64,000 bases of DNA, taken from the NCBI GenBank assembly GCA_026418675.1, contig JAOAAX010000006.1, positions 1 to 64,000 on the forward strand, given 5' to 3'. Numbering within the stretch: position 1 is the first letter of the stretch; each line of letters begins with the position of its first letter. The position numbers and the translations under genes were made by a program. The stretch is from Chthoniobacterales bacterium (GTDB lineage Bacteria; Verrucomicrobiota; Verrucomicrobiia; Chthoniobacterales; DYNR01). Under the pieces are notes generated by a model that did no database searches, was not told the origin of the DNA, and saw only the letters and a program-made list of their open reading frames with translations. This document shows, piece by piece, positions 1-64,000 of the stretch.

Positions 1-1
1 C

Positions 2-637
2 CGTATTACAGAGGACGTTGCTTACTCCTGGTTCCGTTCCTCCTCCGGTCTCCATCCCAGTCGCGGTGAAACCCAACCCGATCCCCACAAACCCAATGCT
101 TATTCGTGGGTCAAAGCTCCGCGCTACAACGGAGAACCTATGGAAGTCGGCTCCCTCGCACGTCTCCTCATTGCCCAAGCTCAAAATCACGAGCCAGCTA
201 CTTCTGCGCTCAATTCTTTCCTCCAAAAAACAGGCCATACTCTCCAGGAGATGGTTTCCGTCATGGGCAGACACGCAGCTCGTGCTATCGAATCCCTCCT
301 CCTCGTAGATGCCCTTGAACGATGGATAAATAACCTCGTTCCAGATGAACCTCCTTGCGTCGAATTTACTATACCCGACCGTTGCGAAGGGATGGGGCTA
401 ACAGAAGCAGCAAGAGGGGCCCTCGGCCATTGGATTGTTGTAGAAGACCGCAAAATCGCTCGCTACCAATGCGTCGTCCCAACAACTTGGAACTGCTCGC
501 CCAAAGATGATCGCGGCAAACGTGGCCCCGTTGAAGAAGCACTCATCGGCACACCTGTCGCTAACGAAGCCAGCCCTATCGAAGCAGTCCGAGTCGTCCG
601 CTCCTTCGACCCCTGCTTAGCTTGTGCCGTCCACTAA
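2..637 (+). CDS. [NiFe]-hydrogenase large subunit, C-terminal part (5' end outside window)
   Basis: Carries the C-terminal 211 residues of the catalytic subunit that holds the NiFe(CN)2CO site and splits or makes H2. Seen: the group 1 signatures HPSRGETQPDPH near the left edge, EGMGLTEAARGALGHW, PTTWNCSPKDDRGKRGPVEEA, and the terminal nickel-binding DPCLACAVH. The reading frame is open to the window edge, so the start lies upstream. The protein stops exactly after the His of DPCxxCxxH; in most large subunits a further peptide follows this His and is cut off by a dedicated endopeptidase after nickel insertion. Here no such peptide is encoded. The Tat-exported small subunit follows 57 bp downstream, so the pair should act in the periplasm. 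Identity is very secure; the subgroup is not resolved. Confidence 0.96.
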   Translation, partial: RITEDVAYSWFRSSSGLHPSRGETQPDPHKPNAYSWVKAPRYNGEPMEVGSLARLLIAQAQNHEPATSALNSFLQKTGHTLQEMVSVMGRHAARAIESLLLVDALERWINNLVPDEPPCVEFTIPDRCEGMGLTEAARGALGHWIVVEDRKIARYQCVVPTTWNCSPKDDRGKRGPVEEALIGTPVANEASPIEAVRVVRSFDPCLACAVH

Positions 638-694
638 TTTTATTTCTTTAATAAAAATTTAAACTTCAAAAACCTTTAACCACTCAAAAAAACT

Positions 695-1642
695 ATGTTC
701 CTCCTCGAGTTAAAATTCTCCCGCCGCGAGTTCCTCGCAACCTCTGCCAAGCTTGCAGCCCTCTTTGGCTTGCAAAACTCTGCTATAGGGCAAATTTCCC
801 AATCCCTCGAGCAAATAGAAGCAGGAGGGGCGCCAGTTCTCTGGCTCCAAGGCCAATCATGCTCCGGTTGCTCAATCTCCCTGCTCAATACCTACCCACG
901 AAGCATCGTCCAGTTCTTAACAAACGATATTCAGTTGAAATTCCACCAAACCCTCTCTACAGCAACAGGGAAACTTGCTAAAAAAGCAGCAGATGAAGTC
1001 ATCGACCAAGGCAATTACTTCCTCGTCGTAGAAGGCGCTATCCCAGTAGGATTACCCGACGCCTGCCGCTTCGCCCACGAAAATTTCGATGATCAGCTCC
1101 GCCGCGCCATTCCTCGATCCCGAGCAGTCATCGCCGTAGGAGCTTGCGCCGCTTATGGTGGAATCCCAGGCGCAGAAGGCAACCCAACAGGAGCTAAGTG
1201 CCTACGAGAATTCATGAAAAAAGAAGGCTTTCGAGTCCCTCTTATCGCCATACCTGGGTGCCCACCCCATCCAGATTGGATCGTAGGCACGATCACTCAC
1301 GTCCTCAAATTCGGCCTCCCATCCATGGACAAAGATTCCCGTCCTCTCATGTTTTTCCGTAGAACCATCCACGAACAATGCCCACGCTTCTCCTACTGGG
1401 AGCGCAAACACTTTGCCCAGAATTTCGGCGATGAGGGTTGCTTGTTCAAAATCGGGTGCCAAGGCCCCATTACCCATGCCGATTGCACTATCCGCAAGTG
1501 GAATAACGGCGTCAACGATTGCATAGAGTCCGGCGGAGCCTGCACAGGTTGCACTTCCCCTGATTATCCTCGGAAGAAAGATTTCCCATTCTATTACGAA
1601 ATCGGGCGGAGAAATTCAAACTCCTCCCTCTTGGCCTCCTAA
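695..1642 (+). CDS. [NiFe]-hydrogenase small subunit, Tat-exported
   Basis: Electron-transfer subunit of the hydrogenase. A Tat signal (SRREFL at residues 9-14, then a hydrophobic stretch) indicates folded export with the large subunit. Iron-sulfur ligands are visible: proximal cluster Cys56, Cys59, Cys151 and Cys189; distal His226, Cys229, Cys249 and Cys255; medial Cys264, Cys283 and Cys286. The proximal motif reads CSGC, with Gly where oxygen-tolerant enzymes have an extra Cys (CTCC), so a standard 4-Cys proximal cluster is expected. At 315 residues there is no C-terminal membrane anchor and no cytochrome b gene follows, so the enzyme is probably soluble or loosely attached. The order large-then-small is the reverse of the common hupSL/hyaAB order. 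No Shine-Dalgarno is visible before the ATG. Confidence 0.96.
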   Translation: MFLLELKFSRREFLATSAKLAALFGLQNSAIGQISQSLEQIEAGGAPVLWLQGQSCSGCSISLLNTYPRSIVQFLTNDIQLKFHQTLSTATGKLAKKAADEVIDQGNYFLVVEGAIPVGLPDACRFAHENFDDQLRRAIPRSRAVIAVGACAAYGGIPGAEGNPTGAKCLREFMKKEGFRVPLIAIPGCPPHPDWIVGTITHVLKFGLPSMDKDSRPLMFFRRTIHEQCPRFSYWERKHFAQNFGDEGCLFKIGCQGPITHADCTIRKWNNGVNDCIESGGACTGCTSPDYPRKKDFPFYYEIGRRNSNSSLLAS

Positions 1643-1714
1643 TTATTCTTAAACTTAAACTTTTAAAAATTTCACAAGCAAAAAATTTTTTTCGAAATCG
1701 AAAAGAAAAAAAAG

Positions 1715-3193
1715 ATGAAATTATCTACAAAGTTCTTACTGTGGCTCTTACTTGGCTTATCAATTGCAATAGCTGTAACACAAGCCCTCCAATTCCTATT
1801 CTCCAGCTCCAAACTTAACAGCCAGATGCGCAAACTGGCAGAGAACCAAATTAAAGTTCTCGAAGAACGAGAAATAGCAAACGCTTCCACTATTTTCGAC
1901 AGCATCCAACGCGGGGTGAATGATTCTATCGAGCGCGGAGAAATGGAAAAATTCCAACGAATGTTAAACGACCTGCGCGGAATCCAAGGGCTTGATGTCT
2001 ATATCCTCTATGATCGTGTGGGGAATGCGGCCTATGCTACCGATCCTAAATATGTAGGTAAATCAATTGATAGTGAAGTTGTTGAGCGAGTCATCCAAAA
2101 GGGAGAAAATCTCTTTCGCCGTCATGGGAAAACTTTCGAATTTTATCGCCCAATTCCCATTGTTTCTGACTGCCGCCGTTGCCACCACGAATGGCCAGAA
2201 CAGGGAACTTCCGGTGCTCACTTCATCTCCTATTCCACCGCTTCTCTCGAAGCAAGCCAAGAAGCAGTTGCAAAAGACGCTGCTTCCATCCGGCAAAGCA
2301 ATTTCGAAGGAGTCGTCCTCTCTTTCCTAATTCTCGTTCCAACCGTTGCCGGAGTAAGTTGGCTCCTTATAGCGTTATTTGTTAACAAACCCCTCGATTC
2401 AATCATTCGGCGCTTGCGATCCGACGTCGCCGAAGCCCGCGAAGGAGCTCAACACCTTGAAGTTGCTAGTCAACACTTAGCCGAAGGAGCAAGCGAACAA
2501 GCCGCTTCTATCCAGCAAACGAGCGCTTCGCTGGAAGAATTGTCCAGTATGACAAAAATCAACGCCCAAAATAGCCACCAAGCCAAAGAACTTGCGGCAG
2601 AAACTTCACGCTCAGCAGATTCTAGCCAAGAGCAACTTCGGACTATGCTCCAAGCCATGCAGGAAATTCAGGAATCTAGCCGCCAAATTTCTGCCATCAT
2701 CAAGACAATAGACGAAATTGCCTTCCAAACAAACATTCTTGCTCTTAATGCTGCCGTAGAAGCAGCCCGAGCAGGAGAAGCAGGGGCAGGTTTCGCTGTC
2801 GTTGCCGAAGAAGTTCGTAATCTCGCTTCTCGTGTCACTCAGGCAGCAAAAGAAACTGATGAAATGATTGGCCATGCCGTAGCGAAAACCAAAAATGGCG
2901 TCGAAATTTGTAACCGCGTCGCCGAAGCTCTCAATCAAATCTTGCAAAAAACAAAAAGTGTTGACAAACTAGTTGCTGAAGTAGCCGCAGCTTCCAAAGA
3001 ACAGTCCACAGGAATTGACCAAATCGCTCAGGCCGTTACGCAAATGGACGTTACCACCCAGCAACAAGCAGCTCAATCTCAGGAAACCGCAAGCGTCGCA
3101 GCAAGCCTAAAATCCATGTCAGATGGGCTTGAGTCAGCCGTTAATACCCTCGCAGAAATCGTCTATGGAGTGAAGAAAGTTTTAGAAAAATAA
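1715..3193 (+). CDS. methyl-accepting chemotaxis protein with periplasmic c-type heme motif
   Basis: Transmembrane chemoreceptor of 492 residues. Membrane segments lie at about 7-29 and 199-223, enclosing a periplasmic domain of about 170 residues. Near the end of that domain is a single CRRCH heme c attachment motif at Cys153-His157. A HAMP-like linker follows, then the methyl-accepting domain at about 250-490 with the conserved hairpin tip [20 protein letters not shown] at 332-351. The periplasmic part resembles single-heme PAS/Cache-like sensor domains known from delta-proteobacterial chemoreceptors; this is inferred from layout, not alignment. It sits between the hydrogenase and hypC (20 bp before hypC), so it may be cotranscribed and may report redox state, O2 or H2 oxidation to the chemotaxis machinery. 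No other che genes are in the window. Receptor assignment is secure; the ligand is unknown. Confidence 0.93.
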
Positions 3194-3213
3194 TAAGCCT
3201 TCACTCACAATCA

Positions 3214-3483
3214 ATGTGTTTAGCAATACCCGGCAAACTTGTTTCCGTAGAGGATTCCACCGATCCACTTCTCAGAACGGGAGAAGTTGATTTTTCCGGA
3301 ATCCGAAAACAAATTTCGTTAGGTTTTGTTCCCGAAGCAAAAATTGGCGACTACGTCCTCGTTCATGTTGGCACAGCTATCCAAGTCATCAATGAGGATG
3401 AAGCGACAAAAATTCTAAGTTACTTCTCCCAACTCAACCTCGCTGAGGAATTTCAAGAAAACGAAAACACAAATAAAACATAA
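3214..3483 (+). CDS. hypC: hydrogenase maturation chaperone HypC
   Basis: Small chaperone (89 residues) that, with HypD, carries the Fe(CN)2CO group and delivers it to the hydrogenase large subunit. The diagnostic N-terminus MCLAIPGKLV is present; Cys2 is the iron-binding residue once Met1 is removed. The rest matches the beta-barrel family (VDFSGIRKQISLGFVPEAKIGDYVLVHVG pattern, quoted in part: GDYVLVHVG). Length is typical for the family. It begins 20 bp after the chemoreceptor gene and precedes hypD by 90 bp, within a plus-strand run that ends with hypF. HypC proteins can be specific to one hydrogenase; this copy is presumably matched to the enzyme encoded just upstream. Confidence 0.97.
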   Translation: MCLAIPGKLVSVEDSTDPLLRTGEVDFSGIRKQISLGFVPEAKIGDYVLVHVGTAIQVINEDEATKILSYFSQLNLAEEFQENENTNKT

Positions 3484-3573
3484 GCAGAAACACTTCTCCC
3501 CTTCTCAGCTTCCCCCATTAGACCAATACCAAAATTCTCCATCTAGTCCACCGAAGAAGTTCCCCCTCTTAAA

Positions 3574-4680
3574 ATGAATCTTCTAGCCCCCTATCGCGAC
3601 GCCCAAAAAGTGCAGTCACTAGCTGCCGAGCTTGCTAGAATCTCCAAGAAACCAGCCGCAATCATGGAAATTTGCGGCGGCCAAACCCATGCAATCCTCA
3701 AATACGGATTAGAACAACTCCTCCCAAAACACATCGAACTTCTCCACGGACCAGGATGTCCAGTTTGCGTTACCCCAGCATCCATCCTCGATCACGCCAT
3801 CTGGCTTTGCCTCAGGCATAATATCACTCTTTGCTCCTTCGGCGATATGCTCCGAGTCCCTGGTCAGCTCGGTTCTCTCGCATGGGCAAAATCCCAAGGC
3901 GGAGATGTTCGAATCGTTTACTCCCCCCTCGATGCAGTCGAATTCGCTCGTCAAAATCCGGAGAAAAAAGTCGTCTTTTTAGCCATCGGTTTTGAAACTA
4001 CTGCTCCTGCCAATGCTCTCGCTGCTCGTAGAGCGAAAGAATTACAACTCCAAAACTTTTGGCTCCTCGTAAGCCACGTTCTTGTCCCGCCAGCCATTTG
4101 CGCTCTCCTTGAATCCCCAGAATGTCGAATCCAGGGATTCCTCGCAGCCGGCCACGTCTGCACCGTCATGGGTTTCCAAGAATACCAACCCATCGCAAAA
4201 AAATACAAAGTCCCCATCGTTGTAACTGGTTTCGAGCCAGTCGATATCTTCCGTGGTATTCTCCAATGTATCCGCCAGATCGAAGCAGGCCTTGCAGAAG
4301 TAGAAAATGCTTATGAGAGAGTCGTTCGGCCGGAAGGAAATCCCACAGCAAAAGCCTTGATAGAAGAGGTCTTTGAAGTTTGCGACCGAGAATGGAGAGG
4401 CATCGGCATCCTCCCAAAAAGCGGATTCCGCCTCCGAGATTGTTATGCCGAATGGGACGCCTCACGAAAATTACCCACTTTCCATCAAAACTCCACTAAC
4501 AACAACAACCTTTCAACCCATTGCCGAAGCGGAGAAGTCCTGCAAGGCAAAATCAAACCACCCGATTGTCCTTTTTTCGGAAAAGAATGCACACCCGAAA
4601 ATCCCTTAGGAGCAACCATGGTTTCCTCTGAAGGGGCTTGCGCAGCTTATTACACCTACCACTACAAAGCAAAGCCCTGA
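3574..4680 (+). CDS. hypD: hydrogenase maturation scaffold HypD
   Basis: HypD (368 residues) is the iron-sulfur scaffold on which Fe(CN)2CO is assembled together with HypC; HypE supplies the cyanide. Seen: MEICGGQTH with Cys34, [11 protein letters not shown] with Cys62 and Cys65, and a C-terminal cysteine set in [18 protein letters not shown] and [10 protein letters not shown] that fits the [4Fe-4S] ligands. Length is normal. It lies between hypC and hypE in the same direction. No ribosome-binding sequence is visible before its ATG. Nothing in the sequence suggests damage. Confidence 0.97.
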
Positions 4681-4736
4681 TTATTCCTCACTTGCAAAAA
4701 ATCCCTCTTTCTAAAAACCACTAAACCAATCTACAA

Positions 4737-5768
4737 ATGACAAGTTGTCCCTTGCCATTTGAGCCTAAAGACACCGTCACAATGGCCCACGGAGCAGGTG
4801 GCCGCCACACCTTTCGTTTGATCCAAAACATTTTCGCCCCAGCCTTCCATTTATCTTCTAGCCAGCTATCAGACTCAGCCATCGTTGGAGATGAGGAAAA
4901 ATGGGCAATTTCCACAGACGCCCATGTTGTCAGTCCCTTGTTCTTCCCAGGAGGAGACATAGGAACCCTGGCCGCAAATGGCACTTGTAACGACTTGGCT
5001 ATGGTCGGAGCAGAACCAAAGTGGTTAGCAGTGAGTTGGATATTAGAAGAGGGGATCACATTTGATACACTAAACCGAATATCCCAATCCCTCGCAGCAG
5101 CCGCTGCCCAAAATGGCGCTACCATCATTGCAGGGGATACTAAAGTCGTCCCAAAAGGGAAAGGTGACGGCCTATACCTCTCTTCCGCAGGCTTTGGCTT
5201 GCATCGAATGCCATTTATCCCCTCTCCCTCTCGCCTAAAACCAGGCTTGGAGCTCATCATAAGCGGAGATATAGGACGGCACGCTATCGCTATTGCTTCC
5301 CTTCGTGACAACAGCATCGGCTTCTCTGCAGAAATCGCTTCCGATTGCTGTCCACTTTGGCCACTAGTAGCTGCTTTACTGAACAACTCTCTTTATCCAG
5401 CCGCAATGCGCGATTGCACCCGCGGTGGACTCGCAACGGTGCTTGCCGAGTGGGCTGAGGAATCAAACCTAGGCATGGAGTTAGAGGAAGAAGCAGTCCC
5501 TTTACTCGAGCCAGTCCGTGCTGCCTGCGACTTGCTCGGCTTCGACCCCTTGTATCTTGCTTGCGAAGGACGTTTTCTCCTTGCAATAGAAAAAGAAAAA
5601 GTAGAAGACACCCTCAATCTTTTGCGCCAATTCCCAGATGGAAAAATGGCAGCACGCATCGGCAGAGTTACCAACGCTAACCCCGGCCGGGCTGTTGCCC
5701 GGCAACCTTACGGAACAGAGCGCATTCTCGACCGCCTAAGTGGCGAAATCCTTCCCCGAATCTGCTAG
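4737..5768 (+). CDS. hypE: carbamoyl phosphate-derived thiocarbamate dehydratase HypE
   Basis: HypE (343 residues) receives a carbamoyl group from HypF on its C-terminal cysteine, dehydrates it with ATP to a thiocyanate, and passes the cyanide to HypC-HypD. Seen: the AIR-synthase-like N-terminus MAHGAGGR, the STDAHVVSP and ANGTCNDLAMVG motifs, DCTRGGLATVLAEWA, and the hallmark C-terminus PRIC ending in Cys343. Length is usual. It ends 15 bp before hypF, which suggests translational coupling or at least one transcript. Confidence 0.97.
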   Translation: MTSCPLPFEPKDTVTMAHGAGGRHTFRLIQNIFAPAFHLSSSQLSDSAIVGDEEKWAISTDAHVVSPLFFPGGDIGTLAANGTCNDLAMVGAEPKWLAVSWILEEGITFDTLNRISQSLAAAAAQNGATIIAGDTKVVPKGKGDGLYLSSAGFGLHRMPFIPSPSRLKPGLELIISGDIGRHAIAIASLRDNSIGFSAEIASDCCPLWPLVAALLNNSLYPAAMRDCTRGGLATVLAEWAEESNLGMELEEEAVPLLEPVRAACDLLGFDPLYLACEGRFLLAIEKEKVEDTLNLLRQFPDGKMAARIGRVTNANPGRAVARQPYGTERILDRLSGEILPRIC

Positions 5769-5783
5769 TCCCAGTCTCCTTGG

Positions 5784-8198
5784 ATGGAAGGAAGAATTTG
5801 GCAAATTACTGGTTCTGTCCAAGGCGTAGGGTATCGTCCCTGGGTCTATCGCTTAGCCACACAATTGGGCATCCTCGGCTGTGTCCGCAATACTCCTCAA
5901 GGTGTCACTATCGAGGCCATCGCTCCCCCTGAACAATTAGAGAAATTTTCAAAAGCTCTAAAAAACTCCGCTCCCCCTTCCGCCCGCATCAAATCCATCA
6001 AAGAATTCATCTTATCTCCGGATGAACAAATTATTTGGACCTATCTATCTAATTCCACAAACTTCCGAATCGAATCAAGCGATTCGCAAGCTAGCGATGC
6101 AGCTTTCCCACAAATCGCTCCAGACTTGGCAATGTGCAAAGATTGTTTGGCAGAAATCCAAGACCCCAATTCCAGACGTTTCCGCTACCCTTTCACAACA
6201 TGCGCTTATTGCGGACCCCGCTACACAATTTTCCTGGCTCCCCCATTCGACCGACAGCAAACTGTCATGCAAGACTTCCCTCTCTGCCCAGAGTGCAGAG
6301 AAGAATACGACAATCCCTCCGACCGACGCTTTCATGCACAAGCTGTCTCTTGTCCCCGCTGCGGACCCCACCTCCAATTCCTAGATAACAAAGGCAAACA
6401 AATTTCTACACATGAACAAGCTCTAGAAAATGCAGGAAAAGTTCTTCGTGAAGGTGCCATCGTAGCTTCCCTCGGCATTGGAGGTTTCCACCTCCTCGTC
6501 CGTGCCGACTCCCCTGAAGCGGTTCATCGTCTCCGCGTTCGCAAGCATCGCCCTTGGAAGCCCTTAGCAATTATGTGCCGCGAAGTTTCAGAACTCGGTG
6601 ACGCTGTAAAAATTTCCCCAATCGAGCGGGAAATCCTGCATTCTGTAGAAGCTCCAATCGTATTACTGGAAAAAACCGGAAAACCTCCACATTTCGTTGG
6701 AATCGCGGACGGCTCCCCATGCTTGGGTGTTATGTTAGCCTCCACCCCGCTTTACTGGCTTTTACTTGAAAATGTCGGAGTCCCTCTCGTTGCCACAAGC
6801 GGTAACATCAGCGATTCTCCTATCTGCTACACAATCCAATCCGGCCTTCAACAATTAGCTCCCGTTGCTGATTATTTCCTTGTTCATAACCGGCGTATTG
6901 TCCGTCGCTGCGACGATAGCGTCATAAGAGTCATTTCCGAAAAACCTCGTTTAATTCGCAGAGCGCGAGGTTTCGTCCCTATCTCCCTCGAACTCCCTCT
7001 TTTAGAAAATGTTGGAAACAATCAAGAATTCCTAGGCGTTGGAGGGCACCAAAAAAGTTGTCTCTGTCTGCTCTGCAAAAATACAATCCTTCCCTCAGCC
7101 CATCTCGGAGACCTCACCTCCTCATCCGCAAGACTTGAATGGCATAAAGATTTTAACTGGTTGCTAAATATCTCACAAACCAAAACCCCCATCCTCGTCC
7201 GTGATTTGCATCCCGATTACGGCAGCACAATCGAAGCAGAAAAAATTCCCCTCCCTTCCATCGCCGTCCAACACCATGTCGCTCATGCTTTCGCAGCTCT
7301 AGCAGAAACAAACTTTAATCAAGCTATTGCTGTTGTTTGGGATGGAACAGGCTTAGGCACAAACGGAGAAATTTGGGGAGGAGAATTCCTCCGCGTCAAT
7401 TCAAACGGCTCTTGGCAAAGAATCGCCCATCTCAGTAACTTCCTCTTACCGGGGGGAGAATTAGCTGCTGTCGAACCCATCCGCTCCGCAGCAGGTATGC
7501 TCGCAAAAGCTACCTCCCAAGGAATTTTGGATAAAAATTCCCTTCACTCTAGCTTCCCACAAATCAAATCTCAACAAGAGAGCAAGAAACTGGAACTTTT
7601 CCTTGACTATTGTCTCGATAAAAAAGAAAACTGCCTGCAATCCACCAGTGCAGGGCGTTTATTTGATGGAATTGCTTATTTATTAGGTCTTGTAAAAGGG
7701 CGTGTCTCAGAATCACAAGCCGCAACTGCTACCGAAGCTTGTGCAGCAACATTCTATTCATCCTTCCATAACTCATTAGCACAAACAGAAAACGAAATAA
7801 TTTTTTCAAAAATTGAAACGAAAAACTTTAATTCAGTTTTTCTAAAAGTTGATACATCAAACTCGAAAGAAGTTTTCGAAGTATATTGGCCAAACGCTTT
7901 GTTAGCAATAATTTCAGAAAATGATGTTCCCAAAAAGGCTTTCCTTTGGCATTTATTCCTGGCAAAAGCCATCCTCGCCGCTTGCCAAAAAATAAAAATT
8001 AAAAATGTAATTTTAACTGGAGGGTGTTTCCAAAATAAACTCCTCGCTGAATTATCTGCAAGCCTCCTCACCCAAAACGAATTTAAAGTTCATTTGCCTG
8101 AATTATTACCATGCAACGATGGAGGTCTCTCTGCAGGGCAAGTCATTTGGGGAGCTTTAAATAAAACTTATTCCCTACCCCAGAATTATCTGGCATAA
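5784..8198 (+). CDS. hypF: carbamoyltransferase HypF
   Basis: HypF (804 residues) makes the cyanide precursor: it converts carbamoyl phosphate and ATP to carbamoyl-adenylate and transfers the carbamoyl group to HypE. Domains in order: acylphosphatase-like at about 1-90 (SVQGVGYRPW at 11-20); a zinc-finger pair with CxxC at 118/121, 140/143, 168/171 and 190/193; a YrdC-like domain at about 205-395; and a Kae1/carbamoyltransferase domain at about 410-790 with the metal-binding HHVAHAFAALAE. It closes the hyp run. hypA, hypB and a large-subunit endopeptidase are not in the window. Its last 13 bp overlap the 3' end of the convergent kinase gene. Confidence 0.97.
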   Translation: MEGRIWQITGSVQGVGYRPWVYRLATQLGILGCVRNTPQGVTIEAIAPPEQLEKFSKALKNSAPPSARIKSIKEFILSPDEQIIWTYLSNSTNFRIESSDSQASDAAFPQIAPDLAMCKDCLAEIQDPNSRRFRYPFTTCAYCGPRYTIFLAPPFDRQQTVMQDFPLCPECREEYDNPSDRRFHAQAVSCPRCGPHLQFLDNKGKQISTHEQALENAGKVLREGAIVASLGIGGFHLLVRADSPEAVHRLRVRKHRPWKPLAIMCREVSELGDAVKISPIEREILHSVEAPIVLLEKTGKPPHFVGIADGSPCLGVMLASTPLYWLLLENVGVPLVATSGNISDSPICYTIQSGLQQLAPVADYFLVHNRRIVRRCDDSVIRVISEKPRLIRRARGFVPISLELPLLENVGNNQEFLGVGGHQKSCLCLLCKNTILPSAHLGDLTSSSARLEWHKDFNWLLNISQTKTPILVRDLHPDYGSTIEAEKIPLPSIAVQHHVAHAFAALAETNFNQAIAVVWDGTGLGTNGEIWGGEFLRVNSNGSWQRIAHLSNFLLPGGELAAVEPIRSAAGMLAKATSQGILDKNSLHSSFPQIKSQQESKKLELFLDYCLDKKENCLQSTSAGRLFDGIAYLLGLVKGRVSESQAATATEACAATFYSSFHNSLAQTENEIIFSKIETKNFNSVFLKVDTSNSKEVFEVYWPNALLAIISENDVPKKAFLWHLFLAKAILAACQKIKIKNVILTGGCFQNKLLAELSASLLTQNEFKVHLPELLPCNDGGLSAGQVIWGALNKTYSLPQNYLA

Positions 8199-9301
8199 CC
8201 TTCCAGCGGGAAAATTAACCGAATTTCCGTCCCATGCTGATCTTCAGCTTTTAATGCTTCTGTTGAGATAATTTCTATTTTGCCATTGTATTGTTCGACA
8301 AACCGACGAACTATTTGGAGTCCACTTCCTGTTCCCTGCTCCGATAATGTGCCACTCCGAGAAAAAACTCGACTACCAGCCAAAATCGAATCAACCATTT
8401 GCTTCGGCATGCCTATTCCTTCATCTTTCACGCTTATTATTACACACAAAACACCTTCGAAAAAATCTTTCTTTGCTTCTAGGTAGATTTTACTCTCAGG
8501 ATAAGAAAATTTAATTGAATTACTAAGCAAATTGTTTATCACATTATGGATGAATGGGATACGTTCAATGTTAAGTGTCAGATCTTCATTTACTTCAACG
8601 AGAATTTGGATTTTTTTACGTTGAGCTTGGGCCAATAACATCAAGGCAGACGTTTCCAAAGATTCCCGCAACTCGACCTTCTCCTGAATTTTGTTCGAGA
8701 CTGTAAAATTGAAGGTTTTGCGAGCAATATCATCAATAAGCTCAAGCGCACTTCGGCAGGACTCAAGTGCGCTACTCACCGCCGTTGGATCATACCCTTG
8801 TTGAAGCACATCTAGCGCAGAATACGCAGCGCTTATTGGATTGCGCAAATCGTGGCAGAGAATTCGAAGAAGATTTTGTTTCTGAGCAAGCTGTTCTCGA
8901 TAACGGTGGTTGGCATCCGCTATTTGAAGATGCGCTTTCGTGCGAACCACTAACTCAGCAGGGTAAAACGGCTTATCAATGTAATCTATGCCCCCAACTT
9001 GCAGAGCTTGGACTCGAATTTCCGGATTCCCATGCGCAGAGAGAAAAATCACCGGAACATCTCGCCTCAATGGATCTTGCCGTATTCGTTTGCAAACTTG
9101 AATCCCAGATTCTTTCTGCAAAACAATGTCCAGAAAATATAAATCCGGAGGTGCTCCAGTATCCGCAGCATAAAGTGCATCTGCCGTATAAAAAACTGAC
9201 ACTTTACAATTTAAATTTGCCTCAAGGATTATTCGAACCAATTGTGCCGATGATGGCGTATCATCAAGCACAAAAATTGTATATTTCCTCTCTTGATCCA
9301 C
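8186..9301 (-). CDS. response regulator receiver-histidine kinase hybrid
   Basis: Cytoplasmic signalling protein of 371 residues, with the receiver placed before the kinase. Receiver at about 7-125: acidic pair DD at 13-14, phospho-acceptor Asp58 (FLDIV) and Lys110 (IDKPF). Dimerization/phosphoacceptor helix with His150 in LCHDLRNP, then an ATPase domain with an N box (INNLLSNSIKFS), DEGIGMP and GTGSGLQIV. There is no membrane segment, so input probably comes through the receiver. It starts with GTG and lies 16 bp downstream of an HDOD gene in the same direction, so the two are likely one operon. It ends inside the 3' end of hypF. The target is unknown; a link with the hydrogenase is only positional. 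Confidence 0.93.
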   Translation of the reverse strand: MDQERKYTIFVLDDTPSSAQLVRIILEANLNCKVSVFYTADALYAADTGAPPDLYFLDIVLQKESGIQVCKRIRQDPLRRDVPVIFLSAHGNPEIRVQALQVGGIDYIDKPFYPAELVVRTKAHLQIADANHRYREQLAQKQNLLRILCHDLRNPISAAYSALDVLQQGYDPTAVSSALESCRSALELIDDIARKTFNFTVSNKIQEKVELRESLETSALMLLAQAQRKKIQILVEVNEDLTLNIERIPFIHNVINNLLSNSIKFSYPESKIYLEAKKDFFEGVLCVIISVKDEGIGMPKQMVDSILAGSRVFSRSGTLSEQGTGSGLQIVRRFVEQYNGKIEIISTEALKAEDQHGTEIRLIFPLEGYAR

Positions 9302-9317
9302 AGCGCGGAAAAAGTTT

Positions 9318-10160
9318 CTAGATGTGAGCTAACAATGATTTTGTCTTTCCAAGCTCAAGGTTGGAAGTTCGCAAAAATTGTAATGTCTCTTCCCTACTTG
9401 CCTTTAACATCTCCCAGTAAGGATGATCCGGCAGCAAATTCCAATCTTCCACTGAATTACTGTGATTGTTTTTTGAAAGTAAATTACTGCAATAATCCAA
9501 TGTCGTTAGTAAGTTGGATTTAGCTCGTGCTTCAGGGTTCGTCTGTTGGCCAATTGGCCCAGTTATTGTGTCGGGAAATTTCCAACGCTCCAAAATCGTT
9601 GCTCCAGCAAAATCATACCGAAATCCCACCATCACTTCTTCCCATTGCTCACAAGGAATGTAGGAATCCCAATATATTTCAATCCTTGCCTCTCGGAGTA
9701 ACTCTTCAATGATAACTTTCCCAATTTGATGGAGCAAACCAATCAAATAAGCCTCAGATTTGGGTGTGTTAGTCAAAAAATAAGTTGTTTCAAGATAAAG
9801 TGCACAAAAATAACTCGTCTCCCAATACTGTCTGGCACTGATTCCATAAGCTTTCAAATCCCTCAAAAAGACACCTTTCGATAAGGCTATGCTTACCATT
9901 CTAAGCAATTCGTTAAAGCCAACCTTCTGTATCGCAGATGAAAGATCCGGACTAAAATTCCCCCTCCGATAAATCGGGCTATTGGCAAGTTTTATAATTT
10001 GTGCCGAAAGATTAGCATCAGAACGAACTAACCTCTCTCCTTGCGATAACTCGGAATTCGGATCTTTAAAAATCTGATGCAATCTGGACAATACGGCCAT
10101 ATTGCCGTGCAAATTCTCAATCCGCTTAATTGCATCGGCAAATTCCTCTTTCGTTTTCAT
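9318..10160 (-). CDS. HDOD domain protein
   Basis: A 280-residue protein with an HDOD domain, a relative of HD hydrolases that usually lacks catalysis and acts in signalling. Seen: the N-terminal helix pattern (LHGNMAVLSRLHQIFKDPN), a stretch SDANLSAQIIKLANSPIYRR typical of HDOD proteins, FNELLRMVSIALSKG, and YLIGLLHQIGKVIIEELL, where the HD-type motif reads HQ instead of HD. The gene precedes the receiver-kinase hybrid by 16 bp. This HDOD-plus-two-component pairing is common in bacteria and suggests a joint regulatory output. No enzymatic role is claimed. Confidence 0.88.
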   Translation of the reverse strand: MKTKEEFADAIKRIENLHGNMAVLSRLHQIFKDPNSELSQGERLVRSDANLSAQIIKLANSPIYRRGNFSPDLSSAIQKVGFNELLRMVSIALSKGVFLRDLKAYGISARQYWETSYFCALYLETTYFLTNTPKSEAYLIGLLHQIGKVIIEELLREARIEIYWDSYIPCEQWEEVMVGFRYDFAGATILERWKFPDTITGPIGQQTNPEARAKSNLLTTLDYCSNLLSKNNHSNSVEDWNLLPDHPYWEMLKASREETLQFLRTSNLELGKTKSLLAHI

Positions 10161-10218
10161 GCCTGAGATAATCCACCATTAACCAAACTTTGTGAGAATT
10201 TCGCAAGAAAATTACTTC

Positions 10219-11001
10219 TCAATGAGGAAGAGACCTATCCCTCTTTAGCTTCCTTGCCAACTTCACCAATGTTAAAAACATCCTAATGCTATCCCAAACC
10301 AAATGAACTTTGCTCCCTGAAATGTCATGCCAGTCAACAGGAAACTCGACCAAATTAGCCCCAGCGTGCTTAAGCAAAACTATTAACTCAATATCAAAGC
10401 CAAATCGCTCTTCAACAAGATCTTCACGAATACTGCGAACTATTTCCGCACGGTAAAACTTGCAACCACACTGAGAATCATAAACCGAAATACCTGTGAT
10501 TATACTAGACAGCGTTGCATAAACCCGCCCAATTACATGCCTCAGAATTGTCCTCTGAACATCTCGCCCTAACATCTTTACCCTGCTCGCCAACCACCCA
10601 TCAATCTTAACCCCTGATCGCTCCGCTTCCTCAATCGCCTTTAGCATACGGATCACTTCCCTCGCAGGAGTAGCTCCATCTGCATCCACAAAACCAAGCC
10701 ACTCTTCTCCAGCCCATAAATCCCAACCGGCATAAATTGCCCCTCCCTTACCACGGTTCTTACTTAATAAGAGAGGATCCATCAAAAATGGATATTTTTC
10801 TCGATAATAATTCACTATCCCCTTCGTTTTTTCCGCTTCTTCACTCCCAGAACCATCATCCACAACAATCACCCTCACTCTAAATTCCTCACATGCCAGA
10901 AGGTCACAAAGTTCAGTGAGGAACTTTCCTAATCTCTTGCTCTCACACCAACAAGGTATTGCCAAAAGATATCGAAATGTCTCTTTTTTTTCTTTTGTCA
11001 C
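10219..11001 (-). CDS. family 2 glycosyltransferase (dolichyl/polyprenyl-phosphate sugar synthase-like)
   Basis: Cytoplasmic or membrane-associated glycosyltransferase of 260 residues. Seen: the GT-A N-terminus LLAIPCWCES, VIVVDDGSGS, NRGKGGAIYAG, and the metal-binding FVDADGATP. These features, and the later SQCGCKFYR followed by FGFDIELIVLLKHAG, match the subgroup that transfers glucose or mannose to polyprenyl phosphates. No transmembrane helix is evident, so it lacks the C-terminal membrane domain of some relatives. The start codon is GTG; no ATG lies near the conserved N-terminus. It is followed by the HDOD gene and preceded by menD, about 100 bp away, on the same strand. The sugar substrate cannot be told. 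Confidence 0.9.
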   Translation of the reverse strand: MTKEKKETFRYLLAIPCWCESKRLGKFLTELCDLLACEEFRVRVIVVDDGSGSEEAEKTKGIVNYYREKYPFLMDPLLLSKNRGKGGAIYAGWDLWAGEEWLGFVDADGATPAREVIRMLKAIEEAERSGVKIDGWLASRVKMLGRDVQRTILRHVIGRVYATLSSIITGISVYDSQCGCKFYRAEIVRSIREDLVEERFGFDIELIVLLKHAGANLVEFPVDWHDISGSKVHLVWDSIRMFLTLVKLARKLKRDRSLPH

Positions 11002-11105
11002 AGAAATCCTAAGCTATTGATTTGGAATCCCAAATGAGTGTTTCAAACACTCTAAAATATTTGTTTGTTAACTTGTTTCTTTAATTTTTCCTCACAAACA
11101 AAATT

Positions 11106-12833
11106 CTAATTCTTAGGCGAGCTGCTCTTGATAGGAATTTCAACAAATAGCGGTTTTTTCTTGCCACAAAAGTCCCTGATTTTTTCTTCAATATGTCTCA
11201 CATCATTACTTTGAAAATAATCGATTCCATACATTCTACAAATATGTCGGAAATTTAACCCGTGGGGAGTTTGTAGATAATCTACACAAACATCAACAGG
11301 AACATCTATTTTTAATTTCCAAAAAATCCCTCCTCCGTCGTTGTTTGCAACAACAAGAACAACAGGCATCCCTCGAAGTAAAAAAAGGGAATTCAAATCA
11401 TGCAAAACTGCCAAATCTCCAACCAATCCCAAAACCGCCTTCCGACTTTCACTCGCAAATCCAGCGATGTGGGATATGTTACCGTCAATTCCACTTGCAC
11501 CACGCTGACCAAATACCTTAAACAGCTTCCCTTCTCCTCCAGCATTCGTTTCGAAATCCCGAATAGACCTCGAATTCCCTAAAAAAAGAGTTACCCCCAA
11601 TTCTTGGCTAATCCGAAAAACAAATCTCGCAACCTGCTGTTCCGTCAAAATTTTTGTAGTATTCGCAAGTCTTCTTTTTTCCTCTTCACTCTTCCGATCC
11701 CAAAAAAGCCACTTCTCTAACCATTCGTTATTTCTTTTTATTTTCTTTTTCCGAAGAATCTCCAATATTTGCGCACAAAAAAATACTTCCTCCTCCGTTA
11801 AAACTTTAGGTTTTTGCAGGTAAGGATCAAACTGTGTGGGAAATCTATAAACACGTAACACTCTGTCCCCCTTTAATTGGGAAAAAAAAGACTCCATCAC
11901 TTTGGTAACAATCCTACCACCAAGCCATACCAGATATTCTGGATTCGGAAATCCGTTTACTTCACTCAGCCAGTCACTTGCATAAAAAATTAAGCATCCA
12001 CGCTTCCTCCAACTTTTCATCCCACTCAAAGCAGAAACAACAACCGGCCACCCTAAAACTTCCCCAAGCGTGCAAATTATTTGTAATCTTCTACTTTGGT
12101 AAAAAGGAGCTAACTCTCCAACAAGAATAATTCCCCTCTCATATTGAGATAAATTTGTCGCTATTTCTTTAATCTCCCTTTTGCTTATCCTTCCTTCACA
12201 AACGCAACAATTCTTTGCCAGGCTTTTTGTCCTAATTTCACAGAGTTTTCTCTCCCCTCTTTCTCTTATTGTTAATTTTAAATTCCCGCGTTTTATTAGT
12301 GGTTCACGAAAGGGAACGTTTATATGAACAGGCCCCGGCGGATTCCCTTGGGCAACATGAACAATTTCCGTAATAGTTTCCTCAAGAAAGCATAGTTCCT
12401 CATCGTTCGGACAAGATAAATCCACGCTCTTCTTGGTAAATTTTCCAAAAATTCCAGGCTGCCATATAGTTTGATTCGCACCTTTTTCCCTCAACTCAGG
12501 GGGTCTATCCGCTGTAATTACCACCAAGGGAAGAAAACTATAAAAGGCTTCTACAACCGCTGGAGCTAAGTTCGCTACAGCAGACCCCGAAGTCGTTAAA
12601 CACACAACTGGTTTGCCTGTTGCATGAGCCTTACCCAAGGCATAAAACGCCATCCCACGTTCATCGTAATGGATTTTAACATCAACTTTCTTTCTTTTCT
12701 CCCAAATTGAAATTGCCAAAGGTATCGAACGAGCTCCAGGACTTAAACAAAAACTCCGAACACCACTTAATATCAGTGACTCAATAATTTTTTCTCCCCA
12801 AACTAAATTCCACTCCGAACCTTCAGATTCCAT
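11106..12833 (-). CDS. menD: SEPHCHC synthase, menaquinone biosynthesis
   Basis: MenD is a thiamine diphosphate enzyme joining isochorismate and 2-oxoglutarate to give SEPHCHC, the first committed step of menaquinone synthesis. Seen: the N-terminal SLILSGVRSFCLSPGARSIP, the catalytic-side DERGMAFYALG, LTTSGSAVANL, ITADRPPELRE with QTIWQPGIFG, and C-terminal cofactor-binding LGLVGDLAVLHDLNSLFLL and ANNDGGGIF. The ATG at 12833 gives 575 residues, a normal length; an upstream TTG at 12842 is also in frame. It overlaps the end of menF by 11 bp, so the two are translationally coupled. With menF and menG it forms a minus-strand cluster; menA, B, C and E are not here. Confidence 0.95.
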   Translation of the reverse strand: MESEGSEWNLVWGEKIIESLILSGVRSFCLSPGARSIPLAISIWEKRKKVDVKIHYDERGMAFYALGKAHATGKPVVCLTTSGSAVANLAPAVVEAFYSFLPLVVITADRPPELREKGANQTIWQPGIFGKFTKKSVDLSCPNDEELCFLEETITEIVHVAQGNPPGPVHINVPFREPLIKRGNLKLTIRERGERKLCEIRTKSLAKNCCVCEGRISKREIKEIATNLSQYERGIILVGELAPFYQSRRLQIICTLGEVLGWPVVVSALSGMKSWRKRGCLIFYASDWLSEVNGFPNPEYLVWLGGRIVTKVMESFFSQLKGDRVLRVYRFPTQFDPYLQKPKVLTEEEVFFCAQILEILRKKKIKRNNEWLEKWLFWDRKSEEEKRRLANTTKILTEQQVARFVFRISQELGVTLFLGNSRSIRDFETNAGGEGKLFKVFGQRGASGIDGNISHIAGFASESRKAVLGLVGDLAVLHDLNSLFLLRGMPVVLVVANNDGGGIFWKLKIDVPVDVCVDYLQTPHGLNFRHICRMYGIDYFQSNDVRHIEEKIRDFCGKKKPLFVEIPIKSSSPKN

Positions 12834-14181
12834 CAAGATCAAAACTTACAAAAATATCTCGAACTTTTACATCCATTTCCTCCCATTCGGCACCGGGTTG
12901 TGAACCTAATACTATTCCCGCTCCTGTAAATACATAGGCCTTGCCACTCCGTAGCAAAAAGGAGCGAATCCCTACACAAAACTCAGCTTCATCATGACCC
13001 ACATAACCTAACGCTCCTCCATACCATCCTCTCCTAACTTTTTCTTTCCTTTCAATGTAAACTTTAGCTACCTCAACCGGATATCCACAGGTCGCAGGTG
13101 TAGGGTGCAAAACCCTCAATATTTCCTCATCATCACATTCTGCCTTCAAATCAACAGCAATCCGAGTTTTAAGGTGCCTCAGGTTTTCAAAATCTATCAC
13201 TTCTCTCCCAGATAAAATTGGAACAGAACTTCCTATTCTTAAAAGTGAGTTCACGATAAATCGAACAACGTAATCATGCTCTTTCGCTTCTTTTTCAGAA
13301 ATCGTTAGCTCTTCAAAGAATTGATGATCAAGATTAAATTCGCATGCTCGAGGCTTAGTTCCAGCCACTGCTTCAGTAATTAATTTTCTCCCTTGCCTCC
13401 GATATAGCAACTCAGGACTACAACCCATGAAAATCCCCGAATTTGAGTCAAATTCAAACAGAAATCCAAATCGTTCCATTCGCCTCCTCCCTATCATTCT
13501 TTTGAGCAAATCAACACCTTCCACTATTTGATCAAATGTCACTTCGGAAGTTCGAAACAATACAACTTTTTCCAAACCATTCCTTGATATTTCATTAATA
13601 GCTCGATCAACTTCCGTTTCCCAAAGCTTAAAATCAGGAATTTCTATGATCTTCTTATTAGAAAATCTTTTCGTTTCTTTTCTTAATTTAAAAAAAGAAT
13701 GAACTTTTTCTGTAATAAAATTCTTTAAAATATGTTCTAATAAATCAACATTTGGAATATTATCCCTATGACAATTAACGGCAAGTTTGTAAGTCCCTCC
13801 CACCAAACAGAACTCCAAAAAAGGCAAAAAGAAAAACTCTCCGGGAAATCCTTCCCAAATTCCGCTTCCAGGCTTTTCATCGAAACTTCTTCCACCGTAA
13901 ATTCTTGAACCGCAAGGCAATTCCTTTTTAAGTTCTAGTAATTCTCTTAACTCACCTTGTGCTACCGTCCCCAGAGCTAAACTCCACTCTCTCTCTCTTG
14001 AACGAGGCAAAAAGAAAAACTTGGGCCAAAGTTTAAGACCATATATCTGAGTTAAATCAAAAAAATCTCCAGGCAGAAAAATCTCCGCTCTTCGCCACTC
14101 TAAATCACCACTAACTAAATCCCGATGGAGCAACTCAGCAGCTTCTAACGAACCAAACTCCCCCTTTGTAAAAAAAAACAT
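12823..14181 (-). CDS. menF: isochorismate synthase
   Basis: Chorismate-binding enzyme converting chorismate to isochorismate for MenD. Seen in the C-terminal half: VDRAINEISRNGLEKVVLFR, FLFEFDSNSGIFMGCSPELL, TEAVAGTKPR, the isochorismate-synthase signature LHPTPATCGYP, and GWYGGALGYVG. From the ATG at 14181 the protein has 452 residues, typical for the family. The frame stays open upstream to an ATG at 14274, but that start would overlap menG by 73 bp and add residues unlike the family, so I chose 14181. The N-terminal half is diverged and rich in Phe, Arg and Gly, in line with the G-rich minus strand. Its role in menaquinone rather than siderophore synthesis follows from the menD/menG neighbours. 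Confidence 0.93.
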   Translation of the reverse strand: MFFFTKGEFGSLEAAELLHRDLVSGDLEWRRAEIFLPGDFFDLTQIYGLKLWPKFFFLPRSREREWSLALGTVAQGELRELLELKKELPCGSRIYGGRSFDEKPGSGIWEGFPGEFFFLPFLEFCLVGGTYKLAVNCHRDNIPNVDLLEHILKNFITEKVHSFFKLRKETKRFSNKKIIEIPDFKLWETEVDRAINEISRNGLEKVVLFRTSEVTFDQIVEGVDLLKRMIGRRRMERFGFLFEFDSNSGIFMGCSPELLYRRQGRKLITEAVAGTKPRACEFNLDHQFFEELTISEKEAKEHDYVVRFIVNSLLRIGSSVPILSGREVIDFENLRHLKTRIAVDLKAECDDEEILRVLHPTPATCGYPVEVAKVYIERKEKVRRGWYGGALGYVGHDEAEFCVGIRSFLLRSGKAYVFTGAGIVLGSQPGAEWEEMDVKVRDIFVSFDLDGI

Positions 14182-14201
14182 AGAATCTAAATTCTTTTTT
14201 T

Positions 14202-14918
14202 TTACTTTTCTGCTAAATATAAAGTTACAATTCCCATGGTTAACAGCCGAAATCTTGGTTGAACAAAACCACATCCTCGAAGCATCTCCAGAAACTCATC
14301 TCCCTGGGGAAAACTTTCAACACTTTGATTCAAATACAAATAAGCAGAATAATCTCCACTAAACCTTCCACCAATCCATGGCAAAACCCTCCGAAAATAA
14401 AGCAAATACAATTCCCGAACAAAAGTGAAAGGTGGCAGAGAAAACTCAAGGATGCGAATACTCCCACCATTTTTCAGCACACGCCTCATCTCACAAAGAG
14501 ATTTATAGGGATCCATCGTATTACGAATACCGAAAGTTATACTGACCACGTCAAACTCATTGTCTTCAAAAGGCAACTCTTCGGCCCAGCCAAGAACCCA
14601 CTCAGGAGTAACCAAAGTGTTACGCGGAACAGTTTTTCTGCAAGCTATTGCTAACATTTTTTCTGCTGGATCAACGCCCACTGCTCTCTCAACACAAGCT
14701 CCAAGATACTTCAGATTCTCCAAAAGCTGATCTCCTGTTCCTGCAGCTACATCAAGAATTTTAAGACCTGGCCTTGCATAAATTGACTCTGCAAGGCTTT
14801 TTCTCCAACAACGATCAATCCCAAAAGATAAAATTCCATTCAAAAAATCATAAGTCTTAGAAATCCGATTAAACATTAACCATGAACCCCCGCCCATAAA
14901 TTCATTGGTAAACTTCAT
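14202..14918 (-). CDS. menG: demethylmenaquinone methyltransferase (UbiE/MenG family)
   Basis: SAM-dependent methyltransferase that does the last step of menaquinone synthesis. Seen: FNRISKTYDFLNGILSFGID near the N-terminus, the SAM-binding motif ILDVAAGTGD, VGVDPAEKML, and the family signature VVSITFGIRN followed by REMRRVLKNGG-like CEMRRVLKNGG and RILEFSLP. The ATG at 14918 gives 238 residues; an in-frame GTG two codons upstream is possible. The gene leads the menG-menF-menD cluster. The family also methylates ubiquinone precursors, but menF and menD alongside argue for menaquinone. The promoter should lie in the 99 bp divergent gap to the thioesterase gene. Confidence 0.94.
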   Translation of the reverse strand: MKFTNEFMGGGSWLMFNRISKTYDFLNGILSFGIDRCWRKSLAESIYARPGLKILDVAAGTGDQLLENLKYLGACVERAVGVDPAEKMLAIACRKTVPRNTLVTPEWVLGWAEELPFEDNEFDVVSITFGIRNTMDPYKSLCEMRRVLKNGGSIRILEFSLPPFTFVRELYLLYFRRVLPWIGGRFSGDYSAYLYLNQSVESFPQGDEFLEMLRGCGFVQPRFRLLTMGIVTLYLAEK

Positions 14919-15017
14919 CTCCACTTACTAACACCAACACAAATTATCTACGTCTTTTACCTGCAAGTCGCCGCAGAACTTGTTAAAATCAACTCCATTC
15001 TTAATTTTAAGTTCGAT

Positions 15018-15479
15018 ATGTCCAATTTATTAAACTCACCAAAAGAAGATCATCCGGCACAACACATTTATTACCGAAAAGTCCACTTTTCCGATACCGA
15101 TGCAGCAGGTGTAGCTCACTTCACAAAGTTGCTAAATTTTGTTGAAGAGGCAGAACACGATTTTTTGCTTTCCTGCGGCGTATCCCCATTCGGCCCTGAT
15201 CACGGCTGGCCACGAGTTAGTTTAAGCGTTGATTACACCTCCCCCTGCCGTTTTGGTGATGAAGTAGCCATCACCCTTTTTGATTTCAGCTACGGAAGAA
15301 CATGTTTGCATTACCAATTCCGAGCCGAAGTAATGCAGGATGGCCACCCAAGAACAGTCTTCACAGGCAAAATGCAAGTCTGCTATGTAAGACGGAACAA
15401 AGATTCCACTGGCGAATTCTCCCCAGCTCCTATTCCACACGAAATTGTAAAGCTTTGGGGAGGACTTCTCTCTCCGTAG
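15018..15479 (+). CDS. hotdog-fold acyl-CoA thioesterase (4HBT/YbgC type), candidate DHNA-CoA hydrolase
   Basis: A 153-residue hotdog thioesterase. The active-site region FSDTDAAGVAHFTKLLNFVE matches the 4-hydroxybenzoyl-CoA thioesterase pattern, with a catalytic Asp in DTDAAG. The remainder fits the fold (SVDYTSPCRFGDEVAITL; FTGKMQVCYV). It is transcribed divergently from menG. Hotdog enzymes of this family hydrolyse 1,4-dihydroxy-2-naphthoyl-CoA in cyanobacterial phylloquinone and some bacterial menaquinone pathways, so a role as the missing DHNA-CoA hydrolase is a reasonable inference from position. A general acyl-CoA thioesterase is the alternative. Confidence 0.88.
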   Translation: MSNLLNSPKEDHPAQHIYYRKVHFSDTDAAGVAHFTKLLNFVEEAEHDFLLSCGVSPFGPDHGWPRVSLSVDYTSPCRFGDEVAITLFDFSYGRTCLHYQFRAEVMQDGHPRTVFTGKMQVCYVRRNKDSTGEFSPAPIPHEIVKLWGGLLSP

Positions 15480-15525
15480 TTGTTATTTCCCCGTCCGGAA
15501 ATATCCCTCCTCCCTCTATACCGGC

Positions 15526-17592
15526 ATGGGTTGTTTGCCTGTCACTATTCCAGTCAAAAATTTAAAATGGATCCCAAATAGCAAAAAATCCTATCTTGCC
15601 CGCATCGGAATAAATACACTTAAAGACCTATTACTCCATTTTCCTCGCCGTTACGAAGACCGAACACAATTCTTTTCCGCACAACCACTGGAATCAGATT
15701 CCCCTGTCTGCTTATTCGGCATTGTAGTCAAAACCAGTTTCCAACGCTACGGCCACAATCCACCTTGTTTTGAAGCCGAAATCGAACCCCAACATGCAAA
15801 TGTCTTCTCTCATCGCTGGACCTGCCGTTGGTTTAATTCCAGATACCTTGCAAAAATTATCTCTGTTAATGACAAAATTGTCATTTATGGAAAAATTCGC
15901 ATCCGCCGCCAACGCATTTACCTCGACCACCCCGAATTCGAAATTATTGAAGAACTTCAAGATTCCATTCACTTTGGACGAATAACTCCAATTTATCCAT
16001 GCGGTGATGGTTTAAACTCCCGCCTTCTTCGTGAGTGGATTTTTGTTGCACTTCAAGAGTTCGATCCAAAAACAATTCCAGACATCCTTCCTCCCAAGGA
16101 AATCGTGATCCCAAGGGAAGAAGCCCTCCAAAATATCCACTTTCCACCAAATTTTGAAACCCTGGAAAAAGCTCGAAAACAATTCGTTTTGGAGGAGTTT
16201 TTCAAACTCCAATGTCTCCTTGCTCGCCGCCGCCAACGTGCCTTGTCCTCCCATTCAACTCCAAAAATTGTTTCTAGAAAACTTCTCAACAAATTCCTCT
16301 CTCAGTTGCCTTTTTCTTTAACAACCAGCCAACAAGAAGTGTTGGAAGAATTGCTGGCCGAAATTGCCGAACCTCGACCAATGCGAAGATTGCTTCAAGG
16401 TGATGTCGGTTCCGGCAAAACAGTTATTGCAGCGGCTTGTGCTATTGCTACGGTCGAAGCTGGCTGGCAAGTAGCCTTAATGGCACCTACTCAAATTCTC
16501 GCAAACCAGCATTTCAAAAATTTTCATCGCTGGCTATCCCCTCTCGGAATTTCAGTTTCTCTAGTTACCTCCGATCAGCGCACTCTCCCAGGCGAACTTC
16601 CTCTTTTCTCCTCCCCATTCGGCGGAGACGTCATCATCGGGACTCACGCCTTGCTTTATGAATCTACCCCTCTCCCCAAACTCGGACTCGTAATCATTGA
16701 TGAACAACACAAATTTGGTGTAGAGCAACGCGCACGCCTCCTTAATCGCGGAATTTGTCCAGACTTGCTCATCATGACTGCCACTCCCATCCCCCGAACA
16801 CTCACTCAAACCATCCACGGCGATTTGGATGTCAGTTTTATCCGCGAACGTCCAGCCCTTCGAGGAACCATCAAAACTCTCGTCCGCCCTTCTTCTCACC
16901 TCCCACAAATCACATCTTTTCTCCGTAACGAACTCTCTCAAGGCCGACAAGCATATATCGTTTATCCCCTCATTGAAGAATCAGAAAAAATCCAAGCCGC
17001 AGCAGCTACAGAGAGATATGAATTTTGGAAACAAGCCTTAGCACCTTACACCGTCGAACTCCTTCATGGCAGAATGCCCGCTGACGCAAAAGAAAAAACC
17101 ATGCAGCTATTCCACCAAGGTGAAATTTCTGTCCTTGTCAGCACTACGGTCGTTGAAGTCGGTCTCGATGTTCCAAACGCAACTGTAATGGTTATTGAAA
17201 ATGCAGAACGTTTTGGCCTCGCCCAACTCCATCAACTCCGCGGTAGAGTCGGCCGTGGTCAACTCCCCTCCACATGTTTTCTCATACAATCTGAAAATAC
17301 AAAAATCGCAACCGAAAGACTTTCCACCTTAGAAAAAACCTCCGACGGCTTTGAAATCGCTGAAGCCGATTGGAGATTCCGAGGCCCAGGAGACCTATTA
17401 GGGACTGCCCAAAGCGGCCTCCCAGAACTACGAATTGGTGATCTAATTCGCGATTCCCATCTTATGGAACATGCCAGAAAAACCGCACTTGAATTGTTCT
17501 CCCAAGACCCCTCTCTCGCCAATTATCCTATTTTACTCCAAACTCTCGTCCAGTTCGAAGAATCAATTTCACAGAAATTTGCTGATACTTAG
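15526..17592 (+). CDS. recG: ATP-dependent DNA helicase RecG
   Basis: Superfamily 2 helicase (688 residues) that remodels stalled replication forks and branched DNA. N-terminal wedge/OB region with LLLHFPRRYEDRT at about 35-47; helicase core with Walker A GDVGSGKT near residue 291, the LMAPTQILANQH motif, DEQH near 391, TATPIPRTL, VYPLIEES, LHGRMPADAKE, STTVVEVGLDVPNA, QLHQLRGRVGR and the RecG-specific DWRFRGPGDLLGTAQSG. Length is normal. The stop codon overlaps by 4 bp the stop of the convergent cytochrome gene, so there is no space for a separate terminator. The gene follows the thioesterase after 46 bp. Confidence 0.97.
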   Translation: MGCLPVTIPVKNLKWIPNSKKSYLARIGINTLKDLLLHFPRRYEDRTQFFSAQPLESDSPVCLFGIVVKTSFQRYGHNPPCFEAEIEPQHANVFSHRWTCRWFNSRYLAKIISVNDKIVIYGKIRIRRQRIYLDHPEFEIIEELQDSIHFGRITPIYPCGDGLNSRLLREWIFVALQEFDPKTIPDILPPKEIVIPREEALQNIHFPPNFETLEKARKQFVLEEFFKLQCLLARRRQRALSSHSTPKIVSRKLLNKFLSQLPFSLTTSQQEVLEELLAEIAEPRPMRRLLQGDVGSGKTVIAAACAIATVEAGWQVALMAPTQILANQHFKNFHRWLSPLGISVSLVTSDQRTLPGELPLFSSPFGGDVIIGTHALLYESTPLPKLGLVIIDEQHKFGVEQRARLLNRGICPDLLIMTATPIPRTLTQTIHGDLDVSFIRERPALRGTIKTLVRPSSHLPQITSFLRNELSQGRQAYIVYPLIEESEKIQAAAATERYEFWKQALAPYTVELLHGRMPADAKEKTMQLFHQGEISVLVSTTVVEVGLDVPNATVMVIENAERFGLAQLHQLRGRVGRGQLPSTCFLIQSENTKIATERLSTLEKTSDGFEIAEADWRFRGPGDLLGTAQSGLPELRIGDLIRDSHLMEHARKTALELFSQDPSLANYPILLQTLVQFEESISQKFADT

Positions 17593-19031
17593 TTCCCTTT
17601 GACAATCCCCTGCAACTCCCTTTCGCCACTTGTCACTTCCATTACACCTTTGCCTTTTGAAGGAGAAGTTAAGCTCACAAGGTATTTTTTCAAAGCATCG
17701 ATTTCCTCATCAGTCCCAACAAGGGGTGGCATAAACTTCGAATAGGGAGACCCCTCACCAGTCTTCCGCATCATCGCCAAAATGTTACCAATCGCAGTTT
17801 CATCCCGATCGTAGAGAAAATCACGCATCGAGCGATAACCATCAACTGTGTGGCACGAAACACATTGCCCTAAAAACATCTGCCTCCCAAGCTCCATTAC
17901 CAACGAACCTCGTAAATTCCCACTTTCAAACATTCCCTCATTTATTTTCCATGGTGAGTGGACCATATAACCTTCCTCATTACACTTCCCAACCGCTGAT
18001 TTTAACGTCCCATTCGAATACATGTAATCAAAAATGATGTAAGGCTTCCTTAACATTTCCCTCGCTCCTTCTGTTGCGGCAGTAGCAAGGAATGCTAAAA
18101 GTAAGACCGCTATCGCATGACCAAACTCAAAATCTCTAGGATAAAGAAAGGCAAGAAAATATACAACTCCAACTATCGTCGCTGTAGTCAATATGGCAAT
18201 TAACGTCAGCCTCGTAACCTGTGTAAATGCTCCAACCCCAATCGTCGAAATCCCTAAACTCAGCAGTTCCCTTTGACTCTCGGGAACCATACTCAAATAC
18301 CAAATAAAGCATATTGGCATAAAAACAAACGCCGGCAAAAGCCACAGCGAAGCCCATCTTATCAACCCTCGCTTCACTTCTCCTTCCTTTTCACTATCCA
18401 AGCGGCTGAAAAACACCAAAGACATGACCCCACCCATCGAAATGCAAACCAAAGTTCTCAGCGCCAGGCTCGGCCAGTATGTCGGATTAAAAAAAGCTTC
18501 AAAAAAATGCTCTGCCTCCTTCCCAGTCCCCGCAACGCTTAGCCAAGCCGAGCTAGGCGTTAACTTAAAGGTGAGTATCCCATTTATTATTACCAAAGTT
18601 AAAAAAGATGATACCGCATAGAGCAAACCAAGCCTTACATGCACTCCAGAAGGCAACCTCCCCCAGGTATAATAGTAAGCCGCTGCTAAACTCAACTCCA
18701 CCAAAAATATCACCCACTCCGTTGCCCACCCAAAAACAAAATTATGGATCAAGGTGCTAGTTCCAGCTGGATTTGCCAAACCAATCGAAAACCAAATACC
18801 AACTCCCGTCATTGCCCCTACAACTCCCGTCAAAACTAAGAAAAACTTTGAATACCCTGGCAAACGTTTCAGCCAATCCTCACGCCCCTCTCGTAGAGCT
18901 TTCTTTTCCGTTAAATAGAGAAAAAGGCCCCCTCCTATTGCAAAATGCGATACTAGAACATGAACAATCGCTACTATACCAATGACAAGCCCCGAACCAA
19001 TATAAGGAACATTCCAAACTGGATAGTTCAT
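17589..19031 (-). CDS. CydA-like membrane protein with C-terminal c-type cytochrome domain
   Basis: A 480-residue protein with about nine membrane segments resembling the N-terminal part of cytochrome bd subunit I: His24 and His29 in the first helix (IVHVLVSHFAIGGG), GAMTGVGIWF at 72-81, a glutamate pair Glu105 and Glu112, and NGILTF at 150-155. The bd Q-loop is not evident and there is no CydB gene. After the last helix a soluble domain carries a heme c site CVSCH (Cys390, Cys393, His394) and a probable Met434 ligand in KFMPPLVGT. It lies 13 bp downstream of cytochrome b and likely belongs to the same complex, taking the place of cytochrome c1 or f as electron exit; this is inference. It ends 4 bp inside recG. 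Confidence 0.85.
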   Translation of the reverse strand: MNYPVWNVPYIGSGLVIGIVAIVHVLVSHFAIGGGLFLYLTEKKALREGREDWLKRLPGYSKFFLVLTGVVGAMTGVGIWFSIGLANPAGTSTLIHNFVFGWATEWVIFLVELSLAAAYYYTWGRLPSGVHVRLGLLYAVSSFLTLVIINGILTFKLTPSSAWLSVAGTGKEAEHFFEAFFNPTYWPSLALRTLVCISMGGVMSLVFFSRLDSEKEGEVKRGLIRWASLWLLPAFVFMPICFIWYLSMVPESQRELLSLGISTIGVGAFTQVTRLTLIAILTTATIVGVVYFLAFLYPRDFEFGHAIAVLLLAFLATAATEGAREMLRKPYIIFDYMYSNGTLKSAVGKCNEEGYMVHSPWKINEGMFESGNLRGSLVMELGRQMFLGQCVSCHTVDGYRSMRDFLYDRDETAIGNILAMMRKTGEGSPYSKFMPPLVGTDEEIDALKKYLVSLTSPSKGKGVMEVTSGERELQGIVKGN

Positions 19032-19044
19032 AATCCGCTATTTA

Positions 19045-20160
19045 TCATTTAGTTGATGGCAAAGCCCAATACCCCCAAATTGTGGTTATTACTAGAACAC
19101 CCAAAACAAACAAACCAAAATACATCGTTGCCCTCGCTCGAAGTCCCCCCTCCGTCTTTGGATCGAAAAAAGGGATCAAAAACCACAGAACCAACCCAAG
19201 CGTAAATACTGCTAACCCTAAAAACTCACCCACCGCTCCAGGAAACAACTGGCCGAATATTTTTAACATCTGAAAGGAACTCATAAAATACCATTCCGGG
19301 TGGATATCCATTGGTGCAGGCTTCAAAGGATCCGCCGGTGCTCCCAACTTCCATGGAAATAGAGCAGCCAGTAATGCTAGAACATTCAACGTTATAAGCC
19401 AAATCGCTAAATCCCGCATCGCAAAATTCGGGAAAAACGGTATTGTTCTTACATCTTTAGCCTCCCCATCAGGCACACTCATCCCATGCTTTTGAACTAA
19501 AATTAAGTGAAATATCAAAATCGGAATAAACAACGCAGGCAAAATCACTACATGTAACGCAAAAAACCTTGAAACGGTAAAACCAGTTATCTCAGGCCCA
19601 CCCCGAATAATATCCGCAACCCATGGCCCCAAAACCGGTATCACAGCTGGAATACTCAAACCAACTTTCGTGGCAAAATATGCTAACTCATCCATCGGCA
19701 ATAAATACCCGCTAAACCCAAAAACCATTGCCAAAATCAATAAAACTAATCCACTCCACCATGTGAATTCTCTCGGCTTCCGGTAGGCCCGCATAAAAAA
19801 AGCCGAAAACATGTGCACAAATGCTGCTCCAATCATTAAATTCGCTGCCCACGAATGCGTAGATCGTATTAGCCACCCAAATTTTATATCATAAGTAATC
19901 TGCCGAACAGACTCATAAGCTTCATCTCCCGGTCTATAATAAACCAAGAGCAACACCCCTGTAACACACATCACCAAAAACAAAAATAGTGTTATCCCAC
20001 CCCAATAATACCAAAACGAATGCCGATGCTCAGGCACCTCCTTCTTCTTTGCCAACTCAATTACTTCACTCAATCCAAGCCGCTCATCTACCCATTGGTA
20101 GATCCTCGCCACAGCCCCACTCTTCCTTTCTTTAACTTCTTCTGACAATAATTTGCCCAT
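19045..20160 (-). CDS. cytochrome b (b6/subunit IV fused) of a Rieske/cytochrome b complex
   Basis: Membrane quinol-oxidizing cytochrome b of 371 residues. Heme ligands are two His pairs: HSWAANLMIGAAFVH and HVVILPALFIPILIFH. The second pair is 14 residues apart, the spacing of cytochrome b6. The quinol-site motif PEWY lies in the C-terminal half, which corresponds to subunit IV, so b6 and IV are fused. A roughly 40-residue charged N-terminal extension precedes the first helix. I took the ATG at 20160, which overlaps the Rieske gene by 29 bp; an earlier in-frame start at 20223 would overlap by 92 bp. The protein should oxidize menaquinol, given the men genes nearby. Confidence 0.95.
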   Translation of the reverse strand: MGKLLSEEVKERKSGAVARIYQWVDERLGLSEVIELAKKKEVPEHRHSFWYYWGGITLFLFLVMCVTGVLLLVYYRPGDEAYESVRQITYDIKFGWLIRSTHSWAANLMIGAAFVHMFSAFFMRAYRKPREFTWWSGLVLLILAMVFGFSGYLLPMDELAYFATKVGLSIPAVIPVLGPWVADIIRGGPEITGFTVSRFFALHVVILPALFIPILIFHLILVQKHGMSVPDGEAKDVRTIPFFPNFAMRDLAIWLITLNVLALLAALFPWKLGAPADPLKPAPMDIHPEWYFMSSFQMLKIFGQLFPGAVGEFLGLAVFTLGLVLWFLIPFFDPKTEGGLRARATMYFGLFVLGVLVITTIWGYWALPSTK

Positions 20161-20638
20161 CGCGAATCTCAACCTCGTAGCGTTCAAGAGGATGCGGTGG
20201 TGGCCCCGCCACATTTTTCCCACTCACTGCATCGTAAACTCCGGAATGACACGGACAAAAGACCCTCTTCTGATCCGGTTCATAAGTAACTGTGCACCCT
20301 AAATGCGTGCATATTGCACTCATCGCCGTGTATGTCCCATCCTCATGCCGAATCAGAAGCGCAGGACGTGTCCCAAATTTAAACATCAGTGCAGAATTCT
20401 GCGGCAAATCCATCGCCTCTTTCGGTAACGTAACCTCTTTAACAGCTCCAGCAGCCATCGCCTCCTCGACTGGCGAAGCAAGATAGCGATAAACCGGATA
20501 CCCTATCGCTGCAGCATAACAAGCACCTACTACACCAACCACTGCCGTGATAAATCCCCGCCGATCCATCAAATCCCCACTCTCAGGTCCTTTCTCATCA
20601 CCTCCAATCCTCCCCATCGTTTCACTTTGATTAGACAT
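20132..20638 (-). CDS. Rieske [2Fe-2S] protein
   Basis: High-potential iron-sulfur subunit of the cytochrome b complex, 168 residues from the ATG at 20638. A Tat-like motif MDRRGF and one hydrophobic helix (about 27-52) anchor it to the membrane. The cluster motifs are CTHLGC and CPCHSG, with GPPPHPL close behind, as in typical Rieske proteins; both disulfide cysteines are present. Its start overlaps the end of the 372-residue membrane protein by 8 bp, and its end overlaps cytochrome b, so the operon is tightly coupled. An in-frame TTG three codons earlier is an alternative start. Confidence 0.96.
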   Translation of the reverse strand: MSNQSETMGRIGGDEKGPESGDLMDRRGFITAVVGVVGACYAAAIGYPVYRYLASPVEEAMAAGAVKEVTLPKEAMDLPQNSALMFKFGTRPALLIRHEDGTYTAMSAICTHLGCTVTYEPDQKRVFCPCHSGVYDAVSGKNVAGPPPHPLERYEVEIRDGQIIVRRS

Positions 20639-21749
20639 ATTTCTCAATACTAGGCCGCGCAGAACGTAAGATAAAATAGAGCCAAACCAATAAACCTACC
20701 CCTACCAAAAGCGAAACAAAGAAAAGACCAATCACATACCAGTTCGGATTCACAACCCTTTGCCACACATCAAATCCTTTAAGCATCAAAGTCACATCCC
20801 GAACCATATCGCGGAGAATGACGTAGCCGCCCGCCCCCATCACCGACGCGGCACCAGCTAAATATGCCTTCCCATACCCCCAACTTGCGGGTGTCAAGCT
20901 AATCCATATCGAAGCAACTACCCCCATAAGTAATCCTAAAGCCCACACAACTACCGCATAAGGAACAATTCCTACACCCCATACCCCATTCCGAACTTCC
21001 ACCGGTTGCTGTTGCCAAGCCCATAGTCCAATGAAAAGTCCCAAAATCAGGAAAACCCCACCAACCCGTCCACCCCATACCCGCAAAAATCGCTTCACCC
21101 CTTCCTCCAAGCTCCCCTTCGCGCTATACAAACTCGTTAGCAAGCCCCCATACCCAACAGACAAAACCATCATATAAAGATACCTCGGCAAACGCGTAGC
21201 ATCCGCCGGGGGAAAATATACACCAAAATCAGATCGAGCATACATCCCAGCCCAATCCTCAGGCCGTAACATCAACGCCATTGCTGTCGAATATACCTTC
21301 CCAACATACAAAATAAACAATAAAGCCAAAACACCCCATCCCCAATACCCCCTCCCCGCCGAAGCTAAATAACTACACCGGTAAATCGCAAAATACGCTC
21401 CCATTATCGCAAAAATTACACTCATCCACCACAATCCAATCAAAATCGTCGCCGTATAGATCACCTGCCCATACAAAACTTGCACAAACAACAACGGCGG
21501 AACCCCAAAGTTTATTACATACGTCATCACTATCGGCAACCTACTCATTACTACTCCGCTCGCCCCAACTGCCTCCTTATCCCCAAACCTCCGGCCAATA
21601 AAATTCCATACCGCACTCAGCACCAGACCTCCTATAAGCAAATATAGAAATATAAAATGAATTGTTAATGTCAAATCACCCAGGAACTTCATCAGCCAAA
21701 CAGGCGCTGGAAGTGGAATCGGCTCAGCCGCAGGAATTGCAGCGTTCAT
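20631..21749 (-). CDS. polytopic membrane protein, first gene of the Rieske/cytochrome b operon
   Basis: A 372-residue protein with about nine hydrophobic helices. I do not recognise a named family with certainty. The first helix contains LTIHFIFLYLLIGG, and later helices GVPPLLFVQVLYG and WWMSVIFAIMGAYFAIYRC. These resemble, in pattern, the first helices of the CydA-like protein at the other end of the operon (His in helix 1 followed by IGGG or LIGG), so the two may be distant paralogues. There is no c-heme motif. Coupling with the Rieske gene (8 bp overlap) makes it a probable subunit of the complex; conserved His residues could bind heme b. Function is inferred only from context. Confidence 0.8.
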   Translation of the reverse strand: MNAAIPAAEPIPLPAPVWLMKFLGDLTLTIHFIFLYLLIGGLVLSAVWNFIGRRFGDKEAVGASGVVMSRLPIVMTYVINFGVPPLLFVQVLYGQVIYTATILIGLWWMSVIFAIMGAYFAIYRCSYLASAGRGYWGWGVLALLFILYVGKVYSTAMALMLRPEDWAGMYARSDFGVYFPPADATRLPRYLYMMVLSVGYGGLLTSLYSAKGSLEEGVKRFLRVWGGRVGGVFLILGLFIGLWAWQQQPVEVRNGVWGVGIVPYAVVVWALGLLMGVVASIWISLTPASWGYGKAYLAGAASVMGAGGYVILRDMVRDVTLMLKGFDVWQRVVNPNWYVIGLFFVSLLVGVGLLVWLYFILRSARPSIEKYV

Positions 21750-21997
21750 TACCCCATCCTCTTAACAACAAGGCAAACAACGCTCAACAAAAAAAGCTCC
21801 TCACTTATTCCATACCACCCCAAAAAATTACAAAAAAGTCCAAAAATTTCACGATAATTTAATCTTTTTTAATTCATATGCAGCACAACCCAAAACTCCC
21901 AATATTTGACAAACTACAACAACTCCCCACCAAACCAAACACGCTCAAAAAGCATGTTTATGCAAAAACAAACTTAAGCTCAAATAGATCACAAAAA

Positions 21998-22516
21998 CTA
22001 ACTTTCTCCCCCTTCTAGAGCCTGAAGTCGCCGTTCCAATCTTCTTACCTGCTCCTCAACACTCATAAACCTGCGATGGTATTCCAATAAATTTCGCTCT
22101 AAATCTCGAACTCGATTGTGAAGAGATTCTATTGTGACATCTTCATCCGTTTTTTTGGCAGAGCGTGCTTCGGCGGGGAAAAAGTGCCAATCTTCTAAGG
22201 GACGAACGTCTCCTGTCACACAATTAATAACGAGAGTTGAGGAACTGATTTCCCCGAGCTTGTAAAACTCCATAACCGCTTGCTCTGTGCTTGGCCCGTA
22301 ATATACGTCATCCGTTACCTGCACAAGATAGTCCATGTTCAACTCTGGAATCATAGGTGCCTTATTCCACACTACCTGATCCTCAGAAACCATGTCGTGC
22401 GGCGAAATTTGAGCAGAACGCGCCCATTCCTGAAGCTTCGAAAACGGCACCGGCCCAAAAATCGAACCATCATCGTGTTTCCGTAGATACCAATTTTCAG
22501 AGTAAATGTTTGCCAT
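21998..22516 (-). CDS. GYF_2-like domain protein with C-terminal coiled coil
   Basis: A 172-residue cytoplasmic protein without signal or membrane segment. Residues about 8-58 (starting WYLRKHDDGSIFGPVPFSKL) match the GYF_2/DUF4339 layout: an aromatic start, GP, a hydrophobic helix and a late Trp. Residues about 63-113 look like a second diverged copy (YLVQVTDDVYYGP ... RPLEDW). The last 45 residues (about 125-170) form a charged heptad-like coiled coil rich in Glu and Arg. Such domains usually mediate protein contacts. It stands alone between the cytochrome operon and the nrd promoter; its partner is unknown. Confidence 0.75.
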   Translation of the reverse strand: MANIYSENWYLRKHDDGSIFGPVPFSKLQEWARSAQISPHDMVSEDQVVWNKAPMIPELNMDYLVQVTDDVYYGPSTEQAVMEFYKLGEISSSTLVINCVTGDVRPLEDWHFFPAEARSAKKTDEDVTIESLHNRVRDLERNLLEYHRRFMSVEEQVRRLERRLQALEGGES

Positions 22517-22699
22517 TGCTTCTCTTTACCTGTGTGTATTTTGCTAATTTTTCAGCAACTCTGCAACCAAATTCACACCCCAACCTTCTATCCGCCCCTT
22601 CCAACTGCATAACCACCTTGCCTCCCTCTCCTGCTAAACAATATTCGACTCGCTTAACCACATTACCACAAACCATTCAAACACTTAAAAACACACTCT

Positions 22700-22729
22700 T
22701 TCACAAATAAATACAATATATTGTATAGT
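22700..22729 (+). promoter_or_regulatory. possible nrdBA promoter
   Basis: TTCACA at 22700-22705 and TATAGT at 22724-22729, 18 bp apart, resemble -35 and -10 hexamers. The palindrome at 22711-22726 overlaps the spacer and the -10, the position expected for a repressor site. A second TTGACG at 22764 lacks a good -10. The assignment rests on sequence likeness only. Confidence 0.4.
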
Positions 22730-22758
22730 CTTAAAAATTAGTGCACTATTTGCAGGAT
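22711..22758 (+). promoter_or_regulatory. candidate NrdR operator (two boxes) upstream of nrdBA
   Basis: ATACAATATATTGTAT at 22711-22726 is a perfect 16 bp palindrome and closely fits the known NrdR box pattern (acaCwAtATaTwGtgt). A weaker second match (10 of 16 by eye) begins at 22743, placing the two starts 32 bp apart, about three helical turns, as in known paired NrdR boxes. NrdR represses ribonucleotide reductase genes when dATP is high. The first box is persuasive; the second is tentative. Confidence 0.7.
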
Positions 22759-22947
22759 TTGTCTTGACGCAAATACCCATTCACGAAAAATTCCAACTTG
22801 CTTTGTTCAAACCATGAATGCGTCAACCAACCATCAACCCCCAAAAAACGTATCCACAAATCGGTTCCGCTCACTTTAACTGTCTCCCTACCTTAATTCC
22901 AAGCTTTAGTTAACATCTCTCACAACCACCAAAACACCCATTCCACC

Positions 22948-24039
22948 ATGGCTAGCAACACAATAACCATCCAACTTGGAAACAAAACCTTCTTTCTCGA
23001 TCGCGCAAAAGCAGAAGAAGCTTTTGAAGCCAAGCGTGTCATAAATGGCCGACAAACCATGTTCTTCAACATCCTCCCCCTCAAATACCAGTGGGCCTAC
23101 GACCTTTACAAAAAAATGAAAGCCAATCACTGGGAACCAGAGGACATCCCCATGCAGCGCGATTGTGAACAATGGCGCGATTCCTCAATAACCGACATCG
23201 AACGCTGGATCATCAAAATGGGAATCGGCTATTTCTCCGCCGCCGAAGGAATCGTCGGCGACAATATCCTCCACGTCATCCGCGAGCTGGTCACTGCTCC
23301 AGAGCTCAAGCTCATCCTCGGCCGCCATGCCCACGAAGAAAATATCCACGCCGATTCCCTCGTTTACATGATCAGCTCCCTCGGCATCAATCCTCATGAA
23401 TGCGAAGCCATGTTTGACGACATCCCAACCATAAAGAAAAAAACAGACTTCGTCGTCTCAAATAGCCGTGCTCTCCGCCGCGACCTCGATATGTCCCTCA
23501 CCGAAAATAAGCAGGCCCTCGCAAAAAACATTTTCCTCTTTGGCCAATGTATGGAAGGCACCCAATTCTACGGCCTCTTTGGCATGGTCCTCGCACTCTA
23601 TCGCCAGAATAAGTTTCGCGGAATCGGCGAAATGTTCCGCTATACCCTTCGCGACGAATCAAATCACATCGAACTGCTTCGAAATCTCCTCATGGACCTC
23701 GTCCAGGAAAACCCAGATGTCTGGACCCCCGAATTTCGCCAGGAACTCCGGCAAACTATGGCCGAAGCTGTCCGCCTTGAGAAGGAATTTATCCAAGATT
23801 GCCTCCCAATCGCAGCCATTGGCCTCACCAAAGAAGAGTTCCTCACCTATATTGATTATATCGGCGACCGTCGCCTCGAAGGATGCGGCCTCGAACCCCT
23901 CAATCCTCCCATCGTCAACCCCCTCCCTTGGCTCGCTGAAATGATGGACATCCGGAAAGAGCAGAATTTCTTCGAAGGCCGCGTAACGGAATACCAAAAA
24001 GCATCTGCACTCACCGCCGTAAGCGACGACGAACTCTAA
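22948..24039 (+). CDS. nrdB: ribonucleotide reductase beta subunit, class Ic-like (Leu in place of radical Tyr)
   Basis: R2 subunit (363 residues) of an aerobic ribonucleotide reductase; it stores the oxidant that starts catalysis in NrdA. Metal ligands are visible: Glu100 (AAEG), Glu131 and His134 (ENIH), Glu203 (CMEG), Glu237 and His240 (RDESNH). In E. coli the stable radical Tyr122 lies seven residues after the Glu of ExxH; here that position is Leu138 (ENIHADSL), so no tyrosyl radical can form there. Replacement of this Tyr and Glu as first ligand are features of class Ic enzymes, which use a Mn/Fe center in Chlamydia. The C-terminal EYQKAS keeps the Tyr of the radical transfer path. nrdA follows after 28 bp. 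Confidence 0.96.
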   Translation: MASNTITIQLGNKTFFLDRAKAEEAFEAKRVINGRQTMFFNILPLKYQWAYDLYKKMKANHWEPEDIPMQRDCEQWRDSSITDIERWIIKMGIGYFSAAEGIVGDNILHVIRELVTAPELKLILGRHAHEENIHADSLVYMISSLGINPHECEAMFDDIPTIKKKTDFVVSNSRALRRDLDMSLTENKQALAKNIFLFGQCMEGTQFYGLFGMVLALYRQNKFRGIGEMFRYTLRDESNHIELLRNLLMDLVQENPDVWTPEFRQELRQTMAEAVRLEKEFIQDCLPIAAIGLTKEEFLTYIDYIGDRRLEGCGLEPLNPPIVNPLPWLAEMMDIRKEQNFFEGRVTEYQKASALTAVSDDEL

Positions 24040-24067
24040 CCATATTAAACACCTAAATCCCGCACCT

Positions 24068-27000
24068 ATGAAACTCCCATTCTCTTTCATCGAAGAAGAC
24101 CTTTCTATCAAGAATCTCATATTCTCCTCCCCCCCAAACTATCCTCGCTTCTCTTGGAGCAACTGCCCAGAAGCCTGCCCGCTTCTTCACCCCTCGGAAA
24201 AAACCATCCTTATCCAAACCCACAACTCCCACTACACTTACAACCCAGCCGAAGTCGCAGAAAAAATCGGTCAAGCCCTCACAGACCTCCTCCTCTCTCG
24301 CAACCGAACAGATATCTTCACCGAAGCTAACCGCCTCTACGTCGCAAAACTTACTAATTCCGTCACCTCTTCCCTCCTCCAAAAGGCCAATTCCCAAAAT
24401 CCCACCTCCATTCCAGAAAGCGAACTCATCGCAACCATTGAAAAAACCCTCCTCGAAAACGACGCTCACGACATCGCTCGCAGTTTCCTCGCCCGCCGAT
24501 CCTACCTCCCTAATCCAGCTCAAACCCAAAACGGCACTCACCCCCCTTCTCCCCGCCTCATCCGTCGCAATGGCACCGTCGTCCCTTGGAACCCATCCAA
24601 AATCGAAATCGCTTGCCGCAAAGCCTTCCTCTCCATCCGCGCCAACCCAGAACCCGCCGTTGAAATCGCCAACGCTGTCACCGAACGCGCCCGTAACTCT
24701 GGACTCTCCTTTATCCACATCGAAGACGTCCAAGACTGGGTCCAAGAAGAACTCATGCGCCAAGGACACTACAAAGTCGCAGAAAGCTACATCCTCTACC
24801 GTGCCCACCGCGCCCTCCTCCGCGAACAACAAGCAAAAGAACGCCAGCAACTCCTCTCCCAACAACAACACACCCTCCTTGTCGTAAAAAACCCAGACGG
24901 TTCTACACACTTCTGGGACGGCTCTGAACTCAAAAAAAGAATCCAATTCGCTTCCATCGGCCTCGACCTCTGCCTCTCCCAAGAAGAAATCGAACGCGAA
25001 CTCCGCCGCTCCCTCACTCAGGAAATTTCCGCCGAAGCACTCCGCCAAACCATCCTCCTCAATGCAAAAACCCTCATCGAGCGCGACGCCGACTTCGCTC
25101 GCTTCGCTGGCCGCATCCTCCTCACCTACATCTACGAAGAAGTCCTCCCTTGGAACATCTCTTCCGACGGCATCGAACGCCTTAAAGAAGCCCACCGCCT
25201 CGCCTTCAAAAACTACATCCGCCACGGAATCCAAATCGAACGCCTCACCCCAAGCCTCCTCGAATTCAACCTCGACCGCCTGGCAGACGCACTCGATCCA
25301 TCCGCCGACCTCGATTTCGATTACCTCGGCATCCAAACCCTCTACGACCGCTACCTCATCGTAGACAAAACGAACCCCAAAAAACCTCGTCGCATCGAAA
25401 CCCCACAATTCTTCTGGATGCGCGTCGCTATGGGCCTTTTCCTCAAAGAACCTAATAACCGGGAAGATTGGACCATCCGCCTTTACAACCTCTATAAATC
25501 CCGCCGCTTCTGCTCTTCAACCCCAACCCTCTTCAATTCCGGAACACCTCACTCCCAACTCTCCTCCTGCTACCTCTACAAAGTGGACGACTCTATCGAG
25601 TCCATCATGATTCGCGGCATCGCAGAAAACGCCTACCTCTCCAAATGGGCAGGCGGCCTCGGCGGCTCCTGGACTGCTGTCCGCGGCACAGGCTCCTACA
25701 TCAAAGGCACAAACGGCGAATCCCAAGGCGTCATCCCCTTCCTCAAACTCCACAACGACCAACTCGTAGCTGTCAACCAAGGCGGAAAACGCCGCGGCTC
25801 CGGTTGCGCTTACCTCGAAACCTGGCACAACGACATCGAGGACTTCCTCGAACTCCGCAGAAACGTCGGCGACGAACGCCGCCGCACACACGACCTCAAT
25901 ACTGCCAACTGGATCCCAGACCTCTTCATGAAACGCATGGAAGCACGCCAGCATTGGACCCTCTTCCGCTCCAACGAAGTCCCCGACCTCCACGACCTCT
26001 ACGGCCGCAAATTTGAAGAGCGTTACCTCTATTATGAACAGCTCGCAGCTCAGGGAAAAATATGGTCCCGCCAAATCCCAGCAATCGAGCTTTGGAAAAA
26101 AATGCTCCGAATGTTGTTCGAAACCGGCCACCCGTGGATCACCTTCAAAGACCCCTGCAACATCCGCTCCCCACAAGACCATTGCGGCGTCATCCACTCC
26201 TCCAACCTTTGCACAGAAATCACCCTCAACACCTCCTCCGAAGAAACAGCCGTCTGCAACCTCGGCTCCATCGTCCTCGATACCCACCTCAATCCCGACG
26301 GTTCCTTAAACCACGACCTCCTCCGTGATACCATCTACACCGCCGTCCGCGCCCTCGATAACGTCATAGACATCAACTTCTACCCAACAGAAGCAGCCCG
26401 CATTTCCAACCTCCGCCACCGCCCCATTGGCCTCGGCATAATGGGGCTCCAAAACGCTCTCTTCAAGCGCGGACTCTCCTTCGCTTCCGAAGAAGCCGTC
26501 GAATTCAACGACGAATTCATGGAAGTCATCGCTTATTACGCTTACTCCGCTTCCAGCGACCTTGCTGCCGAACGCGGCACCTACTCCTCCTACAAAGGCT
26601 CAAAGTGGGACCGCGGCCTCTTACCTCAAGACACTCTCGACCTCCTCGAAGCCGAACGCGGCCTCCCCATCCAAGTCCCTCGAGGGGGAAAACTCGATTG
26701 GTCACCCGTTCGCGAAAAAATCCGTAAGCAGGGCATGCGCAACTCCAACGTCCTCGCTATCGCCCCAACAGCCACCATCTCCAACATCATGGGCACCTCC
26801 CCTTGCATCGAACCAAATTACAAAAACCTCTACGTCAAATCCAACCTCTCCGGTGAATTCATCGTCCTCAACGCAGAACTCGTCCGGGACCTCAAAAAAG
26901 CAGGCCTCTGGAACCAAATCATGGTGGACCAACTCAAATACTTCGACGGCGAACTCGACCAAATCCCAGAAATTCCAGAGCCCATTAAACAAAAACACCA

Positions 27001-27355
27001 GACCGTCTTTTCTATCCCGTGGCAATACCTTATCGAAGCAGCTGCACGCAGACAAAAATGGATTGACCAATCCCAGTCCCTCAACCTCTTCCTCGCAAAC
27101 CCAGACCTCAAAACCCTCAGCCATATGTATCGCACCGCATGGCACAAAGGCCTCAAAACCACTTACTACCTCCGGACCCTCGGCGCCACAGCCATCGAAA
27201 AAGCTACCCTCAAAGTCGAAAAAGAAAAGCGTAGCTTAATCGCTCAAACCACACCTAGCCAATCCCTCCCAAACGAAGACCCCTCCCAAGAACAAACCAT
27301 CGCTTGCTCCCTCCGTTCCCTCCAAACTGGCGAACCCTGCGAAGCTTGCCAATAA
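24068..27355 (+). CDS. nrdA: ribonucleotide reductase alpha subunit with multiple ATP-cone domains
   Basis: Catalytic R1 subunit, 1095 residues, reducing ribonucleoside diphosphates. The core shows the redox pair Cys501 (SSCYLY) and Cys730 (VCNLGS), the thiyl Cys715 with Asn713 and Glu717 (NLCTE), and a C-terminal shuttle CEAC (1091-1094). The N-terminal 360 residues appear to hold ATP-cone modules: a canonical one at about 163-253 (RRNGTVVPWNPSKI ... YILYRAHRAL), a degenerate one before it (about 45-145) and another after it (about 268-355). ATP cones set overall activity by ATP or dATP. The extra-long N-terminus is reminiscent of chlamydial NrdA. It should form an operon with nrdB under the NrdR-like site. 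Several long antisense frames over this gene are composition artefacts. Confidence 0.97.
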   Translation: MKLPFSFIEEDLSIKNLIFSSPPNYPRFSWSNCPEACPLLHPSEKTILIQTHNSHYTYNPAEVAEKIGQALTDLLLSRNRTDIFTEANRLYVAKLTNSVTSSLLQKANSQNPTSIPESELIATIEKTLLENDAHDIARSFLARRSYLPNPAQTQNGTHPPSPRLIRRNGTVVPWNPSKIEIACRKAFLSIRANPEPAVEIANAVTERARNSGLSFIHIEDVQDWVQEELMRQGHYKVAESYILYRAHRALLREQQAKERQQLLSQQQHTLLVVKNPDGSTHFWDGSELKKRIQFASIGLDLCLSQEEIERELRRSLTQEISAEALRQTILLNAKTLIERDADFARFAGRILLTYIYEEVLPWNISSDGIERLKEAHRLAFKNYIRHGIQIERLTPSLLEFNLDRLADALDPSADLDFDYLGIQTLYDRYLIVDKTNPKKPRRIETPQFFWMRVAMGLFLKEPNNREDWTIRLYNLYKSRRFCSSTPTLFNSGTPHSQLSSCYLYKVDDSIESIMIRGIAENAYLSKWAGGLGGSWTAVRGTGSYIKGTNGESQGVIPFLKLHNDQLVAVNQGGKRRGSGCAYLETWHNDIEDFLELRRNVGDERRRTHDLNTANWIPDLFMKRMEARQHWTLFRSNEVPDLHDLYGRKFEERYLYYEQLAAQGKIWSRQIPAIELWKKMLRMLFETGHPWITFKDPCNIRSPQDHCGVIHSSNLCTEITLNTSSEETAVCNLGSIVLDTHLNPDGSLNHDLLRDTIYTAVRALDNVIDINFYPTEAARISNLRHRPIGLGIMGLQNALFKRGLSFASEEAVEFNDEFMEVIAYYAYSASSDLAAERGTYSSYKGSKWDRGLLPQDTLDLLEAERGLPIQVPRGGKLDWSPVREKIRKQGMRNSNVLAIAPTATISNIMGTSPCIEPNYKNLYVKSNLSGEFIVLNAELVRDLKKAGLWNQIMVDQLKYFDGELDQIPEIPEPIKQKHQTVFSIPWQYLIEAAARRQKWIDQSQSLNLFLANPDLKTLSHMYRTAWHKGLKTTYYLRTLGATAIEKATLKVEKEKRSLIAQTTPSQSLPNEDPSQEQTIACSLRSLQTGEPCEACQ

Positions 27356-27541
27356 CACTCCTTCATTCTATTACATACGAATATCAAAATAAAAGACCTA
27401 TTAATCTCTTTTTACTGTTCTTCCTCGGCCAAAACCACTTCTATTCTACAACTTTATCAGACGTTTTTATCATTCTTTAGTTAACTTTATCTCACAAAAA
27501 TTTTAAATAGTTCACAATTAAGTCGAATAGTTATAATTTTC

Positions 27542-28792
27542 AGCAATCCTGCCTCACAAGCTCCCAAAAAAATTAGAAAAGCCCTAATTCTCATAGCCGA
27601 TGGAGGAATCGCTGGTCTTACCGTTGCAATCAGAATCCTCTGCGCTGTCCCAGGAGCAAATGGATCAATCATGGAACCTCACTCCGATCACCATTACCAA
27701 CCAGGCTACACCCTCGTAGCAGCAGGAATCTACCAGCCATCCGATGTAGTTTTTCCCGAAGCCGACCTCATGAAACGGGGAGTAAATTGGATCAAAGATT
27801 CTGTTTCAGCTTTTGATCCAGAGAACAACCGCCTCCAAATTTCCTCTAGCTAATGGATTTTCCTATGATTTTCTCGTCGTTGGAGTCGGAGTTGAGCTCA
27901 ATCCTCAATCCGTAGAGGATTTCTCAGAAGCCTTGGAAACCCCTCAGGTCGGTAACATTTACATGCTCGATAAAGCAGCAAAATTTTTCAACATCTTCAA
28001 AAATTTCCCAGGAGAGCGCGCCCTTTACACTTTTCCCCCAGGATATGTCAAATGTGGTGGAGCACCTCAAAAAATATGTTGGCTCTCTGAAGTTTTATTT
28101 CGCATGCGCGGCATTTGAGATAAGGTCCATAGAACCTTTGCTACTTTCCAGCACACTCTTTTCCCTCCAGTCCCTGTCATTGACCAAATCGTAAAACCTA
28201 AAATGGAAGCAAGGGGAATAGAAAATCTCTACATATACGAACTCAAAGCTATTGCCCCTAGTGACAAATTCGCAGTCCTTCTCCACCAAAAAGAGAATGG
28301 AAAAACTGAAGAAATTCGCATCCATTACGATCTCCTCCATCCAATGCCAAAATTTCAAACACCAGCTCCTCTCAGAAAAAGTCCACTGACAGCAGAAGGT
28401 CTCGGTGGACAAGGAGAAGTCAATAGCGAAACTTTGCAACACAAACGCTACAAAAACGTTTTTGCCCTTGGAGACAGCTCTCCAACCGGTGCACCCAAAA
28501 CTGCCGCTACCATCCGCAAACAAGCACCTGTTGTAGCCGAAAACCTCATCGATTCAATCCTTGAACTCCCTCCAAAAATCTATACGACGGCACATCTGGC
28601 TGCCCCTTGCTAACCCGTTACAGACGCTGCAGGATGTTCGAATTCGATTTCAAAGGGAATCTAGTTCACGAATGGCTCTACCAGTCGAAACACGAAACCC
28701 GATTCTGGCGCGAATTTAAGGTCCACGGCCTCAAACGCCTTACAAACACATCATGCTCAATGCATTGGTCTGAGGGCGAAGAAAAGTATTAG
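27542..28792 (+). pseudogene. sulfide:quinone oxidoreductase pseudogene
   Basis: Remains of an FAD-dependent sulfide:quinone oxidoreductase. Recognisable pieces in order: a dinucleotide-binding start (ALILIADGGIAGLT), HHYQPGYTLVAAG, a frameshift near 27850, then FSYDFLVVGVG and the catalytic-region VKCGGAPQKICWLSE, an in-frame TGA at 28116-28118, KNVFALGDSSPTGAPKTAAT, a second frameshift near 28580 and the C-terminal FEFDFKGNLVHEW. No start codon is found before the FAD motif. Three lesions plus a missing start rule out a single sequencing error. Fragment order and length match an intact gene of about 400 codons, so the loss appears recent. The spacer from 27356 shows nothing else. Confidence 0.88.
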
Positions 28793-28954
28793 CCTTAACT
28801 ACTTTCTACCCCGGTATTTTTTTACCCTTCCTACATTCCTCACTTCCCTCCTCCTTTCCAAGGTTCTACCTACACATCCCGTAAAAAGCCATCTCCCTAC
28901 CCTCAAACCAATCAATCATTTATGCTAAACAGAATCGGAAAAAAGGTAAAGTTC

Positions 28955-29392
28955 CTATGTTGACGATTCAGAGGGACTTGTAGCCGGCTTCTCTGTCGTC
29001 TTCGTCTCTTCTTTCCCTGAACCAGAACTATCCGCAGGCATATCAACCCATTCAATATATGCCATTTGAGCCGCATCGCCTAATCTCCGACCAATTCGTG
29101 TGATCCGCGTATAACCACCCTTTCGATTCGCTGCAGCAGGAGCAATTTTCTCAAAGAGAACTTTTACTTTATCCGGCTGCCGCAAATAACGAATCGCTAC
29201 TCGGCGGGAATGCAAATCGCCTCGCTTACCCAAGGTAACCATCTTTTCAGCAAATGGCCGGAGTGCTTTCGCTTTCTCAAGTGTTGTGCAAATTCGCTTG
29301 TGCTCAATCAAACTACAAGCAAGGCTTGCAAGAAGAGCATCCCGATGCTCCGCCTTTCGCCCTAGTTTCACAGTCTTTCGTTGATGTCTCAT
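28955..29392 (-). CDS. rplQ: 50S ribosomal protein L17
   Basis: Ribosomal protein L17 (145 residues). The N-terminus MRHQRKTVKLGRKAEHRDAL and the later GGYTRITRIGRRLGDAAQMAYIE (in part GGYTRI and RLGDAA) are diagnostic. The last 25 residues form a Ser/Thr/Glu-rich tail that extends beyond the typical core. It follows rpoA by 19 bp, the usual pairing, and should be cotranscribed with it. No rho-independent terminator is evident in the 157 bp after the stop. Confidence 0.97.
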   Translation of the reverse strand: MRHQRKTVKLGRKAEHRDALLASLACSLIEHKRICTTLEKAKALRPFAEKMVTLGKRGDLHSRRVAIRYLRQPDKVKVLFEKIAPAAANRKGGYTRITRIGRRLGDAAQMAYIEWVDMPADSSGSGKEETKTTEKPATSPSESST

Positions 29393-29411
29393 AACGGTTA
29401 CCTGTTGTTCC

Positions 29412-30491
29412 TCACTTCTTCGTAATTGGCTTGGGGAGAATTTTTGCCGCCTTTAAATCCTTATCCACGCCCGCATCCCCCTCCAACCCCAATTTCTCAG
29501 GAGGCAAATCCAAAAGCCCCGGTTCAAATTTCATTCCAAGACTTAACCCAAGCTCAGCAAGTTTCTCTTTAATCTCGTTAAGCGATTTCTTACCAAAATT
29601 CCTATACTTGAGCATCTCGCTCTCCGTCTTCATTGCAAGCTCCCCAACTGTCGTAATATTTGCGTTATTCAGACAGTTGGCAGCCCGAACCGAAAGCTCA
29701 ATCTCGTTAACCGACATATTTAAAATCTTCCGCAGCCGGCTTTGCTCTTGGCTCAATTCCTTAGGCGATTCATCAAACTCAATAACTGTGTCCGTATAAT
29801 TGACAAATATATCCAAATGCTTGCGCAAAACTGCCGAAGCCTGGACAAGCGCATCCGTTGGCGTTATCCGGCCATCTGTCCATACTTCAAGGATTAATTT
29901 GTCATAGTCCGTCCGTTGCCCAACGCGTGTGTTCTCAACTGAATATTTCACCCGCGTCACGGGAGAAAATATCGAATCAATCGGAATAATCCCGATTGGC
30001 ATATCCGGGAATTTATTCTCATCGCTCGTAGCAAAGCCTCGACCAACTCGAACCCACAGTTCGGCATTGAATTTTTGTTTCCGATCCAATGTGCAAATAT
30101 GCTGCTCTGGGTTCACAATCTCGCAATCGTGTGTCGCTTGAATATCTGCAGCAGTAACAGGCCCCTCACGATTGACTGAGATTTGCAACCGCCGGGTTGC
30201 ATGGTCAGGACACTTAAATTTTATCTTCTTGAAATTCAAAACTATTTCGACCATGTCCTCCACAACTCCCGGTAGCGTCGCAAATTCATGCGGCGCTCCA
30301 TCCACTTTTATGGCCGTTATGGCTGCACCTTCCAATGATGATAAAAGCACACGCCGCAATGAATTGCCAATCGTGTGCCCATAGCCAGCCTCAAATGGCT
30401 CTGCGATAAATTTCGTATATGTCTCCGTTTCCGTGCTCTCCTCTTTCTTCAGAGAGCTTGGCATCTCAAACCGACCAAGTCGAATAGGCAT
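29412..30491 (-). CDS. rpoA: DNA-directed RNA polymerase subunit alpha
   Basis: RNA polymerase alpha subunit, 359 residues. N-terminal assembly domain with FEAGYGHTIGNSLRRVLLSS and EGAAITAIKVDG; C-terminal domain with ELSVRAANCLNNANI, TVGELAMKTE and MLKYRNFGKKSLNEIKE, which binds UP elements and activators. A roughly 40-residue tail follows the C-terminal domain. Unlike the common rpsM-rpsK-rpsD-rpoA-rplQ operon, no ribosomal protein gene lies upstream here: the neighbour is an Rsm22-like gene. The 134 bp spacer probably provides its own promoter. Confidence 0.98.
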   Translation of the reverse strand: MPIRLGRFEMPSSLKKEESTETETYTKFIAEPFEAGYGHTIGNSLRRVLLSSLEGAAITAIKVDGAPHEFATLPGVVEDMVEIVLNFKKIKFKCPDHATRRLQISVNREGPVTAADIQATHDCEIVNPEQHICTLDRKQKFNAELWVRVGRGFATSDENKFPDMPIGIIPIDSIFSPVTRVKYSVENTRVGQRTDYDKLILEVWTDGRITPTDALVQASAVLRKHLDIFVNYTDTVIEFDESPKELSQEQSRLRKILNMSVNEIELSVRAANCLNNANITTVGELAMKTESEMLKYRNFGKKSLNEIKEKLAELGLSLGMKFEPGLLDLPPEKLGLEGDAGVDKDLKAAKILPKPITKK

Positions 30492-30625
30492 ATTTCGTGA
30501 ACGCCGATTAAAAAAATCGCATCTCCTAATTTTTGGACTGGGTTTCCCTCGCCGCGATGCAGACAGCCGATCGCCGCCTGCACAAGGACCAACAGCCCGG
30601 TTTTTTTCGCGGAACGAATAATCTA
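30492..30625 (-). promoter_or_regulatory. GC-rich leader region before rpoA
   Basis: The 134 bp between the Rsm22-like gene and rpoA are richer in GC than the flanks and include inverted pairs such as GCGAT/ATCGC that could form a hairpin in the rpoA leader. I could not pick a convincing -35/-10 pair. Its role as promoter or leader is inferred from the change in gene content. Confidence 0.3.
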
Positions 30626-31675
30626 TCAGCCTTTCCTCATCCCGTCAACCCCTTTTCTCTTTGAATCCACTAGTCTTCCCTCCTCTCCTAATAAAACCCC
30701 TGGATCAAGAGCCTCTCCACTGAAAAGTTCTGGGTGACGGCGAAGCTTCCGATATCCCATCTCCCCATCACGCTTGCGAAATTTCTGCCTCTTCCACCCC
30801 TCTTTGCAACATAAATCGACCTCAAAGTCATGTTTTGTAATTCTCGCTCGGCCCAACCACCTCGGCTCTTCGCTCAGCGGTTTGCTCTTTAAATCTTTCG
30901 TCGCCACTAAATAGGAAAAAGATAGGGATCGTAGATCCAGCCCAAGCCATTCAGATACAAGCCTCCAGTGCGCACTATGAAAAAATTCATCCACCGGACG
31001 AGCAAAAAAGTGACACCAATCTTTTTGCCGCTCCGGGAATTTCATCGGGCAAGGGGAAAAATGCGGGCAAGGGGAAATAACTTTCCATCCCGATGAATTC
31101 AAGTATTCACGAAATTCTAGGAGCTTCCTCGATACCACCCAATTTCCAGGCTCAACCCAAAAAATCTCTCCGCACTTCTCGATCGCAAGCCTCAAGTTTT
31201 TCTCCCCATCACTGCTTAATTCACTCAATACATGGCTTATTAAAAGCAGAACTTCTTTCTCCTTCCCCGAGGGGACACCCTTAAAAACCTGCCATCCACA
31301 ATTCTCATGCCGTCTTCTTGCATATTCCATCACCGGGGCATAACAATCATGCAAATAGACTGCTTCCATCCCGTATTTTTGGGTAAATAGCATCGAAACA
31401 AAACCCGTTCCACATCCCCAGTCCCAGACCACGCGACTTTTTGGCCTCCAACCATCACTCTCCAAAAGTTCAAACACCCGTAAAACCTTAACCCCTATTC
31501 TTCTTCCAAAAACAGAGTCATATATCTGAAAATCCCGTTCATCCTCCCAGCGAGTTGGGCACCCCAACTCAAAAAAGCTCGCCCTTAGCCGCTCAACACG
31601 CCGCCAGTCCTCAATTGTCCAAAACCGCGCATCCAGATCGCCTTTAATCTCAGGAAACTGCAAAATCCTTTCCAA
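30626..31675 (-). CDS. Rsm22-like ribosomal small-subunit methyltransferase-family protein
   Basis: A 349-residue protein with a SAM-binding core WDWGCGTGFVSML in the first third and, later, the cysteine-rich signature CPHFSPCPM followed by DWCHFF, which is typical of the Rsm22 family (mitochondrial and bacterial small-subunit assembly factors). The cysteines of that family have been linked to metal or iron-sulfur binding. Whether the bacterial members still methylate rRNA is unclear. The start codon is TTG. It follows the ABC ATPase by 9 bp and precedes rpoA. Confidence 0.82.
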   Translation of the reverse strand: MERILQFPEIKGDLDARFWTIEDWRRVERLRASFFELGCPTRWEDERDFQIYDSVFGRRIGVKVLRVFELLESDGWRPKSRVVWDWGCGTGFVSMLFTQKYGMEAVYLHDCYAPVMEYARRRHENCGWQVFKGVPSGKEKEVLLLISHVLSELSSDGEKNLRLAIEKCGEIFWVEPGNWVVSRKLLEFREYLNSSGWKVISPCPHFSPCPMKFPERQKDWCHFFARPVDEFFHSAHWRLVSEWLGLDLRSLSFSYLVATKDLKSKPLSEEPRWLGRARITKHDFEVDLCCKEGWKRQKFRKRDGEMGYRKLRRHPELFSGEALDPGVLLGEEGRLVDSKRKGVDGMRKG

Positions 31676-31684
31676 CGAAATTCC

Positions 31685-32524
31685 TTAAAGAGTTGAATCC
31701 AAAAAAATCTTTTCCAGTGATTCCTGAGGCTGCCTTTCAACCACCAGCTTTGCCCCCGCTTGGCTGATCAATTTGCGAATTTCAGAACACAATTCCTCAC
31801 CCGCCCCCTCAATTATAAACTCCGTCTGATTTTTAATCGAGACAAGTTCACTAAGCGGACCCTCGCGCACAAGCTTCCCGCGAGCAAGTATCCCAACCCT
31901 GTCGCAAACCTCTTGAACTTGTTCAAGTAAATGGGATGTCAGTAAGACAGTTTTCCCTCGTCTTTTCAACTCAAGGATGAGATCTCGTATCTGCTTAGAC
32001 CCAGCAGGGTCAACACCCGCTGTAGGCTCATCCAAAACCACAAGTTGGGGATCACCGAGTAGTGCTTGCGCCAAACCAACCCTTTGAAGCATCCCTTTTG
32101 AAAAGCTTCCCACCCTACGATTCCGAGCATAAATCAGACCAGCCAGCTCCAAAAGCTCTTCAACCCGCTGCTTCAGCTTCCGCCCTCCTAATCCACTAAG
32201 CTTTCCGTAAAATTCCAATACCTCCTGCGCTGTCAAAAATTTGTAGTAGTAAGGATTTTCCGGAAGATACCCGGTTTTGCTCCTACTCTCGATCGATTGA
32301 CTATCCTTACCAAAAATTTCAGAACTTCCCTGTGAAGGCCGAATTAGCCCTAGAAGTATCTTTAAAGTTGTGCTCTTTCCCGATCCATTCGGACCTAGCA
32401 GCCCATAAACTTGGCCAGCCGCAACCTCAAAACTTAAATTACTAACCGCAACAATTTTCTCCCGCCGAAAAGGAACAGAGAAAACCTTCGTTACGTTCCG
32501 AAAACAAACAGCAGGCAACGACAT
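31685..32524 (-). CDS. ABC transporter ATP-binding protein
   Basis: ATPase subunit of 279 residues. Walker A GPNGSGKST, a Q-loop region in SKTGYLPENPYYYKF, signature SFSKGMLQRVGLAQAL, Walker B LVVLDEPTAGVDP and the His-switch LLTSHLLEQV are all present. The C-terminal extension after about residue 215 resembles that of gliding/Nos/Nat-type exporters. No permease gene is adjacent: the neighbours are acyP and the Rsm22-like gene. Substrate therefore unknown. Confidence 0.92.
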   Translation of the reverse strand: MSLPAVCFRNVTKVFSVPFRREKIVAVSNLSFEVAAGQVYGLLGPNGSGKSTTLKILLGLIRPSQGSSEIFGKDSQSIESRSKTGYLPENPYYYKFLTAQEVLEFYGKLSGLGGRKLKQRVEELLELAGLIYARNRRVGSFSKGMLQRVGLAQALLGDPQLVVLDEPTAGVDPAGSKQIRDLILELKRRGKTVLLTSHLLEQVQEVCDRVGILARGKLVREGPLSELVSIKNQTEFIIEGAGEELCSEIRKLISQAGAKLVVERQPQESLEKIFLDSTL

Positions 32525-32532
32525 ACCCGAAA

Positions 32533-32805
32533 TTAAAGAATCCTAAACCCTCGCAGATTCGGAGGAGCATCCTCCCACACAGAAGCAGTCTCCCGCCTAA
32601 TGTGCCCTGACAGATGGCTCTGCCGGATCGCATTCAACAAACCTTCAATCTCCCCAGTTTCCCCCACAACCCTTAACTCAACACTGCCATCTGGTAAGTT
32701 CTCCACCTCCCCACAAACCTCATATCCAGACGCCAATTGGCGAACTGTCCACCGAAAACCAACCCCCTGAACATGCCCCTCGTATCGAACTTTTCTCGCT
32801 GCCAC
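32533..32805 (-). CDS. acyP: acylphosphatase
   Basis: Small enzyme (90 residues) hydrolysing acyl phosphates. The family signature GHVQGVGFRW is present with the catalytic Arg, and the conserved Asn sits in VENLPDGSVE. The start is GTG (32805). It lies 8 bp before the ABC ATPase gene in the same direction. The same fold forms the N-terminus of HypF elsewhere in the window, but this is a free-standing protein of normal length. Confidence 0.94.
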   Translation of the reverse strand: MAARKVRYEGHVQGVGFRWTVRQLASGYEVCGEVENLPDGSVELRVVGETGEIEGLLNAIRQSHLSGHIRRETASVWEDAPPNLRGFRIL

Positions 32806-32863
32806 AAACTAAATTGTATCAACTACCCCACAAACCAACAAGCCACTCCAGTTTAATCGACTT

Positions 32864-34126
32864 TTATGTCCGTATTTGCCCATTCCCACGAACAAGATAT
32901 TTGTAGGAAGTCAATTCCGGTAATGCCATTGGCCCTCGCGCATGGATCTTATCCGTGCTTATCCCAATCTCAGCCCCAAACCCAAACTCTCCACCATCAC
33001 TAAACCGCGTCGATGCATTCCACAATACCGTTGCCGAATCAACTCGCGCGAGAAAAACTTCCGCTGCCTTTTCATCCGCGGTAACAATCGAATCCGTGTG
33101 TTTCGAGCCATAACGATTTATATGGTTGATTGCCTCCTCCAATGAGGGGACAACTCGGACGGAAAGAATCAGCGCAAGATATTCGGTGCTCCAATCAGCT
33201 TCCGTAGCCGGAATGGCCTTTGGTCCACACAACGGAAGCGATTCAGGACAGCACCGTAACTCTACTCCCCGCGATTGGAGCTCTTCCGCGCATCGTGGTA
33301 AAAACTCTGCAGCTATTTCTTTGTGAACAAGCAGAGTCTCCATTGCATTACAAACCCCAGGCCGCTGGCATTTGGCGTTCACCACTATCCGAATCGCCAT
33401 TTCTAAATCCGCTGCCTTGTCAACATACACATGGCAAATTCCCTCGTAGTGTTTGATCACAGGCATCCTCGCTTCACTCACCACCCGCTCAATCAGTTGC
33501 TTCCCACCGCGAGGAATGATCAAATCAACATACCTCTCAGCCTTGCACAAAACACTCACAGCCTCCCGATCCGTCGTTGGCAAAGCCTGAATCGCTCCCG
33601 CAGGTAGCCCAGCACGTTTGCCAGCCTTCTGCATCGCCACGACTATCGCACAATTCGAATGAAACGCCTCCGACCCCCCTCGAAGTATCACCGCATTTCC
33701 TGATTTGAGGCACAAGACAGACGCATCACTGGTAACATTGGGGCGCGATTCATAGATGATCGCTATTACCCCAATCGGCGTGCGAACTTTTTGCAAGCGC
33801 AACCCATTTGGTCTCTCCCATTCTGCCAGCACTTCACCCACTGGGTCCGGAAGCATCGCCACCTCTCGTATCCCAATTGCCATCTTTGAAATCCTCGATT
33901 GATCGAGCCGCAAACGATCAATCATCGCATCCGACAACCCCGCAGCTTCAGCATTAGCAAGATCCTTCGCATTCTCAGCTAGTATTTGCGGAGCAAATTC
34001 CTCAATCCCATCCGCAATCGCATGCAAAATCGCATTCTTCCTCGTCGAGCTTAGAACCGCCAACTCTAGGGCTGCTTCACGCGCCATCCGCCCAATCATC
34101 TCTAATTCAGCTTCTGTAAAACTCAT
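32864..34126 (-). CDS. proA: gamma-glutamyl phosphate reductase
   Basis: ProA (420 residues) reduces gamma-glutamyl phosphate with NADPH to glutamate semialdehyde in proline synthesis. Seen: IGVIAIIYESRPNVTSDA, ILRGGSEAFHSN, VDLIIPRGGKQLI, and the catalytic-cysteine motif CQRPGVCNAMETLLVH. Length is standard. No proB lies alongside. Directly upstream of the ATG is an 18 bp sequence repeated in tandem. Confidence 0.97.
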   Translation of the reverse strand: MSFTEAELEMIGRMAREAALELAVLSSTRKNAILHAIADGIEEFAPQILAENAKDLANAEAAGLSDAMIDRLRLDQSRISKMAIGIREVAMLPDPVGEVLAEWERPNGLRLQKVRTPIGVIAIIYESRPNVTSDASVLCLKSGNAVILRGGSEAFHSNCAIVVAMQKAGKRAGLPAGAIQALPTTDREAVSVLCKAERYVDLIIPRGGKQLIERVVSEARMPVIKHYEGICHVYVDKAADLEMAIRIVVNAKCQRPGVCNAMETLLVHKEIAAEFLPRCAEELQSRGVELRCCPESLPLCGPKAIPATEADWSTEYLALILSVRVVPSLEEAINHINRYGSKHTDSIVTADEKAAEVFLARVDSATVLWNASTRFSDGGEFGFGAEIGISTDKIHARGPMALPELTSYKYLVRGNGQIRT

Positions 34127-34162
34127 CTCTATAACTCATCTGTTCTCTATAACTCATCTGTT
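34127..34162. repeat. 18 bp perfect tandem duplication upstream of proA
   Basis: The unit CTCTATAACTCATCTGTT occurs twice without mismatch at 34127-34144 and 34145-34162, immediately before the proA start. It looks like a recent replication-slippage duplication. It would lengthen the proA 5' leader and might shift a promoter, but no function is shown. Confidence 0.85.
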
Positions 34163-34273
34163 CTTCTTACTCACTGCAATTAAACATTCACCCCAAAAAA
34201 TTCAAACATTCGTTAAATATTACCCAATATCGGCATTGCGATTGCTATTACCTCAACAGTAAACTTCCTCCAA

Positions 34274-35731
34274 ATGGGTAAACTGCTGGATAACTACGAA
34301 ATAGGTCCCTTCTATGACGAAATGTTTCACCCAGATGGCTCCGTCCGGCAGCACTACCGCCTGCTCCACGAGCGCTTCAATGAATTAACTCCAGAGGAAC
34401 TTCAGCTCAAACGCCGCCTCGCTGACGAAGCTTACCTAAAACAAGGCATCACATTTACCATCTATAAAGGGGACGAAGGTATGGAAAGAATTTTCCCTTT
34501 CGACCTTATCCCTCGTCTCATCCCCGCTCACGAATGGGCTTTCATCGAACGCGGCCTCATCCAAAGAATTACTGCCCTAAACCTCTTCCTAAAAGACGTT
34601 TACAGCAGCGCAAAAATTCTCAAAGAAAAAGTCATACCACCAGAAATTGTCCTCTCAAGCCGTCACTTCCGAAAAGAATTTTGTGGATTTGAAGTTCCAA
34701 AGGATATTTATATCCATATTTGCGGAACTGACCTCATTCGCGACCGAAACGGCAGATATTTAGTCCTAGAAGACAATGCGCGATGCCCATCCGGGGTCTC
34801 TTACCTTCTCGAAAATCGCCAAGCTATGAAGCGGGTCTTCCCAAGATTCTTCAACCGTTACTCCGTGCGTCCGGTGGACCATTACCCACAAGAACTCTTG
34901 GGCGTTCTCCGTTTCATCGCACCCCAAAATTGTGAAAACCCTGTCATAGCCCTCCTAACTCCAGGCGTCTACAACTCAGCTTATTTCGAACACTCTTTCC
35001 TCGCTCGGGCAATGGGAATTGAAATCGTCGTCGGTGCCGACCTCGTCACTCGCGACCACAAAGTCTTCATGAAAACTACACGAGGTCTCCAGCCAGTTCA
35101 CGTCATCTATCGCCGTATTGACGACGACTTCCTCGACCCACTTGTCTTCAGAAAAGATTCTCTCCTTGGTGTCCCAGGCCTCGTTGATGCCTATAGACAT
35201 GGCAACGTCAGCCTCGCCAATACCATCGGAACCGGAGTATGCGATGACAAAGTCGTTTATTACTTCGTCCCAAAAATGATCGAGTTCTATCTCGGCGAAG
35301 AGCCCATTCTCCCTAATGTCGAGACATATTTGTCCAGTTTTGATTCCGATCGTAAATTCATCCTCGAAAACCTGCACGAACTTGTTGTCAAAGCTGCAAA
35401 TGAAAGCGGTGGTTACGGCATGCTCATCGGCCCCCAAGCCACAAAGGCAGAAATAGAAGATTTTAGACAAAAAATTCTAGCTGACCCACGCGGTTACATT
35501 GCACAACCAGTTATCTACTTCTCACGTTGCCCTTCCTTATGTGGTGACAAAATCGAAGGCCGCCATGTTGACCTCCGTCCCTATATCCTCTGCGGTGAAA
35601 AAATCACCATCGTCCCAGGTGGTCTCACTCGCGTCGCCCTACGCAAAGGCTCATTAGTCGTAAATTCCTCCCAGGGCGGCGGTAGCAAAGATACTTGGGT
35701 TCTAGACGACCCCGATGAAACCACAAATTAG
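34274..35731 (+). CDS. circularly permuted ATP-grasp protein
   Basis: A 485-residue protein of the circularly permuted ATP-grasp type (former DUF404/407). Seen: [19 protein letters not shown] near the start, [12 protein letters not shown]-like [48 protein letters not shown], and the C-terminal [11 protein letters not shown] and [20 protein letters not shown]. The family is thought to form amide or peptide bonds using ATP. It is followed after 2 bp by an alpha-E protein, its standard partner. The usual third partner, a transglutaminase-like protease, is not in the window. Product unknown. Confidence 0.93.
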
Positions 35732-35733
35732 CC

Positions 35734-36720
35734 ATGCTCAGTCGCGTCGCTGACTCTTGTTTCTGGATAGCAAGGTATGTTGAACGTGCTGAAACTAACG
35801 CACGCCTCCTCGTCGTTAATCATCAGCTCCTCCTCGATTTCCAAGACCAAGAGCCAGATGTCGAACGTAAACATTGGGAACCAATCCTCGGCACCCTAGA
35901 AGCTCAGGAAATCTTCTATAGATTTTACCAACGCGCCAACTCCGACACAGTTCAGGAGTTCGTTACCTTCGAAAAAGAAAACCCTAACTCAATCCTCAGT
36001 TGCTTGGCAGCAGCAAGAGAAAACGCACGAACCATACGTGAGCAAATTACCTCAGAAATGTGGGAGCAGCTCAACAAGCTCTACCTCTACTTAAAAAGTC
36101 CTCAGGGTAGACAAGATTTCATCAATAGCCCCTACAACTTCTATTACTCAATCATAGAGGGAGTTCACATGTTCCATGGAATCACAGATGCAACTATGTC
36201 TCACGACGAAGGATGGCTCTTCCTCCAAACCGGTAAATTCCTCGAACGCGCCGACTCCACTTCCCGCGTCCTCGACATCAAATATCACATCATCCTCCCT
36301 TCAGGCGAACCAGTTGGCGGAAATATTGACCTCACACAATGGAGAGCCGTCCTCCGCTCTTGTAGTGCCCTAGAACCCTACTTGAAAATCTACTCCGGCC
36401 AGGTCAAAAGTTGGCACGTAGCCGAATTCCTCATCCTTAACCGCCTCTTCCCCCGCTCCATCCGCTTCTGCGTTGATAGCCTCGATCACCACCTCCACAA
36501 AATTTCCGGCTCAGAAGAGAGAACTTTCGTCAACGAAGCCGAACGCCTCTCCGGCAAACTTAGATCCGAATTAGATTACGAGACTATTAACTCCATTTTT
36601 CAGTTCGGCCTCCATCAATTCCTCGATAAAATTCAACGCGAGCTGATCGAAATCTCCGATTCCCTCGTCGCAACCTATTGCTCGTGGCTGCCAGCAGCAG
36701 AATTTTTAACAATTTCCTAA
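35734..36720 (+). CDS. alpha-E domain protein
   Basis: A 328-residue, mostly helical protein of the alpha-E family (former DUF403). The start MLSRVADSCFWIARYVERAE is characteristic, as are EGVHMFHGITDATMSHDEGW, FLERADSTSRVLDIKYH and FPRSIRFCVDSLDHHL. Gene order and 2 bp spacing with the ATP-grasp gene suggest a joint complex. It has no known catalytic motif. Confidence 0.93.
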   Translation: MLSRVADSCFWIARYVERAETNARLLVVNHQLLLDFQDQEPDVERKHWEPILGTLEAQEIFYRFYQRANSDTVQEFVTFEKENPNSILSCLAAARENARTIREQITSEMWEQLNKLYLYLKSPQGRQDFINSPYNFYYSIIEGVHMFHGITDATMSHDEGWLFLQTGKFLERADSTSRVLDIKYHIILPSGEPVGGNIDLTQWRAVLRSCSALEPYLKIYSGQVKSWHVAEFLILNRLFPRSIRFCVDSLDHHLHKISGSEERTFVNEAERLSGKLRSELDYETINSIFQFGLHQFLDKIQRELIEISDSLVATYCSWLPAAEFLTIS

Positions 36721-37059
36721 ATCAATGATTAAAGATAAATTTGTCTTTTTAGCACGTCACTCTTTCTTCGTCCGGCCAACCATAGTAGCAGGCCCGCCTC
36801 TCCACCCCTGAACACATTTACAATCAAACCCCAAACAACTACCACCCTTTCGCCGCTCACCAACTTTCCGATAAAAGTTCCATAAACAACTAACCAAATA
36901 AACTCCACTACTCAAAATTGCACCAACCAACAAAAACCACTCAATAATCCAATTCATACCAACTTCATATTACCTCTTTTTTCAGTTTGCGAACGAAATT
37001 CTCTGCCCTGCAGCTTGATACCCACTCTCCCAATAAGAAATAATTTTTAAAAATTTTTT
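36721..37059. other. intergenic region after the alpha-E gene
   Basis: About 340 bp of AT-rich sequence. It holds one doubtful small minus-strand frame (listed separately) and, towards its right end, poly-T/poly-A runs that precede the tRNA-tuf promoter. Nothing else recognisable. Confidence 0.5.
36757..36957 (-). CDS. possible small membrane protein, Cys-containing
   Basis: A 66-codon frame. The first 25 residues form one hydrophobic helix (WIIEWFLLVGAILSSGVYLV), followed by a basic stretch and CLGFDCKC. This layout (one helix, basic linker, C-terminal cysteines) recalls FeoB-associated small Cys-rich proteins, but no feo gene is near, and the match is only in layout. It could also be a chance frame. 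Low confidence. Confidence 0.3.
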   Translation of the reverse strand: MNWIIEWFLLVGAILSSGVYLVSCLWNFYRKVGERRKGGSCLGFDCKCVQGWRGGPATMVGRTKKE

Positions 37060-37087
37060 TTGACACAAAAAATAGAAATGCTACATT
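37060..37087 (+). promoter_or_regulatory. promoter upstream of tRNA-Thr and tuf
   Basis: TTGACA at 37060-37065, a perfect -35 hexamer, is followed 16 bp later by TACATT at 37082-37087. An A/T tract lies just upstream, like an UP element. Transcription would start near 37094 and pass through a GC-rich leader into tRNA-Thr. Confidence 0.65.
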
Positions 37088-37093
37088 TTCAAC

Positions 37094-37262
37094 CCGCCTA
37101 TTCCGAATAGCGGGGAGCATCGGGCATAATTCCATTTGTTCCCACGACTTATCGGGAAAGCGTCCGGGTGGCGCCGTCCGCCCTTCGCTATGAGAGCCCA
37201 CCAAATTTCTCGTAGCTTCTAGAGACTCACTCTAAAAGGCCGAACGGCGCCCTCCGGTTTTC
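37094..37262 (+). ncRNA. structured GC-rich leader or small RNA before tRNA-Thr (unidentified)
   Basis: About 170 nt between the promoter and the tRNA, clearly richer in GC than the neighbouring spacer. It contains inverted pairs: CTATT-CCG-AATAG extended by CCCG/CGGG with one bulged C near 37098-37116, and GGGTGG/CCGCCC around 37167-37183. An 11 nt near-repeat (GGCGCCGTCCG, GGCGCCCTCCG) occurs at 37170 and 37246. No reading frame is convincing and I recognise no known RNA family. It could be a processed leader, a regulatory leader of tuf, or an independent RNA. Confidence 0.35.
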
Positions 37263-37265
37263 CAC

Positions 37266-37341
37266 GCCCATGTAGCTCAGTTGGCAGAGCACGTCCTTGG
37301 TAAGGACGAGGTCGCCGGTTCAATCCCGGTCATGGGCTCCA
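37266..37341 (+). tRNA. tRNA-Thr (anticodon GGU), CCA encoded
   Basis: Full cloverleaf: acceptor GCCCATG/CATGGGC, D arm with AGCTCAGTTGGCAGAGC, anticodon stem CGTCC/GGACG around loop TTGGTAA with anticodon GGT, and T arm GGTTCAATCC. Discriminator T at 37338 is followed by an encoded CCA. It lies about 80 bp before tuf, a common pairing, and is probably cotranscribed with it. Confidence 0.96.
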
Positions 37342-37423
37342 CTTTCCACTCCACCAGCGGTCCTTACCGCTTCTAAAACTTTTAAACCAAATTCACAAAA
37401 ACTAAACTACCTAAATCCTAACT

Positions 37424-38608
37424 ATGGCTAAAGAACAGTTCCAGCGCACTAAGCCACACGTTAACATCGGCACCATCGGCCACGTTGACCACGGCAAAAC
37501 AACCCTCACCGCCGCCATCACCCATATCCTTGCTAAACAAGGCAAAGCTCAGGCCAAGCGTTACGACGAAATTGATAACGCACCTGAAGAAAAAGAACGC
37601 GGCATCACAATCAACACAGCACACGTCGAATACGAAACCGACAAACGCCACTACGCCCACGTAGATTGCCCAGGCCACGCCGACTATGTCAAAAACATGA
37701 TCACTGGCGCAGCTCAAATGGACGGCGCCATCCTCGTCGTAAGCGCAGCCGACGGCCCCATGCCACAAACCCGCGAACACATCCTCCTCGCACGCCAAGT
37801 CGGCGTTCCAGCCATGGTCGTGTTCTTAAACAAAGTTGATATGGTGGACGATAAAGATCTCCTCGAACTCGTCGAAATGGAAGTCCGCGAGCTCCTTAGC
37901 AAATACGAATTCCCTGGCGACGAGATTCCTATCATTAAAGGTAGCGCCCTCAAAGCACTCGAGGGTGACCCAAATTACGAAAAATGCATCCTCGAACTCA
38001 TGGACGCTTGCGATAAATACATCCCAGAACCAGAACGTCCAATTGACCAGCCCTTCCTTATGCCTATCGAGGACGTTTTCAACATCGAAGGCCGTGGCAC
38101 TGTCGCTACTGGCCGCGTCGAACGTGGCGTCCTCAAGAAAATGGAAGAAGTCGAAATCGTAGGCCTCCGACCAACTCAGAAAACAACTTGCACCGACATC
38201 GAAATGTTCCGCAAAGTGCTCGATGAAGCACGCGCAGGCGATAATGTCGGTTGCCTCCTCCGCGGTATCAAGAAAGATGACATCGAGCGTGGCCAGGTCC
38301 TCGCAAAACCAGGCACAATTACCCCTCATAAAAAATTCAAAGCAGAAGTTTACGTCCTCAGCAAAGAAGAGGGCGGCCGCCACACCCCATTCTTCTCCAA
38401 TTATAGGCCGCAGTTTTACTTCAGAACTACAGACGTCACTGGCACTATTAAGCTCCCAGAAGGGGTTGATATGGTCATGCCGGGGGACAACGTCTCCCTC
38501 GAAGTTGAGCTCATCACTCCAATCGCTATGGAAAAAACTATTCGTTTCGCAATCCGCGAAGGCGGCCGAACCGTCGGCGCAGGTCGCGTATCTGAAATCC
38601 TCGATTGA
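37424..38608 (+). CDS. tuf: elongation factor Tu
   Basis: GTPase that brings aminoacyl-tRNA to the ribosome, 394 residues. Nucleotide motifs [33 protein letters not shown] and the switch region [12 protein letters not shown] are intact, as is the C-terminal [18 protein letters not shown]. It is flanked by tRNA-Thr upstream and tRNA-Trp downstream. Codon use is strongly biased (many GCC/GCA, CTC, AAA), as expected for a highly expressed gene. Long antisense frames across it are artefacts. Confidence 0.99.
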
Positions 38609-38663
38609 CAATAACTCTTTTCTCGCTTCTTTATCTTTATACCGCATTCCCTTCCACTAATGT

Positions 38664-38736
38664 AGGCCAGTAGCTCAATTGGTAGAGTAGCGGTCTCCAA
38701 AACCGTTGGTTGGGGGTTCGAGTCCCTCCTGGCCTG
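38664..38736 (+). tRNA. tRNA-Trp (anticodon CCA)
   Basis: Acceptor AGGCCAG/CTGGCCT, D arm TAGCTCAATTGGTAGAGTA, anticodon region CGGTCTCCAAAACCG with anticodon CCA, T arm GGGGGTTCGAGTCCCTC and discriminator G. The 3' CCA is not fully encoded. It lies between tuf and secE, the standard bacterial place for tRNA-Trp. Confidence 0.96.
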
Positions 38737-38788
38737 CATCTCGCACTAACTAAAACAATCGAGCCGCTTCAAGAGTTACAAGCGAAGA

Positions 38789-39004
38789 ATGTTCGCTAAA
38801 ACAAAAAAATTCCTTCAAGAAGTCCGAGCCGAACTTTCCAAAGCCCAGTGGCCTTGGAACCCCAGCGAAAAAGGCTTTAAACGTTACAAAGAACTTTGGG
38901 ATTCCACTCTCGTAGTCGTTATTGCAATGCTTATTGTCGGCGGCTATATCGCTTTCTTCGATCTCGTAACTATAAACGTTGTCGGTTTCCTTACCCGTCC
39001 CTAA
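38789..39004 (+). CDS. secE: preprotein translocase subunit SecE
   Basis: Short SecE (71 residues) with a single membrane helix at about 45-65, preceded by the conserved amphipathic part FLQEVRAELSKAQWPWNPS. It stabilises SecY in the inner-membrane channel. Position between tRNA-Trp and nusG is canonical. Confidence 0.95.
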   Translation: MFAKTKKFLQEVRAELSKAQWPWNPSEKGFKRYKELWDSTLVVVIAMLIVGGYIAFFDLVTINVVGFLTRP

Positions 39005-39019
39005 TCCGTCCTAAAAAAG

Positions 39020-39583
39020 ATGCCCCTAGCCCCTCGCGACCAGTGGTTCGTTATCCAAGTCCTCTCAGGGCATGAAAAAAAAATCCGTGACGACATCCTC
39101 AAACGCGCAAAAGCGAAAGAAATGAGCGATGTCGTCTTTAACGTCCTCGTCCCAACAGAACGTGTTCAAGAAATAAAACGAGGCAAACGCTCCGAATCCA
39201 CTCGCAAATTTTTCCCAGGCTACATCATCGTCAATATGCACCTGCTCGACGAAAACGATGAGCCTATCGAAAAAACGTGGCACTTCCTCCGCGAAACGAA
39301 CGGCGTTATCGGCTTCGCAGGAAACCGAGAAAAACCTACTCCAATGTCCAAAATCGAAGTCGAAGCCATCCTTCACCAAACAGAAAAAAGCGACGAAAGC
39401 ATCAAACCCAAAGTCCAGTTCGAACCTGGCGATAAAGTCAAAGTCGCAGATGGCCCATTCGAAAATCAAACTGGAGTTGTCGAGGAAGTTGACCCCGAAC
39501 GAGGGAAACTACGCGTTTCTGTTAACATCTTCGGTCGAGATACCCCTGTCGAGCTCGAGTATTGGCAAGTCGAAAAAGCGTAA
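39020..39583 (+). CDS. nusG: transcription termination/antitermination factor NusG
   Basis: NusG, 187 residues. The N-terminal NGN domain has QWFVIQVLSGHEKKI and FFPGYIIVNM; the C-terminal KOW domain has FEPGDKVKVADGPFENQTG and NIFGRDTPVELEYWQVE. It couples RNA polymerase with ribosome or Rho. In most bacteria rplK and rplA follow; here the next gene is pyrH, so the gene order is broken after nusG. Confidence 0.97.
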   Translation: MPLAPRDQWFVIQVLSGHEKKIRDDILKRAKAKEMSDVVFNVLVPTERVQEIKRGKRSESTRKFFPGYIIVNMHLLDENDEPIEKTWHFLRETNGVIGFAGNREKPTPMSKIEVEAILHQTEKSDESIKPKVQFEPGDKVKVADGPFENQTGVVEEVDPERGKLRVSVNIFGRDTPVELEYWQVEKA

Positions 39584-39596
39584 TTCAGCTTTTTTA
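39573..39596 (+). terminator. possible terminator at the end of nusG
   Basis: AAAAAGC (39573-39579) can pair with GCTTTTT (39588-39594) around an 8 nt loop, followed by a T run. The stem is short and A/U-rich and overlaps the last codons, so strength is doubtful. Confidence 0.3.
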
Positions 39597-39693
39597 GTCC
39601 GTTTTTTAAATTACCCTTTTTCTTTAAAACAACCTCTACCACCCGCGACCTTTTTCTTTTCAAAAACAGCAATTTGGAGTGTGATTGTGCAGC

Positions 39694-40452
39694 ATGTCTG
39701 AAACCACTCCCTCCCCGTTAGAAAATAGAAAACCAGCCTACAAACGAATCGTCCTCAAACTTAGTGGAGAAGCTCTCAGAGCACAAGGCTCACAAGAAAC
39801 AATCTCCCCAGAAATCGTATCTTCAATCGCGCAAGAAATTAAAGAAGTCCATTCCCTCGGCGTTCAACTGGCAATCGTCGTCGGAGGCGGAAACATCTGG
39901 CGAGGTCTCGCTGCAAGTCACCGCGGCATGAACCGTGCAACCGCTGATTACATGGGAATGCTCGCTACCGCCATCAATGGCATGGCACTCATGAGTGCTC
40001 TCGAAAACATCGGCGTCATCACTCGCGTCCAAACCGCAATCGAAATGCACAACATCGCTGAACCCTTCATCCTCCGCCGCGCAACCCGTCACCTCGAACG
40101 CGGCAGAGTCGTCATCTTTGTCGCAGGAACCGGCAGTCCCTTCTTTTCTACCGACACCACCGCCGCTCTCCGCGCAAACGAAATCGGAGCAGACATCATC
40201 TTCAAAGCTACCAAAGTGGATGGTATTTACGACTCCGACCCCTTAAAAAATCCAAACGCAAAAAAATTTGATCGTATCACCTACTCTCAAGCCCTCTCTA
40301 TGCGTCTTGAAGTTATGGATTCAACTGCTTTTAGCCTTTGCATGGATAACCGCATGAAAATCCTCGTATTCAACCTCAATCAACCGCGCAATATCTACCG
40401 TGCCGTCCTGGGAGAACCAGTAGGCACTCTCGTTACTGATAAATTTGATTAA
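39694..40452 (+). CDS. pyrH: UMP kinase
   Basis: Hexameric bacterial UMP kinase converting UMP to UDP. Seen: [65 protein letters not shown] (quoted in part as [11 protein letters not shown]), and [10 protein letters not shown]. The ATG at 39694 gives 252 residues. An in-frame TTG at 39685 has GGAG at a better distance (5 nt), so three more residues are possible. frr follows 110 bp later; the pyrH-frr pair is conserved in bacteria. Confidence 0.97.
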
Positions 40453-40562
40453 TCCCATAATCATTTTTCCTACCTCATTATCTAAAATTTAATCCTCGCG
40501 CAGGTATTGATTCTCCTCGCTCCTTTGCTACAAAACACTTCCACAACATTAACCGAAAATTT

Positions 40563-41123
40563 ATGGACCTGGACGAAATAAATCTCGAAGCGGAAGAAGC
40601 TATGGAACGTGCTGTCTCCTATCTCCAACATGAATTCGCTTCCATCCGCACAGGAAAAGCTAGCCCATCTCTCGTCGAAAACCTCGACGTCGAAGCTTAC
40701 GGCACAAGCATGAAACTCAAACAACTGGCTGTCATATCAGCTCCAGAAGCCAGACTCCTCGTCATTCAACCCTTCGACGCAAACACAACCCAGGACATCG
40801 CCAAAGCTATCCAAGAATCACGCCTTGGCATCAATCCAGCTGTCGAAGGTAAAATCATCCGCCTCCCCATACCCGAACTATCGGAAGACAGGCGCAGAGA
40901 ACTTGTTAAAGCCGTCCGCCAAATAGCAGAAGAAAGTCGTGTCCGTGTCCGCTCTTCTCGCCGGGAAGCCATTGAAGCTGCCCGCAAACTGCAAAAAGAA
41001 GGAAAAATCACCGAAGACGATCTCAAAATAGCAGAGAAGGACATCCAAAAACTCACAGACGATTTCATCAAAAAAATTGACGAACATTTAGCATCCAAAG
41101 AAGCAGAACTCATGCGCATTTAA
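40563..41123 (+). CDS. frr: ribosome recycling factor
   Basis: Ribosome recycling factor, 186 residues, which with EF-G splits post-termination ribosomes. Seen: EFASIRTGKASPSLVENLDVE-type N-terminal motif (in part SIRTGKASPSLVENL), YGTSMKLKQLAVISAPEARL (20 residues), GINPAVEGKIIRLPIPELSE (20) and KDIQKLTDDFIKKIDEHLASKE-like C-terminus. The usual helix-bundle length is kept. It sits directly after pyrH. Confidence 0.97.
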   Translation: MDLDEINLEAEEAMERAVSYLQHEFASIRTGKASPSLVENLDVEAYGTSMKLKQLAVISAPEARLLVIQPFDANTTQDIAKAIQESRLGINPAVEGKIIRLPIPELSEDRRRELVKAVRQIAEESRVRVRSSRREAIEAARKLQKEGKITEDDLKIAEKDIQKLTDDFIKKIDEHLASKEAELMRI

Positions 41124-41153
41124 ATCGCTCTACCTTACCTAACATCCAACTAA

Positions 41154-41657
41154 ATGAAACACCGTCTGGCTCGCTTCTCTCTCCTTATTTTTATAACTGT
41201 TACACATTTGCTTCTAACCTCTACACTTCTCTCGCAAACACCGCGTCCATTCCCAGAATTCCGATGGCTCGACTACTCCGGAAAACCAGTCTCTTCAAAA
41301 AATCTCGCCGGGAGTCCCATCATAGTCCTCTTCTCTCCAACTTTCAAAAATTGGCAATTAAAACAACAAATAAAACAACTCGAAAAAATCTACCAATTAC
41401 TCGCTGCAGAAAAAACTCTCTGTTTTCTAGCAACTAATCAATTTCCACAGAAAGTCATCTCGAATATCCCTTTCCTATTTGTCGCTAACCCAAACGAACT
41501 CTCTCAAAAACTCAACCTCCCCTCAAAATTTGCCATTGCTATCGTTGGACGCGACGGAAACCTTGACCTCATAACACACCGTCGCCAGAGCGGTCAGCGC
41601 GTTCTCGACATCATTCGCAACTCCTTCGCATCCCAACAAGCACTTCGAAGGCCCTAA
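41154..41657 (+). CDS. exported thioredoxin-fold-like protein without active-site cysteines
   Basis: A 167-residue protein with a signal peptide at about 1-30 (hydrophobic, ending LLSQTP). The mature part shows FPEFRWLDYSGKPVSSKNLA, then IIVLFSPTFKNW, where redox thioredoxins have a CxxC, and FAIAIVGRDGNLDLITHRR near the end. This layout resembles thioredoxin/AhpC or DUF4174-like domains, but without cysteines it cannot do disulfide chemistry. It lies between frr and gltX on the same strand. Function not known. Confidence 0.7.
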   Translation: MKHRLARFSLLIFITVTHLLLTSTLLSQTPRPFPEFRWLDYSGKPVSSKNLAGSPIIVLFSPTFKNWQLKQQIKQLEKIYQLLAAEKTLCFLATNQFPQKVISNIPFLFVANPNELSQKLNLPSKFAIAIVGRDGNLDLITHRRQSGQRVLDIIRNSFASQQALRRP

Positions 41658-41668
41658 TTCATTTGCTT

Positions 41669-42997
41669 ATGTCATCCCATCAAGTCCGAACTCGCTTCGC
41701 CCCTTCCCCAACTGGTTATCTCCACGTCGGCGGTGCCCGCACTGCTCTCTTCAATTGGCTCTTCGCAAAAAAAAATAATGGCAAATTCATACTCCGAATC
41801 GAGGATACAGACGCTAAACGCAACACAACCGAATCCTACGAAGCAATCTTCAAAGGGCTTCACTGGCTTGGCATAACCTGGGACGAAGGTCCTGACATCG
41901 GCGGCCCATATGGCCCCTATTTCCAAAGCCAAAGAAACACGATCTACGAAAAATACCTCAATCTCCTCGACAAGCGTGGTTTCCTCTACGAAGACCAAGG
42001 GGCTATACGCTTCCGCTCCCCACGAAAAAAAATCACCGTCGCTGATTTGGTTTGTGGGAACATCGAGTTCGACTTGTCAAACCCCATTACGCATCCCGAT
42101 ATGACCATCCGACGCCCCGATGGCTCCTGGATTTTCCACTTCGTCAACGTCATCGATGACATCGAAATGCAAATTTCCCATGTCATTCGTGGGGAAGACC
42201 ACCTTTCAAATACCCCAAAACATATCGAACTCTATCACGCCCTTGATGCTGTGCCTCCTCTCTTTGCCCATATTCCACTCATCCTTAACAAAGAAGGCAA
42301 AAAACTTAGTAAACGCGACGGCGGCGCAAGCCTCGATCTCTACATCGAAAAAGGCTATGCCCCAGAAGCAGTAGCGAATTACCTTTGCCTCCTCGGTTGG
42401 TCCCCTAAAGATAACCGCGAATTTTTCACACTAGAGGAAATTATCCAAAAATTTGAACTCTCCCAGATCAACAGAAGAAACGCCGTCTTCGATACAGACA
42501 AATGTTATTGGTTGCAGGGCCAACATACACAGAAAATGCCCCTCTCCAGATACCGTGAACTTGCACTGCCTTATATCCAACGCGCAGGTATAAACTACCC
42601 TTCGTTAGATGAGTTGGACAAAGTGCTCGAAATTGTTAAGGAAAAAGTGCGCTTATTTTCCGACATCCCCTCTTGGATCCGCTGCTTCTTCGACGAAAAC
42701 TTCGAAATCGAACCAGAAGCTCAACAAAAAGTTCTCTCCCAGCCCGGAACTTCTGATCGCTTGAAAGCTCTCCGCCAGGCACTCGCTGCATCTCCCGTCT
42801 GGCAACTAGAAACTATTGAAGCAACTTTCAAAAATCTCGCCTCTCAAAAAAGCGAAAAAACTGGCAATTACATCCATCCAGCTCGCGTCGCTGTAAGCGG
42901 TAGAACTGTCGGCCCAAGCCTTTATCACATGCTTCAAATTTTAGGACAGGAAAAAACTCTCGCCCGCTTACAAAAAGCAGAAGCTCTTGCTTCTTAA
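41669..42997 (+). CDS. gltX: glutamyl-tRNA synthetase
   Basis: Class I aminoacyl-tRNA synthetase charging tRNA-Glu. HIGH motif variant HVGG at the start (RFAPSPTGYLHVGGARTALF), the ATP-loop KLSKRDG in place of KMSKS, and RILRIEDTD-like FILRIEDTDAKR. From the ATG at 41669 the protein has 442 residues; a TTG six bases upstream is in frame. Length is slightly short but complete to the anticodon-binding domain. Whether it also charges tRNA-Gln depends on GatCAB, which is not in view. tRNA-Leu follows. Confidence 0.96.
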   Translation: MSSHQVRTRFAPSPTGYLHVGGARTALFNWLFAKKNNGKFILRIEDTDAKRNTTESYEAIFKGLHWLGITWDEGPDIGGPYGPYFQSQRNTIYEKYLNLLDKRGFLYEDQGAIRFRSPRKKITVADLVCGNIEFDLSNPITHPDMTIRRPDGSWIFHFVNVIDDIEMQISHVIRGEDHLSNTPKHIELYHALDAVPPLFAHIPLILNKEGKKLSKRDGGASLDLYIEKGYAPEAVANYLCLLGWSPKDNREFFTLEEIIQKFELSQINRRNAVFDTDKCYWLQGQHTQKMPLSRYRELALPYIQRAGINYPSLDELDKVLEIVKEKVRLFSDIPSWIRCFFDENFEIEPEAQQKVLSQPGTSDRLKALRQALAASPVWQLETIEATFKNLASQKSEKTGNYIHPARVAVSGRTVGPSLYHMLQILGQEKTLARLQKAEALAS

Positions 42998-43059
42998 CTA
43001 AATGTTAGCTAACTTTCTCGCCTGCTTACTCAACTTATAATCTCTTCGTGAGAAATAAC

Positions 43060-43141
43060 GCCCGGGTGGCGGAATTGGCAGACGCGCCAGACTTAGGATC
43101 TGGTGGAGAAATCCTTAAGGGTTCGAGTCCCTTCCCGGGCA
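43060..43141 (+). tRNA. tRNA-Leu (anticodon UAG)
   Basis: Acceptor GCCCGGG/CCCGGGC, anticodon stem CCAGA/TCTGG with loop CTTAGGA and anticodon TAG, a short class II variable arm (GGA/TCC stem) and T arm AAGGG/CCCTT. Discriminator A; CCA not encoded. It stands alone between gltX and the LpxH-like gene. Confidence 0.95.
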
Positions 43142-43247
43142 ATGTCCATCTCCGCCCCCCAACGATCCTCACCTGTTACAAAAGATTCACAATTAAAAAC
43201 ATGAACCTGCATAGAAACCAAATAACTTTGCAGGAGATCCTCTATTG

Positions 43248-44162
43248 ATGAATTCTTATCGCTCCATTTGGATTTCTGACGTTCACCTCGGAACAAAGGG
43301 TTGCCAGGCAAAAGCTCTACTCGACTTCCTCAAATACAACGAGTCTCAAAACCTTTTCATTGTCGGCGACTTGATAGACATCTGGGCTCTACGTCGCGGT
43401 ATCTACTGGCCTCAGGAACATAGTGATGTCCTACAAAAAATCCTTAGAAAAGGACGCAAAGGAACTCGTATTATCTACATCACAGGCAACCACGACGAAT
43501 TCTTTGAGGACTTCCACGGCGCTTATGCTAGTGTAAGTATTCAACAGAATGCTCTTCACATCACTGCCGATGGAAAGAGAATACTCATAATTCATGGCCA
43601 CGAATTAGATACAGTAGTCCAAAATATGGGCTGGCTCGCCCACCTTGGAGACATCGGTTACTCACTCCTTATTCGATGCAATTGGATCGTTAATCGCATT
43701 AGGCGTCTCTTCGGGCTCGGCTATTGGTCATTAAGCGCATACGTCAAAGCTGGTGTTAAAAATGTCGTCAGTTTTATTGGTAAATTTGAAGAGGCAATTG
43801 TCCGTTATGCAGCCGATTTTGAAGTGGATGCCGTCCTCTGCGGCCATATCCATACACCCGCCCATCGAGTTATTAACGGTATCGAATATTGGAATACAGG
43901 CGATTGGGTCGAAAGCTGCTCAGCCATAGTTGAACATTTTGACGGAAGAATTGAGCTCATCCGTTGGCAGGAAATAATCAACCCCCAAATCCTTGTCTTC
44001 GCAAATAAACCGGACACCGCCTCAAACCCCACTCACTCCTCCCGATCCGAAATCCTCTCTGAGCCCCTGCCAGACCCAATTCGCCCAACATCTCCTCCCT
44101 CTGTATTTTCCACTCCTTCCACTTCCGCCTCCAATTCCCGCCTCCAAGCCCTAGATAAATAA
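43248..44162 (+). CDS. LpxH-like metallophosphoesterase (UDP-2,3-diacylglucosamine diphosphatase family)
   Basis: Calcineurin-like phosphoesterase of about 304 residues. Metal motifs: SDVHLG, VGDLIDIW, TGNHDEFF, IIHGHELD and CGHIHTPAH. This pattern and the hydrophobic/basic insert fit the LpxH/YbbF-type enzymes that make lipid X in lipid A synthesis, though other phosphatases share it. AGGAG lies before the ATG, one of few such sites in the window; an in-frame TTG precedes the ATG. The last 45 residues are a Ser/Pro-rich tail outside the family core and are coded by DNA that also encodes, in antisense, the tail of PssA. Confidence 0.88.
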   Translation: MNSYRSIWISDVHLGTKGCQAKALLDFLKYNESQNLFIVGDLIDIWALRRGIYWPQEHSDVLQKILRKGRKGTRIIYITGNHDEFFEDFHGAYASVSIQQNALHITADGKRILIIHGHELDTVVQNMGWLAHLGDIGYSLLIRCNWIVNRIRRLFGLGYWSLSAYVKAGVKNVVSFIGKFEEAIVRYAADFEVDAVLCGHIHTPAHRVINGIEYWNTGDWVESCSAIVEHFDGRIELIRWQEIINPQILVFANKPDTASNPTHSSRSEILSEPLPDPIRPTSPPSVFSTPSTSASNSRLQALDK

Positions 44163-44905
44163 GGACGAACAAATCCATAAATTAAAAATAAAATAAAAAT
44201 AATGGCTGGCATCCACTCGTAGTTCATTACAGCAACCACAAAAACCATGATGATCAGTAGAAACTTTGGAAGCGATCGCTGCGTTTTCCAACCAAGCGAT
44301 TTAAAACTTGGATAACGCACATTGCTGAACATCATAAAAGACAAAAATAGCATTAATGGAGGCAAAATAAATTTCCACATCCCAAGGTTCCTTTCTCCCT
44401 CAGCGAGCCACAAAAGAAATAAAGTCAACGACCCTATCAGCCCAGCAGCAGCAGGTATAGGAAAACCACGGAAGTCTCCTTGCGAATCACCTACCCCATC
44501 TGCAGAAAGACAATTAAAACGAGCTAACCTCAGCGCTCCACATAGCAAATAAACAAACGCAATAGGCCATCCCAATCGCGGAAAGTCAACAAGCACAATC
44601 TGATAAACCAACAACGCAGGCGCGAGCCCAAACGAAATTACATCCGCAAGCGAATCAAATTCGCGACCAAACGGACTTTCATGCCCTCCTAAGCGAGCAA
44701 GCCTCCCATCTAATAAGTCAAAAACACATGCGCCTAGAATAAACCCAATCGCCTGATAATACAATGGAGCTGCAAGTCCTAAATCAAAGCTCAACCTCCC
44801 AGCTTCAATAATCTTAAAAATTGCAGCAAACCCACAGAATAAATTCCCTGCTGTCATTAAATTCGGAAGCAGGTAAATTTTCGGATCTCCACTCGTTTTA
44901 TTCAT
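44033..44905 (-). CDS. pssA: CDP-diacylglycerol-serine O-phosphatidyltransferase
   Basis: Integral membrane enzyme making phosphatidylserine. The CDP-alcohol phosphotransferase motif is seen as DGRLARLGGHESPFGREFDS (20 residues), with the aspartates in place. About seven hydrophobic helices; 290 residues. The last 45 residues are a charged Glu/Gly/Arg-rich tail that overlaps, antisense, the 3' end of the LpxH-like gene by 130 bp. Its ATG overlaps the stop of psd by 4 bp, so psd-pssA are translated together. Confidence 0.94.
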   Translation of the reverse strand: MNKTSGDPKIYLLPNLMTAGNLFCGFAAIFKIIEAGRLSFDLGLAAPLYYQAIGFILGACVFDLLDGRLARLGGHESPFGREFDSLADVISFGLAPALLVYQIVLVDFPRLGWPIAFVYLLCGALRLARFNCLSADGVGDSQGDFRGFPIPAAAGLIGSLTLFLLWLAEGERNLGMWKFILPPLMLFLSFMMFSNVRYPSFKSLGWKTQRSLPKFLLIIMVFVVAVMNYEWMPAIIFILFLIYGFVRPYLSRAWRRELEAEVEGVENTEGGDVGRIGSGRGSERISDREE

Positions 44906-45582
44906 TCAACGGTCCTCTGAAAAAATCGCGGATTCCATCGCGCTACCACAGTTGAACCAGCTCGAACTCTCTGTCCCGCAGTCACAACAATCACCACTCC
45001 ATAAGGAAGAAAGAGGTCCGTTCGCGATCCAAATCGGATCATCCCAATCCGCTCACCTTTTTCCAAATCATTACCTATATCCTTCCAAGCCACAATCCTA
45101 CGAGCAATTGCCCCTGCAATTTGCTTGACCCAAACTTTGGTCCCATCAGGAACTGCATTGCCCAATTCTATCTCCCATAAAAGGGATTGGTTACTCTGAT
45201 GAGCAAGCGGATTACGGGCATCTAAATGCTTGCCTGTCAAAACCTGCCTTCCCACAACCCGCCCATCAACAGGAGAACGATTTATGTGAACATCAAAAAT
45301 GGATAAAAAAATCGAAATTCGAAACCCCTTACTTCCATCCGGTAGCTCCCATTCTTCAGATACATCAGTAATTATACCATCTGCTGGAGCTACAATCGCA
45401 TACGGATCTTTTGCCACTATTCGCTCTGGATCCCGAAAAAACCATAGGCAAAACAAAAAGACTATCAGAGGAAGTGGAACGAGCAACGGACTTGCAATAG
45501 CAAACACCACTCCCATAACAAAAATAGTCAGAAAAACCCAACGCCCTTCCCAAAGCGTTTGCCACCGAAATAAGGAATTCAT
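44902..45582 (-). CDS. psd: phosphatidylserine decarboxylase (short, archaeal-type form)
   Basis: Converts phosphatidylserine to phosphatidylethanolamine. It self-cleaves at GS of GSRTD near residue 185 to form the pyruvoyl group. Other motifs: FRDPER, VAPADGIITDV, and FLSIFDVHINRSPVDG. Two N-terminal helices (about 16-48). At 226 residues it is the compact form. It leads the psd-pssA pair. The 140 bp spacer upstream holds poly-A/T tracts but no promoter that I can name with confidence. Confidence 0.95.
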   Translation of the reverse strand: MNSLFRWQTLWEGRWVFLTIFVMGVVFAIASPLLVPLPLIVFLFCLWFFRDPERIVAKDPYAIVAPADGIITDVSEEWELPDGSKGFRISIFLSIFDVHINRSPVDGRVVGRQVLTGKHLDARNPLAHQSNQSLLWEIELGNAVPDGTKVWVKQIAGAIARRIVAWKDIGNDLEKGERIGMIRFGSRTDLFLPYGVVIVVTAGQRVRAGSTVVARWNPRFFQRTVE

Positions 45583-45722
45583 TTCCAGTAATTCACAGAT
45601 TGTCAGTCTATTTCATCTTTCTACCCAAGAAAGCGGCAAATGATTAATCCTTTTTTGACAAAATTTTTTTTGCAAAAAAACTTCATTCACTGAGAGCAAA
45701 TTCTTGCACAGATCAGAGAGAT

Positions 45723-47138
45723 TTAACGCTCATCAATAAAAACACGGAGAAAATTGATAGAATCCTTGATCAACCCCTCAGGGGAGGGCTGCTGATCGAA
45801 AGGAACTTGAAAAACCCCATTAGCGATTTTTTTTATAATAGAATCAACAATACGCGAAGATAAGTCCTCTCGAGGGGCTTGAAGAGTGCCGGTTATCCGC
45901 ACTCTGGCCCAAACAAGGTCATCTTTAAAAATTGGAAAAATCTGCTTTACATCTTCTGGAGGGAGTATTGTCATCGCAGACGGAGACACTCCCAAAAGAA
46001 ATTCCCCATCTAAATTTTGGTCTTTCACAATTTCAAGATTTCCTTCCATCCGGAAAATTCCACCACCCGAAATCACAAAATTCTTTAACTCAATTTTCTC
46101 GGGCACTATTTCAAAGTCAGATTTGATAGATTCTAGAGGAATATGAAACGAAAGTCTCTTTACCAAAGGATCGGGAATTTTAAAAAATTGTGTAAGGAGC
46201 TTGCTGGTAGAAACTTGTGGAGACAACATTTGAATTTTGCCACTACACTTCCACCTAGCCGCAGCATCAGTTTTATACGTTGCCTCTCCACTAGTAATGC
46301 CATCAATTGGCACATCTACCTTTTTTAAAAAGCTCCTAAATGGTAAACCTTCCCAAGCTATATTGACTTCTGTAGAATCCCCACTATTTCGGCCATAAAT
46401 CGAGCCCTTACCACCATTTGCTGGAGAAATTGCAGGAAATTCAAATAGAACTTTTTTATCCTTTAACTCTACAGACCAATTTCCAAGATTACCTTCCAGC
46501 CAATCCCTTACCGCAAAATCACCCCCTCTTCCCCTAAGCTTCAAGGATCCTTTGTCAGAAGTTAAAAAAAACTCCGCTTTTCGGATCTCTATGTCACTTG
46601 CTTTAAGGTTTACAGAAGAGAAGAGAACATCTTCAAAAACGAATTTATCTGGTATAAAACCAAAGCTGGGTAGCTTCTTCTCTTCTTTCTTTTTTTGATC
46701 TAAAGTTTGCCCTTGTTGAGAATTTTGTTGAATAACTGGACCGCCCCTAGCCTTTAAAACATCTCCAAATTCGATGTTAAGTGATTCAACTCGGTTGGAA
46801 TAAAGTCGCCACTGACGGCGAGGTAATGCCATCCAATCTAGTTTGGTCGTTATGTTGCTGGCAGTTATGTATTGGATTGGAGTCTCCCCTACTCCAATTC
46901 CATCAAACCTTCCTGCTTGAGCTTGCCAACCATCCCATTCGATCTTTGAAAACTCCCCATTTACTCCTAATAAACTCGAGAGCGTCTTTGATAGGTAAAG
47001 CCGAAAGTTCTCGCTCTCAGCAAAACGATGTAGAGCGAAAATACCACCAGCTACACCAACAAAGAAAGCTAAAATCGATAAAATTACTAACCTCAACAAC
47101 CTACGGTTGTTAATAGGATCTGTTTGTTTTGCTCGCAA
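45723..47138 (-). CDS. AsmA-like envelope protein of unknown function
   Basis: A 471-residue protein with one N-terminal membrane helix (about 15-38) and a long periplasmic region of beta-rich repeats. Segments such as FSKIEWDGWQAQAG, ITASNITTKLDWMALP and GTLQAPREDLSSRIVDSII resemble the AsmA/TamB-like group that helps transport or organise envelope lipids. A Gln/Lys-rich low-complexity linker occurs at about 137-155. There is no catalytic motif. Its neighbours psd, pssA and fabD are lipid genes, in keeping with an envelope role, but the function is not established. Confidence 0.65.
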   Translation of the reverse strand: MRAKQTDPINNRRLLRLVILSILAFFVGVAGGIFALHRFAESENFRLYLSKTLSSLLGVNGEFSKIEWDGWQAQAGRFDGIGVGETPIQYITASNITTKLDWMALPRRQWRLYSNRVESLNIEFGDVLKARGGPVIQQNSQQGQTLDQKKKEEKKLPSFGFIPDKFVFEDVLFSSVNLKASDIEIRKAEFFLTSDKGSLKLRGRGGDFAVRDWLEGNLGNWSVELKDKKVLFEFPAISPANGGKGSIYGRNSGDSTEVNIAWEGLPFRSFLKKVDVPIDGITSGEATYKTDAAARWKCSGKIQMLSPQVSTSKLLTQFFKIPDPLVKRLSFHIPLESIKSDFEIVPEKIELKNFVISGGGIFRMEGNLEIVKDQNLDGEFLLGVSPSAMTILPPEDVKQIFPIFKDDLVWARVRITGTLQAPREDLSSRIVDSIIKKIANGVFQVPFDQQPSPEGLIKDSINFLRVFIDER

Positions 47139-47160
47139 TAATTGAGTAAATTCTTAGAAT

Positions 47161-48102
47161 TTATTGAAGCTTCGCTATTTCCGTTGCTGCGTCAGCCAAT
47201 GTTGCTGCATTCCCTGCAGTCAAGACAGGAAAACCTTTTCGAATTCTGTTGATGAATCCAGCAAGAACTCCGCCCGGACCCAATTCAACGAAAAGTTCGC
47301 AACCGAATTTTTCCATCATTAACTCGATGCTTTCAGCCCAACGAACAGACCCCGTAACTTGCTCCGCAAGACTACGCCGAATTTCCTCTGGCTCCTTCAC
47401 AGCTATAGCATCTACGTTGCACACCACAGGAACACGGGGTGCATTGATTATTGTCTTCGAGAGAGCACTCTTTAACCTCTGATAAGCAGGTTCCATAAGA
47501 CGGGAGTGGAATGCTCCGGCCACCGTAAGCTCAACCGTTTTTCGCGCACCATAGTCCTTTGCCATACCGGCAGCTATCGAAATTTTTGAAGACTCTCCCG
47601 ATAGAACGATTTGGCCTGGACAATTAATATTTGCGACATCTAAGTCTGCTGCAGCAGCTAATTCCCGTGCCTGCGCTTCCTCAATCCCAATAACAGCTAA
47701 CATGCCTCCTTGCGTCTGTTCACACGCATCCTGCATTGCGCGGGCACGCTCATCCACAAGACGAAGCCCGTCCTCAAAAGTAAACGTCCCAGCAGCCGCA
47801 TGAGCCGTAAACTCGCCAAGGGAAAGTCCTGCTGAAACTACAAAATCAAAATTCGGTGCCAGTTTTTTCAAAACTTCTAGGCAGGCTAACCCGTGAACAT
47901 AGAGGGCAGGTTGGGCATTTGAAGTTTTCGTCAATTCTTCAACTGGCCCATCAAACATCACCTGCGATAGCTTATGCCCCAAAATCAAATCAGCCCTTTG
48001 GAAGATTTCTGCTGCCTCCGTCCAACTTTCGGCAATGTCTTTGCCCATGCCAACAGTCTGCGCTCCTTGCCCTGCGAATAATAAACCTATTTTAGTTTTC
48101 AT
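47161..48102 (-). CDS. fabD: malonyl-CoA:ACP transacylase
   Basis: FabD (313 residues) loads malonate onto acyl carrier protein for fatty acid synthesis. Seen: FAGQGAQTVGMG at the start; the nucleophile elbow GLSLGE with Ser94 (Leu replacing the common His); QTQGGMLAVIG; and the catalytic His199 in VAGAFHSRLM. Length is normal. Other fab genes are not adjacent. It is followed by the AsmA-like gene. Confidence 0.96.
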   Translation of the reverse strand: MKTKIGLLFAGQGAQTVGMGKDIAESWTEAAEIFQRADLILGHKLSQVMFDGPVEELTKTSNAQPALYVHGLACLEVLKKLAPNFDFVVSAGLSLGEFTAHAAAGTFTFEDGLRLVDERARAMQDACEQTQGGMLAVIGIEEAQARELAAAADLDVANINCPGQIVLSGESSKISIAAGMAKDYGARKTVELTVAGAFHSRLMEPAYQRLKSALSKTIINAPRVPVVCNVDAIAVKEPEEIRRSLAEQVTGSVRWAESIELMMEKFGCELFVELGPGGVLAGFINRIRKGFPVLTAGNAATLADAATEIAKLQ

Positions 48103-48159
48103 TGTCCAAAAAAATGTTTCGACCTCCCCTCAAACATGACCAATGTGACCAATGGTAGG

Positions 48160-48648
48160 CTACCAATTCTTAATCCATTTCGCCTCGTCGGTCTCCCCAC
48201 CAGCCGTGCTCCAAAGATCAAAAAAATCTTTTCCGTTTCGGTTTTCCTCTCCGGGAAATCTATACTGATATTCGTTCTTCCAAGGATCCAAGATTGGCTG
48301 ATTGGGGTCCGACGGATTAGCATTCGGTGGGGTCATGCTTTTTGTAAACTCAAAATATATTTTTCCCTCACTAGGCATAAGAGCGGCACGCAACGCTTGA
48401 GAATTTGCTGCCTGAGGATATGTCCCATTATCAGCCTTGTAATTTTCGATTGCTGTCTCCAATGCTTTGATCTCAGACTCTGCCCGCGAACGAAGACCAC
48501 GATTTTGGGCATAGCTTGCTCCAGCTAATACAATGCCCGCAAGGATTGATATTATCGCAATCGTAATAAGCAATTCGATTAACGTAAAACCCCTCACCCT
48601 CCCGAGAATTTCTCTTTTTGAAAAAAACGACTTCCAAAAAAGCTTCAT
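48160..48648 (-). CDS. type II secretion/type IV pilus-like pseudopilin (GspG-like)
   Basis: A 162-residue prepilin-like protein. A basic leader ends in the prepilin peptidase site RGFTLIELLITIAIISILA, cleaved after Gly, giving an N-methylated Phe helix. The C-terminal part has DPWKNEYQYRFPGEE and WSTAGGE, typical of GspG major pseudopilins. It overlaps the GspF-like gene by 4 bp. No ATPase or secretin is in the window. Confidence 0.92.
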   Translation of the reverse strand: MKLFWKSFFSKREILGRVRGFTLIELLITIAIISILAGIVLAGASYAQNRGLRSRAESEIKALETAIENYKADNGTYPQAANSQALRAALMPSEGKIYFEFTKSMTPPNANPSDPNQPILDPWKNEYQYRFPGEENRNGKDFFDLWSTAGGETDEAKWIKNW

Positions 48649-49916
48649 GCTTGCATTTGCGTTATGATACTTATGAGCGGTAGGAAAAGAGCGATTACAA
48701 TTGTCCCAACTACCAAAGCCAAAAAAACTATCATAATTGGCTCCAATAAGGAAGTTAACCCGGCAACGGCATTATCTACTTCGTCATCGTAAACCTCTGC
48801 TATTTTGAGTAACATCTGAGGAAGCTGGCCAGTTTGCTCGCCAACATCTACCATGCTAATAACCATTGGGGGGAATACCCCACTTGTCTCAAGCGGCGCA
48901 ACTACCGATTCCCCTTCTTTAACCGCATCGTGAACTTTGTTGATCGCATTTGCAATTATGACATTTCCGGCTGTCTCACGGGTAATCGTTAATGCTTGTA
49001 GAATTGGAACACCACTCGTAACTAATGTCCCTAAGGTTCGTGTAAAACGAGAAATCGCACTTTTACGGTTCAAATCACCTATCAGCGGCGCATGGAGTTT
49101 TATATTGTCTATTAATTCCTCCCCTTTCTTTGTCTTCTGTATCAGTTTAAAAAGGATAACAAGGACAGCAATGCCTGCCACTATAAGGACAAGGTTGTCC
49201 TTAACTAAATTACTCGCGTTGATTACCATTACTGTCAGTGCAGGGAGCGGACGCCCACCAAGCATATCCGCAAATATAGCCTCAAACTTAGGCACAATAA
49301 AAACCAACAAAAACCCCATGATCACAACCGCAATAAGCAAAACTATTGCGGGGTAAAACATTGCAGAAATCACTTTGTTCTTTGTTTTTTGAGCTTTCTC
49401 GTGAAACTCCGCCAGACGAGTCAGAACCAACTCAAGCACGCCACCTAGTTCACCAGCCTTCACCATGTTTACATAAAGCTTGTTAAAAATTTTAGGATGG
49501 GCTGCAAGGCTCTCAGAAAAAGTGCTTCCTCCCTGGACCGACTCGGCAAGATTCACTATCACTCGGCGAAGAACAGGATCCGGTTCTTGCTTGGCTAAAA
49601 CTGTTAAACCACGCAAAAGAGGAAGCCCAGCATCCAAGAGCGTGGCCAATTGCCTCGTAAATATCATCAGGGTTTTGCCTTTAACAGTTGACCGCTGAAA
49701 GGGATTAAATGAGAGACCTTTCGCAGACGCTCCTGTAGCTGATACCCCTCCAGTCTTCTGAGCCTTGCGAGAAGACTTCGTTTCCTCCGTAATACTTTTC
49801 GGGAAATAACCTGCTTGTCTTAGGGCAGCTATAGCTTCCGCCTGGGTATTCGCTTCTAAAACACCGGAGGACTCCTGTCCTCTCGAGTCAAGGGCAACAT
49901 ATTGAAAACGCGGCAT
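48645..49916 (-). CDS. type II secretion inner-membrane protein GspF/PilC family
   Basis: Polytopic assembly protein with two GspF domains. N-terminus MPRFQYVALDSRGQESSGVL fits the family, so I start at the ATG at 49916 (423 residues) and not at an ATG five codons upstream. Domain 1 contains FTRQLATLLDAGLPLLRGL and the second FTRTLGTLVTSGVPILQAL; three membrane segments lie between and at the end. MVDVGEQTGQLPQML is also typical. Coupled with the pseudopilin gene. Confidence 0.94.
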   Translation of the reverse strand: MPRFQYVALDSRGQESSGVLEANTQAEAIAALRQAGYFPKSITEETKSSRKAQKTGGVSATGASAKGLSFNPFQRSTVKGKTLMIFTRQLATLLDAGLPLLRGLTVLAKQEPDPVLRRVIVNLAESVQGGSTFSESLAAHPKIFNKLYVNMVKAGELGGVLELVLTRLAEFHEKAQKTKNKVISAMFYPAIVLLIAVVIMGFLLVFIVPKFEAIFADMLGGRPLPALTVMVINASNLVKDNLVLIVAGIAVLVILFKLIQKTKKGEELIDNIKLHAPLIGDLNRKSAISRFTRTLGTLVTSGVPILQALTITRETAGNVIIANAINKVHDAVKEGESVVAPLETSGVFPPMVISMVDVGEQTGQLPQMLLKIAEVYDDEVDNAVAGLTSLLEPIMIVFLALVVGTIVIALFLPLISIITQMQA

Positions 49917-49990
49917 ACACGTCAGCTCCAAGTTCGTTGATAACCCTAAATGCCCGGTGCAAATTTGTCGAGCAAAGGTTTTTTAACCTG

Positions 49991-51283
49991 TTATTCGTAA
50001 CGAAGAGCCTGAACGGGATCAAGCCTCGCCGCAAACCATGCAGGTAACAATGCCGCAAGAGAACAGATTACAAATGCACTTGCGCATATTATTGCAACAT
50101 CCGTTGGAACAACCTCCGCTGGAATTTGAGAAAAACCATACACAGACGCAGGAAAAATTTCAATCCCGAGAAATTCTGCAAGCCAATCACTAAATTCATT
50201 CCTCCACCGAACCAAAGCCATTCCCATCCCAAGCCCAGCCGCAGAACCAATTGCACCCACCACCATGCCCTGAAACAAAAAAACACCAATTATTTGCATG
50301 GACTTTGCTCCCAAAGCCCGAAGAATGCCTATCTCCCGCGTCTTCTGAACAGTTACTGTTATGAGCGTGTTCATTATTCCAAAAGCTGCTACCAAAATGA
50401 TAAAAAGCAGCAAAAAAAACATGACCTGCCGCTCCATTTTTATAGCATCAAACAACTGCCGATTGAGATCAATCCACGTATAGGCTGCCACCAGGGGATT
50501 CGAATCACGGCGAATCTTTGCCGCAACCTCTGCCGCTTCATAAGGATTTTTCAAACGAAGCGCAAGCCCATGAACCCCATGCCTTAAACCATACAATTCT
50601 TGTCCAATATACAGGGGAACAAGCAAAAATTCGCTATCGTAAAGGAAACGACCACTTTCAAATATCCCAGTAACCTCAAGCTCCGCCGGCAGCACCAATT
50701 CACGCAATGATTCCAAGCTAGAACCAACCCCTCCCTCCCTTTCTATCCGGTTGATCTCCGCAATCATATCGCTCAAATTCCCAGGCGAATAAACGATCAC
50801 CTTGTCTCCAACTTTCGCTCCCAACGCACGCGCCAATTCCGAACCAAGAAGAACCTTATCGCCCTCTAAGTCAAATTTCCCGGCAACAACATAATGGTGA
50901 ATCTCGGCAAAACCTGACTCAAGCCTAGGGTCAATTCCTCTTATCTTTGGAGCTAGCCTTCGGTTGTCAAATTCTAATAAAACTGGACCTTGAACAAACG
51001 GAGCAACTGCCTCAACACCACGTATAGTCTGGCAAAAACGCATCGTCTCCTCCCATTCCTCGAGAATCCGCCCTCCAGCATCTGTAACCATAACGTGGGC
51101 TTCAAAGCCAATCACCTTCCTGCGAAGTTCCCTCTCAAACCCAGTCATCACAGAAATAACCAGTATCAAAACCGTTACACCAAGCATCACTCCAGTGAAA
51201 GATATCACCGTTATAACAGATAAAAAAGTCCGCTTTGGACGCAAATACCTTAAAGAAAGAAATAAAGAAAATGGAAACTTCAC
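49991..51283 (-). CDS. LolC/LolE-type lipoprotein-releasing permease
   Basis: ABC permease (430 residues) with an N-terminal helix, a periplasmic MacB-like domain and three C-terminal helices (FtsX fold). Start RYLRPKRTFLSVITVISFTG and middle FIILVAAFGIMNTLITVTVQ are diagnostic, as is KTREIGILRALGAKS. It extracts lipoproteins for transfer to the outer membrane. A LolD ATPase is not adjacent. The C or E identity cannot be decided; many bacteria have a single LolCE-like subunit. Confidence 0.92.
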   Translation of the reverse strand: MKFPFSLFLSLRYLRPKRTFLSVITVISFTGVMLGVTVLILVISVMTGFERELRRKVIGFEAHVMVTDAGGRILEEWEETMRFCQTIRGVEAVAPFVQGPVLLEFDNRRLAPKIRGIDPRLESGFAEIHHYVVAGKFDLEGDKVLLGSELARALGAKVGDKVIVYSPGNLSDMIAEINRIEREGGVGSSLESLRELVLPAELEVTGIFESGRFLYDSEFLLVPLYIGQELYGLRHGVHGLALRLKNPYEAAEVAAKIRRDSNPLVAAYTWIDLNRQLFDAIKMERQVMFFLLLFIILVAAFGIMNTLITVTVQKTREIGILRALGAKSMQIIGVFLFQGMVVGAIGSAAGLGMGMALVRWRNEFSDWLAEFLGIEIFPASVYGFSQIPAEVVPTDVAIICASAFVICSLAALLPAWFAARLDPVQALRYE

Positions 51284-51380
51284 ACAACTTTAACCATTTT
51301 CGGTCTTAAATATGCCAGACTTTCAGTTCAATTTTCGATAAACCTGCGACTCTCACAAAAACGCGAAACGTTCTTTTCCT

Positions 51381-51797
51381 TTAATCTCCGATAATTTTGA
51401 CGAGAACTCGCTTCCTTCTCCTACCATCAAACTCTCCGTAGAAAATTTGCTCCCAAGGGCCAAAATCCAATCGCCCATCCGTAACGGCTACAACAACTTC
51501 TCGTCCCATAATTGTGCGTTTGAGGTGAGCATCAGCATTGTCCTCAGCTCCATTATGGGCGTATTGCGAATATGGTTTTTCAGGCGCTAACTTTTCAAGC
51601 CAACGCTCAAAATCCGCATGGAGTCCACTCTCATCATCGTTAATAAAAACACTTGCCGTTATATGCATAGCATTCACAAGACACAGGCCTTCCTTAATTC
51701 CACTTTCTGCTAAACACTCCTCCACAAGGGGAGTTATATTCCGAAAGCCACGTCGTGTTGGAATCTCAAACCAAAGCTCCTTCCGATAACTTTTCAT
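51381..51797 (-). CDS. YjbQ family protein (secondary thiamine-phosphate synthase-like)
   Basis: A small protein (138 residues from the ATG at 51797; an upstream start adds a non-homologous 14). Seen: [56 protein letters not shown] and [10 protein letters not shown], all typical of the UPF0047/YjbQ family. The conserved His and Asp/Glu could bind metal. Family members have been linked to thiamine phosphate synthase activity, but the true role is unclear. Confidence 0.93.
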
Positions 51798-51912
51798 TGC
51801 CAGCCTCCTTTTTACGCAAAAACGTCTTAGATATGACAATCATATACAACTTAGAAGAATTCTTTTTTGAATATTTTCAGATAACTTCATCTTCTAAAGC
51901 TTTCCTTTTCGT

Positions 51913-53196
51913 TTACTTCGTCAAAAACCTTTTCATAAATCTGTATAATTTTATCTGCTTTTTTCGACCAGGTAAATTCAGCACGAACCTTTTTTTTGCT
52001 GTATTTGCAGCAAAACGAACGCAAAGTTCAGGCGTTTTTACCATTCTCTCCATACTTTTCCTCAAAGCTGGAGCAAGCTTCTCTTCACCAACAAGGGGCA
52101 AAAGAATTCCGCAATCAGGATCAACTAACTCAGCCGGTCCTCCGTAATTCACAACAATACATGGCAAACCACACGCCATTGCTTCTAAAACTACCGCCCC
52201 ACCAAATTCCCGCAAACTAGCAAAAACAAAACATTGAGCTTTCCTCATTTCCAAGGAAAGCTCGTCCTGTGAAACCTGGCCAAGCCACTGCAATGCCGAA
52301 GAAATACCAAGCTCAGCTGCAAGCTTTTGAAGCTTCGACATTTCAGGACCATCACCTGCTAAACGAAGTTTACATTTGCGGAGTAGTGGGGATTGACCAA
52401 TAGCCTTTAGAACTAACCACAGCCCTTTGTAAGGCACTAACCTCCCAGCATAAAGGAATCGAAAATCCCCTTCTCCAGCAGGAGCTGTCCATTCCTACTT
52501 AATTCGAAACTTTTCTGGCGCAACCCCATTCTCGGGAATAATTGCCCTTATTCCACGAAAAGACGATGGGATTTCAGAATCTGTATGCTTGCACCCTGTT
52601 ATCACGGCCCGTGCATCCTGATATGTAGAACGGGAGTAAGGAAGCCAACGATAAAATGATCGCAAGGGAACAAGGAATTCACGCTCTTTTTTTCTCAGCT
52701 CTGGATATTCTGTAGGCCAAGGAAGTCCTCCATTAATCGGCCCAAGCACAAATGGAAATGAACTCCATTTAACCAACGGACTTGGTGCAGTTGGTAAAAC
52801 CGGTGTAATTCGATGGAGGAGATGAATGGCTTGGTTCTTTTTTTTTGATCTTCTCATTCCCCTGAATACCTCATATTTTTTCAAGAAAAGATAGCAAATA
52901 CTTGAAATTGCAGTGTTTGTTGTCCACACAAGAGCTGTTCCTCCACGAAGGAATTTCGCAATCCGAAAAAAGGGGCCGGCAATATATTCATTGTCAGCAT
53001 AAATTATTCTGCTCAAGCGCGGTAGATCAGAACGCTCTTAAGCATCATGGTTTCGAGGATGTGGAGCAATGGTTACATTTGGTGTAAGCTTTTCAGCCAA
53101 TGCATGCGAAATATTGAAACCGAAAAGTGGCACGCTTGTCTATTCAGGGGTGCAAGCCCAACAAGCAGAAGAACATTTGGCTGATTTGAATAACAT
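51913..53196 (-). pseudogene. family 4 glycosyltransferase pseudogene with three in-frame stops
   Basis: All recognisable pieces lie in one frame: an N-terminal part with VPLFGFNISHALAEKL, then LSRIIYADNEYIAGP, FVLGPINGGLPWP, and a C-terminal GT-B half with FLYAGRLVPYKGL, LRLAGDGPEMSKL and SLREFGGAVVLEAMACGLP. It is cut by TAG at 53140-53142, TAA at 53038-53040 and TAG at 52495-52497. No frameshift is seen, and homology continues across each stop (for example FRIK, stop, EWTAPAGEGDFRF). It begins 15 bp after lipA. Two remaining open halves could be translated separately, but neither is a complete enzyme. Confidence 0.87.
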
Positions 53197-53210
53197 GGCA
53201 TCAGCCACAT

Positions 53211-54137
53211 TTATACATTCCCATTTTCAGAACAGGCATTACGATCAGGCCGACGACGACCTACTGGATTCGTGTCCGCAGCATGGTAGCTACTACGCAC
53301 AAGCGGACCACTCGCAACATACTCAAATCCAATTTGTAGGGCAATATCTTTCAAAAACTCAAATTTTTCTGGGGGAACATACTCCACTACTGGAAGATGA
53401 CGAGGACTAGGCCGCAAATATTGGCCTACCGTTAAAATACGAACCCCGCTTTCATAAAGATCGTAGAAAGTCTTTATCACTTCTTCCTCTCTCTCTCCTA
53501 GCCCCAACATAATTCCACTTTTTGTCATAATGTGAGGACTGTATTCATGAGCTTTACGTAAAACCTCCAACGAGCGGGAATAACGCGCACGCGAACGAAC
53601 AAGTGGCGTAAGACGTTCAACGGTTTCAATATTATGATTAAAAACATCGGGACCTGCATCCAACACCGTATGGAGAGAGGAGTCGCGGTTATTAAAATCC
53701 GGAGTCAAAACTTCGATAACTATGCTATCGTCCATTTCGCGTATTGCCTGAATAGTCTTTGCGAAGTGACCAGCCCCTCCATCCGGAAGATCATCCCGAG
53801 CGACAGCGGTAATTACAACATGCGTAAGTCTCAAACGCCGAACAGCTTCAGCAACCCGCTGGGGCTCGTCCTCTTCAAGAGGTAAAGGCTTAGCCGTTTT
53901 GACTGCGCAGAAACCACACGCACGTGTGCAATGCTCTCCAGCAATCATAAAAGTTGCTGTTCCCCCACTCCAACATTCCCAACGATTCGGACACTGAGCA
54001 CTTTCGCAAACAGTATGCAGCTTTAGTCCCTCTAGTAAAAATTTTGTCGAAAAGAAAACAGGGTTCGAGGGAAGGCGCACCTTGATCCATCCCGGCTTTT
54101 TTTCTTGATGTAGCGTCGGTGAAATTTTGGGGCTCAT
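53211..54137 (-). CDS. lipA: lipoyl synthase
   Basis: Radical SAM enzyme inserting two sulfurs into octanoyl groups on lipoyl domains. Seen: auxiliary cluster CESAQCPNRWEC, radical SAM CTRACGFC, and the C-terminal RSSY serine ligand. Length 308, usual. It follows mlaA by 8 bp, an unusual neighbour, and so may share the mla transcript. No lipB is in view. Confidence 0.97.
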   Translation of the reverse strand: MSPKISPTLHQEKKPGWIKVRLPSNPVFFSTKFLLEGLKLHTVCESAQCPNRWECWSGGTATFMIAGEHCTRACGFCAVKTAKPLPLEEDEPQRVAEAVRRLRLTHVVITAVARDDLPDGGAGHFAKTIQAIREMDDSIVIEVLTPDFNNRDSSLHTVLDAGPDVFNHNIETVERLTPLVRSRARYSRSLEVLRKAHEYSPHIMTKSGIMLGLGEREEEVIKTFYDLYESGVRILTVGQYLRPSPRHLPVVEYVPPEKFEFLKDIALQIGFEYVASGPLVRSSYHAADTNPVGRRRPDRNACSENGNV

Positions 54138-54145
54138 CCTTACTT

Positions 54146-54973
54146 TTAACGTTTGGCGTGCTTATTGCGAAAATGTATGTATGTCATGCGGGCACTTGTA
54201 TAGCGGTCAATGGCATGTTTCGTTGCCGCATCGTATTCATCCATCCGCTTGGGCAACGTCCGAACTGTATTCGGGCTTGTTATAGCTAATGTCCAGACCT
54301 CCCCTCCAAACGCAAATGTTGCCCAACTCACAGGATTTAACGCATAGTCACCGACCATCCCAACGAAATCCCGAACCGTAGTAGGCCCTAATACAGGCAA
54401 AACTAAATAAGGACCATGCCCTATCCCCCATTTTGCAAAAGTCTGCCCGGTATCTGCTTTCGGTATATCTTTCAAAAATTCAATTTTTTCTGAAGGATGC
54501 CAAACTCCTCCAATTCCCGCTACAGAGTTAACCACAAAGGCACCCAATTCTTTGCCTGCACGATCAAACCGCCCCTGCAATCCATGATTCACAAATCGTA
54601 CAGGGAAAGTTAGATTCTCATAAACATTGTCAATTCCTTCACGAACAATTTTCGGCAAAATAAATTCATAACCATCTGCAACAGGTCGAATTACAAAACG
54701 ATAAAATTCATGGTTAAAGGCAAATATCGCCCGATTGATTGGTTCTAAAGGATCAAAAACATGCGTCCGATGTTCACTAAAACTTCCTAACTCATCTTCC
54801 ACTGGAACCTCTAAAGAGTCTTTCGTAGTTTTGAAACTTTTGCTTTGGGAAATTGTTCCAGCTCTCGAGGTTGTCTTAACTTCCCCAATTTCAGCTGCCT
54901 GACGTGTTGCACATCCGCTGAAAATAAAGCAGACAACAAGAATTAAAATCAGATTCGAAATAAATTTTTTCAC
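54146..54973 (-). CDS. mlaA: outer-membrane lipoprotein MlaA (VacJ)
   Basis: Outer-membrane component that removes misplaced phospholipids from the outer leaflet. Signal peptide with lipobox FSGC at about 18-21, then a variable linker, then DPLEPINRAIFAFNHEFYRF, FPVRFVNHGLQGRF, FVVNSVAGIGGVWHPS and GPYLVLPVLGPTTVRDFVG, all characteristic of the family. GTG start overlapping the mlaC stop (GTGA). 275 residues. Confidence 0.95.
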   Translation of the reverse strand: MKKFISNLILILVVCFIFSGCATRQAAEIGEVKTTSRAGTISQSKSFKTTKDSLEVPVEDELGSFSEHRTHVFDPLEPINRAIFAFNHEFYRFVIRPVADGYEFILPKIVREGIDNVYENLTFPVRFVNHGLQGRFDRAGKELGAFVVNSVAGIGGVWHPSEKIEFLKDIPKADTGQTFAKWGIGHGPYLVLPVLGPTTVRDFVGMVGDYALNPVSWATFAFGGEVWTLAITSPNTVRTLPKRMDEYDAATKHAIDRYTSARMTYIHFRNKHAKR

Positions 54974-55572
54974 GGCATTCGGTTAGCAGTGGTGTGAAGG
55001 GTTTTAGCTACTGCTTCAGCACCTCCCCTTTTATAAATTTCATCAAATTGGCTCCGATAATTCGCAACAAAACTAACACCTTCAATAATAACGTCAGTCA
55101 CTCTCCATTGATTCATCTTATGCATCCTATAAGCAACTTCATATTCGCTCCCCTGATAACGTAAAGTCGTGGGAACTTCCACCCTACCTTGCCCGAGGTC
55201 TCTTGCCGATCGAACTTCAATTTCAGGAAATTCCCCTGGCTTCAATTTGTCGCTGTAGGAACGGATTACCAAAGTAGTAAAGTCAACTGCAGCTTGCTCT
55301 CTCTGGAGAGTTGAAAGTGCCCTCCACCCAGCCCCAATCGCAAGTTGGGTCATTTTTGCAAAGTCAATATAGCGCTCCAAAATTGGCCGAACACTGCGCT
55401 CCAACTCAACCCGATTCCTCGAATTCTTAGCAACTGTTAGAACTTGATTCACAGCAAAACGCAGAGTGTTTTCTGCATCTACCAAACTTTCATTCTCTGC
55501 ATATGTTTTTGCAAATACTAACAAAAAAGCCCACATAATCCACAAAAAGCATATGATCTGTCTCGCTTTCAT
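54970..55572 (-). CDS. mlaC: periplasmic phospholipid carrier MlaC (Ttg2D family)
   Basis: Periplasmic shuttle of the Mla system. From the ATG at 55572 the protein has 200 residues with a signal peptide at about 1-24 (ends AKTYA). The upstream part of the open frame overlaps mlaD and is not homologous. Seen: YIDFAKMTQLAIGAGWRALS, VDFTTLVIRSYSDKL and VTDVIIEGVSFVANYRSQF. Start lies 1 bp after the mlaD stop, so translation is coupled. Confidence 0.92.
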   Translation of the reverse strand: MKARQIICFLWIMWAFLLVFAKTYAENESLVDAENTLRFAVNQVLTVAKNSRNRVELERSVRPILERYIDFAKMTQLAIGAGWRALSTLQREQAAVDFTTLVIRSYSDKLKPGEFPEIEVRSARDLGQGRVEVPTTLRYQGSEYEVAYRMHKMNQWRVTDVIIEGVSFVANYRSQFDEIYKRGGAEAVAKTLHTTANRMP

Positions 55573-55573
55573 T

Positions 55574-56347
55574 TTATTGTTGAGTCGAATTATAGAGAAG
55601 TTCTCCGCTCTTCTGGAAATTATTAACTTCCACTTCCCTGTCTTCTTTATTTTCTGACTCTTGAATGGTAGAATCATTTATTTGCGAAACTTGACCTGGC
55701 TCGGAAGTATTGAACTCCCCTCTTACCGGAGGTGTAGGAGCAGCAATGAACTCATCTGTTGAATGCACGTTCCCCGAAACGTTTACCCTACTTCCTCTTT
55801 CCATATTTAGTAACTCTTTATCCCATCCATTCGCTTTTTTCTCATCAGAAAGCGCGGGGTCCTTTTCGTTTTCCAAATTTGCTGAATTCCTATCCGCTTG
55901 AACTGTTCCAAATGCCATTTTCCCTATAAGCGACTCCAAATCAACAGCAGACTCCGTCATCACAATTCTCTCACCCGGTTGTAGAAAATCTTCTTCAGCC
56001 CCCGGCAATAAAGCTACAAACTTATCCCCAATCAGCCCTGATGTTTTAATTGATGCCATAGTGTCCCGTGGTAATCGAACATCATCCAAAATCCGCATAC
56101 TCACAATTGCACTGTAATCGCTGGGATCAATCTTGATTTTCTCAACTCTTCCAACTGTCACTCCAGCAAGCAAAACACTCCCCCCTTCGTTCAATCCACC
56201 AACATTCGCAAAACGAGCTTCAAGCAAATAACTACCGTGATTCACAAAACTCCCAGCCCCAAGCCGAATTGCTAAATATCCAATAGCACAAATCCCTAAC
56301 AAAACAAAAATCCCCAAAAAAAATTCGACATATCGTTCTTTAATCAT
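55574..56347 (-). CDS. mlaD: Mla inner-membrane MCE protein MlaD
   Basis: Periplasmic MCE-domain subunit of the MlaFED transporter. One N-terminal helix (about 8-30), MCE domain at about 38-120 with ARFANVGGLNEGGSVLLAGV, GRVEKIKI and IKTSGLIGDKFVALLPG. After the MCE core a long (about 115 residues) acidic, low-complexity tail extends well beyond the E. coli protein. Function of this tail is unknown. Start codon overlaps the mlaF stop by 4 bp. Confidence 0.93.
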   Translation of the reverse strand: MIKERYVEFFLGIFVLLGICAIGYLAIRLGAGSFVNHGSYLLEARFANVGGLNEGGSVLLAGVTVGRVEKIKIDPSDYSAIVSMRILDDVRLPRDTMASIKTSGLIGDKFVALLPGAEEDFLQPGERIVMTESAVDLESLIGKMAFGTVQADRNSANLENEKDPALSDEKKANGWDKELLNMERGSRVNVSGNVHSTDEFIAAPTPPVRGEFNTSEPGQVSQINDSTIQESENKEDREVEVNNFQKSGELLYNSTQQ

Positions 56348-57180
56348 TCTTCTTCGTCTGGTGAAATATGTTCCCCCGCTTGAATTGCCACAAGCAAATT
56401 GCGCAAAGCAGCCGTGCTTTCGCGAAATGAAACTACAACAGGCAACTCCGATTCATGAAATTCCTGCGGTGTCCCTGAAAAGCGAATCCTCCCATGCTCT
56501 AGCAATGCTACATAGTCGCTTGTTATCAAAGCTTCCTGCACATCGTGCGTAACAACAACCGCCGTAAAACCAAATTGCATCCGATACTTCGCTATCATTC
56601 CAAAAACAGCATTCCTCCTCAACGGATCAAGCCCAGCCGTCGGCTCATCAAAAAAAACCATCTCAGGCTGTGTCACCAATGCCCGAGCAAGAGCTAAGCG
56701 CTTTTGCATCCCCCCAGAAAGCTGCGAAGGAAAGTGATTCGAATGCTCCAGCAAATCCAACTGCTCAAGCGCAGCCAAACTTCGCCGCCGAATTTCTCCA
56801 TCACTCAGACGCGTCGTCTGCTCCAGTGGCAAACCAACATTCTCAACAGCCGTTAAGGAATCAAATAACGCATTTCCCTGAAATAAAAAACTACATCTAC
56901 GTCGAAATTCTTGCCTATGTGATCTTCGACGAAAATCCAATTTCTCACCATAAAACTCCACAACCCCACAGTCAGGCTTCTCCACCCCAGCTATACACTT
57001 CAACAAAACAGACTTCCCAGCCCCGCTCGAACCCAACACCGTAAAAACACTACCCCGCCAAACCTCCAACCACACGCCATCAAGCACCGTTTTATCGCCA
57101 AAACGCTTACACAAGTCTAAAACTCGCAATAGAGGACATCCCTCGGCATGGAATTTTTTCGGTAAAACCTTTTCCTTCAC
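56344..57180 (-). CDS. mlaF: Mla ABC transporter ATPase MlaF
   Basis: ATPase of the phospholipid transporter, 278 residues. Walker A GSSGAGKSVLL, signature QLSGGMQKRLALARAL, Walker B VFFDEPTAGLDPL and H-loop VVVTHDVQEA are intact. A 35-residue C-terminal part follows the nucleotide domain. Overlaps mlaE by 4 bp upstream and mlaD by 4 bp downstream. Confidence 0.94.
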   Translation of the reverse strand: MKEKVLPKKFHAEGCPLLRVLDLCKRFGDKTVLDGVWLEVWRGSVFTVLGSSGAGKSVLLKCIAGVEKPDCGVVEFYGEKLDFRRRSHRQEFRRRCSFLFQGNALFDSLTAVENVGLPLEQTTRLSDGEIRRRSLAALEQLDLLEHSNHFPSQLSGGMQKRLALARALVTQPEMVFFDEPTAGLDPLRRNAVFGMIAKYRMQFGFTAVVVTHDVQEALITSDYVALLEHGRIRFSGTPQEFHESELPVVVSFRESTAALRNLLVAIQAGEHISPDEEE

Positions 57181-57953
57181 GAAATTAAAAAAGATGTAAT
57201 CACATAATCCGTCGCAAGTATCAAAACACTCGAGACAACAACAGCCCGTGTAGTCGAAAAACTTACAGCTTTAGCCCCTCTCAACCCGCAACGGTGTGCA
57301 TTGTAACCTTGGTGAGCACAAACCCCTATGCACAAAAAACCAAAAACTGCTGCCTTCAAAAAACTCTCCCGCACATCCCTCATCTCAATCGCCTTCTCAA
57401 TAGACGACCAATAAACTCCGGCATCCAATCCCAAGATCCACGAACCAGAAATCCAACCACCCCACAAACCTACTATAACAAAAATCGCCGTCTGCATCGG
57501 AAATACCACAAGCGCTGAAAGAATTCGTGGCGTCACAAGATAACCGTAACTGTTCACCCCCATCGTCTCCAATGCCAAGATCTGTTCTGAATTCCTCTGT
57601 ATCCCAAGCTCGGCAGCCAAAGCGGAGCCCGCCTGACCAACCAACACCAAAGCAGCCAATACAGGTGCCATCTCACGCGTCAAACTTAACGATACAAGAG
57701 CCCCAAGCAAAGTTTCCGATCCAAATCGGTTCAAAACATAATAGCCCTGCAGTCCCAAAACCAAACCTGTAAACAACCCCACAATCACCACAACTGGCAA
57801 ACACAAAACCCCTTGTTCATAAATAGCCCTCCAAACACGCCGCATAAGCCTCCTTGATCCTATAACTCCAGCAACCGTCCGAAACAAAAATAGAGTAAAA
57901 TCCCCAAATTCAGATACAGTTATCCAAAAAAACTTGCCTAAATTTCCTACCAT
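57177..57953 (-). CDS. mlaE: Mla ABC permease MlaE
   Basis: Permease with five to six helices; 258 residues from the ATG at 57953, preceded by purine-rich AGGAGAAGAGG. An in-frame ATG at 57986 would add eleven residues. Seen: LPVVVIVGLFTGLVLGLQGY, LVGQAGSALAAELGIQRNSE, LETMGVNSYGYLVTPR and GVCAHQGYNA, all typical. First gene of mlaEFDCA. There is no MlaB-like STAS gene in the operon. Confidence 0.94.
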   Translation of the reverse strand: MVGNLGKFFWITVSEFGDFTLFLFRTVAGVIGSRRLMRRVWRAIYEQGVLCLPVVVIVGLFTGLVLGLQGYYVLNRFGSETLLGALVSLSLTREMAPVLAALVLVGQAGSALAAELGIQRNSEQILALETMGVNSYGYLVTPRILSALVVFPMQTAIFVIVGLWGGWISGSWILGLDAGVYWSSIEKAIEMRDVRESFLKAAVFGFLCIGVCAHQGYNAHRCGLRGAKAVSFSTTRAVVVSSVLILATDYVITSFLIS

Positions 57954-58270
57954 TTTTGCACACACCTCTTCTCCTAACAAAATCATTCAAAATTATACAA
58001 GCACCAAAACCCCTGAACTCTAATTTTCCTTGATTTGATTTAAACTTGGAATAAAAAAACAATTCTAATAATTTAAAAGGAAAATCATTTTTCCTTGAAA
58101 ATGGAGAGCAAACTCTGCTCCCTAAACACGCGAAATTTATCAGAAAATCCTCACCTAGTTCACTACTCTTTCAAAAAAACAAAAATTTCTGCTCTCACGG
58201 ATGAACTTTACATAAAAAAGACAATAAAATTCTCCATATCTGCACCCGATTCAGTCTGGATCTCTGGCCA
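57954..58270. other. divergent spacer between mlaE and the L,D-transpeptidase gene
   Basis: About 317 bp, strongly AT-rich. It must carry the promoters for mlaEFDCA and for the transpeptidase. I see poly-A/T runs near 58040-58090 but cannot name a promoter. A 74-codon plus-strand frame here looks like chance. Confidence 0.5.
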
Positions 58271-58939
58271 ATGCACAGATCACCCAACTCGAAGTTATTC
58301 CTCGCCTTACTCCAATTAGCTTTCCTTAATTTTGCTCTCAATGCATGTAGCTATTCGACAAAATCATCCGACTTTTTCACAACCTATTACCTCGGCCCCG
58401 ATGGGACAATTTTGGCCATGCCAACTGCTACCTACCGAGCTACAAAAAAACATTCTAAATTAAATACTTCTCAATCTCCTCCTGTCGAATCCTGGTGGCA
58501 CGATGACCCACACTTAGGCCCTCCTTCGATTACCATCAATTTGACAGAACAACGAGCATACTTTAAACGCGGAAACAAAACTGTTGGCCTAACCTCCATC
58601 TCAAGCGGTCGGGAAGGTTACTCTACCCCAACCGGCAATTTCAAAATCATCCAAAAAAGCCGCAATCACGTCTCAAATCTTTACGGGGACTTTGTAGATT
58701 CACAGGGCAATATTGTAATGGAAAATGTTGCTGTTCACCGTGACCCTTGCCCACCTGGTGCACGTTTCAGGGGTGCACCGATGCCATATTTCTTAAGAAT
58801 CCACGGCGCAATCGGCATGCATGCAGGTTACCTTCCTGGTTACCCCGCTTCCCACGGTTGCATCCGCCTCCCTATGGAAATGGCTAAGCTTTTCTTTGAA
58901 AACTCTCACATCGGAATGCCTGTCCTCGTCACTAATTAA
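58271..58939 (+). CDS. L,D-transpeptidase (YkuD) lipoprotein
   Basis: A 222-residue cell-wall enzyme. Hydrophobic N-terminus with a lipobox LNAC (Cys26), so likely a lipoprotein. The YkuD domain spans about 85-220: ITINLTEQRAYFKRG, STPTGNF, HGAIGMHAGYLPGYPASHGC (20 residues) with the catalytic Cys197, then IRLP. It would form 3-3 crosslinks or attach proteins to peptidoglycan. Single gene, plus strand. Confidence 0.93.
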   Translation: MHRSPNSKLFLALLQLAFLNFALNACSYSTKSSDFFTTYYLGPDGTILAMPTATYRATKKHSKLNTSQSPPVESWWHDDPHLGPPSITINLTEQRAYFKRGNKTVGLTSISSGREGYSTPTGNFKIIQKSRNHVSNLYGDFVDSQGNIVMENVAVHRDPCPPGARFRGAPMPYFLRIHGAIGMHAGYLPGYPASHGCIRLPMEMAKLFFENSHIGMPVLVTN

Positions 58940-58992
58940 ACAACACCAATCCACAAAAGCCTTCCCCCATCTCCCTTTACAATCTAGTAAAC

Positions 58993-59994
58993 TTACTCCG
59001 CAACATTCAAAAGCTCCTCCCGCGTCACTGTAGCCGTCCCCAGCTTGCCTACTACAATTCCACTGGCCAAATTCGCCAACTCCGCAGCCTCAATTCGGTT
59101 AGCCCCTGATGCCAACGCTAAAGTAAACAACGCTATTGCTGTATCTCCAGCTCCAGATACATCAAAAACTTCCTTTGCCCTCGTCGGAATGTAATAGGGT
59201 GACTCTCCACGCTCAAACAACATCATCCCTCCCTCCCCTAAGGTTATCAAAACACATCCCACGTCCCACTTGCTCGTCAAAATTTCCCCCACCCTCTTCA
59301 ATGCCACGTCCCTACGTGGGTCCTCGATCACCTCTACCAATCTCTGTCCTGCCGCAGCAAAAGCTTCCAAACGGTTCGGCTTCACCGCACTCACACCACG
59401 CCAGTTTAGCGGATTGTTCGGGTTCGGATCAACCGTTATAACCCGCCCCCATTTCCCAAATATTTGGATAACCTTATCAACAAATCCCTGACTTAAAAGA
59501 CCTTTCCCGTAGTCCTCAATTATCAAAGCATCCGCTTCGGCTGCCGCTTGTTCCAGTTTCTTGAGTGCTTCTTCCTCCGTCTCCCTAGGCAAATTCATGC
59601 GGCGTTCCCGATCCACTCGCACAACCTGTTGTTGCCTCGCTATAATCCGAGTCTTCACAATCGTCATCGCGTCCTCGTGTTCCAATAAAAGAGACGTCGA
59701 AACTCCCTCCGCCTCCAGCAAACGACATAACTCCTCTGCATGGCGACACCCCTTCCCAACAAGCCCACAAATTTCCACATCTCGACAAAAACCAGCCAAA
59801 TTCCTTGCTACGTTCGCTGCACCCCCAGGAAAACTTGCATCGCGAACCACCTCAACCACCGGAACAGGCGCTTCCGGAGAAATTCGAGTAACCTTCCCAT
59901 AAACAAAACGGTCTAACATCACATCACCCAAAACCACCACCACTTTGCTTGCCGCTGCATCTAAAATTTGCTCAATTCGTTGCTTCTTCATCAC
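58993..59994 (-). CDS. D-glycero-beta-D-manno-heptose 7-phosphate kinase
   Basis: PfkB-family kinase acting in ADP-heptose synthesis for lipopolysaccharide inner core (HldE/RfaE N-terminal domain). Seen: VLGDVMLDRFVYGKVTRISP (20 residues), PGGAANVARNLA, IIEDYGKGLL, TVDPNP, VKPNRLEA and the catalytic FDVSGAGDTAIALF. At 333 residues it lacks the nucleotidyltransferase domain of fused HldE, so a separate HldC-type protein is expected elsewhere. Confidence 0.93.
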   Translation of the reverse strand: MMKKQRIEQILDAAASKVVVVLGDVMLDRFVYGKVTRISPEAPVPVVEVVRDASFPGGAANVARNLAGFCRDVEICGLVGKGCRHAEELCRLLEAEGVSTSLLLEHEDAMTIVKTRIIARQQQVVRVDRERRMNLPRETEEEALKKLEQAAAEADALIIEDYGKGLLSQGFVDKVIQIFGKWGRVITVDPNPNNPLNWRGVSAVKPNRLEAFAAAGQRLVEVIEDPRRDVALKRVGEILTSKWDVGCVLITLGEGGMMLFERGESPYYIPTRAKEVFDVSGAGDTAIALFTLALASGANRIEAAELANLASGIVVGKLGTATVTREELLNVAE

Positions 59995-60046
59995 TACCCA
60001 ATTTTTCGGCGTGAACTTTCACCTCGAAAAGTTTATTTTCTCTCCA

Positions 60047-60883
60047 ATGACCAAATTATCTTTTCGTCTCGCGTTTCGTCTCGCGTTATTTCTACTCTCG
60101 GCCGCTATTCTATCACAATTTTGTTTAGCACAAACTCACGACACCCCTCAACCCACAATCTCCTTCCAAGACTTCCCCGCCACAGAAATTAACGACGTCA
60201 TCATCCCTGTCCCAAGCGAAATCTTCAACGTTCTCGACAAACTTGGCTCCCCAAATTGGCACGCCACCATCCTCGAATCCCGACCCAACTCAACAAGTAG
60301 CCGCACACACACCGCCCTCCTCCTCGGTATCACCATCGCCGACGGTTTCCTCGCCGTCCAAGCCAAAGACTCAGAAAAAATTAAAGAAATAGGCCGCGAC
60401 GTCCTCTCCCTCTCCGAAGCCCTCGGCGTCCGTGATGCCGTCATTGCTCGAAGCAAAAGCATTATCGACCAGGCAGAAAAAAAAGATTGGCGACAAGTCC
60501 GTATAGAATTCGATGGCGCTCTCCAGGATGTCCGTTCCGCCATGCGTCAACTCAATGACGAACCTATTGCTCAACTCGTTAGTCTCGCCGGGTGGCTCCG
60601 CGGCACCCACGCCGTAACTTCTATCATTCTCAACAACTACTCACCAGAACGCGCCGAGCTCCTCCACCAGCCAGACCTCATCGCCTATTTCGATCGCCAA
60701 CTCGATAGCCTTCCACAAAAATTAAAAAAAGACAACTATGTCAGAAAAATTCGCCCGGCTCTCTCCAAAATCATGCCTCTCCTTGGCATTCATGATGGCT
60801 CCTCCATATCCCCAGACAACGTCGCAAAAATTAACCAAATCACTTCAGAACTGATCCAAAATATCCTTACAACCGAAGAATGA
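60047..60883 (+). CDS. exported protein of unknown function
   Basis: From the ATG at 60047 the protein has 278 residues with a signal peptide at about 1-29 (LFLLSAAILSQFCLAQ). The frame opens further upstream, but that part lacks a signal and runs towards the heptose kinase start. The mature part is helical, with ALLLGITIADGFLAVQAKDS, VRSAMRQLNDE and LAGWLRGTHAV. I do not recognise a family. It overlaps the next gene by 4 bp (ATGA), and that gene touches phoH, so the three are probably one operon. Confidence 0.72.
   Translation: MTKLSFRLAFRLALFLLSAAILSQFCLAQTHDTPQPTISFQDFPATEINDVIIPVPSEIFNVLDKLGSPNWHATILESRPNSTSSRTHTALLLGITIADGFLAVQAKDSEKIKEIGRDVLSLSEALGVRDAVIARSKSIIDQAEKKDWRQVRIEFDGALQDVRSAMRQLNDEPIAQLVSLAGWLRGTHAVTSIILNNYSPERAELLHQPDLIAYFDRQLDSLPQKLKKDNYVRKIRPALSKIMPLLGIHDGSSISPDNVAKINQITSELIQNILTTEE
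60062..60085. repeat. 12 bp tandem duplication in a signal-peptide region
   Basis: TTTCGTCTCGCG occurs twice in a row (60062-60073, 60074-60085), giving FRLAFRLA in the signal peptide of the exported protein. It keeps the frame. Looks like slippage. Confidence 0.85.
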
Positions 60884-61311
60884 ACCCCCTCCTTCCCCTT
60901 CTCTTAGCGGCTCTTCTCCTCCTCAGTTCCTCAATAACCTACCCAACTGTCAACGATGCCCTCTCTTTTGCCTATGAAGGCGCAGAACCTTACGTCCGCC
61001 AAGGTTTCACTTTCCGCGAAGACGCTTGGGGTGGAGACCTCGGCGTCGGCGACCGCAAAGCAGTTCGCATCCAACTCTTCAAGGGAAACGAATACTGGTT
61101 TATAACTGGAACAGACAAACTGAAAGCTCGCGTCTCCGTCTTCGTTTACGATTCCGAAGGCCGCCTCGTCTCACGTGATCATTGGCACCGAAGCCGTTAC
61201 TTTGGCGCTTTCGTTGCCCCACCCAAAACCGGCGCCTACTGGGCAATCATTTCCGTCGAACGTTCCCCCGCCGAACGAACCGCTTGGGCGCTCGTTTACG
61301 GCTACCGTTGA
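60880..61311 (+). CDS. small exported protein of unknown function
   Basis: A 143-residue protein with a signal peptide at about 1-20. The mature part is beta-rich: REDAWGGDLGVGDRKAVRIQ, GNEYWFITGTDK, SVFVYDSEGRLVS and PKTGAYWAIISVERS. The pattern recalls small periplasmic beta-sandwich (pre-peptidase C-terminal-like) domains, but no family is certain. Its start overlaps the previous gene by 4 bp and its stop directly abuts the phoH ATG. Confidence 0.72.
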   Translation: MNPLLPLLLAALLLLSSSITYPTVNDALSFAYEGAEPYVRQGFTFREDAWGGDLGVGDRKAVRIQLFKGNEYWFITGTDKLKARVSVFVYDSEGRLVSRDHWHRSRYFGAFVAPPKTGAYWAIISVERSPAERTAWALVYGYR

Positions 61312-62286
61312 ATGGAAAACCACGAAACCCTAATCTTCGAGCTCGAAAATGCTCGCGCCCTTCAAGCCCTTTTCGACGGCGATGAATCCCTACTCAAAGA
61401 AGCAGCCTCCCAACTCGGAGTCACCATCATTACTCGCGACGCTTGGATCAAAGCAGAAGGTCCCCCGGAAAAAGTCGAAAAAACACGCCACTTCCTCCAA
61501 CAACTCGACAACGCCCGCCGTGGCGGCCTCCGAATCCGTCGCCACGAATTCCTTTACGCGCTCCGCGCACTGCTCGCGGGCGATAACTTCGAACTCGCTC
61601 AATTTCTGGATACAAAAATCTTTTGTTCCCGTAACAAACCTCCAGTATCCCCAAAAACTGTCGGCCAACAACGCTACGTCGCAACTATCCGCTCCAATGA
61701 CATCACTTTCGGAATCGGTCCTGCAGGAACTGGTAAAACCTACCTTGCCGTCGCTCTTGCTATCGAAGCCCTCCGTCAAGACCGCATCCGCCGAATCATC
61801 CTTGCTCGCCCAGCCGTCGAAGCCGGCGAAGCTCTGGGCTTCTTGCCAGGCGACCTTACCGAAAAAATCCTCCCCTACCTTCGCCCACTCCATGACGCCT
61901 TTTCAGAACTCCTCGATTCAGACGAATTCCAGAAATTCACTGAAAAAAATATCATCGAAATTGCTCCTCTCGCTTACATGCGCGGGAGAACACTTAGCTC
62001 CGCCTTCGTAATCCTCGATGAAGCCCAAAACGCAACCACGGAACAAATGCTCATGTTCCTAACTCGCTTAGGTCCAGATTCAAAAGCCGTTATTACTGGC
62101 GATCCAAGCCAAATAGACCTCCCCCGCCACAAACAAAGCGGCCTCCTCGAAGCCATCGAAGCACTCGCCGAAATCCCGGGAATCGCTTTCCATTACTTTT
62201 CAGATGCCGATGTCGTCCGCCATCCTCTTGTCCAGTCAATAATCCGTGCATACCAGACCCACCGCGGACGCAAGAACTTCTCCTAA
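61312..62286 (+). CDS. phoH: PhoH-family ATPase
   Basis: Cytoplasmic P-loop ATPase, 324 residues, family linked to RNA metabolism and ribosome biogenesis with YbeY. Seen: Walker A GPAGTGKT at 136-143, ILARPAVEAGEALGFLPGDL, RGRTLSSAFVILDEAQNATT with Walker B, and ITGDPSQIDLP. An N-terminal KH-like domain precedes it. An HD-domain membrane protein follows after 8 bp, the usual neighbour in several phyla. Confidence 0.95.
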   Translation: MENHETLIFELENARALQALFDGDESLLKEAASQLGVTIITRDAWIKAEGPPEKVEKTRHFLQQLDNARRGGLRIRRHEFLYALRALLAGDNFELAQFLDTKIFCSRNKPPVSPKTVGQQRYVATIRSNDITFGIGPAGTGKTYLAVALAIEALRQDRIRRIILARPAVEAGEALGFLPGDLTEKILPYLRPLHDAFSELLDSDEFQKFTEKNIIEIAPLAYMRGRTLSSAFVILDEAQNATTEQMLMFLTRLGPDSKAVITGDPSQIDLPRHKQSGLLEAIEALAEIPGIAFHYFSDADVVRHPLVQSIIRAYQTHRGRKNFS

Positions 62287-62294
62287 TTCCACTC

Positions 62295-63875
62295 ATGCAT
62301 CTACAATTCGCCAAATTCTTTCAACGCCAACAAGCCCCAAGAACAAGACGGCGTATCGAGGACCTCTCCTCCCTTCAGATCGAACTCCAATTCGGTTGGA
62401 TCACAAAAATTGGAATTTTCCTCATATTCAGCCTTGGTCTCGCTGCTCTCATTTTCTCCGGTCATTCCAGCAATCAGCTCCAAAAATTCCTCATTAGTTT
62501 GCTAATCTTTGGAACTGCTATCGCTCACCTCTGGGTCAACCATCCCAACACCCTCCACTCCAACCAACGCTTATTTCTCGTTCTCTGCATCCTCTTTGCT
62601 CAGCTCGCCGCAATCAAGTTTCTCCTTACTGAAGCCCATCGAGGTTTACTCGATCCGGCTTTCCTTCCCATGCTTGCTCCCTACGCATTTGCTCCCCTTT
62701 GCCTCTCAGTCCTCCTCGGTAAAAACCACGGTCTCTATGCAGCTATCTTTTGCAGCCTTTGGACCGCCTTTCTCCTCCGTCAAATTGAGCCAATCCTCCT
62801 CGTCATCTCCCTTATCGTTGGCTTCGTCGCTGTCCACCTCACATTCCAGGTTCGAAAACGCGCTACTCTCATCCATGCAGGTTTCTTCACAGGTCTCGCC
62901 ACCCTCATCCTTTGCTTGCTTTTAGGATTCATAGGTCCCATAAACCTGCATTCACTCCCCCAATCAAACTGGGAACTCATCGCTTGGCAGTCTTTAACAG
63001 CGCTCGCCGCTGGCATCATTACTTCCATCATTGTTTCCGGGCTAATACCCATACTCGAAAGCCTCTTCGGTGTTACTACCGACATATCTTGGCTCGAAAT
63101 GTCCGACCTCAACCACCCCCTCCTCAAACGACTGAGCCTCGAAGCTCCTGGTAGCTACCACCACAGCCTAGCCGTAGCAAATCTCTCCGAAGCTGCAGCA
63201 GAAAAAATTGGGGCAAACCCAACCATCTGTAGGGTCGCTTCCTACTTCCACGACATTGGAAAACTCGTCAAACCAGAATACTTCACAGAAAACATCACAA
63301 ACAATTCCAACCCCCATGACGAACTTACCCCAACCATGAGCGCCCTTATCATCATCGCTCATGTCAAAGAAGGCGTTGATTTAGCCCTCAAACACAAACT
63401 CAACCCCCTCATCATTGACGTCATACGCCAACACCACGGCACTTCCCTCGTTTCTTACTTCTACCAACGCGCACTCAGCCAACAACGCGATGCAGCACTC
63501 GGTGGCAAAATTATGAACATCCGTCCCGAAGACCTCCCCCAGGTAAATGAATCAAATTTCCGCTATCCCGGCCCCAAACCAAACACAAAGGAATCTGCCA
63601 TCATTAGCCTCGCCGATGCCGTCGAAAGCGCTTCTCGCTCTCTCGAACGCCCAACACCTCAACGCATCGCTGACTTAATCGACTCCATCATTAAAGACCG
63701 CCTCGACGACGGCCAGCTCGACGACGCACCTATCACCCTCCAGGAACTTAAAAAAATCGCCGAAAGCTTCCGATTCACTCTCCAAAGCATGCTCCATTCC
63801 CGAGTCGCTTATCCCAAAAAACGTGATTCTGACGATGACTCCGATTCCCAGGATTCTATCCGAATCGCTGTCTAA
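62295..63875 (+). CDS. membrane HD-domain hydrolase (PgpH/7TMR-HD family, short form)
   Basis: A 526-residue protein with about seven hydrophobic helices in residues 37-255 and a cytoplasmic HD domain at about 285-470. Metal motifs: H-x in SYHHSLAVANLSE near 289, HDIGK near 319, and IRQHHGTSLVSYF. The family includes PgpH, a cyclic di-AMP phosphodiesterase. The large extracellular domain found in many members is missing. A Ser/Asp-rich tail ends the protein. Its position after phoH matches the conserved phoH-HD-ybeY order. Substrate not shown. Confidence 0.9.
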   Translation: MHLQFAKFFQRQQAPRTRRRIEDLSSLQIELQFGWITKIGIFLIFSLGLAALIFSGHSSNQLQKFLISLLIFGTAIAHLWVNHPNTLHSNQRLFLVLCILFAQLAAIKFLLTEAHRGLLDPAFLPMLAPYAFAPLCLSVLLGKNHGLYAAIFCSLWTAFLLRQIEPILLVISLIVGFVAVHLTFQVRKRATLIHAGFFTGLATLILCLLLGFIGPINLHSLPQSNWELIAWQSLTALAAGIITSIIVSGLIPILESLFGVTTDISWLEMSDLNHPLLKRLSLEAPGSYHHSLAVANLSEAAAEKIGANPTICRVASYFHDIGKLVKPEYFTENITNNSNPHDELTPTMSALIIIAHVKEGVDLALKHKLNPLIIDVIRQHHGTSLVSYFYQRALSQQRDAALGGKIMNIRPEDLPQVNESNFRYPGPKPNTKESAIISLADAVESASRSLERPTPQRIADLIDSIIKDRLDDGQLDDAPITLQELKKIAESFRFTLQSMLHSRVAYPKKRDSDDDSDSQDSIRIAV

Positions 63876-63935
63876 CCAAAAATTCCTTACTTAAGTTACT
63901 CCTCCCCGCTTCCAACAAATTAAATTCCAGACAGA

Positions 63936-64000
63936 TGGAATCCAGACAGGAATCTCCACAAAACAGCCCAAAAAACTCCGAAGAGCAACTTCAGCCCAAA
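63936..64000 (+). CDS. start of a CDS continuing beyond the window
   Basis: ATG at 63936 opens a frame of 21 codons to the window edge, rich in Gln, Ser, Glu and Asn. In this neighbourhood ybeY would be expected, but the polar N-terminus does not allow a call. Confidence 0.35.

Follow-up and report, generated by a model that had tools for sequence, protein, structure and literature searches.

In this work, we analysed a 64,000-nucleotide stretch of a Chthoniobacterales genome (the window), which begins with the genes of a periplasmic [NiFe] hydrogenase and, directly behind them, the gene of a chemoreceptor with a predicted heme c. Judged from sequence and gene order, this pairing is probably a widespread, undescribed device that steers cells by hydrogen gas. 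We put the odds at about two in three that the large subunit, the small subunit and the receptor together form a periplasmic H2-sensing unit, in which electrons would pass to the receptor heme and steer swimming. Heme-c chemoreceptors and H2-sensing hydrogenases are both already known; for the union of a heme-c chemoreceptor with a periplasmic [NiFe] group 1-type hydrogenase we found no description in the open-access literature that our search covered. A gene cluster with a methyl-accepting chemotaxis protein (MCP) has been tabulated among the neighbours of hydrogenase large subunits, without comment (PMC12727194).

The sequence-only reading that preceded this analysis had placed at 1715-3193 a receptor with a single CxxCH motif in its periplasmic domain, within a run of hydrogenase and hyp genes. 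Both points hold: the open reading frame is present, matches the MCP signalling family and contains exactly one CxxCH, CRRCH, between two predicted membrane helices, and the coordinates and Pfam matches of the flanking genes agree with the gene run and its spacing (Table 1). The gap between the small-subunit stop, ending at 1642, and the receptor start at 1715 is 72 bp, and that between the receptor stop, ending at 3193, and the hypC start at 3214 is 20 bp; judging by these sizes and the common strand, both hydrogenase subunits, the receptor and hypCDEF seem to belong to one operon. The 5' edge of the window falls within the large subunit, whose N-terminal part is encoded by another contig of this genome, C49, that overlaps the window by 16 bp. 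Joined, the two parts give an intact protein of 502 aa with both the RICGVC and the DPCLAC motifs, and a Fur-like gene stands upstream on C49 in the opposite orientation. Beyond hypF, on the opposite strand, lie a response regulator-histidine kinase hybrid (8186-9301) and an HDOD protein (9318-10160); much further along, at 53211-57986 on the reverse strand, are Mla-type lipid transport genes (MlaE, ABC ATPase, MlaC, MlaA) and then a radical SAM gene.

Table 1. Hydrogenase, receptor and maturation features of the window, with the basis of each assignment
Feature	Coordinates	Strand	Basis or remark
Hydrogenase large subunit, C-terminal 211 aa	2..637	+	PF00374 E 1.3e-80; ends DPCLACAVH-stop
Hydrogenase small subunit	695..1642	+	PF01058, PF14720
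Tat motif SRREFL, small-subunit residues 9-14	719..736	+	Read from sequence; RR motif in relatives
Chemoreceptor (MCP), 492 aa, ATG start: TM, periplasmic Cache-type domain, TM, MCP signalling domain	1715..3193	+	
Periplasmic heme-Cache sensor domain (predicted), about residues 31-195	1805..2299	+	AlphaFold model; Foldseek matches 3b42/3b47, Cache domains
Met77, likely distal axial heme ligand	1943..1945	+	48/48 heme receptors, 0/7 heme-less
CRRCH heme c attachment motif (predicted), residues 153-157	2171..2185	+	
Arg155	2177..2179	+	55/55 hydrogenase-linked receptors; absent from 12/13 unlinked paralogues, first set
MCP signalling domain PF00015, residues 292-446	2588..3052	+	E 1.8e-46
hypC, hydrogenase maturation	3214..3483	+	PF01455 E 4.1e-25
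hypD	3574..4680	+	PF01924 E 2.2e-150
hypE	4737..5768	+	AIRS/AIRS_C domains; name from gene order
hypF	5784..8198	+	zf-HYPF, HypF_C, Acylphosphatase, Sua5_yciO_yrdC domains

The source genome (2.34 Mb, 94% complete) also encodes HypA, cytochrome c assembly proteins, three CheA-type proteins and, as judged by eye, FliD/FliS-type flagellar genes; no HycI-type endopeptidase was found in it at E 0.001. Homologues of the small subunit within the order are distant (at most 44% identity) and confined to few genomes, and the one other genus of the family that was searched has none. Two other MCPs of the source genome, on contigs C75 (L006, L046 6526-8064) and C89 (L009, L047 2828-4579), have a CxSCH periplasmic domain of Tll0287-like look, the one on C75 adjoining FliS/FliD-type genes. 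We considered them as copies of the window receptor and rejected this, as their domain is a different one and no hydrogenase accompanies them.

The pairing extends well beyond this genome. Conservation of the gene order in relatives had been proposed as a check, and we scanned named genomes with a profile built from two small subunits; loci were thus selected without regard to the receptor, although both seeds came from receptor-linked loci. The scan gave 66 loci of the same lineage, 64 of which have at least 300 bp of downstream sequence and were counted. In 60 of these 64 hydrogenase-found loci a receptor of the same family is the next gene after the hydrogenase, with 51 gaps between -30 and +40 bp and 22 exact 4-bp overlaps. 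The MCPsignal family matches 59 of 61 receptors, the window receptor included, and the other two are contig-end fragments; the idea that the longer partner proteins are kinases or GGDEF proteins was dropped on this count. CxRCH occurs in 51 linked receptors. By record title, the hosts, most of them metagenome-assembled, include members of Desulfobacterota, Verrucomicrobiota, Lentisphaerota, Omnitrophota, Sumerlaeota, Riflebacteria, Planctomycetota, Spirochaetota and Magnetococcales.

The distance matrices of small subunits and receptors are strongly correlated (Mantel r 0.87, 0 of 999 permutations as high), which follows from shared operon descent and thus indicates joint inheritance, not contact. 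Three hydrogenases of the lineage (L079, L095 and L112) have no adjacent receptor, and locus L098 runs into a contig end; the genome of L079 encodes, elsewhere, a divergent FRCH protein with a response-regulator gene (L207/L228). One deltaproteobacterial locus (L058 691-4638) has the order small subunit, receptor, large subunit, which puts the receptor between the hydrogenase genes.

The hydrogenase itself looks like a sensor, to judge by its trimmed large-subunit end and a neighbourhood free of respiratory partner genes. Its small subunit has the Tat signal SRREFL and 12 Fe-S ligands (Cys/His) and lacks a C-terminal membrane helix; the RR motif also occurs in those relatives whose N-terminus can be read, and all Fe-S ligands are conserved in the lineage, the fourth medial Cys included. 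No residue follows DPCxxCxxH in 57 of 57 measurable large subunits, compared with 14-15 residues in three outgroup loci. Hydrogenases without this C-terminal extension have been listed for groups 2b, 2d, 4c, 4e and 4g, and group 1 is absent from that list (PMC7294309). The lineage does not belong to group 2b: the large-subunit tree, which has long branches, unites its 58 members and keeps HoxC outside (SH-aLRT 90). The small-subunit tree splits the lineage from the outgroup with support of 97. The nearest solved structures of both subunits are group 1a NiFeSe enzymes, and NCBIfam NF033181 scores above its cut-off for two relatives. Our searches detected no endopeptidase gene in the receptor-linked loci, several outgroup loci having one, and, by a count of multiple CxxCH motifs, next to no multiheme ORFs. 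They also showed no cytochrome b gene, with a query that matched no locus at all and so came without a positive control.

Turning to the receptor, the window protein has only three Cys, and a CxxCH motif arises in 0.01% of its shuffles. Its sensor domain is covered by no Pfam family: the sCache_heme family PF11845 gives no match in the window receptor at E 1 and is not among the Pfam families matching the 61 family members at E 0.001. A HAMP domain, which many but not all MCPs have behind their second TM helix and which is present in 35 of the 61, finds no match in the window receptor either. Single-protein searches with the sensor domain returned no relative in assembled genome contigs or plasmids and no other member in 97 relatives, and the best PDB matches of its sequence reach only E 0.4. 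The AlphaFold model built from an alignment of 55 relatives has a mean pLDDT of 92.8 (the one built without an alignment reached 51 and was discarded), and in Foldseek it matches 3b42 and 3b47, two Geobacter heme-c receptors, as well as Cache domains such as those of WalK, CitA and DctB. A helix at residues 151-156 with CRRCH lies between strands 140-148 and 165-174 of the model, so that the CxxCH sits between late strands of a Cache fold, a trait of the sCache_heme family.

All 48 receptors with CxxCH have Met77, and none of the 7 that lack the motif does; as this residue accompanies the heme motif without exception and disappears with it, it is the likely axial ligand. In the Geobacter heme receptors, the axial ligand is a Met, which leaves on oxidation (PMC8396549). 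This precedent and the fold of the Geobacter homologues, together with the co-loss of Met77, make a His/Met c-heme bound through Cys153, Cys156, His157 and Met77 likely in the window receptor. The potentials of the fold matches GSU0935 and GSU0582, -251 and -156 mV (PMC8396549), are within reach of H2.

The heme c that the sequence-only reading had assigned to the receptor domain thus gains support from the joint loss of CxxCH and Met77 and from a predicted fold like that of solved heme-c receptors, but it does not extend to the whole family, as 9 of 60 linked receptors have no heme motif. One of the nine, truncated by a contig end, is too short for a verdict; the other eight indicate that heme is not needed everywhere and that electron transfer to heme is not universal. 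The heme-less linked receptors, mostly from Planctomycetota and Lentisphaerota, fall into one branch of the small-subunit tree (support 97), which means a single change in heme state, namely a loss if the tree is correctly rooted. Elsewhere in the family, a Magnetococcales receptor (L081 7272-9389) has two CxxCH motifs, CLRCH and CIRCH, and is possibly a diheme version. In Lentisphaerae GWF2_57_35, a second, convergent MCP of 703 aa (L042 5299-7410, record of L108) and a possible substrate-binding protein (L042 4284-5276) adjoin the heme-less hydrogenase-linked receptor.

The heme-less branch bears on the idea that the hydrogenase signals by docking or conformational change, as proposed for the regulatory hydrogenase and HoxJ, with the heme as an accessory. 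The heme-less receptors have kept Arg155, Asp152 and the pairing with hydrogenase, as would be expected of signalling by contact, but the remaining 48 of 48 strictly keep the heme motif and Met77, which is hard to explain if the heme is idle, and we regard this account as distinctly unlikely.

Arg155 (third in CxRCH) is shared by all 55 aligned linked receptors, heme-less ones included, whereas 12 of 13 unlinked paralogues from the same genomes or the same phylum have E, G, Q, D or M at this position. For heme receptors, the comparison of 48 of 48 linked with 1 of 13 unlinked gives a Fisher p of 7e-12 without correction for kinship; with kinship considered, four independent pairs are left, of which 3.5 agree on average and none disagree (p 0.125). 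The association of Arg155 with hydrogenase linkage is therefore a strong lead, not proof. In a second genome set, the extra Arg-type receptors of L209, L210, L212 and L215 are hydrogenase-linked and that of L208 is not, and the non-Arg receptors L211 (near a contig end), L213 and one in L227 have no hydrogenase adjacent. The unlinked Arg-type exceptions, L170, L208 and L207, come from genomes that have such a hydrogenase elsewhere. Because Arg155 outlasts the loss of heme, a role in hydrogenase contact is more likely than one in heme binding.

The sequence-only reading had named receptor relatives without hydrogenase as evidence against it. Such relatives were found, and a strict rule that none exists had to be abandoned; they are paralogues only, nearly all without Arg155. 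Some belong to the same Cache family, carry CxECH, CxGCH or CFECH and lie directly beside multiheme cytochrome genes (L176 and L177, Desulfuromonadales MAG-BB-08; L045, G465); these are possibly cytochrome-coupled versions of the same device, and, to judge by their position, periplasmic redox proteins in general may supply the input of this family. In Omnitrophota SURF_12, a 940-aa protein with an Arg-type domain (DCIRCHTNW; L170 6627-9449), followed by a response-regulator-like gene and encoded away from the hydrogenase of that genome, may be a kinase version that reads the same hydrogenase in trans.

Relatives of this kind, which may read the redox state of cytochromes, also lend some weight to a metabolic explanation, in which H2 uptake by the hydrogenase feeds periplasmic cytochromes and the receptor keeps watch on how reduced that electron pool is, that is, energy taxis. 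The closest solved relatives of the enzyme are metabolic periplasmic NiFeSe hydrogenases, and its large subunit is the only one of a NiFe hydrogenase found in the source genome, which counts against a dedicated sensor and makes a metabolic role possible, most of all there. We nevertheless consider energy taxis rather unlikely: no electron-acceptor gene lies beside the hydrogenase in the receptor-linked loci, the large subunit is trimmed as in the regulatory hydrogenase, and the near one-to-one pairing and an Arg155 all but confined to linked receptors argue for direct contact. The sequence-only reading had left the choice between the redox output of H2 oxidation and O2, and between H2 taxis and energy taxis. 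Its link to the hydrogenase stands, and the 60/64 pairing and the large-subunit terminus of H2-sensor type make H2, sensed via the hydrogenase, a better candidate than O2 or the general energy state.

Among characterized receptors, DcrA, GSU0582 and GSU0935 (sCache_heme / DUF3365 / PF11845) likewise fuse a periplasmic Cache/PAS-like fold with one covalent-heme motif to an MCP, and the probable Met axial ligand of the window receptor is a further likeness. The window family differs from them in its lack of a PF11845 match, in its CxRCHxxW signature and in being encoded with a hydrogenase, of which the sCache_heme paper makes no mention (PMC12889525). The signalling sCache_heme members tested so far behave as NO sensors, NO binding having been reported for one such protein (PMC12889525), which counts against the H2 reading, and DcrA and the Geobacter receptors have been described as redox/O2 or NO/CO binders. 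That the window receptor is a sensor of NO, CO or O2 of this type, merely sharing an operon with the hydrogenase, is still highly improbable, as neither chance nor a regulatory neighbourhood would be expected to yield a pairing across many phyla with matching trees, 4-bp overlaps and a residue all but confined to linked receptors.

On the hydrogenase side, HoxBC/HoxJ (HydDB group 2b) also combines a large subunit without C-terminal extension with a signalling gene directly downstream. However, HoxC falls outside the window lineage in the large-subunit tree, and the window-lineage enzyme is Tat-exported, has its large subunit encoded first and is partnered by a transmembrane MCP. The regulatory hydrogenase (RH) is cytoplasmic and acts through the PAS kinase HoxJ. 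The group 1a [NiFeSe] and [NiFe] enzymes (1cc1, 4kl8, HysAB), the best solved matches of both subunits, share the four medial-cluster Cys, but the window lineage has Cys, not Sec, no C-terminal extension, the large subunit first and the receptor as gene partner. Group C2 of the [FeFe] hydrogenases, 'chemotactic (putative)' in HydDB, is likewise a proposed link between H2 and methyl-accepting chemotaxis proteins, but it is an unrelated enzyme class; the HydDB scheme names MCP coupling for this putative group only and lists no [NiFe] group with MCPs (PMC5037454).

In the H2-sensing unit that we favour, H2 would be oxidised at the NiFe site and the electrons would travel through the Fe-S clusters of the small subunit to the heme c of the docked receptor. 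Heme reduction would switch heme ligation or spin state and with it the Cache conformation, in the way suggested for the Geobacter heme receptors, and the MCP domain would then alter CheA activity and swimming. Arg155, beside the heme, would help to form the surface that docks on the hydrogenase. In the heme-less branch, contact would be the only route left for the signal from the hydrogenase, and the existence of that branch indicates that such signalling may also work. The sequence supports the export signal, the full set of Fe-S ligands, the sensor-type large-subunit end, the heme and axial-ligand residues, the MCP output and the near-obligate pairing; heme attachment, docking, electron transfer, the sign of the response, H2 as the stimulus and H2 taxis are the steps that we infer. 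We also lean, if modestly, towards a broader proposal. The enzymes would be an unclassified, widespread periplasmic [NiFe] lineage dedicated to sensing and not to metabolism. Their large subunit would have lost its tail separately from that of the regulatory hydrogenases, and they would report H2 to the chemotaxis array by passing electrons to a docked heme-c receptor, heme-free in one branch, with Arg155 as a specificity residue.

H2 is a major currency of anoxic ecosystems, and little is known about how bacteria move up or down its gradients. If our reading is true, the pairing would provide a concrete molecular basis of H2 taxis in sulfate reducers, Verrucomicrobiota, Planctomycetota and others, and would represent a second origin of hydrogenase-based sensing. 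Caution would then be due with annotation, as sensors may be hidden among the 'group 1a' hydrogenases that carry a metabolic annotation. Further, receptors coupled to an enzyme that reduces their heme would be a general design, as the related receptors beside multiheme cytochromes suggest.

Follow-up and report, generated by a model that had tools for sequence, protein, structure and literature searches.

Canonical bd oxidases take their electrons straight from quinol, with no Q-cycle. OR-C and OR-N are reportedly families of the cytochrome bd superfamily, as set out by Murali, Gennis and Hemp in 2021, and the OR-C family is said to carry heme c. Supercomplexes of complexes III and IV are also known, and all those known to us contain heme-copper oxidases. 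In PMC10839748, OR-N enzymes are proposed to be CydAA' pairs, and cytochrome c-fed bd-like enzymes are proposed from genomes and called uncharacterised. Two further reports place a bd-like oxidase of N. moscoviensis beside complex III and Nitrospirales OR-N5 beside alternative complex III (ACIII), and suggest a III-IV supercomplex for the bd-like oxidases of Nitrospira (PMC6606698, PMC12342949); the second states that ACIII has no structural relation to the bc1 complex (PMC12342949). In mycobacterial bcc-aa3, complex III and a terminal oxidase are joined and do without a soluble cytochrome c (PMC4505504), and supercomplexes with a membrane-anchored cytochrome c are described in PMC8361435.

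Gene content of the locus

The window, which is the whole stretch of 64,000 nucleotides analysed here, carries four minus-strand genes. Their products are P1, a Rieske protein, a cytochrome b of fused b6 type and CydA-c, which is CydA-like and has a heme c at its C-terminus. The open reading frames and Pfam matches agree with the four genes and coordinates given in a first-pass annotation made from the sequence alone. The features are as follows:

20631..21749, minus strand: P1, CydA-fold partner subunit (CydA'-like); ORF of 372 aa, AF2 pLDDT 94.3, fold matches
20132..20647, minus strand: Rieske [2Fe-2S] protein, anchored in the membrane by its N-terminus; 171 aa, PF00355 1.5e-14
20246..20311, minus strand: Rieske cluster-binding motif CTHLGC...CPCH, ORF residues 113-134
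19045..20223, minus strand: fused cytochrome b (b6 plus subunit IV); 392 aa as listed, PF00033 2e-44, PF00032 4.5e-10
19288..19299, minus strand: Qo-site motif PEWY of cytochrome b, kept in 56/56 homologues
17589..19031, minus strand: CydA-c, bd-oxidase subunit I-like with C-terminal cytochrome c; 480 aa, Pfam matches, AF2 pLDDT 90.2
17658..17912, minus strand: cytochrome c domain of CydA-c, residues 374-458; VIA match to 1ls9, PF00034 5e-4
17850..17864, minus strand: heme c motif CVSCH of CydA-c (Cys390, Cys393, His394), invariant in 58/58
18960..18962, minus strand: His24 of CydA-c, placed by HHalign, invariant in 58/58
18057..18059, minus strand: Glu325 of CydA-c, placed by a weak HHalign match (E 4e-4), invariant in 58/58

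Neighbouring genes overlap or are separated by 13 bp in ORF coordinates; intergenic gaps were measured on the longest possible ORFs, and real gaps may be larger. For cytochrome b, comparison with the relative in L002/L022 makes the ATG at 20160 the more likely true start. The genes menD, menF (isochorismate synthase) and menG/ubiE lie at 11106-14924 of the window, and a class I-type ribonucleotide reductase, an O2-dependent enzyme, adjoins the operon at 22948-27355.

By its described features, the P1/CydA-c system is most like OR-C among the published families. It shares with OR-C and OR-N a CydA-type core lacking a quinol site and a likely cytochrome c donor, and it combines the CydA core, fused cytochrome c and missing quinol site that define OR-C. 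It differs from both in having Rieske and cytochrome b genes inserted between its two CydA-type genes. As in Nitrospira, quinol:cytochrome c reductase genes are found near genes for a CydAA'-like oxidase. However, the N. moscoviensis cluster holds several c-type cytochromes, whereas the operon in the window has none as a separate gene and carries its c domain fused to CydA.

Rieske protein, cytochrome b and the host genome

The Rieske protein matches the NCBIfam model of the b6f FeS subunit at 1.6e-19, under that model's cut-off, and by our own reading begins with a twin-arginine-like N-terminus. Cytochrome b has its N- and C-terminal halves in a single chain, with a subunit IV stretch (TIGR01156, under cut-off) at residues 274-378; its heme histidines are His 123/137 and 224/239, a spacing we take to be b6-type. 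The components of a bc complex are present, namely a Rieske protein and a cytochrome b that has the Qo motif and all four heme histidines, and the cluster motif and fused b6-type chain are likewise shared with bc1 and b6f. The system differs from those complexes in that no c1 or f gene was detected in the genome and the oxidase subunit itself carries the c domain. Menaquinone, the quinone proposed earlier, is plausible from the nearby men genes, but the PEWY motif, found in 56/56 homologues, goes with higher-potential quinones.

The host genome is 94% complete and comprises 131 contigs. Pfam searches of this assembly returned no match for cytochrome c1 (PF02167), cytochrome f (PF01333) or CydB (PF02322), and the operon gene was the only PF00033 match, with no second cytochrome b found. 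The lack of c1, f and CydB noted in the first-pass annotation thus holds genome-wide and not just in the window, and a c1 or f gene elsewhere, which that annotation had named beforehand as contrary evidence, was searched for and not found. A hidden c1 or f was rejected as an explanation on the same search of the 94%-complete assembly, and by the strict definition, with a separate c1 or f, the operon does not encode a bc1 or b6f complex. The genome also encodes a cbb3 oxidase (a CcoNO fusion with CxxCH and a CcoP-like gene), which excludes the P1/CydA-c pair as the sole O2 reductase of the organism.

CydA-c and its cytochrome c domain

Cyt_bd_oxida_I (PF01654) matches residues 17-234 of CydA-c at 3.4e-15, and HHalign aligns residues 18-205 with the CydA profile at E 4e-12. 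The AF2 model has 8 membrane-length helices by our own count, and its top fold match is 9fka_A (VIA; Z 31.8, rmsd 3.1, 333 aligned). A PDB sequence search gave only a marginal match, bd subunit I 5doq_A, at E 0.11. Both the CydA fold and CydA sequence similarity place the protein in the bd superfamily. At the C-terminus the Cytochrom_C match (PF00034) is barely above the curated cut-off, and the c domain aligns with 1ls9 (cytochrome c6) over 76 residues at Z 7.1. C390, C393, H394 and M434 are present in 58/58 homologues, Met434 being the likely distal ligand of heme c.

His24, Glu105, Glu112, Glu325 and Arg328 are invariant in 58/58 homologues and in 16/16 of a broader set, equally in the 37 copies accompanied by Rieske and cytochrome b and the 21 copies without them. 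We take these residues to correspond to H19, E99, E107, E445 and R448 of E. coli CydA, of which His19 is the heme d ligand and Glu445 the heme b595 ligand; the register of Glu325/Arg328 rests on a weak HHalign match (E 4e-4, motif REMLRKP/AEYGRQP). The predicted O2-site residues are retained in every member examined. In contrast to canonical CydAB, with which CydA-c shares the CydA fold and O2-site residues, the window system has no Q-loop, b558 histidine or CydB and has an added c domain. The position of the b558 ligand His186 is occupied by Arg192 in 58/58, no Met column conserved in at least 60% of sequences occurs between residues 157 and 336 as an equivalent of Met393, and no Q-loop-sized insertion is seen in the AF2 model. 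The features of a quinol-oxidising bd enzyme (H186, M393 and Q-loop, with CydB) are therefore not found in the window system. The electron-entry heme b558 looks to have been lost from CydA-c. Because of these differences a cytochrome c-level donor is expected rather than quinol; a CydA-c that lost b558 and gained a c domain would need such a donor, and a Rieske protein can be one. The heme c of CydA-c is the obvious candidate acceptor for the Rieske protein.

The same arrangement could be read as an electron exit, in which CydA-c with P1 is a membrane-anchored c1 substitute that passes electrons from heme c to the cytochrome c subunits of cbb3 and whose core no longer reduces O2. Such an exit would suit a genome in which c1 and f were not found, in which cbb3 has c domains of its own, and in which two class-I models, which also missed the CcoO domain, identified no further cytochrome c gene. 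We consider it unlikely, as the O2-site and proton-path residues would then be free to drift, yet they are invariant in 37/37 copies with Rieske and cytochrome b. In addition, the operon occurs in three genomes without a heme-copper oxidase match, G001 (95% complete), G048 (85%) and G067 (75%), its P1 being interrupted by a contig end in G001 and G067. The earlier proposal that a bd-like subunit replaces c1 or f as the electron exit survives in part: no c1 or f was found in the genome, the genes are strongly linked and heme c fits. However, CydA-c is no lone stand-in, since it appears to make up, together with P1, a two-subunit bd-like oxidase that has kept its O2-site residues.

It is also conceivable that the di-heme site acts on a substrate other than O2, such as nitric oxide, or that the system works backwards, reducing quinone with electrons from cytochrome c. 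No assayed member was found in the literature, and an alternative complex III-like role in reverse electron transport is considered for a related Nitrospina bd-like protein in PMC3578206. The conserved residues, however, match the O2-reducing site of bd oxidases and the adjoining ribonucleotide reductase fits an aerobic host, making either variant very improbable.

P1 as a second CydA-fold subunit

The AF2 model of P1 contains 9 long helices and aligns with 7ose_A, a bd-oxidase subunit I, over 347 residues (VIA; Z 28.0, rmsd 4.0). Foldseek ranked 9r2g_A best (E 6.4e-5), with 5doq_A (subunit I) at 4.0e-4 and the best chain of another type at 0.017; subunit identity is documented for 5doq_A, and the other PDB chains were assigned by chain letter and length. 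Subunits of alternative complex III match the P1 and CydA-c models at Z 14.5-18.2, well under bd subunit I. A PDB sequence search with P1 gave nothing meaningful. Against the CydA-c profile P1 scored E 9e-11 and 6e-11 in two runs, while its matches to CydA (E 0.0028) and CydB (E 0.0023) show that sequence profiles do not separate these two. An identity of P1 with CydB was rejected on balance, given the strong CydA-c match and the subunit I chains that are best by fold. In an early iterated search the P1 and CydA-c models cross-matched in 161/161 ORFs, which reflects model drift and not kinship; the clean models have 16 ORFs in common. His31, in the first helix, is invariant in 59/59.

P1, called simply a polytopic protein in the first-pass annotation, is a second CydA-fold subunit and part of the system. 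With a CydA paralogue as second subunit, the pair has the composition of a CydAA'-type heterodimer. Sequence and models thus predict that P1 and CydA-c are a bd-like oxygen reductase of CydAA' type that is fed by cytochrome c, with Rieske and cytochrome b nested in its operon.

Distribution and co-occurrence

A scan of 84,980 species for the four-gene order, a search suggested by the first-pass annotation, found P1-Rieske-cytochrome b-CydA-c intact in 53 of the best 80 loci by similarity, with 4 more interrupted by contig ends. The order recurs across phyla, which include Verrucomicrobia, Acidobacteria and Armatimonadetes as well as several candidate phyla, and is not due to chance. The labels used in the census of loci L059-L138 come from early drifting models and were assigned by best score; the frames of L120 are broken, P1 is split in L090 and L098, and a class census of 35 loci dropped L051 and L052, which fell under the score limit. 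P1 and CydA-c occur together in 74/74 and 31/31 uncut loci (two overlapping sets). Divergence among the operon proteins is correlated (r 0.73-0.87; 48 of 53 loci, 5 with short ORFs being omitted), but this would follow from shared ancestry alone.

In 36/109 rows of the tree neither Rieske nor cytochrome b was detected within 5.5 kb of the P1/CydA-c pair. There are 4 changes in Rieske/cytochrome b linkage on this tree, which was built by a quick method, drew long-branch warnings that include L036 and L043, and omits the near-identical L022, L028, L032, L063 and L099. At L036 and L037 more distant bc genes adjoin the pair, and the link probably arose more than once. The possibility of the CydA-like protein being an oxidase independent of the bc genes, raised earlier as contrary evidence, is thus partly borne out, as the pair also stands alone and its O2-site residues are kept throughout. 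To judge from these sequences, P1 and CydA-c very likely constitute an oxidase by themselves, here joined to a bc module.

Solitary pairs would be expected if the operon encoded two unassembled enzymes under shared regulation, one a bc complex that serves cbb3 and the other a bd-like oxidase fed by cytochrome c, and four genomes (G020, G027, G035, G060) do hold two CydA-c copies, one close and one more distant. This seems distinctly improbable to us: it leaves the bc part without a c subunit of its own, and Rieske and cytochrome b are nested between the oxidase genes in an order held over several phyla. At L117, found in one genome, P1 and Rieske form a single 569-aa ORF in a locus without cytochrome b, a fusion that argues for contact.

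ORFs filling gaps of >120 bp between member genes contain no CxxCH. In 15/80 loci the 7 kb around CydA-c include an unlabelled ORF of at least 80 aa with CxxCH (L073 has 5 motifs), and such candidate cytochromes c may serve as separate carriers in some relatives. CydB was found in 1/13 genomes with a CydA-c match, as a weak match with a stop, vs 22/44 genomes without (Fisher p 0.009); this hand-assembled count of 57 genomes is uncorrected for kinship and no more than suggestive of CydB being rarer alongside CydA-c. Heme-copper oxidase matches were found in 25/31 genomes carrying a CydA-c match and none in 6/31. The 31 were taken from 37 matching genomes and do not include G043, G051, G169, G196, G269 and G285; the loci drawn from the same 37 genomes omit G043, G051, G108, G196, G269 and the close copy of G035. 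Given these oxidases and the cbb3 of the host, O2 need not be the substrate of CydA-c.

A proposed quinol:oxygen oxidoreductase

No published activity, spectrum or structure was found in the literature for the four-gene set. Sequence and models show which genes are present, their folds and conserved residues, the failure to find c1, f or CydB, and inheritance of the set together over a wide range of genomes. We regard it as reasonably probable that two joined modules encoded by the operon make up a quinol:oxygen oxidoreductase. Quinol would be oxidised in a Q-cycle by cytochrome b and the Rieske protein, in the manner of bc1 and b6f. If the hemes occupy their predicted sites and the subunits assemble with the presumed topology, the Rieske head would reduce the tethered cytochrome c domain of CydA-c on the periplasmic side, in the role of c1 or f, and this domain would pass electrons to a two-heme site in CydA-c (equivalents of b595 and d). 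There O2, the presumed acceptor, would be reduced, with cytoplasmic protons supplied via the conserved glutamate path, and P1 would act as the CydA'-like partner in the seat of CydB. Electrons would flow from quinol through Rieske, tethered heme c and di-heme site to O2.

A more specific version, which we hold tentatively and rate slightly short of even, is that the c1-less Rieske/cytochrome b and the cytochrome c-fed CydAA' reductase form one obligate four-subunit machine, a bd-superfamily counterpart of bcc-aa3. In the L117 lineage Rieske would have fused to the CydA'-like subunit, with cytochrome b gone from the locus; the result would be an oxidase fed by Rieske that has no bc core beside it. 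Supercomplexes of the bcc-aa3 type have a heme-copper oxidase, whereas the oxidase in the window belongs to the bd superfamily. If the proposal is true, joining a Q-cycle to a bd-type O2 reductase would lift the energy yield of bd-type respiration. It would offer a possible account of respiration without c1 or f and, in some genomes, without a detectable heme-copper oxidase, and the electron supply of cytochrome c-fed bd-like enzymes would become testable.

The operon and its surroundings

The ORF listing of the window bore out the coordinates that the first-pass annotation had proposed for four minus-strand genes. Pfam recognized a Rieske protein, a cytochrome b (cytb) with N- and C-terminal halves on one chain, and a protein with similarity to bd-oxidase subunit I followed by a cytochrome c domain (CydA-c); the product of the first gene, P1, gave no matches above the cut-off in Pfam or NCBIfam. 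The operon and its neighbours are as follows.

11106-14924, minus strand: menD, menF (isochorismate synthase) and menG/ubiE, three in a row
15526-17592, convergent with the operon, tail to tail downstream: recG, its end overlapping the CydA-c end by 4 bases
17589-19031, minus strand: CydA-c, 480 aa
19045-20223, minus strand: cytb
19288-19299, minus strand: Qo motif PEWY of cytb
20132-20647, minus strand: Rieske protein
20631-21749, minus strand: P1, 372 aa
21998-22516, minus strand, as the operon, and directly upstream of it: protein with a GYF_2 domain and a weakly predicted coiled coil
22948-27355, plus strand: ribonucleotide reductase beta and alpha, class I type

Menaquinone had been proposed as the quinone. 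The men genes near the operon make it plausible, but PEWY, a motif associated with higher-potential quinones, is present in 56 of 56 homologues.

P1 and CydA-c as subunit I-like proteins

CydA-c and P1 were modelled with AlphaFold using only proteins of the window and related loci as input (pLDDT 90.2 and 94.3, respectively). Among solved structures, both matched the CydA (subunit I) chains of bd oxidases best by fold (VIA, Foldseek), with Z 31.8, rmsd 3.1 and 333 aligned residues for CydA-c and Z 28.0, rmsd 4.0 and 347 aligned residues for P1; subunit identity is explicit for 5doq_A only, the other PDB entries being assigned via chain letter and length. Other bd chains and subunits of alternative complex III (ACIII) scored lower against both models. 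Two profile comparisons related P1 to CydA-c (E 9e-11 and 5.8e-11), while its matches to canonical CydA (E 0.0028) and CydB (E 0.0023) were weak and near equal. A histidine at the H19 position of P1 is invariant (59/59). P1 is predicted to be part of the oxidase; its fold, its kinship with CydA-c and this histidine point to a CydA' and not to a CydB.

Residues of CydA-c

His24, Glu105 and Glu112 of CydA-c align with H19, E99 and E107 of E. coli CydA; the counterparts of Glu325 and Arg328 are E445 and R448, in a half that aligns weakly (E 4e-4), though over a clear motif. These E. coli numbers, like H186 and M393 below, are what we take to be the standard ones, residue identity alone having been checked. 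All five residues are invariant in 58/58 homologues and in 16/16 sequences of a broader set. Arg192 takes the place of the b558 histidine H186 in the same 58/58 and 16/16, and residues 157-336 of CydA-c, among which M393 would be expected, contain no methionine column of at least 60%. In the c domain both cysteines, the histidine and Met434 are invariant. Key residues are equally kept in the 37 copies with Rieske/cytb and the 21 without. According to a review, heme b558 is the heme nearest to the quinol site and has His and Met ligands, and hemes d and b595 are served by one conserved His and one conserved Glu (PMC8951039). The residue pattern is, as read from the alignments, that of a putative two-heme O2 site, from which quinol entry would have been lost and to which cytochrome c entry would have been added.

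Distribution among genomes

Across 84,980 species genomes, the scan turned up at least 594 candidate stretches, from which the best 80, biased to close relatives, were retained; loci were counted where family matches lay on one strand within 5.5 kb. The first-pass annotation had called for a search for the four-gene order elsewhere, and P1-Rieske-cytb-CydA-c was indeed found in 53 of these best 80 of at least 594. The remainder of the 80 comprised 18 CydA-c-P1 pairs, two loci ordered Rieske-cytb-CydA-c-P1, one P1-Rieske fusion followed by CydA-c (locus L117), and contig-start loci with cytb-CydA-c (two), Rieske-cytb-CydA-c (two) or a lone CydA-c (two). Record titles in this set name Verrucomicrobia, Acidobacteria, Armatimonadetes, Hydrogenedentota, Planctomycetota, Omnitrophota, Sumerlaeia, Lentisphaerae and others, mostly metagenome bins that may be misnamed.

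Within the window's class, CydA-c matches occurred in 37 of 286 genomes, and 33 of 35 loci taken from these 37 were family members: 18 CydA-c-P1 pairs, 10 four-gene loci, two Rieske-cytb-CydA-c-P1 loci, one P1/Rieske fusion (L117 again) and two cut by contig ends. P1 was present in every uncut locus (74/74 in the scan set, 31/31 in the class set), the two sets overlapping, with L022, L028 and L032 near-copied in the other set.

The fused ORF of 569 residues has CydA-c immediately after it.

L117, 7282-8991: P1-Rieske fusion
L032, 9123-10832, other strand: the same P1-Rieske fusion

No cytb was found in the L117 locus. Its genome, G149, is 93% complete and has no heme-copper oxidase matches. 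This fusion, from one genome, suggests that the two proteins can sit side by side within one complex.

Further variants were seen among relatives. Four genomes (G020, G027, G035, G060) carry two CydA-c copies each, one close and one more distant; the close copy lies in a four-gene operon in G020, G027 and G060, and in all four the distant CydA-c has two CxxCH motifs and belongs to a stand-alone pair. At L125 (9001-12722) and L130 (9001-12729) a tandem CydA-c duplicate is followed by P1, with CxxCH ORFs upstream. In a distant family branch (L039, L044, L045, L047, L048, L049, L050) the P1 partner has its own CxxCH. Four loci from Acidobacteria records (L089, L094, L105, L108) have CxxCH-free extra ORFs between Rieske and cytb, as do L089 and L108 between cytb and CydA-c. 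In L073 the four-gene operon is followed on its own strand by a 216-aa ORF with five CxxCH, located 1602 bases past the start of CydA-c.

History of the association

In a 109-row tree (quick method, SH-aLRT, long-branch warnings) the four-gene form is approximately a single clade, with stand-alone pairs around it. Presence of the bc module (Rieske and cytb) changes four times, L117, labelled as lacking the module, being one of these changes. The association of the module with the pair probably arose more than once, because more distant Rieske and cytb genes adjoin the pair in L036 and L037, the former a long branch of unsure placement. Divergence of the four proteins was correlated across 48 of the 53 loci (r 0.73-0.87, 0 of 999 permutations as high), for which shared ancestry alone suffices.

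Known systems

The groups of the cytochrome bd superfamily were reportedly defined by Murali 2021, the source of the label OR-C. As given in citing papers, these groups are qOR, OR-C and OR-N, and OR-N enzymes are probably cytochrome c-using and probably CydAA' pairs (PMC10839748, PMC13189123); in Nitrospira, complex III or ACIII genes lie close to bd-like oxidases (PMC6606698, PMC12342949). No title or abstract among the literature matches listed describes the P1-Rieske-cytb-CydA-c arrangement, which may still be described.

Electron acceptors and the proposed route

In the genome that contains the window (94% complete; 2.34 Mb in 131 contigs), profile searches found one cytochrome b gene, the operon's own, and no c1, f, CydB or further PF01654 protein, extending to the genome the lack of c1, f and CydB first remarked on. 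The genome also encodes a cbb3 oxidase, with a CcoNO fusion bearing CxxCH and a CcoP-like gene. Two class-I cytochrome c models match only CydA-c and this CcoP-like gene; they miss the CxxCH of CcoNO, and some cytochromes c escape them. Of the 37 class genomes that match CydA-c, 31 were searched for heme-copper oxidases: 25 gave a match and six (G001, G041, G048, G067, G142, G149) gave none; four of the six are at least 90% complete, and the three searched for CydB (G041, G048, G067) have none.

If the bc module works, its natural acceptor would be the c domain of CydA-c or the c subunits of the cbb3 oxidase. The first-pass annotation had proposed the CydA-like protein, with its heme c, as an electron exit replacing c1 or f. 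This is possible, but it must account for O2-site residues that stay without drift. What the sequences and models show is the gene content, the folds, the residues and the co-inheritance. We favour a route in which the four proteins would assemble with their predicted cofactors and electrons would pass from quinol to cytochrome b and Rieske, on to the tethered heme c, and then to the two-heme site and O2.
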